Shown here: positions 1 to 45,668 of the stretch, in pieces
How the letters are laid out: each line of letters starts with the position of its first letter
How positions within the stretch are numbered: position 1 is the first letter of the stretch
Source of the DNA: Zetaproteobacteria bacterium CG_4_9_14_3_um_filter_54_145
GTDB lineage: Bacteria > Pseudomonadota > Zetaproteobacteria > Mariprofundales > Mariprofundaceae
Assembly (NCBI GenBank): GCA_002791575.1
Contig: PFXI01000016.1
Coordinates: forward strand, 1-45,668
Length of the DNA stretch: 45,668 nucleotides
Reading direction: 5' to 3'
Translations under genes and position numbers: made by a program
The notes under the pieces: generated by a model
Database searches by the model: none
What the model was told of the DNA's origin: nothing
Seen by the model: only the letters and a program-made list of their open reading frames with translations

Positions 1-99
1 TGTCGACTTCACCGGAATCAGGTGCCGACTTCAATCGGAATGGGGTGCCGCGTTCCAGCGGAATCAGGTGTCACGTTCGACCGGAATACGCAGGTTGCA
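1..99. mobile_element. End of an IS21-family insertion sequence (terminal repeats)
   Basis: Four imperfect direct repeats of 22-23 bases start near positions 8, 30, 53 and 76. Each has the form TTC-N3-CGGAAT, mostly followed by a GGTG motif. Multiple repeats of this kind near the tip are typical of IS21-family (IstA/IstB) elements, where they are transposase binding sites. The element appears to stop at the CA of GCAGGTTGCA (about 90-99), because the flanking nuclease-helicase frame becomes meaningful right after it. The istA/istB genes lie outside the window, so family assignment rests on the end structure only. Confidence 0.7.
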
Positions 100-773
100 A
101 GTGTCCACTCCCTTAAAGTCTGAGAAAGAAGACTCAGCGAAGGTAGTAAGACAAGCGTTGTCTGAGAGGAGAGTCGCTCTTTTATCCAAAGTGTTGTGTA
201 GGTTTTTCCGGTGCCGCATGCCATGATCAACTGACCACGCTCGGCATTTCTAAATCCAGCCTCGACTGCATCAATGGCCTTGGCTTGATGAGGCCGTGGT
301 TCGGGGCATGGCTTACGCTTTGCTGTTCTGATTTCCGATATGTGATCAGGGTATTCAATAGCAGCTTGTTCAAATGCAGCGTTGAGATAGAGTGTTACCG
401 GCTTGTGCTGAGCGTTACAGACTTGTCTGGCGTTGGCTCCGATCCGGTCAGTCGAAGCGATAAGCAATCTTCTGTCGATACCCGCTCTGTTGGATTCACT
501 TAAGAATGTGTCCACATCTGCTTTGGTAATTGAATACTCAGGCGCATAGCATTTGGCCTGCACTGCCCAGATATCGCCATTCCGATGTTTAAAAACAAGA
601 TCAATGCCGCAATCACGGCCCCATCTTTCCGGGTATTCATCCCACAGCCAAATCTGCTCAACCTGAGTTGACCATTCAGGTTCATTCATCAGGAACCATT
701 TGACGAAAAGCTCAAACTGTTGTCCCTTTTTTTCAGGGTTAAATGAACTTAAAAGTTTTGCGAAAGATGCCAT
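18..773 (-). pseudogene. N-terminal fragment of a nuclease-helicase restriction protein (Type ISP-like), cut by the IS end
   Basis: The first ~223 residues look native. Residues 15-80 resemble an Mrr-type PD-(D/E)XK nuclease, with WGRDCGIDLV (metal-binding Asp) and AVQAKCY (the Q-x-K signature). The start of an SF2 helicase follows, with PRPHQAKAI (Q-motif-like) and a Walker A ACGTGKT at 185-191. After REWT (residues 221-224, about position 105) the frame runs into the IS terminal repeats and stops 27 residues later. Intact relatives such as Type ISP restriction-modification enzymes are over 1,000 residues and carry helicase, methylase and target-recognition parts; all of that is missing here. 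The fragment might still be translated as a nuclease domain, but I infer loss of function. Other large nuclease-helicases with this N-terminus are possible. Confidence 0.75.
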
Positions 774-836
774 GCTCTTACTGTAGTAACACCTTCATGA
801 CTTAACAATAAACGTTGCCGCAATTGAGGAAAGAAT

Positions 837-2780
837 TTACTGCTTGTTTTCGTTCAGGCTAAGATCGAGCGAGAGTGTATGCATCGGCACCGATTGTTCC
901 CGGCGCCATTCGTAAACGGTTGTGTAGGCGATAACATGCTGCACATAGCGCCGTGTTTCATTGTACGGAATCGCCTCTACCCATATATCACTGCTATCGA
1001 ACGGGGTGCGTTCCAGCCACTGGCTGACCCGATACGGTCCGGCATTATACGCGGTAGCGGCCAGTGCCAGATGATCGCCGAAGCGGGATTTCATGTCGGC
1101 CAGGTAGCGCGAGCCCAGGCGAATATTGACGGCGGGTGAGAAGAGCGCCTCATGCCCGGTGTGCAACTTGATCTGTTTGGCGACCATTTGGGCGGTCTTC
1201 GGCATCAGTTGCATCAGACCACGCGCACCGGCAGGGGAGAGCGCCTGCCGGTTGAATAGTGATTCCTGCCGGATAACGCCCCAGATTGATGCCGGATTAA
1301 GTCCGGTCTCTTTTGCCGCCTGCATGACATCGGCTTCGAAATGCAGCGGGAAGCGCTCTTCCAGCGCATTCATCTTCCCGGCCCGGAAGGCAGCCCGAAT
1401 AGCCTGATCGGGCCAGTTCCAGGCTGTTGCCATGATTGCAGCCGATTGCCATATCTCCCGACTGGAGCCGGCCAGTGTTGTATCCCATTCCCGGTTCGCC
1501 TTGTGGTAGCTTGCCAGAGCCAACCACTCATAAGCACGCTGGATGCCCGGCAACTTGTCCAGATTCTGCATCAGTGCAGGCGAGCCATCGATGGTTTCAT
1601 TGCCAAAGCTGTAGGGCCGGTCAATGCGCTCTGCACTGAGGAAGCTGTAGTAACCGCGGCTGTCGGCAAGTCCTGAAAAAATAGTTTTTGCCTGCTCGCT
1701 ATCGCCGCTCTCCTGCAGTGCACAGGCCTGCCAGTACTGCCAGCGGGCCTGCTGCCGCTCGTCTGCTGGCATGGCATGAATGGTTTGCAGCATCCGCGCC
1801 CAGTCGTGCTGTAGCATATAGAGGCGCGCCAGCCACCCCCGTGTCTCCTCATTCTGCGCTGTTGCAGGCAGATCATTCAGCCACGTTGCGGCAACCTGCA
1901 TATGGCGCTTGGCAGCGCGGAGAGCAATCTGCCTCTCCATGGCATTGTAGAAGCCATCCATGCCGTCGAAGTGAATACGTTTTTTCAGTGATTGCAGGGC
2001 TGTATGTGCCAGCAGAGGATCGGCTCTGGCCAGTCGGCTCAGTCCGTCATCCATCATTGCCTTCGACAGCGTGATGTTGCCGCTCCCGGGGTGAGTGAGT
2101 GATGGCGGCCAGTGGCCAAACCGGGCCTGCGGGTCTGCCTGCAGTTTGCGCCAGTAGTGCAACCACTGTTGCTGTTGCCCGCCGCGGCTCAGGGCTTTCA
2201 CCTGCCTCCAATGGCCACTGCCGGCCAGGCGAATAATGCGGGTTAAGCGCTCGCTCTGGTTCGGGTGCCCATGCTTGCGCCATGCTTTATGTAGTGGTTC
2301 GGATACCTGCGTCAGGCTGTCGCCATCCAGCCAGCGGCTGCCGAACTGCTGTAGTGCGGCATCTGTTTTACCCGCGTGCCAGTCGGCCATCATGGCAATT
2401 TCAGAGAGCTTTGAGCCTAAGCGCGGATGGGTCTGAAGCTGCTTTGCTACCGCTGTCCATTTGCCGCGTTCCGCCAGATCCACTACCCAAGCCTTGCGCA
2501 GGTCATTCGCTTCAGGAATGTCGGCGAATTTTTCCAGCGTGGCCGAGATATCGTCATCAGCGCCGGTTTTCAGCAGTTTGCGGGCCTGCCAGATATCCAG
2601 ATAGGGGGTGAGCGGGTAATCTGCCAGTTTCTCTTTCAGCGCGGTAAAGGTGTGCATCTGATGCCTGTCCAGTGCCTTGTGAGCCTGTTGAAACCAGTTG
2701 CGTTGCTGCTCAATGCTTGACGCCTGCACTGCAGGTGTACACACAAAGCATAACGCAATGGTCCATAACATGATCCGCAT
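837..2780 (-). CDS. slt: Soluble lytic murein transglycosylase
   Basis: This periplasmic enzyme cleaves the MurNAc-GlcNAc bond of peptidoglycan to give 1,6-anhydro products. It starts with a signal peptide (about residues 1-20, ending VQA-SS). A long alpha-helical superhelix follows (about 25-450), typical of Slt70. The C-terminal SLT catalytic domain contains the catalytic glutamate at about residue 506 in GVIRQESLFN, then AGARGLMQLMP and ATAYNAGP, the usual family motifs. At 647 residues it matches Slt70 (about 645 with signal). A ribosome site (AAAGGGG) lies seven bases before the ATG. It is the last gene of the minus-strand run after the ferredoxin gene. AmpD, encoded near 40.2 kb, processes the anhydro-muropeptides this enzyme releases. 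Confidence 0.95.
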   Translation of the reverse strand: MRIMLWTIALCFVCTPAVQASSIEQQRNWFQQAHKALDRHQMHTFTALKEKLADYPLTPYLDIWQARKLLKTGADDDISATLEKFADIPEANDLRKAWVVDLAERGKWTAVAKQLQTHPRLGSKLSEIAMMADWHAGKTDAALQQFGSRWLDGDSLTQVSEPLHKAWRKHGHPNQSERLTRIIRLAGSGHWRQVKALSRGGQQQQWLHYWRKLQADPQARFGHWPPSLTHPGSGNITLSKAMMDDGLSRLARADPLLAHTALQSLKKRIHFDGMDGFYNAMERQIALRAAKRHMQVAATWLNDLPATAQNEETRGWLARLYMLQHDWARMLQTIHAMPADERQQARWQYWQACALQESGDSEQAKTIFSGLADSRGYYSFLSAERIDRPYSFGNETIDGSPALMQNLDKLPGIQRAYEWLALASYHKANREWDTTLAGSSREIWQSAAIMATAWNWPDQAIRAAFRAGKMNALEERFPLHFEADVMQAAKETGLNPASIWGVIRQESLFNRQALSPAGARGLMQLMPKTAQMVAKQIKLHTGHEALFSPAVNIRLGSRYLADMKSRFGDHLALAATAYNAGPYRVSQWLERTPFDSSDIWVEAIPYNETRRYVQHVIAYTTVYEWRREQSVPMHTLSLDLSLNENKQ

Positions 2781-2856
2781 TCTTGAACCCCTTTCCTGAC
2801 TGCACGACCAGCTTAGTTGGCTTTTGTGACTTTCGCCAGTGCCGCTACCCTACGTA

Positions 2857-3174
2857 CTACCCGGCCTGATGAAAGGCCAGTGATTCTACCACCTGACCGC
2901 CCTTGAAATGTTCCTCGACGATGCGGTCGATACCGGCTTCATCCAGGCGGCAATACCATACGCCTTCCGGATGCACGACCATGATCGGCCCCTCGCAGCA
3001 GACGCCCAGACAACCAGCGCGGTTGACGCGCACGGCATCCGGATCACCCATGGTCAGTCCGGCATCGGCAACGCGTTTTTTCAGGTAGTTGAGCAGCGGC
3101 AGATTTTCGCCGCAACTTTTACCGCAGCACATGATGGCGTGGCGTTTATAGGGGGGGATTGTCGGTTTATTCAA
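2857..3174 (-). CDS. Small 2Fe-2S ferredoxin, thioredoxin-like fold
   Basis: The protein has 105 residues with the pattern RHAIMCCGKSCGEN near the N-terminus and AGCLGVCCEGP in the middle. This is the cysteine arrangement of thioredoxin-like 2Fe-2S ferredoxins. The start is a TTG that overlaps the cobA stop (TTGA), with GGAGA upstream. The next ATG would remove part of the conserved cysteine motif, so TTG is preferred. Its coupling to cobA and the chelatase gene suggests it supplies electrons or a cluster to corrin/siroheme synthesis, as proposed for similar ferredoxins beside CbiX. That role is inference; the fold assignment is firmer. Confidence 0.82.
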   Translation of the reverse strand: MNKPTIPPYKRHAIMCCGKSCGENLPLLNYLKKRVADAGLTMGDPDAVRVNRAGCLGVCCEGPIMVVHPEGVWYCRLDEAGIDRIVEEHFKGGQVVESLAFHQAG

Positions 3175-3923
3175 AACTCATCTCTCCATATGGTGCGTGA
3201 TGCAACGACATCGCCGATAATGACAATAGCCGGTGACTGCGCCTGCAGTTGGCCTGCGGCAGCAGCCTGCAAGCTGCCGATAGTTGTCTGTTCGTGGTCA
3301 GTAGTTGCGGCGTGAATAATAGCGACTGCCGTTTGTGCATCCAGTCCGGCCTTGAGCAGACAGGATGCGATACGCTCCAGATTGCGTGCGCCCATATAGA
3401 AGACCAGTACAGGAAAGGCACGCACCAGAGCCGGCCAGTCCATACGGCTATCATCGTTGGCTTCATGACCGGTGAGAAAGGCCAGTGTGGCATTCACCGA
3501 GCGATCGGTGACCGGTATGCCTGCCATGGCAGGGGCTGCCACGCCTGCGGTGATGCCGGGAATGATACGAAACGCGATGCCGAGTTTTGCCAGTGCACGC
3601 ACCTCTTCACCACCGCGCCCGAAGACAAACGGATCGCCGCCCTTCAGACGCACAACCCGTTTGCCGGCCTGCGCCAGTTCAATCAGCAGATCGCAGATAT
3701 CATCCTGGCTGGCCGAGGGGCGACCGCCGCGTTTGCCGGCAGCAATGATTTCGGCGCTGTCTGCCGCCATGGCCAGCACCTCATCGGAGACGAGTGCATC
3801 ATGCACAATCACATCGCAGTCGGCGATCAGGCTGGCGGCAGCCAGCGTCAGCAGGCTGGCCGCTCCCGGGCCTGCGCCGACCAGTGCCACCTCACCCGCT
3901 CTGAGTGGTGCATCCAGCTTCAT
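3171..3923 (-). CDS. cobA: Uroporphyrinogen-III C-methyltransferase (SUMT)
   Basis: It transfers methyl groups from SAM to C2 and C7 of uroporphyrinogen III, making precorrin-2, the branch point for cobalamin and siroheme. The N-terminal motif VALVGAGPGAASLLTL, the central RLKGGDPFVFGRGGEE (about residues 93-108) and the later PGITAGVAAPA are hallmarks of the family. At 250 residues it is a stand-alone SUMT, not the CysG fusion. The start ATG overlaps the chelatase stop by four bases (ATGA) and has GGAG five bases upstream. The ferredoxin start overlaps its stop. The three genes therefore look translationally coupled. Confidence 0.93.
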   Translation of the reverse strand: MKLDAPLRAGEVALVGAGPGAASLLTLAAASLIADCDVIVHDALVSDEVLAMAADSAEIIAAGKRGGRPSASQDDICDLLIELAQAGKRVVRLKGGDPFVFGRGGEEVRALAKLGIAFRIIPGITAGVAAPAMAGIPVTDRSVNATLAFLTGHEANDDSRMDWPALVRAFPVLVFYMGARNLERIASCLLKAGLDAQTAVAIIHAATTDHEQTTIGSLQAAAAGQLQAQSPAIVIIGDVVASRTIWRDEF

Positions 3924-4537
3924 ATCCGCTCCTTCAGGCAGTCGGCGATCAGTGCAGGAAAACCTTCATGCTTAGAGATCACCGGGTTCATGATGATCTC
4001 ATATCCGTCAGCCATGCGACGTAGCCTGTCTAAAGTACGCCCCTCGAACAACAGTAACGGCTGTATGATGACAGGATCAATCGCCTGCTCGCGCCAATGT
4101 TTTAGCACAGCCTGTACCGATGGTTCGGAGTGCATCGAGGCCAATGCAACCTGGCTGCAGCGTTTGTTCTGCGCATGCAGTGCCGCCGCCAACGTTTCAA
4201 AACCACCAAAGCGGTAGAGCGCAAACAGTCCATTCACCCGTCGGGATTGCTGTGTGACCAGATCATAGGCAAAACCGGCTATCGCCCCGGCATGGGCCGC
4301 CAGCGGCGGCAGCAGGGTGCAGCACGAACTGGCCACCAGACGTGGAATATCATCCCTGACATGACTGCCTTCACCGACGAACAGCGGCAGTACGCGCGCC
4401 CCGTCAGGCAGCTTTTCATCGTCGATAAAGGATACGCCGACAGCTTCACCGAGCAGGCTGGATACCGTTTCGGCCAGCGACTGAACCTGTTCGGCATGGC
4501 TGGCAGCGGATGAGCCGTGGGCTAATAGTATGTTCAT
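3920..4537 (-). CDS. cbiX: CbiX/SirB-like sirohydrochlorin chelatase
   Basis: It probably inserts Co2+ (or Fe2+) into sirohydrochlorin, two steps after SUMT. The start chosen is the ATG giving MNILLAHGSS, with GGAAGGA just upstream; an earlier in-frame start would add 21 unconserved residues. The HGSS histidine and GEGSHVRDDIP in the first half are the standard chelatase motifs. The second half repeats the pattern weakly (ASMHSEPSVQ, LLLFEGRTLDRL). At 205 residues it lies between short CbiX-S (about 120-145) and long CbiX-L forms. There is no His-rich tail. Metal preference cannot be read from the sequence; the B12 context favours cobalt. Confidence 0.8.
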   Translation of the reverse strand: MNILLAHGSSAASHAEQVQSLAETVSSLLGEAVGVSFIDDEKLPDGARVLPLFVGEGSHVRDDIPRLVASSCCTLLPPLAAHAGAIAGFAYDLVTQQSRRVNGLFALYRFGGFETLAAALHAQNKRCSQVALASMHSEPSVQAVLKHWREQAIDPVIIQPLLLFEGRTLDRLRRMADGYEIIMNPVISKHEGFPALIADCLKERI

Positions 4538-4734
4538 AGATCCTTCCTCAGGTTTCTCACGCAAAGATGCAATGTAGGCAACGTTATCGCCGGGCGCCAT
4601 CCCCGGAGGTGCTATTTGGGCTTTCGCTGTCTGCTTTGTTGCTCAAGCCGTTGGCCATGCGAGCGAAAGTCCGAGTAGCGGCAAGCATCAGTGGCGCATA
4701 CAACATATGGCCAGGTGCAGGAGAGTAGCGCGCG

Positions 4735-5325
4735 CTAAATTTTTTGAAATATATCAATGCGCGCCGGAGGCAGGTTGGCCCAGACCACATGTTTACTGAC
4801 ATGGCGGAAGCCGGCATCAAACGCCTCATGGTGCTTTATCAGGTCGTATGTGAACTGCACAAAATAACCTCCGGGCCGAAGCTTTTTTTGCGCAGCTGCC
4901 AATATCTCACTTACAGTAGCAACGGGTATGCTTTTTAATGGCAGCGAAGAGATGATGGCGCAAACCTTGCGATCAAGATCTGTGATGTCAGCGGCAGAAG
5001 CGTTGATCACATGCACCGCCGGGAATCGGTTCTTCAAATGCAGGCATAACTGCCCGGAGAGCTCGAACACATACAGGTTGTCAGGAGAAAAACCGGTATC
5101 CAGCAGTGCCTTTGTCATAGGCCCTGTGCCGGCGCCGAATTCCACCACCACTTCGGTCTCCAGAGGTAACAGTTTTACCATTTGTGCTGCCAGGTAGCGT
5201 GAGCTTGGCACCAGAGCCCCGACTGCTTTGGGGTTTCTAAGCAAGGCGCGCGTAAGCCGAATATGGTTCAGCACTGCCCGGTTACCTCGGCGGCAGGAGC
5301 AGCATATCTGACCAGTCTGCCCCAT
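4735..5325 (-). CDS. SAM-dependent methyltransferase, phospholipid N-methyltransferase-like
   Basis: The 196-residue protein carries a class I SAM-binding motif, VVVEFGAGTGPMTKAL, at about residues 59-74. It is preceded by RALLRNPKAVGALVPSSRYLA, the N-terminal pattern of PmtA-type phospholipid methyltransferases and relatives (KsgA-like fold). The C-terminal half has SSLPLKSIP, at the position where catalytic motif IV sits in this group. The start may be the ATG at 5325 or a GTG at 5274 (VLNHIRL); the N-terminal 17 residues are Cys/Arg-rich and unconvincing, which favours the later start. It sits between the RhuM-Fic gene and the chelatase gene and has no obvious link to B12. The substrate is not certain. 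Confidence 0.7.
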   Translation of the reverse strand: MGQTGQICCSCRRGNRAVLNHIRLTRALLRNPKAVGALVPSSRYLAAQMVKLLPLETEVVVEFGAGTGPMTKALLDTGFSPDNLYVFELSGQLCLHLKNRFPAVHVINASAADITDLDRKVCAIISSLPLKSIPVATVSEILAAAQKKLRPGGYFVQFTYDLIKHHEAFDAGFRHVSKHVVWANLPPARIDIFQKI

Positions 5326-5609
5326 GAGACTATCCCCATCAAAAAAACCTCCGTGTTTTTTCTACATCACCGGTGAACGACGCGCGCATCCTGCATGTTT
5401 GTTTTCAGTTCACATTGACTGAAGCACTGATCGATTTTGAATGGTAGTGCGGACGTGGTATGAATGCAGCAAAGTTCAGTTGAAGGCGATCAAGCGTCGC
5501 TGCGAACAGCGCTCAGAAGCCGAGTATAAATGCTTAAACGATGAGGATTCGTTTGTTTGGCCGTCCATAGAACACCTCCCGCCAAGGTCCCAATCTGTTC
5601 GGTTTGGCG
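5326..5609. other. AT-richer intergenic stretch with unexplained content
   Basis: No convincing gene is seen. A 63-codon plus-strand frame (5441-5632) has no recognisable motif, although no other gene covers most of it. An inverted repeat TTCAGT-N8-ACTGAA lies at 5404-5423, and an A7/T6 low-GC hairpin around 5341-5361 contains the sequence GGAGG on the minus strand. The stretch could be leftover flank from the insertion that brought in the RhuM-Fic gene. Confidence 0.4.
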
Positions 5610-6593
5610 TCACCCCTGATTGTTGTGATTGATCAGGTTGATGACCACTTTCACGATGGTGTCTTTCTCCACCGGGCGACTTTCTGCAATTAACAGCGTC
5701 AGCGCCACCAGTGCATTGTCGGGAATGCGCTTCGAGCCATTCAGCCGATAGAGCCGCTTGTGACCAGCCATAAAGCAGAGAAATATTGCTGCTGCAATGC
5801 GTTTGTTGCCATCACTGAAGGCATGATTCTTAACGACGAAGTAGAGTAGGTTTGCAGCCTTTTCTTCCACGCTCGGGTAGACATCCTTACCATCGAACGT
5901 CTGATCAATTGCCCCCAAGGCACTCCTGAAGCCCTGGTCTTTTTCCAAACCGAACAGGCCATCGAACTCGCCCCTCATGGAGGAGACCACCTGCATTGCC
6001 GCATCATAATCGAGAATAAAGCTGGTTGGCTTTGAAATTCCGTTCAAATCCAGGCTGCCATGATCATAGCGGTCCAGTGTGGTCAAAGCATAGGCGTAGT
6101 CTGCGATTACCTTGAGCAGACCTTTTGCCTCATCTTCACCCACAGCCTGATGTGCTACAGTTTTCTCCAGCAGGGCGACCGTATCGCGCAGAGCCATCAG
6201 CTTCTTATTTTGCTCCTGCAGACGCTTCTCATTCAGCGCATAACCGCGAGTAAGATAATCCTTCAGAATCTTGTTTGCCCACTGGCGGAATTGGGTCCCG
6301 CGAAGTGATTTTACGCGATAGCCAACAGAGATGATTACATCCAAACTGAAAAACCTGACTGGCTTGTCAGAACCAGCAATGTGCAAATTTTGCACATTGC
6401 TTTCTTTTTCCAGTTCTCCTTCCTTGAATACATTATTGATATGTTTGGTGATTACAGAACGCTCCCTACCAAACAGGTCTGCTATCTGCACCTGCGAAAG
6501 CCAAACTGTTTCTTCATACAGCCGTACTTCAGTTACAGCTGAACCATCATCAGTCTGATAAATCAGGATTTCGCTTCCGTATTTTTCATTCAT
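5610..6593 (-). CDS. RhuM-family protein with C-terminal Fic/Doc domain
   Basis: The N-terminal half (about residues 1-120) matches the RhuM virulence family, with VWLSQVQIADLFGRERSVI, a helix-turn-helix-like element, and FFSLDVIISVGYRVKS. A coiled segment rich in Lys/Glu/Gln follows (about 120-150). The C-terminal part carries HAFSDGNKRIAA (His at about residue 257), the Doc-type Fic motif HxFxDGNKR, which transfers a nucleotide or phosphate group to a target protein. The start ATG at 6593 has GGAG nine bases upstream; a TTG five codons earlier is possible. The gene is intact and AT-richer than its neighbours, and sits between cobO and the chelatase gene. I infer horizontal acquisition. Cellular role (toxin, phage defence or host factor) is not shown. 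Confidence 0.85.
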   Translation of the reverse strand: MNEKYGSEILIYQTDDGSAVTEVRLYEETVWLSQVQIADLFGRERSVITKHINNVFKEGELEKESNVQNLHIAGSDKPVRFFSLDVIISVGYRVKSLRGTQFRQWANKILKDYLTRGYALNEKRLQEQNKKLMALRDTVALLEKTVAHQAVGEDEAKGLLKVIADYAYALTTLDRYDHGSLDLNGISKPTSFILDYDAAMQVVSSMRGEFDGLFGLEKDQGFRSALGAIDQTFDGKDVYPSVEEKAANLLYFVVKNHAFSDGNKRIAAAIFLCFMAGHKRLYRLNGSKRIPDNALVALTLLIAESRPVEKDTIVKVVINLINHNNQG

Positions 6594-6643
6594 GTTCGGG
6601 TACTCCAATACAGATGCCAGTATGCCCTTCGGGGTTTATTAAT

Positions 6644-7180
6644 TCAAAACTCAATGCCCTGCGTGGCGGAGATGCCGGATTCATAGGCATGTTTCAACAT
6701 CTTCATTTCGGTAACGGTGTCGGCTACCCCGATCACTTCGGGGGCAGCACCCCGGCCGGTGAGAATCATATGCATCCACTTCGGCTTCTCATCACGGATA
6801 AAGGCGGCAATCTCCTCACCGGAGATCCAGCCGTAGCCGGAGCAGTAGTTGATCTCGTCGAAAACCAGCAGGTCAAATTCCTGCGACCGCACCTTCTCCT
6901 TGCACAGCTCCCAGATCTCACGGCTGGTTTTGATATCCTGCTCCGGATTTTTGGTGTCCCAGGTAAAGCCGTCACCAAGTGCATGCCACTCGATATTGTC
7001 GAACTGCTTTGCGGCACGCTCTTCGCCGGTTTTCCATTTGCCCTTGATAAACTGGATCACACACACCTTCATGCCCCAGCCGGCAGCACGAAAGGCTACG
7101 CCGAATGCACTGGATGATTTACCTTTGCCTTCGCCGGTATGCACCAGCACGACGCCCTGGCGTTTATCACGTGATTTCAT
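6644..7180 (-). CDS. cobO: Cob(I)alamin adenosyltransferase (CobO/BtuR type)
   Basis: It adds the adenosyl group from ATP to cob(I)alamin or its precursor, making the coenzyme form. The P-loop HTGEGKGKSSSAFG lies near the N-terminus, followed by QFIKGKWKTGEE and a central FDEINYCSGYGWI, all typical of the CobO/BtuR/CobP fold. The start ATG at 7180 (MKSRDKRQG) has AAGAAGG five bases upstream. A GTG at 7207 would add nine residues but has a poorer ribosome site. About 178 residues is slightly short of E. coli BtuR (196). A perfect dyad separates it from btuD. Confidence 0.92.
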   Translation of the reverse strand: MKSRDKRQGVVLVHTGEGKGKSSSAFGVAFRAAGWGMKVCVIQFIKGKWKTGEERAAKQFDNIEWHALGDGFTWDTKNPEQDIKTSREIWELCKEKVRSQEFDLLVFDEINYCSGYGWISGEEIAAFIRDEKPKWMHMILTGRGAAPEVIGVADTVTEMKMLKHAYESGISATQGIEF

Positions 7181-7224
7181 GGATGCCTTCTTCTTGCATC
7201 CATGCACCCATGGACGTTCATCGA

Positions 7225-7247
7225 AAAATGTTCAGGATGAACATTTT
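7225..7247 (-). promoter_or_regulatory. Perfect 10-bp inverted repeat between btuD and cobO (terminator or operator)
   Basis: AAAATGTTCA and TGAACATTTT are separated by three bases. On the minus strand the hairpin follows the btuD stop by six bases and is followed by a run of five T, so it could work as a weak intrinsic terminator or attenuator ahead of cobO. The stem is AT-rich, so a protein-binding dyad is equally possible. Confidence 0.55.
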
Positions 7248-7253
7248 GTGTCT

Positions 7254-7991
7254 TCATAAATCATCTCCTCCATAATCGGGAACCAGTACAGCCCCCTGAC
7301 CAACTACCGGTGCGTTAAACAGTTGCGACAGCCGCTCACTGTCGAACAGTTGTGTTGCTGTGCCATATTCTGCGGCACCCTTGCCATCAATCAGAATCAG
7401 GTGATCGGCAATCGCCATCGCCTGTTGCAGATCGTGCAATACGGTAACAATGGCACGCCCATGCGCTTTTTGCGCTTTGAGCATATGAATGCATTGAATC
7501 TGATGTTTGAGATCAAGATGTGCCGTCGGCTCATCAAGCAGCCAGACGGGCGTGTCGCGCAGCATCAGCGCTGCCAGCTCTGTACGCTGGCGCTCGCCAC
7601 TGGAGAGCTCACCCAGTGGCCGCTCCAGCAGTGGTGTGATGTCCATGGCCGCGGCCGTCGCCTCGATATTGCTGCCTGCTTCACCGGCGGCAAGAACAAG
7701 ACGCTGTTTGACTGTGAGGCCGAACTCGGTGGGCGGCAGATCACCCTGCCAGGCGATTTGCCGGGTCAACTCACTACGCCTGTATGCGGACAGTGGTTTT
7801 CCTGCCACATCGATATTGCCGCCTGCCGGGATCAGCCCGGCCATGGCCAGCAGCAGGCTCGATTTGCCGGCCCCGTTAGGGCCGAGTACAACGACTACCT
7901 CGCCAGCATGAAACGGGCAGCTGAGAGCTGAGAGCAGCGTTGAGCCACCACGCTCTACCGTCAGATTGGCAAGCATCATCACGATACTCAT
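7254..7991 (-). CDS. btuD: Vitamin B12 ABC transporter, ATP-binding protein
   Basis: This cytoplasmic ATPase drives cobalamin import through BtuC. It shows Walker A LGPNGAGKSSLL, signature LSSGERQRTELA, Walker B VWLLDEPTAHLDL and the switch His in VTVLHDLQ, in the right order. At 245 residues it matches the FecE/BtuD family. The gene starts directly after the btuC stop codon with no gap. FecE-like ATPases for heme or siderophores look alike, so the vitamin assignment rests on btuC, btuF, cobO and the riboswitch nearby. Confidence 0.88.
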   Translation of the reverse strand: MSIVMMLANLTVERGGSTLLSALSCPFHAGEVVVVLGPNGAGKSSLLLAMAGLIPAGGNIDVAGKPLSAYRRSELTRQIAWQGDLPPTEFGLTVKQRLVLAAGEAGSNIEATAAAMDITPLLERPLGELSSGERQRTELAALMLRDTPVWLLDEPTAHLDLKHQIQCIHMLKAQKAHGRAIVTVLHDLQQAMAIADHLILIDGKGAAEYGTATQLFDSERLSQLFNAPVVGQGAVLVPDYGGDDL

Positions 7992-8924
7992 CTAGTTGCG
8001 CCTCAGCAGCAGGAACAGGAATACCGGGACGCCGATCATGGCGGTAAGGATACCCACCGGCAGTTCAGCCGGAGCAATGATTGTGCGGGCAGCCGAGTCC
8101 GCCAGCACCAGCAGCAGGCCGCCGCCGATGGCAGAGGCGGGCAGTACAGCCCTGTGCAGGGAGCCGAAGATAAGCCGCATCAGATGCGGAATCACCAGCC
8201 CGACAAAACCGATGGTGCCGGCTGCCGTCACCGCCAGTGCAGTCACTGCAGATGCCAGTAGCAGCAGGCGTAAGCGCAGCCGTTTAACATCCACACCCAG
8301 TGCCTCGGCATGGCGCTCGCCGAGCAGCAGCTTGTCGAGTGCACCGGAGAGGATAAGACCGCAGGCCAGGGCTATAACCCATGCCAGCAGGAGCAGTGTA
8401 ACAGGCAGATCGGAGTGGGAGAGGTCTCCCATCATCCATGAAAAGGCACGGAACAGCCCCTGCTCGGGCAACAGCGCCAACAACAGGGCCAGCACGGCCG
8501 ACCAGAATGCCGCCAGCACCACACCGGCCAGTAACATACGGTTCGGCCCCAGACGCGAGAAAAACAGCACCGCAACAATACCGACCCAGGCGCCAATAAA
8601 GGCGCCGGCCGACATGACCCATGTCGACTCGGGCATAAACATCAGGCCGGTCACCGCTCCGGCCGATGCGGAACCTGCCACACCCAGCACATAGGGCTCA
8701 GCCAGCGGGTTACCGAGCAAGACCTGAAACCAGGCACCTGCCAGCGCCAGCAGGCCGCCAACAGCAAAAGCCGTGAGCAAGCGCGGCAGTCTCAGCTCCC
8801 ACAGAATGGTGTTTTCCAATCCATTGCCGGCATGGAATGGATTGATCCAGGTGTCGCCTGCTCCAAGGCCGATCAACAGGCAGGCGGCAATGGCGCAGGC
8901 AAGGGCGAACCAGCGCAGCGTCAT
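7992..8924 (-). CDS. btuC: Vitamin B12 ABC transporter, permease
   Basis: This inner-membrane FecCD-family permease has about nine to ten hydrophobic segments across 310 residues. Family motifs include LRLPRLLTAFAVGGLLALAG in the N-terminal third and GTIGFVGLVIPHLMRLIFG before the last helices, followed by ELPVGILTAMIGVPVFLFLL. The start ATG at 8924 (MTLRWFAL) overlaps the stop of a 35-codon ORF by four bases. A GTG at 8951 would add nine polar residues before the first membrane segment. It is adjacent to btuD and shares its strand. Cobalamin specificity is inferred from context. Confidence 0.88.
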   Translation of the reverse strand: MTLRWFALACAIAACLLIGLGAGDTWINPFHAGNGLENTILWELRLPRLLTAFAVGGLLALAGAWFQVLLGNPLAEPYVLGVAGSASAGAVTGLMFMPESTWVMSAGAFIGAWVGIVAVLFFSRLGPNRMLLAGVVLAAFWSAVLALLLALLPEQGLFRAFSWMMGDLSHSDLPVTLLLLAWVIALACGLILSGALDKLLLGERHAEALGVDVKRLRLRLLLLASAVTALAVTAAGTIGFVGLVIPHLMRLIFGSLHRAVLPASAIGGGLLLVLADSAARTIIAPAELPVGILTAMIGVPVFLFLLLRRN

Positions 8925-9028
8925 GGCAGTGCCGCCGCGATCATGCACCAATGCTTGCCGGACTCATCTCCGTGACGATCGAGGCGCGCGAACCATACAT
9001 GGGCGTTCTCGATCAGCGTGATGGGCAT
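8921..9028 (-). CDS. Candidate 35-aa ORF, coupled to btuC
   Basis: The ATG at 9028 has GGAG eight bases upstream. The frame encodes MPITLIENAHVWFARLDRHG followed by 15 more residues, and stops with the TGA of an ATGA that overlaps the btuC start. It lies 19 bases after the stop of the SEC-C gene, so it bridges the cargo and the resumed B12 operon. I do not recognise the peptide. It may be a leader that provides translational coupling for btuC, or the N-terminal scrap of a larger gene. Only the ribosome site and the overlap support it. Confidence 0.4.
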   Translation of the reverse strand: MPITLIENAHVWFARLDRHGDESGKHWCMIAAALP

Positions 9029-9047
9029 CGTTGCAGCTCCATCGTGT

Positions 9048-10907
9048 TCATTTCACCACCTTAGCGATCCGCTTCAGCCAATCGAGTGCGCCGGGCGTCG
9101 ATGCCCAGATGGCGCGGGCGCATTCGCGGTAGTTCCACGCTTCACCCTCGCTGCCGATTGAGATATAGCCGGGGTAAAGGTTTGTCGGCTCTTTCATGCG
9201 CTTGCGCTGCAATGCATCAGGAATACGCGGGGAGTGCGTGATAGCCTCGATCAGCCGTTTGTTCGCGGCATGCTCCTTGCCCAACCGAAACAGGGCCAGC
9301 GCATGACCGAAATTGATACTGACATCGAAGTCTTCCGGATAGTGCGCGCACAGCGCTACGGTGTCATCGTTGCACCCCAGCCGCAGGTAGGTGTTCACCA
9401 CCTCGCTGCGCATCCCCTGATTGTCGTTCGGGTTCAGTCGCAACAACCACTCGCGCATCTCCAACGCCGTTTTGTCTTCATTCAAATTTTCCATGGTATC
9501 GGCAAGAAAGCCGATGACGCGCAGTGCCGGCCGGTTCTCCATGATTGCCCAAACCAGCGGCTGCTCCGGTTGCATCGGAATCAGCGACTTGACCTGAAGC
9601 ATCGCCAGCATGATCAATGGCTGGAAGGTGATGACCGGGTTGGGGCCATCAAGCTGATAAACCGATTGAATCAAATCACCGATCACCACGATGCTGCCTG
9701 CCAGTTCCGGATGTTTTTCGAGCATTTCCAACCACGGATTCGGCTGCTCCCACATCTCCTCATTTTGACAGATCAGATCGTTCCACTGCCCAAGCAGTTT
9801 GGCGCTCGCCCGGTTTTTTGGCACGATTTGGCAGCAATCATCAAAGATGTGCATTTTCTCCATGGCTTCGGGCGGCTTCTTTATCGCCTGCTGCAGCCAT
9901 GTGACCAGATGCCCGACGCCCGGCGTCAATTGATCATGCAGTGCACCCATCGTTGAAGAGGTATCGGAAATCATTCCCTGAATCATGTCTATGAGTTCGT
10001 CGAGTTCACCGCTCCGGTTCATGCCGTTCAGACGCTTAAGCCAGTATTTTCCGCGCTGCTGCATCTGATCGACCTTGCCCTGTTGCATCAGCAGCAGCAA
10101 TTCCAGATGACTGAGCGCCGGATTGTTGGGATCCAGCCGCTGGGCCTGCTGGAAACAGGCCCACGCCTCATCATTCTTACCCTGATCGCCCAGAATACAG
10201 CACTGACGATGCAATGCGGTTGCCTGCAACACCTTGTTCGGATGGGCCATGAAGCGTCTGATCAGGGCACTCTTTTTGCGCGGCTTGTCCAGCAGATCGC
10301 ATAGCTCAAACATGGCATCGAGCGCTGTTTCATCACGGTGATCCAGCTTCGCGTCGTCCTGCCTGAAGATCGGCTCCAGCATCATCAGGGCGCGGTTTGC
10401 CATATCTTCATCTTCACGCATCCATGTTGATGCAATGATCCCCAGCGCCATATGCGGCAGGTGCAGCCATGCCTGTTTCAGCTCAGCCTGGGTTCCGATC
10501 TCCAGCATGATGGCAGTCATGAGACCGGAGGAAATTTCAGGTATGCCTTCACGCCCCATGCGCGCGCAGCACTGTTTGAATTTTCTGCCGGAGCCACACA
10601 GACAGGGATCATTGCGTTTGGGCTCAGGGAGGGGGAGCGGTCGAAAATCATTCGACGGCAGTGGCGTGATATTCCAAATCTGAATAGCGAACAATCGCGC
10701 TACCCGGCGCAACTCTTCAGCGTTCTCAATATTCAGGTGCTCGAAAAAAGCGAAGAAATTTTCAGTGGCCAGAAATGAGAAATAATCAATAAACCGCTGT
10801 GCATCGGGATCGCAATTGCGTATATGGTTTGCCGCCTCGCGCAGCATATCCTGGAAGTCATCAATGAATTCATCGCTCAACTCATCGTCCATCATATCCA
10901 TTGTCAC
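9048..10907 (-). CDS. SEC-C motif, TPR-like helical-repeat protein of unknown function
   Basis: The 619-residue protein is acidic at the start (MDMMDDELSDEFIDDFQDML). A SEC-C zinc-binding motif at about residues 98-115, RNDPCLCGSGRKFKQCC, follows; this motif occurs at the end of SecA and in many uncharacterised proteins. The remaining 500 residues are helical with TPR-like segments (for example KNDEAWACFQQAQRLDPNNP). No catalytic motif is seen. The start is either the GTG at 10907, overlapping the previous stop (GTGA) with GGAGG four bases upstream, or the ATG two codons later. It is full-length in appearance and lies between broken defence-type genes and btuC. Its job is unknown; association with neighbouring mobile genes is inference. 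Confidence 0.8.
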   Translation of the reverse strand: MTMDMMDDELSDEFIDDFQDMLREAANHIRNCDPDAQRFIDYFSFLATENFFAFFEHLNIENAEELRRVARLFAIQIWNITPLPSNDFRPLPLPEPKRNDPCLCGSGRKFKQCCARMGREGIPEISSGLMTAIMLEIGTQAELKQAWLHLPHMALGIIASTWMREDEDMANRALMMLEPIFRQDDAKLDHRDETALDAMFELCDLLDKPRKKSALIRRFMAHPNKVLQATALHRQCCILGDQGKNDEAWACFQQAQRLDPNNPALSHLELLLLMQQGKVDQMQQRGKYWLKRLNGMNRSGELDELIDMIQGMISDTSSTMGALHDQLTPGVGHLVTWLQQAIKKPPEAMEKMHIFDDCCQIVPKNRASAKLLGQWNDLICQNEEMWEQPNPWLEMLEKHPELAGSIVVIGDLIQSVYQLDGPNPVITFQPLIMLAMLQVKSLIPMQPEQPLVWAIMENRPALRVIGFLADTMENLNEDKTALEMREWLLRLNPNDNQGMRSEVVNTYLRLGCNDDTVALCAHYPEDFDVSINFGHALALFRLGKEHAANKRLIEAITHSPRIPDALQRKRMKEPTNLYPGYISIGSEGEAWNYRECARAIWASTPGALDWLKRIAKVVK

Positions 10908-11458
10908 TTGCCCTCCATCACCATCAATTCTTGTGTTCGCTCAACCAATTTCGTATCAGCCTTTTGATTTATCTGCATCTTGTTACAACCCTGGATATCA
11001 TGCGCAAAACAAGACCAGGCACCACTACTCAATACGTAAGCGGTATTCGCCTTATCTATGCCCAACGAATTGTCGGTTCGTTTTGAATAATCGTCATTGG
11101 CTTTGGTTGAAATGTTTTTGTCTGCTCCCATTTCCCAAACAGAACAGCCAATAGGCACCCATGCATTCCCGGAGACGACATCCAAAATGCCATCGTATCC
11201 AAACTTCTGAATGCCCTCCCCTGAAGGGAAATCAATTCTTGAGGTTTGATCTAATTTTACTGTCGCAGTTATCAATCTACGAACAAGCTCTGGCAATGAA
11301 GATCGAGCATCTAAAGTCTCTGCCCACCGTGCAATATCAGTTCCATCAATCTGTTTCATGTCAATATTACTGGATGAAAATTCATCCGCCGATTCGAACA
11401 TCGAAAAGATGATTTTTTGATACTCGTCCAACTCAATTTGTGACTCACTGCGTCCCAT
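10904..11458 (-). pseudogene. N-terminal stump of a large defence-type protein (probable nuclease domain)
   Basis: Recognisable sequence begins near residue 34 (MKQIDGTDIARWAETLDARS, possible start at 11359). It continues with LPELVRRLITA, DFPSGEGIQKFGYDG, then GNAWVPIGCSVWEMG and KANDDYSKRT. From memory this pattern opens large (over 1,000-residue) proteins found in defence islands, where it looks like a PD-(D/E)XK-type domain. Here similarity appears to stop at NTAYV, and 42 unrelated-looking residues end in a TGA that overlaps the SEC-C gene start. Its upstream codons overlap the YhcG fragment in another frame. AT-rich. It could be a remnant or a shortened stand-alone protein; the neat coupling to the next gene keeps the second option open. 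Confidence 0.55.
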
Positions 11459-11763
11459 TTTGGAAAACAGAGATAAAAGCTGCGCATGTTGCGTAAATTA
11501 CTGGCGTCAAAACCTTTACCGAACTCGGCTGTCAGTTGTTTGGAAAGCGTTTGCAACTGCTGCTTGCCATAGGCTGCGCGGCTGTTGCCCTGCTGTTCAT
11601 GTTCGACGATTAAACGGCCAATCTGCCAATAGCTTTGCACCATGACCTGATTGACGGCCTGCTGCACCTGATAGCGTGCCTGCCGGATGATTTCGGCAAT
11701 GTCCCGGAAGAGCAGGTGTGCATCATCTGTAGACGGCTGTTTTATATTTATCTGCTCACTCAA
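11356..11763 (-). pseudogene. YhcG/DUF1016 N-terminal fragment
   Basis: From the TTG at 11763 (ribosome site GGGGGG just upstream) the protein reads SEQINIKQPSTDDAHLLFRD, then SYWQIGRLIVEHEQ, AAYGKQQLQTLSKQLTAEFG and NLRNMRSFYL, which is the conserved N-terminal DUF1016 domain of YhcG-type PD-(D/E)XK proteins. Similarity continues to KLSWT (about position 11425) and then is lost; the frame ends 22 residues later. Intact YhcG is about 350 residues with the nuclease at the C-terminus, so the nuclease domain is missing. It lies 66 bases after the cobQ stop and is clearly inserted material. Confidence 0.8.
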
Positions 11764-11829
11764 ACAACACCCCCCCTTAAAACAGAGTGACTTTATGCGC
11801 TTTGCCGAGATCAGCAAGCAGGCAGCTTA

Positions 11830-13290
11830 TCATGGCCTGAGCTCACTGCTCTGCCGGTTTAGTGGCGAGGTAAGCAGGGGAGCCAGCAGCTCCGGTTTCA
11901 GGTTAGCCTCAAGACTGTCGGCCAGCAGATCGAGTGAGGCGAGTGTTCGTTCGCGCTGATCCTTACCATCGCTGGCGGCAAAGCCGATCCCGGCAAGCCA
12001 CGCCTTGCGAAAACCACCCTGCTCGAAGAGGCCGTGCAGGTAGCTGCCCCAAACCAGCCCGTCTTCCGATCTGCATGCAAACGGAAAGAGTGCCGCATCG
12101 CTGTCTGATTCGCCGTGATGAATCTCGTAGCCTGTGACCCGTTCGCCGGTAAAACAGGCAGATGGCCGGTCCACTCTGGTCAGCTTTTTCTGCGCGCGCA
12201 TCGTGGTTGCAAGCGGCAGCCAGCCGAGTCCTTCGGCACTGCCGCCCTCCACGCCATCATCTTCAATCACCATGCCGAGCATCTGCATGCCGCCGCAGAT
12301 GCCCAGCACTTTGCCGTCGTAGCGCAGGTGGCGTGCCAGCGCCGGCACAAAGCCGCTCTGACGCAGCCATGCAAGATCCGAGGCCACATGCTTGGAGCCG
12401 GGCAGGATAATCAGGTCGGCAGCATGCAGCTCTTTGGCCGAACGGACAAAGCGCAGGCTTACACCGGCCTCCGATGCCAGCGGATCAATATCGTCATGGT
12501 TCGACATGCGCGGCAAGGCAATCACGGCTATGTGAAACAGGTCGGATGAAAGATGGGAGATGCTAGATGCCGTATGCCGGTAGGGGGCATCCTCTTCCGG
12601 CAGCTCCAGTGCTAGCCAGGGAATCACACCGGCAACCGGTCGCTCTGTTTTCTGCTCCAGCCAGACCAGTGCATCATCGAGCAGGGCGAGGTTGCCGCGA
12701 AAGCGGTTGATCAGCAGTGCCTTTACCCGTGCATTCTCGGAATCGGAGAGGATAGCAAGTGAGCCGGTGAGGGCTGCAAATACGCCGCCGCAATCGATGT
12801 CGCCCACCAGCCAGACAGGCACATCAGCCGCTTCGGCAAAGCCCATATTGGCAATGTCACCCTCGCGCAGGTTCGGCTCGGCCGGTGAGCCTGCCCCCTC
12901 AACAATCACTACATCGTATTGGGCCTGCAGCAGTGCAAACGACTCCAGCACCATCTGCAGCCAGCCGATGCGATCTTCCCGGAAGCGGCTGGCATGCAGC
13001 GCTCCGACAACCTGACCACGCACAACCAGTTGCGCCTGCTCATCGGCTTCCGGTTTGATCAGTACAGGATTCATATGCACGCTCGGCTCAATGCCACAGG
13101 CAAACGCCTGTAGTGCCTGGGCACGCCCGATTTCGCCACCATCAATGGTGACGGCCGCATTATTACTCATATTTTGTGGTTTAAATGGCGCCACGCGCAC
13201 GCCGTTTCTGGCCAGCAGTCGGCACAAGCCTGCGACCAGCACCGACTTACCTACCCCGGAAGCGGTTCCCTGAATCATCAGGCTTTTCAT
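11830..13290 (-). CDS. cobQ: Cobyric acid synthase
   Basis: It amidates four carboxyl groups of adenosylcobyrinate a,c-diamide using glutamine and ATP. The N-terminal synthetase half begins with the P-loop-like MIQGTASGVGKSVLVAGLCR and FKPQNMSNNA. The C-terminal glutamine amidotransferase half has the nucleophile Cys332 in VLGICGGMQMLG, then GYEIHHGES and His419 in GSYLHGLF. At 486 residues it is full-length (Salmonella CbiP is 506). Its upstream neighbour btuF is separated by about 100 bases holding two inverted copies of an intergenic repeat. Its downstream neighbour is inserted defence-type DNA. Confidence 0.95.
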   Translation of the reverse strand: MKSLMIQGTASGVGKSVLVAGLCRLLARNGVRVAPFKPQNMSNNAAVTIDGGEIGRAQALQAFACGIEPSVHMNPVLIKPEADEQAQLVVRGQVVGALHASRFREDRIGWLQMVLESFALLQAQYDVVIVEGAGSPAEPNLREGDIANMGFAEAADVPVWLVGDIDCGGVFAALTGSLAILSDSENARVKALLINRFRGNLALLDDALVWLEQKTERPVAGVIPWLALELPEEDAPYRHTASSISHLSSDLFHIAVIALPRMSNHDDIDPLASEAGVSLRFVRSAKELHAADLIILPGSKHVASDLAWLRQSGFVPALARHLRYDGKVLGICGGMQMLGMVIEDDGVEGGSAEGLGWLPLATTMRAQKKLTRVDRPSACFTGERVTGYEIHHGESDSDAALFPFACRSEDGLVWGSYLHGLFEQGGFRKAWLAGIGFAASDGKDQRERTLASLDLLADSLEANLKPELLAPLLTSPLNRQSSELRP

Positions 13291-13297
13291 GGGTTAA

Positions 13298-13326
13298 ACC
13301 GTAAAGCACGCAAAGGTGCGCGAAGG
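13298..13326 (+). repeat. Intergenic repeat, copy 1
   Basis: A 29-base sequence (ACCGTAAAGCACGCAAAGG and ten more bases) matches, at about 22 of 29 positions, the reverse complement of 13408-13436. Sequences of the type ACCGCAGAGGACGCAAAGG are a well-known dispersed intergenic motif in many bacteria. It lies just upstream of the cobQ start, which is on the minus strand. Confidence 0.6.
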
Positions 13327-13390
13327 AATATCTGATAGGTGACAGATAGTATGCTATTGGCGGTCATGCCGTAGGTTGAAGTTATTAACA

Positions 13391-14230
13391 TCATGGATTT
13401 TGCCTTGCCTCTGCGTTCCTTTGCGTCCTCTGCGGTGGAAGGTTTTTGTTCTGCAGCGCCTGCTGCAACAACTCCAGGCCGTCGAGCAGGCGCGGGCCGG
13501 GGCGGTGCAGCAGGTCGGGGTTAATGGCGGCAAAACGGATGTTCCCCTTGCCCAGCCACTGCTCCCAGAATGCGCGCCGGCCTTCAATATCGCGTTTTTC
13601 CAGCGGAATGATAATCAGTGCCGGCCGTGCACGAACCACCGATTCAACATTCACGTGTGGCGTTTCAACATTGATCCCGGCAAAGATATTGCTGCCGCCC
13701 GCCTCATGAACGAGGTCGGAGATAAAGCTGGGGCCACCTGCGGTCAGTAGAGGATCACTCCACACCTCATAAAAGACCGCCGTGCCGGAGCGGGGGCGAG
13801 AGCGAACCTGTTGCAAGCGCTGACGCAACCCGGCAACGACGGACGCCGCGGTGTCCGGGTGGTCGGTCACAGCGCCGAGCTTGAGCAGGTCATTGAACAT
13901 TGCATCAAAGCTGGCCGGGTTGGAAACAATGATACGTACGCCCATTTTCTTCAGCATGTTTACGCCGCTGATGTTACGGTTTATCACCACCGCGATATCC
14001 GGTTTCAGGCGCAGAGCTGCCTCGACATTGATACCATTATAACTGCCGACGCGCGGCAGTTTTTTTGCTGCAGCCGGGTAATCGCAGAAGGAGACCGCGC
14101 CCACCAGCTGCGGGCCGGCGCCGATAGCATAGAGCATTTCACAGGCGTGCGGCGCGAGCGCCAGAATACGCGTCTCGGCCCATGCGCTGCCGGAAAAACA
14201 GCAGGCCAGCAGCATGATGAGGGCTTTCAC
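13391..14230 (-). CDS. btuF: Cobalamin ABC transporter, periplasmic binding protein
   Basis: The periplasmic protein captures vitamin B12 for BtuCD. A signal peptide covers about residues 1-18 (ending AWA-ET). The Peripla_BP_2 pattern follows: ILALAPHACEMLYAIGAGPQ, then DYPAAAKKLPRVGSYNGINV, LKPDIAVV, and a second lobe with AGGPSFISDLVHEAGGSNIF. The start GTG overlaps the tonB stop (GTGA). The last 14 or so residues (PQRTQRNAEAR-type) are encoded by a dispersed intergenic repeat, so the original stop was probably lost and the tail is not functional. 279 residues is close to family size (266 in E. coli). Heme or siderophore binding proteins are alternatives, disfavoured by context. Confidence 0.88.
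   Translation of the reverse strand: MKALIMLLACCFSGSAWAETRILALAPHACEMLYAIGAGPQLVGAVSFCDYPAAAKKLPRVGSYNGINVEAALRLKPDIAVVINRNISGVNMLKKMGVRIIVSNPASFDAMFNDLLKLGAVTDHPDTAASVVAGLRQRLQQVRSRPRSGTAVFYEVWSDPLLTAGGPSFISDLVHEAGGSNIFAGINVETPHVNVESVVRARPALIIIPLEKRDIEGRRAFWEQWLGKGNIRFAAINPDLLHRPGPRLLDGLELLQQALQNKNLPPQRTQRNAEARQNP
13408..13436 (-). repeat. Intergenic repeat, copy 2, reaching into the btuF 3' end
   Basis: Read on the minus strand it begins ACCGCAGAGGACGCAAAGG. It forms an inverted pair with copy 1, about 80 bases apart, and encodes part of the last residues of BtuF (PQRTQRNAEAR). The pair could fold as a hairpin in the btuF-cobQ transcript. Confidence 0.6.
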
Positions 14231-14997
14231 AGCCGCTTGAACCGCAAGCGAAACTGATATTGACCATCCTCGGCAGGAAAGGGCTGGGCCCGGTGGACTG
14301 TCTCCAGTGCCGCATGGTCGAGTACGGCATGACCGGAACCGTGCAGTACTGTGACCTGATCGGCTGTGCCGTTGTGAGTCAGCGTAAAGCCGACATCAAC
14401 ATCCCCTTCGATGTTACGCCGACGCGCACTGGCCGGATAAAACTTGAATGACTCCAGATGATCGCGCAATAGCAGGCGCATCTTCGCCTTGTCGATGGCT
14501 GTTGCCTTTGCAGCCTTAATTTGCTGCGGCTCTATTGCCGGCTGAGCCGCTGCCGGCATATGTGATACAGGCTCAATGGCAGCCGAGAGCGCAGTCGGGG
14601 CGGCCTGTGCCACAGTTGCAATCGGTGTGGCCGCGGGTGTTGTGCTGCGGACAACCGATGGTTCCGGTACGGATTGTGCCGGTTGCGGCGTAACGGGTGG
14701 ATGCTGTGACGTTTTCCTTATAACGGGTGGAACGGGATGTGCCGGTATCGGTCGGGTTGGCTGGCTTACAGGCCTTGAGTCGATGTTGAGCAGTTCGATC
14801 ATGACTGTTTCACCGGCCGTGGTCGCAGGTTGATGCAGTTGCAACCATCCGCCCAGCAACAGGCCATGGATGGCGGCACTGGCAGCCAGCCATGGCCAGA
14901 AGCGGAAAAATCTAGAAAGAATAGCTGGCTCCGGCGCGGAAGCTTGCTGTTGGTGCCGGGTAGAATGAATCGCCGCTGAATGCGGAGAATACACCAT
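14227..14997 (-). CDS. tonB: TonB-family energy transducer
   Basis: TonB passes energy from the proton-driven ExbBD complex to outer-membrane receptors. One membrane helix (about residues 32-55, FWPWLAASAAIHGLLLGGWL) is followed by a proline-rich stretch (PTRPIPAHPVPPV, about 80-110), an Ala/Pro linker, and a C-terminal TonB domain with FYPASARRRNIEGDVDVGFT and PFPAEDGQYQFRLRF. ExbB and ExbD are not in the window. The only in-frame ATG/GTG starts (14997 or 14994) lie inside the btuB 3' end, giving an unusual overlap of about 85 bases; an ATT near the btuB stop is another option. It is probably dedicated to the neighbouring BtuB receptor. Confidence 0.88.
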   Translation of the reverse strand: MVYSPHSAAIHSTRHQQQASAPEPAILSRFFRFWPWLAASAAIHGLLLGGWLQLHQPATTAGETVMIELLNIDSRPVSQPTRPIPAHPVPPVIRKTSQHPPVTPQPAQSVPEPSVVRSTTPAATPIATVAQAAPTALSAAIEPVSHMPAAAQPAIEPQQIKAAKATAIDKAKMRLLLRDHLESFKFYPASARRRNIEGDVDVGFTLTHNGTADQVTVLHGSGHAVLDHAALETVHRAQPFPAEDGQYQFRLRFKRL

Positions 14998-16846
14998 AAT
15001 TGCTGTATTTCTTTCCGGTCAGGTTATCCACGCGTGCGAACATGTCGATATCCTGCCAGTGATAATTGATCACTGCATTTACAGTCAGATAGGCTGGCAG
15101 GCGCGGACGGGCGTTGGCCTGATCACTGATCAGAAATGATGAGCCGACATAAGTGAGTTGAAGGCTGCTGGAGAGTCCCTGCAGCCAGTCGGCCTGCCAA
15201 TTGGCGCCGAAGCGGTTGCGTGCTACGGCAGGGATGCTTTTGCCGCTGGAAATGCCGCCACGGAAACTGGCCTTGCTGTAGGTATAGTTGGCGGATAATT
15301 GGAGTAAATCATGCGCACGCCAGTGACCGCCGAGCACGATCACATCATGACGTGTCCTGGCTGCATAATTTTCATTGGCGCCGAAACCGAATGCGCCGCC
15401 CACCGGGTTATAATAAATCTCATGGTTCAGATCGGCGCGACTGGCGCTGGCCTCCAGCCAGGCGGATTTGAGGTCGTAACGCAGGCTGGTGCTGTAATGA
15501 CGGCCGGTCTGTGTTTTCAGCGTACTGTCTACGGTGCCGGAAAAGAAGCTGAAGCGCTCATCCAGCAGCGGGAAGCGCATGGAGCTGGCAGCATTCAGTC
15601 TCAGTCGCAGCTGATCGGTCAGGCCCAGTGAGGCGCCGGCATCCCAGGCGCTTGCCTGATTGGCAATAGCACTGACGCCACCTTTGGTGAAGCTGTCGCG
15701 CATGCGCTCGTTGCGCAGGCCGCCATTTACAGACCAGCTGTTATCGGCAGCGCTGACCGTCAATTCACCGTAATAACCGTCACGTTTGTGGTCGAAGTCG
15801 GTATTGCCGACAGCGCCGCCAAAATTAAACGAACCATTGCCGCGATCAATATCGGCACCGGCCACAATACGGCTGACGATGTCAGTGCCGGTAGTGAATG
15901 TGAGTTTTGGGCGCAGGGATGCATTGCGTTGAACAAAATCACTGACCGATGCAAAGCTGATAAATTCCGAGTGCACATCACGGCGCCGAAAACCGCCGGC
16001 AATATCCGCCTCCAGCCCGAAATCCGACAGCCAGTTTATACCGCCATCGATATAGTTGTCGGTTGTGCGACTGAAGTTCTGAGGCGTAGTCGCCTGCTTG
16101 CGGTTGGCTGTCATCTGCGCGCGGCTCAGGGCACCGGGTAAGCCGGCCCGGTCACGGTGATGATTGCCGGAAATGTGCAGGCTCAGGTTGTCTGTGAAAT
16201 CGGCTTCTGCCCGTGCGCCACCATCGAAGCGGTCAAAGAAGCCGTTGTCGCGATAGCCCTTGCTGGTCAGGCCGGAGAAATTTGCCTCCATGCGCGTTTT
16301 GCCTGCATCGGCGCCGATTCGCCCCTGGCTCGAAAATTCGCCGAAGCTGCCGCCGGCCAGATTGATGCTGCCTCCGGAGGCGGGTACTTTTGTAATGATA
16401 TTGATGACGCCGCCGACTGCCCCGTTGCCGTAGAGAACAGCGTTGGCACCATGTACAATTTCAATGCGTTCAATCTGATCCAGTGGAATCTGTGCCCAGT
16501 CGGTGCCGGAGAGATCCGGATTATTGATCCGGCGTCCATCGATCAGTACAACACTGTTGGCTGCGGCCGATTCGCCGAAACCACCCAGATCCACCTGCGA
16601 TTTTGCCCCGACCCCGGAGGTGTCGCGGACAACAATATTAGCTTGTCCCTTGAGCAGATCGACAACCGTTGCAGCATGAGAGGATTCGATGGCCTGCCTG
16701 TCGATAACGGTTACCGGTCGTGATGATGTGATGGATGGTGCAGCAACCCTGCCTGCTGTGACATTCAGCTCACCGAGATCCTGCGTTTGAGCCATAGCTG
16801 TTGCCGGCATCACCGCCATCAGCCATAAAATATGTTTCAGTTTCAT
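14912..16846 (-). CDS. btuB: TonB-dependent outer-membrane receptor for cobalamin
   Basis: This outer-membrane beta-barrel takes up corrinoids. The start ATG at 16846 gives a clear signal peptide (MKLKHILWLMAVMPATAMAQ) with AGGA upstream; the frame is open 65 codons further but that part has no signal or similarity. The mature N-terminus holds a TonB-box-like segment (DLGELNVTA), then a plug domain (VVDLLKGQANIVVRDTSG, IERIEIVHGANAVLYG, GGVINIITK) and a barrel ending RAGASYSF with a terminal aromatic. At 644 residues it is near E. coli BtuB (614). A cobalamin riboswitch upstream on the same strand supports the substrate assignment and predicts repression by B12. Confidence 0.92.
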   Translation of the reverse strand: MKLKHILWLMAVMPATAMAQTQDLGELNVTAGRVAAPSITSSRPVTVIDRQAIESSHAATVVDLLKGQANIVVRDTSGVGAKSQVDLGGFGESAAANSVVLIDGRRINNPDLSGTDWAQIPLDQIERIEIVHGANAVLYGNGAVGGVINIITKVPASGGSINLAGGSFGEFSSQGRIGADAGKTRMEANFSGLTSKGYRDNGFFDRFDGGARAEADFTDNLSLHISGNHHRDRAGLPGALSRAQMTANRKQATTPQNFSRTTDNYIDGGINWLSDFGLEADIAGGFRRRDVHSEFISFASVSDFVQRNASLRPKLTFTTGTDIVSRIVAGADIDRGNGSFNFGGAVGNTDFDHKRDGYYGELTVSAADNSWSVNGGLRNERMRDSFTKGGVSAIANQASAWDAGASLGLTDQLRLRLNAASSMRFPLLDERFSFFSGTVDSTLKTQTGRHYSTSLRYDLKSAWLEASASRADLNHEIYYNPVGGAFGFGANENYAARTRHDVIVLGGHWRAHDLLQLSANYTYSKASFRGGISSGKSIPAVARNRFGANWQADWLQGLSSSLQLTYVGSSFLISDQANARPRLPAYLTVNAVINYHWQDIDMFARVDNLTGKKYSNYGVFSAFSGDSFYPAPTASFRAGASYSF

Positions 16847-17134
16847 TGTCTTTTCCTTTCGCGCCCGCCGCGCATATACAAGTTTTGGCGGTTGTGATTG
16901 TCGGGAAAGGTGGGTGTACGGATCGGAAGGAGCGGTAATGCGCGCCAACTGTTCCGGCACTACCTCCCTCCGAGGTCTCAAACCGATGGCATGCGAGGGT
17001 GTCCGATTTTTCTCCTCTGGCGCTGCTGCTGTGCTGCTCAAATGCTCACATACAGAAAGTATGCTCCGCTTTTGCGCTGCTCGCGCCTTACCAGAGGCTG
17101 AAAACCAAACACCTCACTATCGTCATACCGTGTT
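16847..17134 (-). other. Long structured leader between riboswitch and btuB
   Basis: About 290 bases of transcript separate the B12 box from the btuB ATG, with no convincing gene. It contains a large imperfect inverted repeat, CCTCTGG at 17014-17020 with CCAGAGG at 17091-17097 and inner pairing of CGC with GCG. At its centre is a small hairpin, CATAC-N5-GTATG (17048-17062). This may be the expression platform or a small inserted palindromic repeat. No U-run terminator was recognised. Confidence 0.5.
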
Positions 17135-17315
17135 TCGGGCCGGTCTCCTGGCTTGCCTTCATCCGCGGCTGTTCTCCTTCCCGGTTTCCCTGTGGGTATA
17201 AACAGCGTTGTCAGGCCTACAGTAGCGGGGGCTGCGCCGGAATTGACTGACAGATCAATCGTACCGGACTTCCCGTTTCATCCCTTTGCCGAACGGCATC
17301 GGAACACCCAAAACG
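17135..17315 (-). ncRNA. Cobalamin riboswitch
   Basis: Read on the minus strand, conserved blocks appear in order: GGTGTTCCGATGCC, GGCAAAGGGATGAA, GGGAAGTCCGGT, GCGCAGCCCCCGCTACTGTA, a P5/P6-type region with AAACCGGGAAGG, and the B12 box AAGCCAGGAGACCGGCCC (about 17137-17154). This is the class that binds adenosylcobalamin or its relatives and lowers expression downstream. It lies about 290 bases upstream of btuB and probably controls btuB, tonB, btuF and cobQ. Boundaries are approximate because P1 was not folded. Confidence 0.93.
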
Positions 17316-17441
17316 GCGCGAAGTCTAGCCATATGTCGAACTTCCGTCCATCTGCCTGCGCCATGTCATGCAACGGCCGCATGCATTGGTCGGGTGAGAG
17401 GTCTATAGTGTTGGCGATAAAGACGGTGTGGCGGGGGTAGT

Positions 17442-17915
17442 ATGCGCAAACGAATCATTGAACGGGATACGCAGCAGGTGTCAGAGGCAGTTGGTGATTG
17501 GCTGGACCTGGAATCGCTGGTGCAGGCAGAGCTTACATCCGAGGATGCGTCGTTCCCGATAGAGTCGGCGCTGGCTGCCGGGGCAGGACCCGGCTGGCGG
17601 GCAGCAGGGGCAGGAGAGCAGACACTGCGCTTGTTGTTTGATCATCCGCAGCGCATCAGCCTGATTCGCTTGCTGTTTGATGAGCCGGATCAACAGCGCA
17701 CACAGGAGTTCACCCTGCGCTGGTCTCAGGACGGCGGTGCGACTTACCATGAAATTGCCCGCCAGCAATATAACTTCAGCGCGCCGGATGCAACCCGCGA
17801 GAGTGAAGCATTCAATGTTGATCTGCATGATGTGAATGTGCTCGAATTACACATCATTCCGGATATCAGTGGCGGAGGTGCATGCGCCTCGCTTAGCCGC
17901 TGGTCCGTAGCCTGA
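17442..17915 (+). CDS. Conserved-looking 157-aa protein, possible beta-sandwich domain
   Basis: I do not recognise a named family. The sequence alternates hydrophobic and polar residues in the style of a discoidin/galactose-binding-like beta sandwich: TLRLLFDHPQRISLIRLLFD, then EFTLRWSQDGGATYHEIARQ and VLELHIIPDISGGGACASLS. No signal peptide or membrane segment is seen, so it is probably cytoplasmic. The ATG has GGGGG a few bases upstream. It is divergent from btuB; its promoter must lie in the short region next to the riboswitch. A sugar-binding role is only a structural guess. Confidence 0.65.
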   Translation: MRKRIIERDTQQVSEAVGDWLDLESLVQAELTSEDASFPIESALAAGAGPGWRAAGAGEQTLRLLFDHPQRISLIRLLFDEPDQQRTQEFTLRWSQDGGATYHEIARQQYNFSAPDATRESEAFNVDLHDVNVLELHIIPDISGGGACASLSRWSVA

Positions 17916-18039
17916 TCGGGTGCCGTAACGATTTTGCAAGACGATTCCGAAAAAGTGAGGCAGAGTTAGCGGCTCCCGTTTCAATGGCACCAGCAATAAT
18001 TTCGCTTGCGTTGACCGGATATTGCATGGAGGAACCGCA

Positions 18040-18201
18040 TTGGCCAGAAAGAACTTTAAATTCGAGAAACGTCAGAAAGAAATTGCTAAACAGAAGAAAT
18101 CAGAAGAAAAACGCCTGCGTAAACAGGGTGTCGAAATCGGTGATGATGCCGAGGAAGAGACACCCAAAGCACCGAACGTTGACGACTGGCTTTCCAGCTA
18201 A
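18040..18201 (+). CDS. Small highly charged Lys/Glu-rich protein (53 aa)
   Basis: A TTG start is preceded by GGAGG with seven bases spacing. The product begins with ARKNFKFEKRQKEIAKQKKS, continues EEKRLRKQGVEIGD, and ends acidic (DDAEEETPKAP) with NVDDWLSS. It is a basic helix followed by an acidic tail. I recall similar short MARKxxKFEKRQKE proteins in several proteobacteria, with no known function; nucleic-acid or ribosome binding would suit the charge. A longer frame on the same strand (17984-18235) overlaps it but gives low-complexity Arg/Pro sequence without a ribosome site and is rejected. Confidence 0.75.
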   Translation: MARKNFKFEKRQKEIAKQKKSEEKRLRKQGVEIGDDAEEETPKAPNVDDWLSS

Positions 18202-18231
18202 GCCGCAGCGTCAGGACGCGCCGGGTAACGC

Positions 18232-20133
18232 TTAATTCAAACGCGGTGTGTGATACATCTGCAGATAACGGGCCGGGTCAAATGCTTTGTCTGTCAGAAT
18301 CTGTGTGCGTGCTGTTACTTCGACAACATGATTCGCCAGTGTGAATGTGCTCTGATGTTGTGTTAGCAGCCCCAGATTCTGCCGGGCAATAGCCAGGCCC
18401 TGGTCGGCTGCTTTTTCAAACCATTGCTCTGCCTGTCGCTTATCCATGGCCACACCCCTGCCCAGAGCATACATATAGCCCAGTGTGTTCTGAGCCTGAG
18501 GAAATCCACTCTCTGCCGCTTTTCTGTACCAGAATACTGCCTTGCTATCCTGCTGTTCCACGCCTTCGCCCTTGCGATAGAGATTGGCCAGATTGAACTG
18601 GGCAGGTGCATAGCCGCTTTCTGCCGCCTTTTCGTACCAGACAAGTGCTTCCGGCATATTGAATGCTGTGCCCTGTGCACGCTGATACATCGAGGCAATG
18701 ATATTCTGCGCCTCGCTGTCACCGGCTCTGGCGGCGCGTTCAAAGAGCGCGAATGCATTGGCCGCATCCGCTTTGCGGTAGTAGAGCACGGCCAGATTGT
18801 ACATGGCGTCGGTATTGCCCTGTTCAGCCGCTTTTTGATACCATTTTATGGCTTCCTCGCTGCTGGTGATGACGCCATGTCCCAGATCATAAAACATACC
18901 GAGCAGCAGTGTAGCTCGCGGATTGCCATCCTGCTGGGACTGCTGCAGCCATTCGGCGGCGGCATCATCATTCTCGATCGTGCCGATGCCGCGTACATAC
19001 ATCAGTGCCAGGTTGTACTGGGCAGTATGATCAGTCACCGCTGCTTTTTTCAACCAGACGAGGGTTGTGCGCAGATCCTGTTTGGTGCCGCGCCCGAGCG
19101 CATACATGATTGCCAGATTGTTTTGTGCATCACTGATGTCTGCCTGCGCTGCCTCGCTGAGCCAGTGCACGGCCTGTTCATCCTGGCCGCTTTCACTGTA
19201 CAGAATACCGAGGTTTGCCTGCGCCCGTGCTTCCCCTGCCTCGGCGGCTACTGTCAGCCAGTGCAGGGCTTCCTGCTGATTCTGTTGGATGCCACGGCCT
19301 GTGGCGTATAATACACCGATAGCGGCGGCGGCCTTTATCTGCTTTTGTGTGGCCGCTTTCAGGTACCAGTCGGCCGCTTCCTGTGCGGCTGCATCGCCCT
19401 TGCGGCTGATCAGCAGTTCAGCCAGATGGAACTGTGCTTCGGCATTGCCGCTGGCGGCACTCTGCCGCAGCCAGCTCTCTGCCTGCTGCATGTCGGCATT
19501 CAGTCCTTGTCCCTGTTGATAGAGCATGGCCAGTACAAATTGTGCGGCGGCATCGCCGCCGGCCGCCTTTGCCGTCACACGGTTTAGCAGTTGCTGCCGG
19601 AAAGAGCGGGCTTGCACATTGCCGGCTGCAGCGGCCTTGATGGCCCATGCCAGTGCGGCGGCATCATTTTTGTGCGTGCCGCGCCCTTCGGCATACATCA
19701 CCGCCAGCCGCAGTTCGGCACCGGCATGGTTTGATGCCGCGGCTTTGCTGAACCATTGCACTGCTGCCGTAGCTTCCCGCTGCTCTACGCCGCGGCCATT
19801 TTCCAGCAACATGCCGAGTTCGTACTGCGCTTCAGTGTGCCCCTGCGCAGCTGCCAGCTTCAGCCAGCGAACCGCCTGGGTGTCATCCTGGTCTACCCCC
19901 TGGCCGTCCCGATAGAGCATGGCAAAGCGATACTGTGCTTCCGGTTTCCCCTGTTTGGCAGCCACGCCAAACCATTCGGCGGCAGTGTCGAAATCACCCT
20001 GCTGCAAGGCCTGTTCGCCTTTGACCATGGGGTCGGCATTCAGGTCACCATAATCCGGGGTGGAGAGAAACAGGTAAAACATGGCGCCAAATGCCACTGC
20101 CGCGGTCAGAAGTAGTATATTGCGGATATTCAT
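18232..20133 (-). CDS. Sel1-like repeat (TPR) protein, membrane-anchored
   Basis: The start ATG at 20133 gives MNIRNILLLTAAVAFGAMFY, a signal anchor; an upstream extension would lie inside ubiD. The rest is about 15 tandem Sel1-like repeats of about 36 residues, each with the form A-x-x-W-x-x-x-A-A-x-x-G-x-x-x-A-Q-x-x-L-A-x-x-Y-x-x-G-x-G (for example EALVWYEKAAESGYAPAQFN). Such superhelices are periplasmic or membrane-linked scaffolds for protein contacts. One repeat is interrupted (AARSFRQQLLN-type linker near residue 160). It starts 16 bases after the ubiD stop and ends the operon. No enzymatic part is seen. Confidence 0.88.
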   Translation of the reverse strand: MNIRNILLLTAAVAFGAMFYLFLSTPDYGDLNADPMVKGEQALQQGDFDTAAEWFGVAAKQGKPEAQYRFAMLYRDGQGVDQDDTQAVRWLKLAAAQGHTEAQYELGMLLENGRGVEQREATAAVQWFSKAAASNHAGAELRLAVMYAEGRGTHKNDAAALAWAIKAAAAGNVQARSFRQQLLNRVTAKAAGGDAAAQFVLAMLYQQGQGLNADMQQAESWLRQSAASGNAEAQFHLAELLISRKGDAAAQEAADWYLKAATQKQIKAAAAIGVLYATGRGIQQNQQEALHWLTVAAEAGEARAQANLGILYSESGQDEQAVHWLSEAAQADISDAQNNLAIMYALGRGTKQDLRTTLVWLKKAAVTDHTAQYNLALMYVRGIGTIENDDAAAEWLQQSQQDGNPRATLLLGMFYDLGHGVITSSEEAIKWYQKAAEQGNTDAMYNLAVLYYRKADAANAFALFERAARAGDSEAQNIIASMYQRAQGTAFNMPEALVWYEKAAESGYAPAQFNLANLYRKGEGVEQQDSKAVFWYRKAAESGFPQAQNTLGYMYALGRGVAMDKRQAEQWFEKAADQGLAIARQNLGLLTQHQSTFTLANHVVEVTARTQILTDKAFDPARYLQMYHTPRLN

Positions 20134-20149
20134 TGGCAGCAGCGGCGGA

Positions 20150-21610
20150 TCACAGGTCCAGCTCGTCCCAGATATTGTCGATGCGGGCTTTGACATCCGC
20201 ATCCATGCTGATCGTGCGTCCCCATTCGCGATCGCTTTCGCCAGCCCACTTGTTGGTGGCATCTATGCCGACCTTGGAGCCGAGACCTGCGATCGGTGAG
20301 GCGAAATCGAGGTAATCGATCGGGGTGCGCTCGGCCATGGTAAAGTCGCGGGCCGGATCGCAACGGGTGGAGATGGCCCAGATCACCTCTTTCCAGTCAC
20401 GGCAGTCGATATCCTCATCGACGACGATGATGAACTTTGTGTACATGAACTGGCGCAGGTATGACCAGATGCCGAACATCACCCGCTTGGCGTGTCCCGC
20501 ATAGCCCTTGCGAATAGATACGATGGCCACACGATAGGAGCAACCCTCCATCGGCAGATAAAAATCGACAATTTCCGGAAACTGTTTGCGCAGTATCGGG
20601 ACAAAAACTTCGTTGAATGCCAGTCCCAGTATGGCTGGCTCATCCGGCGGTTTGCCGGTATGGGTCGAGTGATAGATGGCATCCTTGCGCATACTCATGC
20701 GCTCGACAGTGAATACCGGAAACATCTCTGTTTCGTTGTAATAGCCGGTATGATCGCCGTAGGGGCCCTCTTCGGCGTATTCACTCAGCGACACATGGCC
20801 TTCAAGCACGATTTCAGCCGAGGCCGGTACTTGCAATGGCACGCTCAGGCAATCGGTCAGTACCGTTTTTTCGCCGCGTAGCAGGCCGGCAAACTGGTAC
20901 TCGGACAGGGTGTCGGGTACGGGCGTGACTGCTGCCAGGATGGTGGCGGGATCGGCACCAATGACGACCGCGCAGGGAAATGAATCCGCGCCGGACTTCT
21001 TTGCTTCCAGATGATCCTGGGCACCGCCGCGATGTTTGAGCCAGCGCATGATCAGCTTGTTTTTGGCGATCGGTTGCTGGCGGTAGATGCCGATGTTCTG
21101 ACGTGATTTATTGGGCCCTTTGGTGACCACCAGTCCCCATGTCAGCAACGGGCCGATGTCTTCCGGCCAGCAGGTCTGGATGGGCAGCAGCCCCAGATCC
21201 ACATCCTCTCCGCAGAGCGAGACCTCCTGCCAGGCTGCTTTTTTTGCCGTTTTAGGTTGCATGTGCATTACTTTTTTCAGTAGCGGGAATTTGTCCCAGG
21301 CATCCTTGAATCCTTTCGGCGGCTCGGGCTCTTTCAGATAGGCCAGGAGCTCGCCGATCTCACGCAACTCGGCGGCGGATTCACGTCCCATGCCGAGTGC
21401 GATGCGCTCGGCCGTGCCGAACAGGTTGGTCAGTACCGGCATATCATGATTCTTGACCCGCTCAAACAGCAGGGCAGGGCCGCCTGCGCGCAGAACGCGG
21501 TCGGAAATCTCGGTCATTTCCAGTTCTGTACTGATTTCAGCCTTGATGCGCTTAAGCAGTCTCCGTTTCTCCAGGTCTGCAATGAAGGCGCGCATGTCCG
21601 GGTAGCTCAT
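20150..21610 (-). CDS. ubiD: UbiD-family prenylated-FMN decarboxylase (3-octaprenyl-4-hydroxybenzoate carboxy-lyase)
   Basis: The enzyme removes the carboxyl group from 3-polyprenyl-4-hydroxybenzoate in ubiquinone synthesis, using prFMN made by UbiX. It is 486 residues (E. coli 497). Motifs include [29 protein letters not shown], and the active-site acid region [13 protein letters not shown], then [14 protein letters not shown]. The start ATG overlaps the STAS-gene stop by four bases, and the Sel1 gene follows after 16 bases. UbiX is not in the window. Confidence 0.94.
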
Positions 21611-21936
21611 GCAGCGCTGTCTTCAATATCAAAAACGGTGTCCAGTTTAGCCAGTTCAAAGACGTCGCGCACATTTTCACTCAGGCCGGAGAGGATAAAA
21701 CGACCACCGGTCAGGCGGGACCACTGCAGTCCCTCCACCAGTGTGGCGATGCCGGAAGAGTCCATGAAGTCCACATCATTGAGGACGACGCGCACCTCTT
21801 TTATGCTGGCTGAAAACAGCGGTTTGAGCTCTTCCCGCAGGCGTGGCGAGGTATGAATGGTGACATCCCCGTGTACGCGCAGCAGAGCTGTCTGTGTATC
21901 ACGGTTTTCATGCTCAAATGTCAGTTTTACATCCAT
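21607..21936 (-). CDS. Anti-sigma factor antagonist (STAS domain)
   Basis: The 109-residue single STAS domain has the SpoIIAA/RsbV signature [18 protein letters not shown], where Ser60 or Ser61 is the usual phosphorylation site. In this family the unphosphorylated antagonist binds the anti-sigma kinase and frees the sigma factor; phosphorylation by the kinase blocks it. The partner kinase is the gene immediately upstream, one base away. The stop overlaps the ubiD start. No cognate sigma factor or PP2C phosphatase is in the window, so the output of the switch is unknown. Confidence 0.9.
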
Positions 21937-21937
21937 C

Positions 21938-22429
21938 TTATTCTCCCTCAGCGAGTTTAAAAATCAGACGCCAGCGATTGCCGTCATCCAGTATGTCGTG
22001 TTCACAATGGTCGGAAACCGAGCAGATCAGTTTCAGGCCCAGGCCGCCCGGACACGGATTAGCATGGTCAATGCGGCGTGCTGCCACCTCTTTCAGGCAA
22101 CCGTTCCAGCTGACAGAGGCGTAATCACGGAAGTCAAACAGCAGTACCGAGCCGTCGCTGTGGTTGATAATGCGCGTCTCGAACTCAACCCTGCCGGGCT
22201 TGCCGCCATATGCATGGTTGGCGATATTGGCAAACAGTTCATCCACGGCAACAGCCACGCGATTGCTGCGTAACTCGCTCATGCCGGCACGCGCACTCAT
22301 GACCGCGACGATTGAACGCAATACATAGACACAGTCGCTGTTGCAATTGAGCTGCAGGCGCAGGCGACCGACATGGCTGCTTTCACATTCAGGAAAAGAT
22401 ACATCCTGCACACAGGGCTTAGCTGTCAT
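21938..22429 (-). CDS. Anti-sigma regulatory factor / serine kinase (RsbW-like HATPase)
   Basis: It has a GHKL ATPase fold. The N box is VAVAVDELFANIANHAYGG and the G2 box is CPGGLGLKLI, as in RsbW/SpoIIAB-type kinases. The start ATG at 22429 (MTAKPCVQD) has AGAGG five bases upstream; a TTG four codons earlier is less likely. It heads an operon with the STAS antagonist, ubiD and the Sel1 protein. It may bind a sigma factor or act in another partner-switching pathway. Confidence 0.87.
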   Translation of the reverse strand: MTAKPCVQDVSFPECESSHVGRLRLQLNCNSDCVYVLRSIVAVMSARAGMSELRSNRVAVAVDELFANIANHAYGGKPGRVEFETRIINHSDGSVLLFDFRDYASVSWNGCLKEVAARRIDHANPCPGGLGLKLICSVSDHCEHDILDDGNRWRLIFKLAEGE

Positions 22430-22459
22430 GGCACCTCTCAATCCGGGCTAGATAGTCTC

Positions 22460-22486
22460 CGCATTATGCGTCTTGCCAAGCTTGGC
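22460..22486. promoter_or_regulatory. Two adjacent palindromes in the promoter region of the anti-sigma operon
   Basis: CGCATTATGCG (22460-22470) and GCCAAGCTTGGC (22475-22486) are both perfect palindromes, with centres about 16 bases apart. On the minus strand a possible -35 TTGGCA lies in the second palindrome, and a weak -10 (CTATCT) follows about 18 bases on. They could be operators for the rsbW-like operon. This is inference from symmetry and position. Confidence 0.4.
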
Positions 22487-22547
22487 GTCCAATTACGCTA
22501 AACGCAACCTGAGCGCTATGCCACCTGGCTGGCTGCTCGACGTGCCC

Positions 22548-25500
22548 CTATGGCGCAGCTGTCGATTCCTTGCTGCCAAACCACGCGTTTGGCAGCGCCA
22601 GCATACTCTCGATCAGTCCCGGAGACGACATGCCAGCCTGCTCGGGCTCAACCCCCACGACCGTGGCATCGGTGAATGGACCATACATGTGATAAACCTT
22701 GCGCATCAGGCTGTGCGACGCGCCACCGATGATATCACGCAGCAGGGGCACACGGGCGAGCAGGGCATCCAGATTTTGCAGCGGGCGGGCGATCAGGTAG
22801 AGGTCGACGGTCGCCGTATCAATATCCAGCGTGCCGTGGCCGACGAGATCAAAGGCGGTTGAGCGCATGGCGACATTGCGGATGTGGATATCCTGATTCT
22901 GGATAATGGCCTCCATCTGCAGGCGTTCATACTTAAGGCCCGGGCCGGTCAAATCATCCCGTTTTCCGAAGAGCAGGGCCGGCAATTTGCTTAAGTTGAT
23001 CGCCGCCAGCAGCGTGTTCAGTGAGCCTCCCTCCAGAATGCGCCCGTTATCCACGCGCATGCGCAGGCGACCGTCCAGCCCCTGCCACCATGGCTGTTCC
23101 CGCAGTATCAGTCCCTGTCCCGAAAAGAGCAGATGCCCCTGGCCATCGAGAAAGCGCTCGGAGAGGCCGCCGAGTTTGATCAGGTGGCCAAAGTCGCCCT
23201 CCAGCTCGGCAAAGCCGCTCCAGCGCATGCCGCCGCCCTGTTGTGGTGTCAGCGTGGCAGACATCAGCAGGTGTTGCTTTTCCACGCTGGCGGCAAATTT
23301 ACGCAGCTCCACGCGCCCTTCTCCGGGCAGCGTAAAGCGCGCGCCCACATCCATGATGTCCAGTTGTGAGGTGTGAATCTGGGCCGCTTCAAATTCGCCG
23401 ATACTGCCGGCTCTTGATGCCAGATTCAGCCGTACGCCGGACATACTTGCTTCATCCCAGTCGAAACGGTCAATGCTGGCGTGCAGGATCCAGCGCTTGT
23501 CGACCATCCGTTCCGGGTGATGCAGTGATTCAGGCAGGGCGTTGCGGTTGAGGTAGCTGGCCTGCAGATCCGCCTGCCATGGCTTTTTGTCATCAAAAGG
23601 GACTTCGATAGCAATCGAGCCGCTGAAGGCAGGGGTGTGCATCTGTTTCAGCTGGGCCTTGATCCTGTTGCGATTGATGCTCATGGAGCCACCGTAGAGC
23701 TTGAGTACCTTGCCCCTGCTTTGCAATTTACTCAGCTCAACGGTGGGGGCGCCATCTACTGTTTTCAGCTCGCCCTGATAGAGCAGGGCGAATGGCTCAC
23801 CGATGCTTTTGCTTGAGCCCAGCAGGTGTTGCCAGCTGGCTTGCTGCATATCCACGCTGCCTGACCAGTGACCATCATAGTGCAGGGTGGAGCTGATGTT
23901 GCCGCCGACATCAGATACCGGTATCTGGTATCGGGCTGCCAGTGAAGAGAGGTCGCCCTGAATGTGCGCATCCAGTGACTGCAGTTGCCACTGCTTGTGT
24001 GGCTCGGGCGTGGATGCCGCAGCCATGACGGGGGCCGCTGCCAGCGACAGCGATGCCTGCAGGTGATTATCCTCGATTTGCATGTTGCTCAGCGTCAATC
24101 CTGTGGCTTTATCCCACAGGATATCGCCTGCCAGCAGGTGCAGATCCTGGCCGAAGAGGGAGAGATGCCACCTGTTGAGCGGGTGCAGCTCGGCGCTGGC
24201 CTGTTTGGGTTCACTTTCGCTCGGATCCCAAAGCAGTTTGAACGTACCTTTCGCCCGCGAATCATGCCACTGCCAGTCACTGCCGATGCCCGACTCAAGC
24301 CATTGCAACAGCCCGCCCATATCAGCCTCTGCCTGCCCTGAGATATGCAACTCGAGTGTATCCCAGGGGATGCGCAATTCACCACTGGATGAGCCGAGGC
24401 CACCGGGCAACTCGGCGCCAGCAATGATGGCGCGCATACCATCCTGATTCAGGTCGACCTGGCCACGGGTGTGCAGCAGATAATCGTCGCTGCTGCCCAG
24501 CGCAATATCAGCATCCTCAATATCCGCTCTGAGGTGGTAATGCATTTCACGCCATGCGTTATCCGATGGCCACTGCTGCAAGGGATTTGCCCATGCTATT
24601 TCGAGCTCGCCCAGTGCCTTGTTGGCGCGGCCGGCGTGCATCATTGTCAACCAGTGCTGCCACTTTGCATCGCCCAGATGATGCAGCCAGCTCCAGATCA
24701 GTGGCATTTCGAGCTGTTGTGACTCTGCCTGCAGACTGAGTTGCCCCTGCTGCCACCGGCCGCTGGCGACTACCCTGTTCTCGCCCAGTGACCAGATCAG
24801 TCGTTTGAAATCAATACGCTCTGCTTGCATCTTGTTGTTGTCGGCAATGGTGATGGTCAGCCCTGTCTCCAGCTTGTTAAGCATCAGGCTGCGTTGTTCA
24901 TCAGGGCCAAGTGCTACCGGTGTGTCGGCATTGAGTGCGAGCTCGGCCTGCCAGCTGAGCCGGTCAGTGCGCAGCAGTTTTATCTCTGCTTGCGCGGCAC
25001 CGTGCAACTGCCGGCGAAGCACTTCCGGCAGCCATCCTGTGTGTGAACAGCGCAGGTTCATCTCATGCAGGAGCCCGTCATTATCCAGGTTGCCCGTTAA
25101 TACCAGGGAAGGAGCTGTTGCCTTCAGGCTGCGTGTTACACCATCCAGCGTCAGTGTTACATCGGCAATGCTGCCGTGCCACTCATCATAGACCCAGTCA
25201 ATCCTGACGCGGTCCAGCAGCAGCTGGCCGGGCGGGGCAGCTGCCCCCGAGCCATGAAGCATGACGTCAAGCTTGCCGCCGCTGAGGCGAATGCGGTCCG
25301 GTGTAATGTCGCCTGCCAGCAGCTTTGCCAGCGGGATTCTGACGGCCGCATGGCCATCATGAAATGCCAGTGTGTTGTCCTGGCTGGAGAAATTTAGGCG
25401 ATCGGCCTGGATCCAGAGAAAGCCGGACCAGTACCAGGAGAGCTTGCCCAGTTGCAGCTCTTTGAGCTTCAGCTCCTGCTGCAGGTAGCGTTCTATATTC

Positions 25501-25583
25501 GGCCTGAGGGCGTCCAGGCCAGGCGTCTGCCAGTAAATCCACGCCATGAGCAGGGTGGCAGCCAGCGATAGCAGAAGGAGCAC
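22548..25583 (-). CDS. YhdP-like AsmA-family envelope protein
   Basis: This very long inner-membrane-anchored protein (about 1,011 residues) begins with a hydrophobic helix (LLLLSLAATLLMAWIYW). The body is beta-rich and the C-terminus has the AsmA/DUF3971 pattern with SLNTLLAAINLSKLPALLFG and FDLVGHGTLDIDTATVDLYL. The YhdP/TamB/AsmA group is thought to form hydrophobic channels moving phospholipid to the outer membrane. The GTG at 25583 is used, but the frame stays open upstream into the mlaC end (preceding residues include FLKRALASCRR), so the true start may be earlier at a non-standard codon. It directly follows mlaFEDC, fitting a lipid-transport operon. Confidence 0.87.
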   Translation of the reverse strand: MLLLLSLAATLLMAWIYWQTPGLDALRPNIERYLQQELKLKELQLGKLSWYWSGFLWIQADRLNFSSQDNTLAFHDGHAAVRIPLAKLLAGDITPDRIRLSGGKLDVMLHGSGAAAPPGQLLLDRVRIDWVYDEWHGSIADVTLTLDGVTRSLKATAPSLVLTGNLDNDGLLHEMNLRCSHTGWLPEVLRRQLHGAAQAEIKLLRTDRLSWQAELALNADTPVALGPDEQRSLMLNKLETGLTITIADNNKMQAERIDFKRLIWSLGENRVVASGRWQQGQLSLQAESQQLEMPLIWSWLHHLGDAKWQHWLTMMHAGRANKALGELEIAWANPLQQWPSDNAWREMHYHLRADIEDADIALGSSDDYLLHTRGQVDLNQDGMRAIIAGAELPGGLGSSSGELRIPWDTLELHISGQAEADMGGLLQWLESGIGSDWQWHDSRAKGTFKLLWDPSESEPKQASAELHPLNRWHLSLFGQDLHLLAGDILWDKATGLTLSNMQIEDNHLQASLSLAAAPVMAAASTPEPHKQWQLQSLDAHIQGDLSSLAARYQIPVSDVGGNISSTLHYDGHWSGSVDMQQASWQHLLGSSKSIGEPFALLYQGELKTVDGAPTVELSKLQSRGKVLKLYGGSMSINRNRIKAQLKQMHTPAFSGSIAIEVPFDDKKPWQADLQASYLNRNALPESLHHPERMVDKRWILHASIDRFDWDEASMSGVRLNLASRAGSIGEFEAAQIHTSQLDIMDVGARFTLPGEGRVELRKFAASVEKQHLLMSATLTPQQGGGMRWSGFAELEGDFGHLIKLGGLSERFLDGQGHLLFSGQGLILREQPWWQGLDGRLRMRVDNGRILEGGSLNTLLAAINLSKLPALLFGKRDDLTGPGLKYERLQMEAIIQNQDIHIRNVAMRSTAFDLVGHGTLDIDTATVDLYLIARPLQNLDALLARVPLLRDIIGGASHSLMRKVYHMYGPFTDATVVGVEPEQAGMSSPGLIESMLALPNAWFGSKESTAAP

Positions 25584-25648
25584 GCGCCGGCATGAAGCCA
25601 GCGCGCGTTTCAGAAACGTGCCGGGTCTAACCGGCGGGGCTGCATCGG

Positions 25649-26260
25649 TCAGCTCTGATCCTTGGTCTTGAGCTTGGCGATCTTATCCTCCAGCGTTTTC
25701 ACAAGGGCCGGGTAGCCGCCATTGTCCAGTGTGGACTGGAAATCCTGATAGAAGGTTCGCACCATGCTGGTGCCCTCGATGCGTATGTCATACACCTGCC
25801 AGCCGGAAGCGGTCTGGTGCAGGCGATATTCCACAGGTGTTTCTCGTGTACCGTCAATGACCATTGATTTCACACGTGCCTTGTCACCTTTGAGCTCTGC
25901 ATCCTCAAATACAACCTTCTGGCCCTTGTAGTCACTCAGGCGGTTACCATAGGAGCGCTCAAGTAGTTCACGGAAGACCGATGTAAAATGGGCGCGCTCG
26001 GCATCATCAATTGCTTTCCACGGTTTACCCAGGCTGCGGGCGGCCATTGTTGCGTAATCAAAGCGACCCTCCACCGTCTGCCGTATAGCCTCGCGATCCT
26101 TGGTTGTAATGATGGTGGTGTTCTCGCGGGCTTCGAGTACGTGAATAATCTCGTTGACCGTTGTTTCAATAACGGCCCGTGGCCCATCTGTCGCAGCCCA
26201 TGCGGGGGCTGCACAGATCAGGGTGAGAAAAGCTACCATAGCAATTTGAAGCTGTTTCAT
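25649..26260 (-). CDS. mlaC: Phospholipid-binding periplasmic protein MlaC
   Basis: MlaC carries phospholipid across the periplasm between the outer-membrane MlaA complex and the inner-membrane MlaFEDB complex. The signal peptide is MKQLQIAMVAFLTLICAAPA plus WA. The mature protein has the Ttg2D/MlaC pattern: RFDYATMAARSLGKPWK, FRELLERSYGNRLSDYKGQ and VYDIRIEGTSMVRTFYQDFQ. 203 residues is close to E. coli (211). A GGAG ribosome site precedes the ATG, and a gap of 118 bases separates it from mlaD. Confidence 0.92.
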   Translation of the reverse strand: MKQLQIAMVAFLTLICAAPAWAATDGPRAVIETTVNEIIHVLEARENTTIITTKDREAIRQTVEGRFDYATMAARSLGKPWKAIDDAERAHFTSVFRELLERSYGNRLSDYKGQKVVFEDAELKGDKARVKSMVIDGTRETPVEYRLHQTASGWQVYDIRIEGTSMVRTFYQDFQSTLDNGGYPALVKTLEDKIAKLKTKDQS

Positions 26261-26378
26261 AGTTTTACTCCTGTGTGTTTGAAGCTGACTGGCTATAAGC
26301 TAGCTGTGGTGTCAGCTGGCTGGTATCGTAATTAAAACCCGTACAGGGGTAATATCAAACCTGCCGGAGGGGACGGCT

Positions 26379-26831
26379 TCAGCCGCTCTTGCCACTGAAT
26401 ATATATTTGCTGATCAAATCCTCAATATTGATTGCGGACTCGGTTTCCTCAATTTCACTGCCGGGCTCAAGGAATGTTTCCGACGGGCCCTGGGTGATGC
26501 GAATGTAGCGATCGCCAATGATGCCTTTGGTGCGCACGGAGGCGAATGCATCTTCGGTGATTTTGATGCCATCATGGATGCGCAGAATCATTTGAGCATG
26601 GTCATTTTTTACCAGATTGACAGTATCAATGCGGCCGATCGTGACGCCGGCCATCATAATGTCGCCGCCTTCGCGCATGCCTCCGGCATCACCGAAGTTG
26701 GCCACCAGCGTATAGCCGGATTCACCCAGGCCGCCGGTCTGCCCGACCTTCAGCGCCAGCCAGCCAATGGCGACGATGCCCAGAAATACAAATACGCCGA
26801 CACTCATTTCGACACGTCTATATGGTTGCAT
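26379..26831 (-). CDS. mlaD: Phospholipid transporter MCE-domain protein MlaD
   Basis: A single N-terminal membrane helix (VGVFVFLGIVAIGWLALKVG) is followed by one MCE domain, with VANFGDAGGMREGGDIMMAG, VRTKGIIGDRYIRITQGPS and the C-terminal helix NIEDLISKYIF. MlaD forms a hexameric ring that channels lipid between MlaE and MlaC. 150 residues is slightly short (E. coli 183), missing a C-terminal extension. It lies 11 bases after mlaE. mlaB (STAS subunit) is not adjacent to it. Confidence 0.93.
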   Translation of the reverse strand: MQPYRRVEMSVGVFVFLGIVAIGWLALKVGQTGGLGESGYTLVANFGDAGGMREGGDIMMAGVTIGRIDTVNLVKNDHAQMILRIHDGIKITEDAFASVRTKGIIGDRYIRITQGPSETFLEPGSEIEETESAINIEDLISKYIFSGKSG

Positions 26832-26842
26832 GATGAAACTCC

Positions 26843-27643
26843 TTACAGGAAAAAAGATGTGAGAATATAGTCTACGATCAATACACCCACGGATGAAACA
26901 ACAACGGCCTGAGTCGTAGCCCGGGCCACGCCTTCGGTGGTGGGCTCCGAACGATAGCCCATATAGGTGCAGATCATGCCGATCATGAAACCGAATACGA
27001 CTGCCTTGACCCAGCCGCCATAAATATCGGTCATGGTGATCTTGGCAATCAACTCGGCCATGTATGCGCCCTGATTTACACCCAGCAGCTCCACGCCGAC
27101 AATGTAACCGGAACCGATACCGATCACATCAAAGATGGAGACCAGCAGGGGTACGGCAATGGTTGTGGCAATAATACGGGGCAGCAGAATGCGCTGCATG
27201 GGGTTGATTGCCATCATCTCCAGCGCGTCGGTCTGCTCGGTTACACGCATGATACCGATTTCAGCGGTAATGCTGGAGCCGGCCCGGCCGATGATCATAA
27301 AGGCGCCGAGCACGGGACCCAACTCACGGATGATCGACATGCCTACACCGGCACCGAGCAGGGATTCCGAACCGAATTTGGCCAGTGTATAATAACCCTG
27401 CAGGGCCAGTACCATGCCGGTGAAGGCGCCGGTAATGACAATGATGACCAGCGAGCCAACGCCCAGCGCCGACAGTTGCAGGACAAAATGTTTACCCTGC
27501 CACGGCCGGACAAACAACATGGAGAGCGCACTGAGACCCAGGATGGTGGCGTCGCCGACCTGCTCGAGGCCGCGCAGCGCATGGCGCCCCAGGCGGCCGA
27601 AGAATGCGACCGGAGTCGATTGTTTAACGAATAGATCACTCAT
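26843..27643 (-). CDS. mlaE: Phospholipid ABC transporter permease MlaE
   Basis: This MlaE/DUF140-family permease has 266 residues with about five membrane segments. Conserved sequences include GAFTGMVLALQGYYTLAKFG, IIRELGPVLGAFMIIGRAGS and the EIGIMRVTEQTDALEMMAI motif that contacts MlaF. Its start overlaps the mlaF stop by four bases. Part of the trans-envelope Mla system that keeps the outer membrane asymmetric. Confidence 0.93.
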   Translation of the reverse strand: MSDLFVKQSTPVAFFGRLGRHALRGLEQVGDATILGLSALSMLFVRPWQGKHFVLQLSALGVGSLVIIVITGAFTGMVLALQGYYTLAKFGSESLLGAGVGMSIIRELGPVLGAFMIIGRAGSSITAEIGIMRVTEQTDALEMMAINPMQRILLPRIIATTIAVPLLVSIFDVIGIGSGYIVGVELLGVNQGAYMAELIAKITMTDIYGGWVKAVVFGFMIGMICTYMGYRSEPTTEGVARATTQAVVVSSVGVLIVDYILTSFFL

Positions 27644-28449
27644 GATGCAAACCGGACCGTGCCCGGTTTATGGGTCAGGTCATCTATATAGGATGTGGTG
27701 CTGCGCGAAAAGGGGATCGGTCCGTCCGGGCGCCCATGCAGAAATTGTTGCACGCGCTCATCACTGCTCTCGCGGATCGAGTCCGGTGATCCTTCTGCGA
27801 TAATGCTGCCCTGCCAGAGCAGGATGACGTGGTCGGCAATGGCAAGTCCGGCAGTTACGTCGTGCGTTACCACCACCGATGTCATGCGATTCTTGCGCGA
27901 GGTATCCTGGATCAGGGTACTGATCACACCGGCAGAGATCGGATCGAGTCCGGATGTGGGTTCATCAAAAAATACAATGCGCGGATCCATGGCCATGGCA
28001 CGGGCAAAAGCCACGCGTTTGGCCATGCCACCGGAGAGCTCTGACGGCATCAGCTGTTCAAAGCCGCGCAACCCCACCTGCTCCAGCTTCATCGAGACCA
28101 TGGTGCTGATGACCGACTCATCCAGCTCTGTATGCTCGTGCAGCGGGAAGGCTACATTGTCATAGACATTCAGTGAGTTGAGCAGGGCGGAATACTGAAA
28201 TAGCATGCCCATGCTTTCACGCAACTCATAGAGGCGCTTGACCGGCATGGCACAGAGATCTTCATCGCCGTACCAGACATGGCCGCCCGATGGCTTTTCC
28301 AGTCCGGCCAGCAGACGCAGCAGCGTCGTCTTGCCTGAGCCCGAGCCGCCCATGATGGCTGTGATCTTCCCGGTCTGGATATCAATATCGGTCGGGCTTA
28401 ATGCTGTAACGTCGCCATAACGTTTGCTGAGGCTTTCTCCACGAATCAT
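27640..28449 (-). CDS. mlaF: Phospholipid ABC transporter ATP-binding protein MlaF
   Basis: It has Walker A MGGSGSGKTTLL, the signature LSGGMAKRVAFARAMAMDP, Walker B IVFFDEPTSGLDP and the switch VVTHDV. The signature variant GGMAKR is typical of MlaF/Ttg2A. 269 residues, matching E. coli MlaF. It is the first gene of mlaFEDC and is divergent from ilvE across about 108 bases that must hold both promoters. Confidence 0.94.
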   Translation of the reverse strand: MIRGESLSKRYGDVTALSPTDIDIQTGKITAIMGGSGSGKTTLLRLLAGLEKPSGGHVWYGDEDLCAMPVKRLYELRESMGMLFQYSALLNSLNVYDNVAFPLHEHTELDESVISTMVSMKLEQVGLRGFEQLMPSELSGGMAKRVAFARAMAMDPRIVFFDEPTSGLDPISAGVISTLIQDTSRKNRMTSVVVTHDVTAGLAIADHVILLWQGSIIAEGSPDSIRESSDERVQQFLHGRPDGPIPFSRSTTSYIDDLTHKPGTVRFAS

Positions 28450-28557
28450 GACGGCAGACTACAATGCGGGATGGCGACTGCAAGCGTGTGACTGCAACGA
28501 TGGCGCAACAGCCTGTCAGGCGTTAATGTTGGCACACTTTTTTTCGGGAGCAGAAAG

Positions 28558-29478
28558 ATGAACTTTGCAGATCGTGATGGCTTGATTTGGTTCGATGGAA
28601 AAATGGTGGACTGGCGCGATGCCAAGGTGCATGTGCTGACACATACCCTGCACTATGGCATGGGCGTGTTCGAAGGCGTGCGCGCTTACAAGACCGATAA
28701 TGGCACGGCCATTTTCCGTCTGCAGGCGCATACCGATCGCCTCTTCCGCTCCGCGAAGATCATGAATATGGATATGCCTTTTTCCAAAGAGGAGTTGAAC
28801 GCAGCCCAGCTCGCCTCGGTGCGCGAGAACGGACTGGATTCTGCCTATTTGCGTCCGATGGTGTTTTACGGATCCGAGGGTATGGGCCTGCGTGCCGATA
28901 ACCTGAAGTCGCACGTTATCGTTGCGGCGTGGAGCTGGGGCGCCTATCTGGGCGCGGATGCTCTGGAACAGGGTATTCGTATTCGCACCTCTTCCTTTAC
29001 CCGCCACCATGTCAATATTGCCATGTGCAAGGCCAAGGCCAATGGCAACTATATCAATTCAATGCTGGCGCTTTCCGATGCATTGCGTGACGGATATGAC
29101 GAAGCCTTGCTGCTGGATGTGGACGGCTTTGTCGCCGAAGGCTCGGGTGAGAACTTTTTCATGGTGTATGATGGTGTGATCTATACGCCGGAGCTGACCA
29201 GCGCGCTTGATGGCATCACACGTGCCACTGTGATGCAGCTGGCACGTGAAGAGGGTTACGAAGTACGCGAGAAGCGCATTACTCGCGACGAGGTTTATGT
29301 GGCTGACGAGGCATTCTTTACCGGTACTGCTGCCGAAGTCACGCCGATTCGCGAACTGGACGGGCGTACCATCGGCTGCGGTTCACGCGGCCCGGTCACG
29401 GCAGTGTTGCAGAAGAAATATTTCGATGTCGTCCATGGTCGCAGTGAAGCGCATATGGACTGGCTGGCCTTCGTATGA
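28558..29478 (+). CDS. ilvE: Branched-chain amino-acid aminotransferase
   Basis: A PLP-dependent fold-type IV aminotransferase, it performs the last step of Leu, Ile and Val synthesis. Motifs include LHYGMGVFEGVRAYKT, the PLP lysine (Lys160) in KAKANGNYINS, and the later AEGSGENFFMVYDG and FFTGTAAEVTPI. It is 306 residues (E. coli 309). The ATG has GGGAG upstream. The downstream membrane-protein gene overlaps its stop by four bases. leuCD near 43-45 kb serves the same leucine pathway but is not adjacent. Confidence 0.94.
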   Translation: MNFADRDGLIWFDGKMVDWRDAKVHVLTHTLHYGMGVFEGVRAYKTDNGTAIFRLQAHTDRLFRSAKIMNMDMPFSKEELNAAQLASVRENGLDSAYLRPMVFYGSEGMGLRADNLKSHVIVAAWSWGAYLGADALEQGIRIRTSSFTRHHVNIAMCKAKANGNYINSMLALSDALRDGYDEALLLDVDGFVAEGSGENFFMVYDGVIYTPELTSALDGITRATVMQLAREEGYEVREKRITRDEVYVADEAFFTGTAAEVTPIRELDGRTIGCGSRGPVTAVLQKKYFDVVHGRSEAHMDWLAFV

Positions 29479-29798
29479 TCGCCATCCTTGATCTGCTGGA
29501 CGGCATGATTCATGCGCTGGTCTATGCTCTGCCAGCTGGCTTGTTGCCTTTTGTGGGGATCACCCTGACGGTAGTGACCGGCGTGATGATGCTGCTTACC
29601 CTGTTGTACTTTTTGCAGTTCAATAACTGGATTGGCGGGCTGGTCTTTCTGGTGCTTTCTTCCTGTCTATGGCTGATGACGCCTTCAGTGACTGAAGAGG
29701 TCCACCAGCGACAGCTGGCGGCTAGCAGTGAACAGCTACACACTGCGCCGGTGGATGCTGTTGCAGCCGATAGTGAACCTGCACTGCAGGCGCCCTGA
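29475..29798 (+). CDS. Small membrane protein of unknown function
   Basis: The 107-residue protein has two or three hydrophobic segments: ALVYALPAGLLPFVGITLTV with VTGVMMLLTLLYFLQF, and WIGGLVFLVLSSCLWLMT. A polar C-terminal tail is rich in Ala, Glu and Ser. The ATG overlaps the ilvE stop (ATGA), so it is translationally coupled. No family recognised. The overlap and a sensible membrane profile argue that it is a real gene. Confidence 0.7.
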   Translation: MIAILDLLDGMIHALVYALPAGLLPFVGITLTVVTGVMMLLTLLYFLQFNNWIGGLVFLVLSSCLWLMTPSVTEEVHQRQLAASSEQLHTAPVDAVAADSEPALQAP

Positions 29799-29922
29799 TA
29801 GCGTAACTTTTTTGGCAATACTGTAGTGGTTATGCCGTCATGCGAAGGCTGGCAGGTGTTGCTACATCTTTTCATGGCTTCCGGTTAGGCTGCGCCGCGG
29901 TTCCATTATCGAGGAGATTTTC

Positions 29923-31311
29923 ATGACCGTTCGTACCCGTTTCGCCCCATCACCAACCGGCATGCTGCATATCGGCGGTGCCAGAACAGCGCTGTTCTCA
30001 TGGCTGTTTGCCCGTCACCACGGCGGTGAGTTTGTGCTGCGTATCGAAGATACCGATCGTGAGCGCTCCACCGATGAAGCAACCCAGGTGATTCTCGATG
30101 GTTTGACGTGGCTGGGGCTGGACTGGGATCAGGCGCCGGTGTTTCAGGCGGAGCGTCAGGCTGAGCATGTGCTCGCTGTGGAGCAGTTGATCGACGAGGG
30201 TCACGCCTACCGCTGTTACTGCTCGCGGGAAGAGCTGGATGATATGCGCGAAGCGCAACGTGCCGCCGGTAAAAAGCCAATGTATGACGGCCGTTGTCGC
30301 CACCGCTCCGACAGGCCCGAGAACGCTCCGTTTGTTGTCCGTTTCCGCTCGCCCGATGAGGGCGACACTATCGTCAATGATCTGGTGTTGGGGCCTGTGG
30401 TATTTCCCAATGCCGAGCTGGATGATCTGATTCTGCTGCGCACCGATGGTACGCCGACCTATAATCTGGCCGTGGTAGCCGATGATGCGGCCATGGCGAT
30501 TACGCATGTGGTGCGTGGCTCGGATCATCTGAACAATACACCGCGCCAGATTCAGCTCTATCAGGCGCTCGGCCTGCCGATGCCGCAGTTTGCCCATATC
30601 CCGCTGATTCATGGTCCCGACGGGGCCAAGATGTCCAAGCGCCATGGTTCGGTGGCACTTACCGAATATCGCGAGCAGGGTTATCTGCCGGATGCGGTGA
30701 ATAATTATCTGGCCAGGTTGAGCTGGTCGCATGGCGATGAGGAGGTCTTCTCCCGTCAGCAGCTGATTGAACTCTTCGATCTGGCGCAGGTGGGCAAGGC
30801 TGCCGCCCGTTTTGATCAGAACAAACTGGACTGGCTCAATGGCCACTACCTGCATAAAGCGGAGCCTGCCACACTGGTTGATGAAGTTGCGCGCTTCCTT
30901 GATCTGGATGTCACGGCCGGCCCCGACCTGACGGCGGTCATCGGCTCATTGCAGGAGCGTTCGAAAAACCTGCTGGATCTGGCAGAGGGTGCCCGCTTTT
31001 TCTATGTCGCCCCGACCAAATACGATGAAAAGGCTGTGAAAAAGAATTTCAGGGATACGACATGGCCGCTGCTTGTCTCCTTTATTGCCGCTGTTGAGGC
31101 GCTGGAGGATTACTCGGGTGAGGCGGTGCATGCGCTGATTCAGTCGATCTGTGAAGCGGACGGCGTGAATATGGGCAAGCTGGCGCAGCCGATCCGTATC
31201 CTGATCTCCGGCGGCCCGGTATCCCCGCCGATTGATCTGACCCTGGGCCTGCTCGGCAAGGCCGAGACCGTGAAGCGCCTGCGTGCGGGCATGGCGGCAT
31301 TGCAAGCCTAG
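29923..31311 (+). CDS. gltX: Glutamate-tRNA ligase
   Basis: This class I aminoacyl-tRNA synthetase charges tRNA-Glu. It shows FAPSPTGMLHIGGARTALF with the HIGH-type motif HIGG at residues 16-19, and GAKMSKRHGS (KMSKR at 236-240). A C-terminal anticodon-binding helical domain follows, with KLAQPIRILISG near the end. 462 residues (E. coli 471). GAGGAG lies eight bases before the ATG. If only one GltX is present it may also charge tRNA-Gln for later amidation; that cannot be judged here. Confidence 0.96.
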   Translation: MTVRTRFAPSPTGMLHIGGARTALFSWLFARHHGGEFVLRIEDTDRERSTDEATQVILDGLTWLGLDWDQAPVFQAERQAEHVLAVEQLIDEGHAYRCYCSREELDDMREAQRAAGKKPMYDGRCRHRSDRPENAPFVVRFRSPDEGDTIVNDLVLGPVVFPNAELDDLILLRTDGTPTYNLAVVADDAAMAITHVVRGSDHLNNTPRQIQLYQALGLPMPQFAHIPLIHGPDGAKMSKRHGSVALTEYREQGYLPDAVNNYLARLSWSHGDEEVFSRQQLIELFDLAQVGKAAARFDQNKLDWLNGHYLHKAEPATLVDEVARFLDLDVTAGPDLTAVIGSLQERSKNLLDLAEGARFFYVAPTKYDEKAVKKNFRDTTWPLLVSFIAAVEALEDYSGEAVHALIQSICEADGVNMGKLAQPIRILISGGPVSPPIDLTLGLLGKAETVKRLRAGMAALQA

Positions 31312-31398
31312 CTACCAGAATCTCCGGTCAGCCGTGTGCCGGCCGTTCTGTTTTGGTTTTGTTGTATTCCGTGACGCATTGGCCGATGATACCCTGTC

Positions 31399-33120
31399 AT
31401 GCATATATGTAGCCATGTGAACAAACCGCTGAGTGCCGGTACGCTGCTGCGTCTGGTGCTGCTGGCCGGAGCCCTGCTGTTTTGCCTGCCTGCGCAGGCA
31501 AATGATGCCAGTCGTATTGTCGATTCCCCCGTTGCCATACCCGAAGCCCTGCTCAAACAGATGGATACGCTGCGGCTGAAACCCGGCGTCGGCACCGGTG
31601 TGGTGCGTTATATGGCGATGCAGGATGCGACAGTTATTCGTCAATGGTTGCGCAGTGAGGGATATCTGGACGCGGAGGTTACGCCTCTGCTTGAGGCGGA
31701 CGAGGCGCGCTGGCGTGTTGATGCAGGTGCGATGTGGCGCATTCGCCATATCGAAGTGTCACCCGTGCTCAGCGCCCGTGTGGCACTGCCGCATACAGGC
31801 GATGCCTTTCGTAGCGAGACTTATGAGCAGGCCAAATCGGCACTGCGCTGGGCATGGCGCGATGCCGGCTATCTGCAGGCAGATTTCGCCAAAGCTGTTG
31901 TGATTCCCGACAAACAGAGCCGGGAAGTCGATATCATCTGGCATGTCACGCCCGGCCCGCTATTTTTTATCGCGAGTATCGGTGTCGAGGGTGCTGAGCA
32001 GTACACGGCCGATCTGGTAGTAAGAATCAGCCAGCTGAAAGCCGGGCAGATCGTTACACAACAGCGTCTGCAGGATGCGATGCAGCATCTCTCCGAAGAC
32101 TCCCGATATCTGCACGCCATGATTGTGCCGCAGATGCAGGAGGCAGTCGGTAACCGCGTACCGCTGCGTATCACGGTCAGCGAGGCGGGCTGGCGAAAAT
32201 TGAGTGGTGATGTCGGTTACTCAACCGATGCAGGGCTGGGGCTGGGAGCCAACTGGGTGGATCGCAGTCTGTTGCAGGGCAAGATTGAATATGCGCTGCG
32301 CGCCCAGACCTCACGCACCACCTCCGGTGCGGGTGCCACGCTGACACTGCCCACGTGGCCGGTGTATGATCAGCAGGTTGGCGTCAATGTGGACTATTTG
32401 CGCAAAAGCACGGATGGACGCCTCTATGACTCGCTTGGTGGCGGCCCCTTCTGGCAATGGAATTTCAGGCGCAAGGATTACCTGCGTCTGACATTGCAGG
32501 CTGAAAATGTGCGCGAAGCGGGCGTACACCTGCTTACACTCGGCCCCCGCGCGGATGTGCGTTTCTCACATGAGCAGGGCGGGCTGGTGCCGGTGCGCGG
32601 CTGGCGCCTGAATATGAGTGCTGGTCTGCCACTGCGGGTGAACAGTGCTGGGCTCTGGGCTGTATTTGATCTCTCCGGGCGCTACTTCTACCGGCCGGTG
32701 GATTGGTTGCTGCTCTCGCCTCGCGCAGGTTACGGGCGCACGCTCAATTTGCAGGGCGTGGTTCCCAAAACCTATCGCCAGTTTGCCGGTGGTGCTGCCA
32801 GCGCAAGGGGCTATGCGCTCGATTCACTGGGGCCGGTCGGCACAGATGGACTGGCCACCGGCGGGCTGATGAAGACATACGGTGGGGTGGATCTGGTCCT
32901 GATGCCGGAGGCAGAGCTGTTTTCACCGCTGTTGTTCGCCGATGCGGCGAAGGTGTGGCAGGCCATTGGCAGGGCAGCAGCGACTGTGCTGTCGGCAGGT
33001 TTCGGTGTGATCATGCGCACGCCTGCCGGCCCCTTGCGTCTGGATCTGGCACTGCCGTTGAACAGACGGGCGCAGGATAAACGTTTCCAGTTCTACCTGA
33101 CGCTCGGAGATGTGTTTTGA
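31399..33120 (+). CDS. tamA: Outer-membrane assembly protein TamA (Omp85 family)
   Basis: A signal peptide ends near residue 35 (LLFCLPAQA-ND). About 190 residues of POTRA-like domains follow (for example RIVDSPVAIPEALLKQMDTL and YEQAKSALRWAWRDAGYLQA). Then comes a C-terminal 16-strand barrel with the lid-lock-type sequence FAGGAASARGYALDSLGP and a final strand ending GDVF. 573 residues, essentially the size of E. coli TamA (577). The stop overlaps the tamB start by four bases, the usual tamAB arrangement. Start uncertain by a few codons: ATG at 31399 or GTG at 31417; neither has a good ribosome site. Confidence 0.9.
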   Translation: MHICSHVNKPLSAGTLLRLVLLAGALLFCLPAQANDASRIVDSPVAIPEALLKQMDTLRLKPGVGTGVVRYMAMQDATVIRQWLRSEGYLDAEVTPLLEADEARWRVDAGAMWRIRHIEVSPVLSARVALPHTGDAFRSETYEQAKSALRWAWRDAGYLQADFAKAVVIPDKQSREVDIIWHVTPGPLFFIASIGVEGAEQYTADLVVRISQLKAGQIVTQQRLQDAMQHLSEDSRYLHAMIVPQMQEAVGNRVPLRITVSEAGWRKLSGDVGYSTDAGLGLGANWVDRSLLQGKIEYALRAQTSRTTSGAGATLTLPTWPVYDQQVGVNVDYLRKSTDGRLYDSLGGGPFWQWNFRRKDYLRLTLQAENVREAGVHLLTLGPRADVRFSHEQGGLVPVRGWRLNMSAGLPLRVNSAGLWAVFDLSGRYFYRPVDWLLLSPRAGYGRTLNLQGVVPKTYRQFAGGAASARGYALDSLGPVGTDGLATGGLMKTYGGVDLVLMPEAELFSPLLFADAAKVWQAIGRAAATVLSAGFGVIMRTPAGPLRLDLALPLNRRAQDKRFQFYLTLGDVF

Positions 33121-36100
33121 TCCGATCGCGCCTGTTGCTGACGATGATGGCTGCGCTGTTGATCTCTCTGGTTGCAGTGGCCGGCCTGTGGATCTGGCTG
33201 GGCAGTGATGGCGGCCGCCAGTGGCTGGTTGATACAATCGCATCTCAAAGCAAAGGCAGCATTGGAATTCGCGGTTTGAGCGGTCATCCGCTGACACAGA
33301 TGAGGGCCGAATCGGTGCTGTTTACCGGTAGCGGTGTGCTGGTGATGGCCGAGCGGGTGGGGCTGGCCTGGTCGCCATGGCGGTTACTCGCAGGCGAGCT
33401 GAGCATCAGCATGCTTAAAGCCGACAAGGTGCTGACGCAGAGCAGTGCCGCAGCAGCGAGCGCGCCGGAGGGCCATTCAAGCCTGCCGATGTTCTCCATA
33501 CGTTTGGATGCGCTGCATATCGGTGAGCTGAATATTGAGCAGGATGACGGCCAGACAACCCGGATTTCAGCGATTAGTTTCGATGGTCTGCGGCTGGGCG
33601 AAACTGTTGCCGGCCACCTGCAGGCAGAGCTGCCCGATGGAACTGTCACGCTCCAGCTTGCCGGAAATATGGCCGACTGGCACGCGGACGGGCAGCTGAG
33701 CAGCAAGGCTAAGGGCGAACTCGCCTTCTCGCTTACAGGTCAGCAGTTGCGCGCCGGCGAGGCGAAGCTGGGGTTTGTTTCCGGCGCCACCAGTGCGCGC
33801 ATGGAGGCGCTCTGGCAGCAGGAGAAGGGTGCGCTGACAGCCAATGGGCAGCTCAAGCTGCATAGCGACCGCGGTAACATCAGTGGTGACTGGAAACTCG
33901 GTATGCCGGCCGATCTCTCGCGTGCCGAGGTATCGATGCACGCTGAGCTTAACAGCGACGCGCTGCTGGCACGTTCGATGCCGTTGGAAATCACCGCTAT
34001 CTGGGAAAAGGGAATCCTCACTGCCGTGATCGATGAACAGGAGCATGGTCTTAAGTTGGCGCTGGGCTACAGCGATGCGCAACTGCAGGGTGATTTGACC
34101 CTGAGCGGGTGGGACTCACCACTGAAAAATGCCCCCGGGCGCTTGGGCGGCAGCGTGCACGGCAACTGGCTGCCGGAGAGCGGGCAGTGGCGTTTGCAGG
34201 GCGATATCGACAAGGGAGAGTTGGCAGGTCTGGTTGCCAGCATGCATATTGATGGTCAGGGCGATGCTGATCGCTGGCAGATACGCCGGGCTGATATCCA
34301 CGCACTCGGGCTGAATCTGGATCTTGTTGGTGATGGGGATCGTGAGCACTTCAAGCTGACCGGCTCACTGGCCGGGGCGGATATTGGGCCGGCGCTAAAA
34401 TTTGCCGGTATGGATCAGGCGGCCGGCCATCTGCAGACGGATATCCGTCTGGCAGGCCGTTACGCGGCCCCGCATGCGGATATCACGGCGAAGCTTAGGG
34501 GCGTGAAGCTGGCATCTGTTGCCATCGCTACAGCCACACTGTCGGTCAGACACACAGCCGGGGATGGAAGCTATCACCTTGCTGCCACGAAGCTGTCATA
34601 CGATGGCAGGCGGGAGATGAACCAGCTGGATATGACCGGCCGACTGAAGGCGGACCAGCTGAGCCTGAACCTCTCCTCGCAAGGGCAACTGCAGAGCAGC
34701 GCCAGAGTGTTGGCTGGTATCGCCGATCCGGCCCATACCACGGTTGTGATCAGATCAGCGCACGTAAGCTATGCAAAAACCGAGTTGCTGGCTGCGGAGA
34801 GGCTGGCGCTGACTATTGATGGCAACAGTTACCAGCTACCGGGTTCCGATATCCGCCTGTTGGGCTCAACAGGCAGTGTTGCCTTTGGTTTTGCACCGCA
34901 GCGGATCAGCGGCCAGCTGGCACTTGCGGATTTCAATATATCGGGCGATGAATCCTGGCTTGCCGGGTTGCCATACCATCTCGCGGCTCACACAGCGGTC
35001 AAGTTGTCGCTTGCCGGCTCCCCGCAAGCACCGACGCTTGTGGTGGACCTCACCTCGCCTGCCGTGCGCATCACGCATCCGATGTTTGCGACAGAGGCAG
35101 GGCGATCACTGCTGCTCAGTGATGTCCGGTTGAAACTGGATTACGGCCGGCAAGAGCTGGCCTGGGAGCTGCAGGCACATGCGCCTGCAGACGGGAAGAT
35201 CGCAAGCAGCGGTCAGATGGCCGTGATATTTACCCTGCAGCCGTGGCAACTGGGCTTTCCTGATAAACAGCAGGGCTCTGGCGCTTTGTCGGTTAAATTT
35301 TCCAGGCTCTCCGATCTGCAGTCGCTAATGCCTCGCATCGATCCACTTACGGGCAGCAGCGATATTAACCTGAGCTGGAGCATGCCGCTGACGCTGCATT
35401 CAACTAAAGGCCGCGGCGAGATCATTCTGGATGCTATCGGCATCCCCGAATTCGGACTGGAAATGAAGGGGGGGCTTACAGCCGCACTTGCCGCAGGCAA
35501 GCCGTCCGTTGATCTGCATCTGCATAGTGGTGATGGCGAGCTGGTTATCAGCGGCCCGCTTGATATCGATAGACGCACGGTACCGGATCTGAAGTTCAGG
35601 CGCTTTGCGCTGATGAATCTGCCGGATCAGCAACTGGTGGTCAGCGGTACGATTAGCGCAGCCGAGCAGGAGAAGGTAAGCATGATTAATGGTGAGCTGG
35701 AGGTGGTAAAGCTGCGTCTGGAGATCCCCGACCCGGTTGCCGGGCCGACAAGTGATCTGCAGTGGGAGAGTGATGCGGTTGCCACTACCAGCAGAAAGCG
35801 TGCGCCGCTCTCGAAGGTGGATGTCGACCTGCTGCTCGGTGGTGATGCCGAGATTTATGGACGGGGTATGAGCCTGAAGCCGACGGGCAAGTTGCATCTG
35901 GGTGGCAGCGTGACGCAACCGAAGCTTACCGGTGTGCTGGATATTGCCAGCGGAAAAATTGAATTCCGCAGCGTAAAACTCGATATTCAGCCCGGTAGCA
36001 GGGCGGTGTTTTCCGGTGACCCGAAACGGCCGTCCATTTATATCAAGGCCGCTCGCAAGGTTGGTGATATTACAGCCGGTGTGATTGTTGAAGGGCCGGT

Positions 36101-36560
36101 TGACCAGTTGCACTCGCAGTTGTTTTCAGAGCCTGCCATGTCCAATGCAGAGATCTTTTCCTATATTGCCACAGGCAGGCCGCTTGCCTCGCTGGGGCAG
36201 GATAACGTCAGCGATATGATGACTGCCGCCGAGTTTCTGCTTGGCCCCGGCACAATGATGCAGGAGGTGCAGGGCAAGGTTCAGCAGGTGACAGGGCTGG
36301 ACGTGTTCGAAATCGGCGGTGATGCCTCCGGCGGCAAGATCAGGGCCGGGCGCAAGCTATCGGACAAGGTTACCCTGACGGTTGATCAGACTGTTTCCAG
36401 AGATGCGAGTACGGCGTTGACACTGGAGTACCTGCTGACCGAAAGCCTCTCCCTGTTCGGTCGCCAGACAGTCAATATGGCTCCGATGGTGGGGCTGCGC
36501 TACAGCAAGGAGTGGTTCGGCCCCGCACGGGTGAAGCCGGAGTCGAAGCATGCCGAGTAG
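33117..36560 (+). CDS. tamB: Translocation and assembly module protein TamB
   Basis: An AsmA-like, inner-membrane-anchored beta-taco protein of 1,147 residues, partner of TamA. It has an N-terminal helix (LLLTMMAALLISLVAVAGLW). The C-terminal DUF490 region has SNAEIFSYIATGRPLASLGQ, VTGLDVFEIGGDASGGKIRA and the closing MVGLRYSKEW motif, typical of TamB. The long middle is repetitive beta-strand sequence. It is thought to move phospholipid (and assist autotransporter assembly) between membranes. The Met codon overlaps the tamA stop. Together with the YhdP-like and Mla genes, the window holds three lipid-transport systems. Confidence 0.92.
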   Translation: MIRSRLLLTMMAALLISLVAVAGLWIWLGSDGGRQWLVDTIASQSKGSIGIRGLSGHPLTQMRAESVLFTGSGVLVMAERVGLAWSPWRLLAGELSISMLKADKVLTQSSAAAASAPEGHSSLPMFSIRLDALHIGELNIEQDDGQTTRISAISFDGLRLGETVAGHLQAELPDGTVTLQLAGNMADWHADGQLSSKAKGELAFSLTGQQLRAGEAKLGFVSGATSARMEALWQQEKGALTANGQLKLHSDRGNISGDWKLGMPADLSRAEVSMHAELNSDALLARSMPLEITAIWEKGILTAVIDEQEHGLKLALGYSDAQLQGDLTLSGWDSPLKNAPGRLGGSVHGNWLPESGQWRLQGDIDKGELAGLVASMHIDGQGDADRWQIRRADIHALGLNLDLVGDGDREHFKLTGSLAGADIGPALKFAGMDQAAGHLQTDIRLAGRYAAPHADITAKLRGVKLASVAIATATLSVRHTAGDGSYHLAATKLSYDGRREMNQLDMTGRLKADQLSLNLSSQGQLQSSARVLAGIADPAHTTVVIRSAHVSYAKTELLAAERLALTIDGNSYQLPGSDIRLLGSTGSVAFGFAPQRISGQLALADFNISGDESWLAGLPYHLAAHTAVKLSLAGSPQAPTLVVDLTSPAVRITHPMFATEAGRSLLLSDVRLKLDYGRQELAWELQAHAPADGKIASSGQMAVIFTLQPWQLGFPDKQQGSGALSVKFSRLSDLQSLMPRIDPLTGSSDINLSWSMPLTLHSTKGRGEIILDAIGIPEFGLEMKGGLTAALAAGKPSVDLHLHSGDGELVISGPLDIDRRTVPDLKFRRFALMNLPDQQLVVSGTISAAEQEKVSMINGELEVVKLRLEIPDPVAGPTSDLQWESDAVATTSRKRAPLSKVDVDLLLGGDAEIYGRGMSLKPTGKLHLGGSVTQPKLTGVLDIASGKIEFRSVKLDIQPGSRAVFSGDPKRPSIYIKAARKVGDITAGVIVEGPVDQLHSQLFSEPAMSNAEIFSYIATGRPLASLGQDNVSDMMTAAEFLLGPGTMMQEVQGKVQQVTGLDVFEIGGDASGGKIRAGRKLSDKVTLTVDQTVSRDASTALTLEYLLTESLSLFGRQTVNMAPMVGLRYSKEWFGPARVKPESKHAE

Positions 36561-36805
36561 TGATCGCTGCGGTCATTCCGGTTCGGCAGGCAAGGTGCGC
36601 TATTAATACCGCACTGCTCTACTGGGGGTTGCTGTTCGGCTCCATCGGCATTGGCTTTTTTATCTTCGGCAAGCGGCAGGGCAAGGTAGTGCCACTGATC
36701 AGTGGCCTGATGCTGATCGTTTTCCCTTACTTTGTTGCCAATACCTGGCTGCTTGTCGGCATTGGCAGTGCGCTAATCGCGCTGCCGTATTTCATCAGGC
36801 GTTGA
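36560..36805 (+). CDS. Small hydrophobic membrane protein
   Basis: The core is NTALLYWGLLFGSIGIGFFI, FGKRQGKVVPLISGLMLIVF and WLLVGIGSALIALPYFIRR: three short membrane segments with a positively charged loop. Similar unnamed small proteins occur in proteobacteria. The start is ambiguous: a GTG at 36560 overlaps the tamB stop (TAGTG), or a rarer ATT at 36602 lies immediately before the conserved core. The longer frame from 36512 would run inside tamB. Function unknown. Confidence 0.65.
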   Translation: MIAAVIPVRQARCAINTALLYWGLLFGSIGIGFFIFGKRQGKVVPLISGLMLIVFPYFVANTWLLVGIGSALIALPYFIRR

Positions 36806-36868
36806 ATATGCGGGAGCATTGCTCACCCTCCCGTTAGCTGGCCTGCTCGACAGCAGATCGACTGATGG

Positions 36869-37702
36869 TTAGATGGCGATAGGGGCCCGGATGCCGGGGT
36901 GGCATTGATAGTTGCTCAGCTCAAAATCGTCATAGGTGAAATCAAAGATGTTTTTCACCGCCGGATTCAGGCGCATGGTTGGCAGCGGATAGCAGTCGCG
37001 CGCCAGCTGGGTATCCACCTGCTCAGCATGATTGGAGTAGAGGTGGGCATCGCCGAGGGTGTGGATGAAATCACCCGGCTCCAGCCCGCATACCTGGGCA
37101 ACCATCATGGTCAGCAGGGCGTAGGAGGCGATGTTAAACGGCACGCCGAGGAAGATGTCGGCGCTGCGCTGATAGAGCTGGCAGGAGAGCTTGCCGTCAG
37201 CAACATAGAACTGGAAAAAAGCATGGCAGGGGGCCAGCGCCATTTTTCCTTGTGCGACATTGGCTTGCGGGCTGATCGACTCATCCGGCAGGTCGGCCAC
37301 GTTCCAGGCCGATACAATCAGGCGGCGTGAGTTCGGTCGTATCCTGATCTGTTCGATCAGCGCGCTGATCTGGTCAATGGATTCACCGGATGGTGTCGGC
37401 CAGTTGCGCCATTGATAACCGTAGACCGGCCCCAGTGATCCCTCTTCGGTCGCCCATTCATTCCAGATGCTGACGCCGTTTTCGCACAGGTAGGCGGTGT
37501 TTGTCTCGCCCTTGAGGAACCAGAGCAGCTCATGGATAATGGATTTGAGGTGCACTTTCTTGGTGGTCACCATCGGGAAGCCGGCTGAGAGGTCGAAGCG
37601 CATCTGGTGGCCGAATACCGATTGGGTGCCGGTGCCGGTCCGGTCTCCCTTCTGTGTGCCGTGATCGCGTACATGACGCATTAGATCCAGATAACTTTTC
37701 AT
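36869..37702 (-). CDS. thyA: Thymidylate synthase
   Basis: It converts dUMP to dTMP with methylenetetrahydrofolate. The catalytic Cys159 lies in [32 protein letters not shown] follows, with [18 protein letters not shown] near the N-terminus and a C-terminal APIAI. 277 residues (E. coli 264), with a small insertion around [16 protein letters not shown] precedes the ATG. It is convergent with the small membrane-protein gene; a GC hairpin CGGGAG/CTCCCG sits between them at 36811-36833. Confidence 0.95.
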
Positions 37703-37939
37703 GTTCCCCTCGCCTGATGAATATGACTTGCCAAATGACGGTCTCTTATGGCGCTGTCATTTGCGCCCATGGACGGGCGCGCAAATCAATATCGTGTATC
37801 ATAAGATGCTGATTTTGTCTGAAAAGTGGAAATCACACTTTGCGCTTTTCAGTGAAGTGAAAAGGCCATGGATGGACTTTTTACGACGTCATCGGATATG
37901 ATGCCGTCTACCGTTCCCCACGGCAATGCGAGGTTGAGT
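37703..37939. other. Intergenic region with two inverted repeats
   Basis: It lies between the divergent thyA and EF-hand genes. A strong hairpin at 37759-37786 has ATTT-GCGCCC pairing with GGGCGC and AAAT with a small bulge. A second inverted repeat, CTGAAAAG-N18-CTTTTCAG, lies at 37819-37852. Neither is followed by a T-run, so both look more like regulatory sites than terminators. No gene is seen. Confidence 0.5.
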
Positions 37940-38224
37940 ATGTCCGTTCGTTGTTTGAGTGCAATCCTGCTGGTTACCCTGCTGGCTACGCCTGCATGGG
38001 CAGAGCAGAAAACAGCTACCGATAAGGTTGTCGATACATTCATGGCGCTGGATACCGACAGCAATGAAGCTGTTTCCTATGACGAGTACAAGGCCATGGT
38101 CGAGCAACGGGCTAGCGAGCGATTCAGTCAGATGGACGCCAATCGCAATGGTGAAGTCAGTGCCGACGAATATCGCGAGTTCTGGCAGAAAGAAAAAGCG
38201 CAGTGGTACCGCCTGAAGCGCTAA
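37940..38224 (+). CDS. Secreted EF-hand protein
   Basis: The start ATG at 37940 (GAGG six bases upstream) gives a signal peptide ending TPAWA-EQ. Two EF-hand loops follow: DTDSNEAVSYDEYKA and DANRNGEVSADEYRE, each with Asp at 1 and 3, Asn at 5 and Glu at 12. The second is near canonical; the first has Ala at 7 in place of Gly, so its calcium affinity may be lower. The mature protein is about 74 residues and probably periplasmic. An upstream in-frame ATG at 37868 would add residues before the signal and is unlikely. Confidence 0.85.
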   Translation: MSVRCLSAILLVTLLATPAWAEQKTATDKVVDTFMALDTDSNEAVSYDEYKAMVEQRASERFSQMDANRNGEVSADEYREFWQKEKAQWYRLKR

Positions 38225-38308
38225 GTGGCGTGCAGCTATTCAGTGCAAACATTCAGAGCCGCGAATAGCCACGAACTCACACGCACAATAATAGGACTGG
38301 TTGAAATA

Positions 38309-39211
38309 TCAGTCGATCTTCAGACGAATGACAAACTGCCGCTTGCCGATGCTTGAATAACGGCTGAGCAGCGCATGACCCAGCTGGTTGGCCTCACCCG
38401 AGCTGGCGGCAATTTCCACCTCTTCTCCCTTGCTGATGGTCAGCTCTGTTGCCGCGCCGCTGATCTCGATGCGCTTTGGCTGCGTGATCACCGGCCTGGC
38501 CTCCAGTTGCATCCTGCCAACCTGTCCGGGCGGTGTTGCCGGTGCATTTGTGCTGCCCAGCTCCATCAATATTTCATGCTGCCCCTGCAGCTGCATATCC
38601 TGTCGTTGCATCCATGGCACAATACGCAGATGCACCTGGTCGCTCCCGGCCGGCCGGGCCAAGACCCGGAAACCGGATGTGATCGGTACCATGGTGACGC
38701 TGCGTGCCTGCGTAATGCCGTAGGCGCTGAGCCACAGGCGTGTCTCTTCAACGGGTTGCAGTGTGCCGATCTCCATGCTGGCCGGCTCCGCGGCACTCAG
38801 GCGCAGTGAAAACTGTTGGCTGCTTGAGCTGCTGTTATGTTGATTGTGCAGGCGCAGTTGTACCCAGCCACCGGGCAGGTTGCCGAGGTTTGCACTGCCG
38901 CTGAGCTGCGTTTGTGTATCCGTGCGGCTGGCTACATCCATGATGCTCATATGCAGCGTGTACTGCTCGGCCCGTACATCCAGTCGTTTTAACAGTGCCC
39001 GTACTTTTTGCAGGTGCGCCTCATCATCGTCAACAATGAGCATGCGCCGTGAGGCAAGGATGCCGACACTGCCGTCAGCAGAGAGCTGGCTGCGCGCGAC
39101 GGTGGCCGCCTCCTCCAGTGGCAGATAATCAACGCTGATCACGTCGGTAGCAGCCATGGCAGGCGTAACGGGCAATAACAGCAGCAGCAGCGGGAGCAGC
39201 CGGCGCATCAC
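38309..39211 (-). CDS. Secretin short-domain (NolW-like) periplasmic protein
   Basis: A signal peptide (LLPLLLLLLPVTPAMA-AT) is followed by a domain like the N1/NolW module of secretins: DVISVDYLPLEEAATVARSQ, GILASRRMLIVDDDEAHLQK and VRALLKRLDVRAEQYTLHM. There is no secretin pore domain, so at 300 residues it is not a full GspD/PilQ. The C-terminal half is beta-rich with no known domain. The stop of the CDF transporter gene overlaps its start by four bases. It may be an accessory of a secretion or pilus system, or an outer-membrane-linked protein; no such system is visible nearby. Confidence 0.7.
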   Translation of the reverse strand: MMRRLLPLLLLLLPVTPAMAATDVISVDYLPLEEAATVARSQLSADGSVGILASRRMLIVDDDEAHLQKVRALLKRLDVRAEQYTLHMSIMDVASRTDTQTQLSGSANLGNLPGGWVQLRLHNQHNSSSSSQQFSLRLSAAEPASMEIGTLQPVEETRLWLSAYGITQARSVTMVPITSGFRVLARPAGSDQVHLRIVPWMQRQDMQLQGQHEILMELGSTNAPATPPGQVGRMQLEARPVITQPKRIEISGAATELTISKGEEVEIAASSGEANQLGHALLSRYSSIGKRQFVIRLKID

Positions 39212-40116
39212 GGGGCAAACTCCACGCGCCGCTCCATCAGACCCGCCGGATCCTCATGGATGATCACTTCCGCATCGGGGAATTCACCGAGGATCTGTGC
39301 CTCGACATCATCGGCAATGGCATGTGCCTGCATCAGTGTCAGGTGCCCATCCAGCTCCAGATGCAGCTGGATAAACACAGTCATGCCGGATTTGCGTGTG
39401 CGCAGGTCATGGATGCCGCGTGTCTGCGGATGTGCGTTGACGATCTCCTTGATTCTGGCCCGTTGCTCGTTTGGCAGCTCCTTGTCCATCAGCAGATCCA
39501 GTGATTCACGGGTGATCTCCCAGGCGCTGAACAGAATATAGAAGGCGATAGCGATGGCGAATACCGGATCAAAGCCAGGCCAGCCGTAAGAGGCCAGCAC
39601 CAGAGCCGCAATGACCGCAGCATTGACGATCAGATCGGTTTTATAGTGCAGGTGGTCGGCTTTGATGGCTGTAGAGCCACTGTGGCGAATGACATAGCGC
39701 TGAAACAGCATCAGGCCGAGTGTAGCCAGAATGGAGAAGATCATCACGGCAACACCAACCGGCAGCGCTTCAACAGGCTGCGGATGCGAAAAGCGGCCGA
39801 TCGCTTCAAAGCAGAGGAAAACGGCAGAGCCGGCAATGAAGGTTGATTGACCGAGCCCTGCCAGCGCCTCGGCCTTACCGTGTCCAAAGCGATGCAGTTT
39901 GTCGGCAGGCTCCAGCGCATGGCGAACCGCCAGCAGGTTGAGAATGGAGGCGGCGGCATCCAGGCATGAATCAATCAGTGTTGCCAGCAGACTGACCGAG
40001 TCGGTCATCATCCATGCCACGGTCTTGGTGAGGATAAGAACCAGTGCGACGGCTGTGGAGGCATAGGTTGCCATGCGCATCAGGCGCGCTGCTTGATCGG
40101 GGGAGCTTGTTTGCAT
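39208..40116 (-). CDS. fieF: Cation diffusion facilitator (FieF-like)
   Basis: This CDF exporter of Zn2+, Fe2+ or Cd2+ has about six membrane helices and a cytoplasmic C-terminal domain. The first metal-site half is TLIDSCLDAAASILNLLAVR (DxxxD), the second HYKTDLIVNAAV (HxxxD). The arrangement DxxxD/HxxxD is that of E. coli FieF (YiiP). VRHALEPADKLHRFGHGKAE follows helix 2. The start ATG at 40116 (MQTSSPDQ) is preferred; the upstream extension to 40176 has no conservation. 302 residues (E. coli 300). It is coupled to the NolW-like gene and divergent from ampD. Confidence 0.88.
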   Translation of the reverse strand: MQTSSPDQAARLMRMATYASTAVALVLILTKTVAWMMTDSVSLLATLIDSCLDAAASILNLLAVRHALEPADKLHRFGHGKAEALAGLGQSTFIAGSAVFLCFEAIGRFSHPQPVEALPVGVAVMIFSILATLGLMLFQRYVIRHSGSTAIKADHLHYKTDLIVNAAVIAALVLASYGWPGFDPVFAIAIAFYILFSAWEITRESLDLLMDKELPNEQRARIKEIVNAHPQTRGIHDLRTRKSGMTVFIQLHLELDGHLTLMQAHAIADDVEAQILGEFPDAEVIIHEDPAGLMERRVEFAP

Positions 40117-40204
40117 GGGGCCATTTTGACGGCAACTGCCCGGATAATAAAGCGCGGGTATATTCAGGCATGACAATCCGCCGGCTCAAACGCATGATAA
40201 GGCC

Positions 40205-40747
40205 ATGCGAGAGCTTGTATCGCCCCATCAGAATGCGCGTCCGGATGGCTCGGCCATTGAGCTGATCGTGTTGCATGCCATCAGCCTGCCCGATGGTGAA
40301 TTCGGCCTGCAATACATTGAAGATCTGTTTATGGGCAGGTTGGATTGCTCTGCCCGGCCGGAGTTTGCCGAGCTGCAGGGGCTGGCGGTATCGGCCCATT
40401 TTGTCGTTGATCGCCAAGGTGCAATTACCCAGTTTGTCGCCTGTGAGCAGCGCGCCTGGCATGCGGGTGTTTCCGAGTGGCAGGGGCGCAGTCAATGTAA
40501 TGATTTTGCTATCGGCATTGAAATAGTTGGCGATGAAAGAGAGCCGTTTGCCACGGCGCAGTATCGTGAAACGGCGCGTCTGTGTCGGCAGTTGATGCAG
40601 CGTTACCCTGCCATCGGCCGTGATCATATTGTCGGCCATCAGGATATTGCGCCCGGCCGCAAATGGGACCCGGGCCGGCAGTGGGACTGGCACCATTTCA
40701 ATCGTTCACTGGCCCATATCAGAGACCACCATCTGGAGATACTATGA
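40205..40747 (+). CDS. ampD: 1,6-anhydro-N-acetylmuramyl-L-alanine amidase
   Basis: This cytoplasmic zinc amidase of peptidoglycan recycling removes the peptide from anhydro-MurNAc-peptides produced by lytic transglycosylases. It has 180 residues (E. coli 183). Zinc ligands are visible: His in LIVLHAISLP, His in IVGHQDIAPGRKWDPG and the Asp after it. AWHAGVSEWQGRSQCNDFAI is the family signature. The last codon overlaps the ATG of the Crp/Fnr gene. Substrate supply could come from Slt. Confidence 0.95.
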   Translation: MRELVSPHQNARPDGSAIELIVLHAISLPDGEFGLQYIEDLFMGRLDCSARPEFAELQGLAVSAHFVVDRQGAITQFVACEQRAWHAGVSEWQGRSQCNDFAIGIEIVGDEREPFATAQYRETARLCRQLMQRYPAIGRDHIVGHQDIAPGRKWDPGRQWDWHHFNRSLAHIRDHHLEIL

Positions 40748-41406
40748 CTGCATCCGCCATGCTTGCCGCCTTTCCCTCACTGGCAGGACTCTCGACAACC
40801 ATCCTGCGCGAGTTTGCCGGGCTCAAGCCGTTACAGCTGCCTAAAGGTACGGTGCTCTTTCGTGATGGTGATCGCTGTCAGGGTTATGTATTTGTTATGC
40901 ATGGCTCGATCCGGGTGCAGAAGATGGATCCGGAGGGGCGTGAGATTGTGCTTTACCGCGTTGAGGACGGGCAGACATGCATGCTGACCACCTCATGTCT
41001 GCTGGCTGGCCGCTCCTATCCGGCGGAAGGGATTACCGAAGAGGCGACGGAGCTGGTGTTGCTGCCGGCCGAGCGTTTTGATGCCCTGCTGGCCGATCCC
41101 GACTTTCGCCGTTTTGCGCTGGCCATGATTTCCGATCGTATCGCTGAGCTGATGGCGCTGATTGAGGATGTTGCATTCGGGCGTATGGATGTTCGTCTGG
41201 CGCGGCGCCTGTTGGAGCTGGATGATGGCACCCATTCGCTGCAACTGACTCACCAGCAGCTGGCTACGGAGCTGGGTACGGCGCGTGAAGTGATCAGCCG
41301 GATCCTGAAGGATTTTGAACGCCGTGGCAGTGTGGCATTGAAGCGCGGCCGGGTGGAGCTCTCCGACCTGAACGGGCTCGGGCAGCTGGCTACCCAGCAG
41401 GTGTAA
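40744..41406 (+). CDS. Crp/Fnr-family transcription regulator
   Basis: A cNMP-binding-like beta-roll (residues about 20-120, GTVLFRDGDRCQGYVFVMHG) is followed by a C-terminal winged helix-turn-helix with LTHQQLATELGTAREVISRI and LKDFERRG. It lacks the FNR N-terminal Cys cluster (no CxxC at residues 15-30) and shows TCMLTTSCLLAGRSYPAEG in the effector pocket, a Cys-rich motif I associate with a redox-, heme- or NO-responsive subgroup. That link is from memory. The start ATG overlaps the ampD stop (ATGA), an unusual partner. 220 residues. Confidence 0.85.
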   Translation: MTASAMLAAFPSLAGLSTTILREFAGLKPLQLPKGTVLFRDGDRCQGYVFVMHGSIRVQKMDPEGREIVLYRVEDGQTCMLTTSCLLAGRSYPAEGITEEATELVLLPAERFDALLADPDFRRFALAMISDRIAELMALIEDVAFGRMDVRLARRLLELDDGTHSLQLTHQQLATELGTAREVISRILKDFERRGSVALKRGRVELSDLNGLGQLATQQV

Positions 41407-41412
41407 GTCTCC

Positions 41413-42468
41413 CTACGCTTGAAGACCTGCTTTTCTGCGTTGCATGACTTCTGTTTTGAGCTGGCCGCAGGCGGCAGCGATATCACGCCCCTTGGATTCG
41501 CGTACGACAGCGATGATACCTGCCTCTACCAGAATGGCCCGGAATGCCGAGACCGCTGTGTCCGCAGGTCTGTCGAATGGCAGGCCGGGGTAGGTGTTGA
41601 ACGGTAACAGATTGACCGTACAGCCCATGCCGGCCAGCAGTGCGCACAGGCGCTCTGCATCAGCAGTTGTATCATTGATGCCGGCCAGCAGTACATATTC
41701 GATGAGTACGCGTTTGTTGCCGCGTACGCTGATATAGTCACGTACCGTGTCGAGCAACAGTGCAATCGGATATTTGCGATTGATCGGCATAATGCTGTCA
41801 CGCACTGCATCGGTAGTGGCATTGAGTGATACGGCCAGATTACACGGCAATTCGTCACGGATCATGCGCTGCATGGCAGGCACCAGTCCCGAGGTGGAGA
41901 GGGTGACGCGATTGGGTGAGAAGGCCATGCCTTTCGGGTCGGTGGCAATGCGCACAAACTGCGCCATAGCGTCGTAGTTATGCAGCGGCTCGCCCATGCC
42001 CATCAGCACCAGATTGCGCACCTGTCTCTCTGAAATACGCTGGCCTGCCATCACTTCGGCAACCATTTCAGCCGTGCTCAGGTTGCGGGTGAGGCCTGCC
42101 GTGGCGGTCAGACAGAAGGTGCAGCCGACAGCGCAGCCGACCTGGGTGGAGATGCACTGGGTCAACCGCCCGTTGCCCGGAATCAGTACGGTTTCCACCT
42201 CTTTGCCGTCAGCCATGCGCAGTAGCAGCTTTTGCGTACCGTCCGCGGCTTCGCTGGTGGCAGTGCAGGCGGGCTCGAGCAGGGTGGTGTGCTCGCGCAG
42301 ATAGCTGCGCAGCCGCAGCGGCAGGTCTGCTATGGCAGCAATATCCGTGCTGTAGTAACGGAATATTGCGGCTCTGAGGCTGTCGGCATGGGCGGTACTG
42401 ACCCCTGCCGCATTGCACAGGGCAAGCAGCTGGTCATAGTCCATGCCGTTCAGCGGGGTAAGTTGCAT
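41413..42468 (-). CDS. rlmN: 23S rRNA (adenine-2503-C2)-methyltransferase
   Basis: This radical-SAM enzyme methylates A2503 of 23S rRNA and A37 of some tRNAs. The CxxxCxxC motif is VGCAVGCTFCLTATAG. LVLMGMGEPLHNYDAMAQFV and VTLSTSGLVPAM follow, and the C-terminal Cys lies in DIAAACGQLK. Start at ATG 42468 (MQLTPLNGMDYDQLL), because the earlier in-frame ATG at 42495 lies within a predicted terminator. 351 residues, a little shorter than E. coli (384). The convergent regulator gene ends six bases before its stop. Confidence 0.94.
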   Translation of the reverse strand: MQLTPLNGMDYDQLLALCNAAGVSTAHADSLRAAIFRYYSTDIAAIADLPLRLRSYLREHTTLLEPACTATSEAADGTQKLLLRMADGKEVETVLIPGNGRLTQCISTQVGCAVGCTFCLTATAGLTRNLSTAEMVAEVMAGQRISERQVRNLVLMGMGEPLHNYDAMAQFVRIATDPKGMAFSPNRVTLSTSGLVPAMQRMIRDELPCNLAVSLNATTDAVRDSIMPINRKYPIALLLDTVRDYISVRGNKRVLIEYVLLAGINDTTADAERLCALLAGMGCTVNLLPFNTYPGLPFDRPADTAVSAFRAILVEAGIIAVVRESKGRDIAAACGQLKTEVMQRRKAGLQA

Positions 42469-42483
42469 CGGGATGCTATAAAC

Positions 42484-42519
42484 AAAAAAACGCATGCGCA
42501 GGGAGTCCCTCGCATGCGT
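42484..42519 (-). terminator. Rho-independent terminator after fdxA
   Basis: On the minus strand, ACGCATGCG-AGGG and CCCT-(G)-CGCATGCGT pair over 13 base pairs with one bulged base and a three-base loop. A run of seven T follows immediately. It lies 21 bases after the fdxA stop. Confidence 0.9.
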
Positions 42520-42539
42520 TGATATTGATGATCAGTGGA

Positions 42540-42884
42540 TTACAGGCCGTACTTGGCCTTGTTGGCAGCGATTTCATCGGCACCGGGCGGCGTATGATCT
42601 TTCACTTCCGCCAGTTCAAACAGGTCGCGCTCGGTGTCGCTCAGCTCATTCAGAGCGATGTCGGATTCGAATACATCCGGCACATCTTCTTCAGGATAGA
42701 TAGCTTCCCACGGGCACTCTGGCTCACATACGGCACAGTCGATGCACTCTTCAGGCGAGATGTAGAGCATGTTCGGCGTCTCATCGCTGATATCCTTTGG
42801 CTGATAGAAACAGTCCACCGGACATACGGCAACGCATGCGGTATCTACACAATCCTTACAAAGCTGGGTGACAACAAAAGCCAT
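42540..42884 (-). CDS. fdxA: Seven-iron ferredoxin (3Fe-4S and 4Fe-4S)
   Basis: The start [20 protein letters not shown] continues CPVDCFYQ, and [16 protein letters not shown] follows. This cysteine pattern is that of Azotobacter FdI: one 3Fe-4S and one 4Fe-4S cluster. 114 residues with a short acidic tail. A cytoplasmic electron carrier. It is transcribed from the same strand as leuDC but a hairpin lies between leuD and it, and a strong terminator follows it, so it is probably a monocistronic unit. Confidence 0.93.
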
Positions 42885-42910
42885 GGCTGATTACCTCACA
42901 AACTATTTTA

Positions 42911-42956
42911 GCTGCGCAAGCTAGCACAGCGCGCCCGTTGATTGCTACTGCGCAGC
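42911..42956 (-). promoter_or_regulatory. Hairpin between leuD and fdxA
   Basis: GCTGCGCA (42911-42918) pairs with TGCGCAGC (42949-42956), extended by TAGCA/TGCTA inside. On the minus strand it follows leuD and precedes fdxA. No T-run follows, so it may be a processing or transcript-end structure or an operator. Function inferred only. Confidence 0.5.
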
Positions 42957-42966
42957 ATGGCGCTGT

Positions 42967-43602
42967 TTAAAACAGCCAGGGCGCCTGCTGCGCTCTGGCT
43001 TTCTCATAGGTATGGATGCTCTCGGCCTGCAGCAGTGTCAGTCCGATATCATCCAGGCCATTGAGCAGACAGTGTTTGCGGAAAGTATCCACTGCAAAGC
43101 TGAATGACTGGCCGGACGGTGTGGTCACTGTCTGTGCGGGGAGGTCGATCGCGAGCCGGTAGCCTTCCGTGGCTGCCGTCTCGTTAAACAGCTGATCCAT
43201 GATCGCCTCATCCAGCACAATCGGCAGGATGCCGTTTTTAAAGCAGTTGTTGAAAAAGATATCAGCAAAACTGGATGCGATCACGCAGCTGAAGCCGTAG
43301 TCGAGAATGGCCCACGGTGCATGTTCACGCGATGAGCCGCAGCCGAAATTTTCACGTGTCAGCAGAATCTGTGCGCCCTTATAGCGCGGCTGATTGAGCA
43401 CGAAGTCCGTTTTCAGCGGCCGGTTGGTGCAATCCATCTCCGGTTCGCCGCGATCTTCGTAGCGCCACTCATCAAACAGGAACGGGCCGTAACCGGTGTG
43501 CTTGATGCTTTTCAGAAACTGCTTGGGAATAATCGCATCGGTATCGACATTGGCACGATCCATCGGTGCTACCAAGCCGTTCAAAGTAGTAAATGCCTGC
43601 AT
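42967..43602 (-). CDS. leuD: 3-isopropylmalate dehydratase small subunit
   Basis: Partner of LeuC in isomerising 2-isopropylmalate to 3-isopropylmalate. Motifs: [40 protein letters not shown] and [18 protein letters not shown]. 211 residues (E. coli 201). It starts 11 bases after the leuC stop. leuB is not in the window. Confidence 0.95.
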
Positions 43603-43613
43603 ATCAGTGTCTC

Positions 43614-45017
43614 CTATGACCAGTCGCGCACATCGACGAAATGACCGGCAATGCCGGCAGCTGCAGCCATGACCGGGCTGACCAGATGCGTGCGTCCACC
43701 CATGCCCTGACGGCCTTCAAAGTTACGGTTGGAGGTGGAGGCGCAGCGCTCACCCGGCTCCAGTCGGTCGGCATTCATGGCCAGACACATTGAGCAACCC
43801 GGTTCGCGCCACTCAAAACCGGCCGCGGTGAAAATCGCATCCAGCCCCTCGGCTTCCGCCTGCTGTTTCACCAGTCCAGAGCCCGGTACCACCATGGCCA
43901 GCTTGACGTTGGCGGCTACTTTTTTGCCCTTTACGATGGCAGCGGCAGCGCGGAAGTCTTCAATGCGGCCATTGGTGCAGGAACCGATAAATACCTTGTC
44001 GATGGCAATGGCTGTGATCGGCATGTTTGCCTCAAGCCCCATATATACCAGTGCCCGCTGCCAGCCTTCACGCTGTACATCATCTTTTGCCGATGCCAGA
44101 TCGGGAATGGAAGCCGTTACCGGCAGTACCATTTCGGGGCTGGTGCCCCAGCTGACCTGCGGCACAATATCTGCTGCCTGATAGACCAACTCTGCATCAA
44201 ACTTGGCATCAGCGTCGGAGTAGAGCTCCCGCCACATGGTTTCGGCTTTTTGCCAGTTTTCGCCGGCGGGCGAGTAGGGGCGTCCTTTTACATAGTCGAG
44301 GGTGATATCATCAACCGCCACCATGCCGCAACGCGCACCTGCTTCAATGGCCATATTGCACAGTGTCATGCGCCCCTCCATGGAGAGGGCGCGAATCGCT
44401 TCGCCGGCAAATTCCAGCGCGAAGCCGGTGCCACCGGCCGTACCGATTTTGCCGATAATGAACAGGGCCACATCTTTGCCGGTAATGCCGACAGGCAGCG
44501 CACCCTCAACCCGGATGCGCATCACCTTCGGCTTCTTCTGGATCAGGCACTGCGTGGCTAGTACATGCTCGACCTCGGATGTGCCGATGCCCATGGCGAT
44601 AGCGCCGAAGGCACCATGCGTGGAAGTGTGCGAATCGCCGCACACCACAGTCATGCCGGGCAGGATAAGCCCCTGTTCCGGGCCCATTACATGCACGACA
44701 CCCTGACGGATATCGTTCATGCCGAACTCTGTAATGCCGAATTCGGCACAGTTGCTGTCGAGTGCTTCAACCTGGGTACGGGAGACCGCATCGGTAATGC
44801 CCTGTGCGCGATCGGTAGTCGGTACATTATGGTCAGGGGTTGCTACGGTGGCGCTGATTTTCCACGGCTTGCGCGCGTTCAGGCGCAGCCCTTCAAAGGC
44901 CTGCGGGCTGGTTACCTCATGCACCAGATGGCGATCAATATACAACAGTGTCGAACCATCTTCATTTTGTTTGACCACATGCTGCTGCCAAACCTTCTCA
45001 AATAATGTACTACCCAT
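43614..45017 (-). CDS. leuC: 3-isopropylmalate dehydratase large subunit
   Basis: An aconitase-type 4Fe-4S enzyme of leucine synthesis. Cluster cysteines are in [12 protein letters not shown] and [29 protein letters not shown] is the active-site signature. Start at ATG 45017 (MGSTLFEKV), with GAGG five bases upstream; an earlier ATG at 45032 lacks a ribosome site. 467 residues (E. coli 466). It is divergent from the LysR gene. Confidence 0.95.
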
Positions 45018-45033
45018 AACCACCTCTGCCATA

Positions 45034-45048
45034 ATGAAGTTATTTCAT
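45034..45048. promoter_or_regulatory. Candidate LysR-type operator upstream of leuC
   Basis: ATGAA-N5-TTCAT contains the T-N11-A arrangement (TGAAGTTATTTCA) that LysR proteins bind. It lies 17-31 bases before the leuC ATG and in the region shared with the divergent lysR-type gene. Prediction from symmetry and position only. Confidence 0.45.
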
Positions 45049-45121
45049 CAGGATGGGAACCATAGCGGCTGTTTACAAATAGATAAAAGGAAATATTCTT
45101 CAGCTATGTTGAGTTTTTCTC

Positions 45122-45583
45122 ATGTCTGACCGGATCCGGCTACCTTCGCTTAACGCCCTGCGCGCATTTGAAACGGCCGGGCGTCACCTGAATCTGCGCG
45201 CCGCGGCCGATGAGCTTTTTGTTACCCCGTACGCGCTCAGTCATCAGATTCGCGGTCTGGAGGAGCAGTTGAGTGTGAAGCTGTTTGTGCGTCAGCGTCA
45301 GGGCCTTAGCCTGACACCAGCGGGCCGGACGCTGCTACCACAGCTGAGTGTTGCCTTCGTCCAGTTGAGCGAGGCTGTTGCGGCTGTTCGCCCGGTGCGT
45401 CATAGCGGCATACTGACGGTCAGCATGCTCTCTACCTTTGCCATGCGCTGGTTTATCCCGCGTCTGCATCGTTTTCAGCGGCAACATCCGCAGATCGAGG
45501 TGCGGATCTCCACATCCATTGATCTGGTTGATTTCGAGCAGGAAGATGTGGATTGTGCCATACGCTCAGGTGGCTGGTCATAG
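45122..45583 (+). pseudogene. LysR-family regulator (GcvA-like), frame broken
   Basis: The N-terminus RLPSLNALRAFETAGRHLNL followed by RAAADELFVTPYALSHQIRG is a GcvA-type LysR helix-turn-helix. The effector-domain start is GILTVSMLSTFAMRWFIPRL, and the frame continues to EDVDCAIRSGG before stopping at 153 residues. Intact LysR proteins are about 300. The stop is only two codons after SGGW, in the middle of the first effector lobe, so the gene is disrupted by insertion or frameshift at about 45570-45580. DNA after it is AT-richer and unlike LysR in any frame. Target genes may include the divergent leuCD. Confidence 0.8.
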
Positions 45584-45584
45584 C

Positions 45585-45668
45585 AAGAACAAGTCTTACT
45601 GCACTGTGGACAGGTTAAGTGAGTCTTTGTTTTTTGCTGAATGTAAACCCGAACTTCTTGCTCTACTG
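45585..45668 (+). other. Edge reading frame downstream of the LysR break
   Basis: The frame KNKSYCTVDRLSESLFFAEC, continuing KPELLALL, is open to the window edge. It is not LysR-like. It may belong to an inserted element or be chance. Nothing more can be said. Confidence 0.25.

Follow-up and report, generated by a model that had tools for sequence, protein, structure and literature searches.

Does an intact gene that stands directly behind two broken defence genes belong with them, or with the genes on either side? The window analysed here, a stretch of 45,668 nt from the Zetaproteobacteria bacterium CG_4_9_14_3_um_filter_54_145 (contig PFXI01000016.1), raises this question at positions 9048 to 10907 of the minus strand, where a gene for a 619-aa protein with SEC-C and TPR matches lies among truncated ORFs. 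A sequence-only reading took it for the only full-length gene of a cargo at 9.0–11.8 kb and proposed that it may be an active component or accessory of an undescribed defence system. We followed the gene through its own sequence, the operon around it, the other genomes of the order and its relatives outside the order.

Results

The gene is intact and constrained

The ORF at 9048–10907 has 619 codons from GTG to stop, and its GTG start overlaps the stop of the upstream ORF (GTGA). A GGAGG lies 4 nt ahead of this GTG and 10 nt ahead of an in-frame ATG two codons on, and the ORF of Mariprofundus erugo P3 (G002) starts at the position aligned with the start of ours. The M. erugo protein, from the same genus, is the nearest named relative (74% identity). 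Compared with M. erugo (300 codons) the gene has a dN/dS (NG86) of ~0.13, and compared with G016 (259 codons) one of 0.14, so it encodes a real, constrained protein under strong purifying selection. With its SEC-C and TPR matches, the gene is what the sequence-only reading had called it: an intact SEC-C/TPR-like gene with a good ribosome site.

Domain content of the 619-aa protein

The SEC-C model of Pfam (PF02810, E 6e-9) matched residues 98–116, encoded at 10560–10616 on the minus strand, with 36 bits against a gathering score of 20.4, which places the protein in this family. The four cysteines of its C-x-C-x8-C-C knuckle (residues 102, 104, 113 and 114) are invariant in all 15 aligned relatives; SEC-C was matched in 15 of these and the TPR_19 model in 12. 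TPR matches lie within residues 192–293, the best of them at about 229–266. Besides SEC-C and TPR, Pfam returned nothing, and in particular no enzyme signature, and a search of NCBIfam at E 1 gave no cobalamin model, so that the protein falls in no known cobalamin enzyme family there.

The same knuckle is found in the C-terminal metal-binding domain of SecA, in E. coli YecA (AscA) and in YchJ, and a profile of the family searched against the PDB matched the knuckles of SecA and YchJ. Unlike in these proteins, the knuckle of the 619-aa protein stands near the N-terminus and is followed by long TPR modules, and there is no SecA motor domain. The UPF0149/YecA domain was not found by Pfam at E 1, and NCBIfam models of such knuckle proteins scored far below their cut-offs; one of them, PRK10396, which we take to be YecA, matched residues 39–115 with 31 bits against 149. 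The profile also gave a weak match to the TPR of SRP72 over residues 469–559 (E 4e-4), and 5 of the 15 family members matched Tcf25; because cross-matches among TPR proteins are common, these two likenesses suggest little about function.

The protein appears to be built from two modules. Module A (about residues 1–300) holds SEC-C and TPR, and module B extends over about residues 360–619; the approximate boundary between them (9827–10007, minus strand) follows from sliding identity, from two relatives limited to module A (315 aa in G039 and 312 aa in G193) and from stand-alone relatives of module B. Module B matched 419 plasmid records, all at <60% identity, in proteins of 236–340 aa, and among the 20 matches listed the identity to residues 443–619 was 31–34%. 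These plasmid TPR proteins, from enterobacteria and Rhizobium (e.g. WP_004187050), share module B with the 619-aa protein but show no match to the SEC-C module, and their annotation gives no function. Such stand-alone proteins occur on several hundred plasmids, mostly enterobacterial (an example is L023 7692–8486), and in all four stretches that were read, transposase genes lie within 4 kb of the gene.

A structure prediction had been proposed as a way to see whether the protein has an enzyme fold. The AlphaFold model, made from an alignment of two sequences, consists of helical repeats with no enzyme fold at a mean pLDDT of 53, and at this low confidence little weight is given to the best 50 Foldseek matches listed, which are mostly TPR and other helical-repeat proteins.

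Searches for an origin in other replicons or in known defence families were negative. Patterns made from the single 619-aa protein matched no viral contig; with the family profile at least 230 loci in viral contigs were confirmed, the best 80 of which match over short stretches including the knuckle. No phage record matched, and a viral origin was rejected. E. coli gave no DNA match to the gene. PADLOC models produced five weak matches, four within residues 95–120 and one, PDC-S12, over residues 37–115 (E 9e-6). All of these are at E 9e-6 or worse and end in the knuckle, and the gene was therefore rejected as a defence component by family match.

The gene lies within a cobalamin operon

A cobalamin riboswitch aptamer (RF00174, 90.7 bits) at 17121–17326 on the minus strand stands at the head of an operon on the same strand. 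Behind it follow genes for a btuB-like TonB-dependent receptor (14912–17041), a tonB-like protein (14227–14997), a btuF-like periplasmic binding protein (13391–14230) and the cobyric acid synthase cobQ (11830–13290). Then come two truncated ORFs and the SEC-C/TPR gene, and behind these a btuC-type permease (7992–8951, with a probable start at ATG 8924), a btuD-type ATPase (7254–7991) and the adenosyltransferase cobO/btuR (6644–7207). A RhuM-Fic protein gene (5610–6608) behind cobO is a second defence-type insert in the operon. From btuB to btuC all genes run on one strand with gaps of at most 100 nt behind the riboswitch, a layout that fits co-transcription and riboswitch control of the SEC-C/TPR gene.

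Both ORFs upstream of the gene are truncated, in agreement with the earlier statement that the neighbouring defence genes are broken. The ORF at 11356–11817 is an N-terminal fragment of YhcG (DUF1016) that covers positions 1–105 of the 137 of the DUF1016_N profile; Pfam found no YhcG_C nuclease domain in it. The ORF at 10904–11458 encodes 184 aa and matched no family in Pfam, NCBIfam or PADLOC, and its residues 37–143 align weakly (31%) with proteins of 1269 aa in G067 and G084. The 1269-aa protein of G067, which has no Pfam match, shares its locus (L209 935–10040) with an N6 DNA methylase, a type I specificity subunit and a YhcG that is intact; a 1269-aa protein with the same start occurs in L210 without the methylase, YhcG and specificity genes. 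The idea of a cargo at 9.0–11.8 kb needs to be narrowed. The SEC-C/TPR gene is indeed the sole intact gene between cobQ and btuC, but the cargo occupies only ~10.9–11.8 kb, inside the cobalamin operon to which the gene itself belongs.

Directly behind the SEC-C/TPR gene, a 35-codon ORF (8921–9028, minus strand), whose stop is overlapped by the probable start of btuC, is a relic of cobU in which the start of CobU is fused to a match of CobU residues 37–66. Its first residues, MPITLI, are the start of CobU in three listed CobU proteins, and its residues 5–34 align with CobU residues 37–66 (47% identity to G011). Against eight CobU proteins it scores 54–81; none of 2000 shuffles reached the score for seven of them, and for the eighth, from M. 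erugo, 1 of 2000 did. Against six further proteins encoded in the M. erugo operon the scores are 23–29. As a source of this stretch cobS was rejected on its poor fit, and it was internal residues of CobU that fitted. The relic implies that cobU formerly followed the SEC-C/TPR gene, as it does in M. erugo.

Searches of the window genome, which is 99% complete, for CobU at E 1e-15 and for CbiB at E 1e-10 found neither, and the operon examined is without cobT, cobC and cobS. The genome keeps cobQ, cobO and the B12 importer. The cargo occupies the place that cbiB–cobD has in other genomes; it need not have caused the loss of CbiB, since G003, G011 and G026, without such cargo, also lack CbiB.

Distribution within the order

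The gene was found in 10 of 78 genomes of the order (E 1e-20), in 11 copies. Nine of the copies touch a cobalamin gene (in the window genome, G000, and in M. erugo, G016, G013, G005, G033, G039, G067 and G068, the copy of G068 being decayed), so that its position between cobalamin genes is conserved. The copy of G028 shares its strand with cobQ, which lies ~10 kb upstream, and a second copy of G005, 33% identical, has no B12 neighbour. The order cobD–gene–cobU occurs in three lineages (G033, G039 and G067) with no defence gene at the junction; in G039 the gene overlaps cobD by 8 nt, and in G067 13 nt separate the two. The distance from the gene to cobU is ~0.5 kb in G033 and 18 nt in M. erugo, where the order is gene–cobU–cobT–cobC–cobS–btuC. 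Without the gene, cobD and cobU are joined directly in eleven loci (L072, L073, L075, L077–L080, L082, L083, L100 and L102), and cobQ and btuC in two (L087 and L088).

These positions invite the reading that the protein serves as a scaffold or metal chaperone for late cobalamin steps, either in a CbiB–CobD–CobU–CobS complex or in cobalt handling. The recurrence of cobD–gene–cobU in three lineages, the neighbourhood of gene and cobU in M. erugo and the predicted metal binding of the knuckle are consistent with it. However, the gene is kept where CobU was not found, in the window genome, G016 and G028 (G016 being only 86% complete), and is thus not tied to nucleotide-loop assembly; in the window genome, with neither a CobU nor a CbiB match, it is intact at a dN/dS of ~0.13. 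In addition, the direct junctions of cobD and cobU in genomes without the gene, and the location of relatives outside the order in other places, speak against such a role, which we regard as unlikely. Since only 10 of 78 genomes carry it, the gene is not needed for B12 metabolism.

Defence cargo in the B12 operons

In this order, defence-type genes recur as inserts in the B12 operons, often on the strand of the operon and with very short gaps. Cargo-bearing B12 loci are the window (5610–11817), L021 (6094–9862), L030, L072, L074, L086, L087, L090, L096, L201, L204 and L205. The locus of M. erugo holds an intact YhcG and an intact nSTAND3 with an Mrr domain, and G016 has a NACHT STAND of 1334 aa with a 73% relative in G022; in both M. 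erugo and G016 the STAND gene lies directly upstream of the SEC-C/TPR gene. An SNF2-SWIM helicase is present in the B12 loci of G028 and G022, a Wadjet JetD lies 39 nt to 1.8 kb upstream of cobQ in G013, G016, G028 and G022, a JetA-like DUF3375 gene lies behind cobS in G005, and a piece of a type I restriction gene (HsdR) lies upstream of cobQ in G039. RhuM-Fic-type genes are found behind cobO or beside cobQ in the window, G005, G016, G012, G026, G010 and G014; those of G016, G012, G026, G010 and, cut short, G014 stand behind cobO and are relatives of the window gene.

The enrichment beside nucleases, STAND proteins or YhcG that the sequence-only reading had named as support for a defence role was observed within the order, at the level of the B12 locus or its contig. 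B12 loci were fetched from 43 genomes. Of the 10 that have the gene, 7 carry defence-type ORFs in the locus, compared with 6 of the 33 that lack it (Fisher p 0.004), in a count that draws its references mostly from loci with the gene, ignores kinship and includes many fragmented assemblies. Two of the references, here labelled AlbA2 and orf1335, are not defence-matched and occur only in genomes that are otherwise positive (G016, G028 and G022). YhcG and the B12 locus share a contig in 5 of the 10 gene-bearing genomes and in 1 of the other 68 (p 7e-5), and within the genus alone in 4 of 5 and 1 of 18, respectively (p 0.003), where contig numbers decided what counted as the same contig and kinship is again ignored. 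Because the references come mostly from gene-bearing loci and the genomes are related, these p-values are too small.

Concomitantly, the cargo is not constant. The gene immediately upstream is variously the truncated 184-aa ORF, nSTAND3-Mrr, NACHT STAND or one of two unknown ORFs; in other genomes its place is taken by cobD (three times) or, judged by eye, a phosphoesterase-like ORF. Downstream genes vary as well, and no partner gene was constant across the genomes. No defence gene lies directly beside the SEC-C/TPR gene in G005, G033, G039 and G067; in G005 and G039 defence-type genes are present at other places of the B12 locus, and the contigs of G033 and G067 extend over no more than 5 and 7 kb, where distant cargo could be missed. 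Cargo directly before btuC also occurs without the gene, in G022 and G007 (NACHT or YhcG). In five genomes YhcG or STAND genes share the operon or locus with the SEC-C/TPR gene, but they have no domain in common with the 619-aa protein. The surroundings of the gene are thus rich in defence genes but include no fixed defence partner.

Relatives outside the order

A sample of 398 genomes across the phylum yielded 20 with a match (E 1e-12), 10 of which belong to the order of the window; in a sample of the class, 16 of 369 genomes matched at E 1e-15, four being shared with the phylum sample. In L058, a locus of family f28 (8 matching genomes in the phylum sample), genes for a topoisomerase and an ABC1 kinase stand beside the gene, and similar neighbours were recognised by eye in several further f28 loci. 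In L114 and L116 the relative stands by metG (by eye; two methionyl-tRNA synthetases were matched), and in L057 and L111 by a HipA-like gene. No cobalamin linkage was seen by eye around the relatives outside the order.

Neighbours were also searched with family models. The near set comprised 93 ORFs within 3.5 kb in 17 of the 22 fetched loci, with L059, L060, L061, L063 and L067, all of one family, left out, and the far set comprised 88 ORFs 4–8 kb away, for which the best 25 of 113 families were listed; both sets include some overlapping shadow ORFs from G+C-rich loci, and the output counts families, not proteins. In the near set no PADLOC family was matched by more than 2 of the 93 ORFs. HipA_C matched 2, and single matches went to a type I methylase, PDC-S01, a nickase and similar models. 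The enrichment seen within the order has no counterpart in a repeated PADLOC partner in these 17 loci. Homologues found mainly in housekeeping contexts had been named as the outcome that would speak against a defence role, and the relatives outside the order, which lie largely in housekeeping places, come close to this.

Mosaic alleles

Residues 1–300 of the window protein are 77–87% identical to M. erugo and 37–80% to G016 in sliding windows, whereas from residue 361 on the identity is 77–92% to G016 and 57–78% to M. erugo. Downstream, the btuC of the window is 92.6% identical to that of G016. The break at residues ~300–360 coincides with the boundary between modules A and B. A tree of btuC–btuD–cobO from six genomes did not settle the branching, and the incongruence is argued from the sliding identities. 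Most simply, recombination inside the SEC-C/TPR gene would have exchanged the upstream cargo; the gene would then be the edge, and not the content, of the variable stretch.

Discussion

Our results suggest that the intact SEC-C/TPR gene most likely does not form part of the broken defence cassette, and that the defence genes are intruders in a B12 operon. The gene stands between B12 genes, the cargo lies between cobQ and the gene, and cobU was reduced to a relic while the gene stayed intact, which together point to an accessory member of the operon. As a whole, we tentatively favour an explanation in which an accessory B12-operon member acts as an adaptor, with a SecA-type knuckle and TPR modules, at the ribosome or in an export pathway. 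Membership of the B12 operon is the well-supported part of this explanation. The adaptor mechanism is suggested by domain content, and SEC-C and TPR are both generic. An observation counting against the explanation is that defence cargo and the SEC-C/TPR gene co-occur more than expected.

Known SEC-C proteins indicate how such an adaptor may work. According to the available text of PMC6620043, the metal-binding domain of SecA interacts with 70S ribosomes. In the available text of PMC8076867, YecA, with a near-identical domain, was proposed in un-peer-reviewed work as a chaperone that interacts with SecB, and other SEC-C proteins were said to be possible Sec accessories. SatS (PMC6333443) was considered as an export-chaperone parallel and set aside, since the available text was found to contain no mention of SEC-C or TPR. 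By analogy, the 619-aa protein would be a cytosolic two-module adaptor, whose SecA/YecA-type knuckle is a putative binding site for Zn or Fe and may dock on the ribosome, SecB or nascent chains like the knuckle of SecA. The TPR solenoids would hold clients and so assist their folding or export. Plausible clients are the exported or membrane products of the operon (BtuB, TonB, BtuF and BtuC). The function is probably general, because no tie to B12 is seen in the relatives outside the order.

A role as a defence accessory has the co-occurrence counts and the directly upstream STAND genes of G016 and M. erugo in its favour: the protein would be a helper or sensor for the YhcG or STAND cargo that repeatedly enters the B12 operon, and would have outlasted the decay of the nucleases. 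However, the upstream gene changes from genome to genome, four genomes have no adjacent defence gene, cargo precedes btuC in genomes that lack the gene, PADLOC gives weak matches over stretches that end in the knuckle, no PADLOC family was matched by more than 2 of the 93 near ORFs outside the order, and the p-values are too small; 9 of the 11 copies touch cobalamin genes. The earlier claim is partly supported, and we consider this role rather improbable.

A third possibility is that the gene is a selfish or neutral passenger of the B12 operon: it would recombine as an accessory gene and travel along without a function tied to the operon. Its patchy occurrence, its mosaic alleles, its two positions (before cobU or before btuC) and the decayed copy of G068 are all compatible with this. 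Strong purifying selection and the conserved knuckle, however, imply a function somewhere, and we give a passenger only a small chance of being the right account.

A more far-reaching reading is that the B12 operon of these iron bacteria is a B12-sensing defence operon. Under this reading, the riboswitch would open when cobalamin is scarce, BtuB would be made, and YhcG, STAND or RhuM-Fic genes on the same mRNA would be made along with it; the SEC-C/TPR protein would be a resident accessory, acting as folding helper or regulator and remaining in place as cargo comes and goes. In E. coli, BtuB is a receptor for phages and colicins. The cobalamin riboswitches of the window (17121–17326) and of M. 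erugo (L021 1–169) head operons with same-strand defence-type genes. In M. erugo 19 genes follow the riboswitch on its strand, never more than 138 nt apart; YhcG, nSTAND3 and the SEC-C/TPR gene are among them. The layout of the window and of M. erugo allows this reading, and a promoter-like site before the M. erugo YhcG (L021 6021–6049) speaks against it, though such sites were rarer there than in shuffled sequence (6 found, against a mean of 12.3). We hold such an operon to be quite improbable, the least likely of the readings weighed here. Titles and abstract starts in a limited library, searched with limited wording, gave nothing on the SEC-C/TPR gene, on defence genes in cobalamin operons, or on YhcG or nSTAND3 with a cobalamin riboswitch.

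The accessory membership of the SEC-C/TPR gene in the B12 operon removes a false lead, namely that of an orphan survivor of a broken defence system. Proteins of unknown function with a SecA-type knuckle and TPR modules are given a home in B12 operons, and it is in these operons, too, that anti-phage genes repeatedly settle. Riboswitch control of the cargo, if it exists, would link phage defence to nutrient state by way of the operon from which the outer-membrane port BtuB is made.
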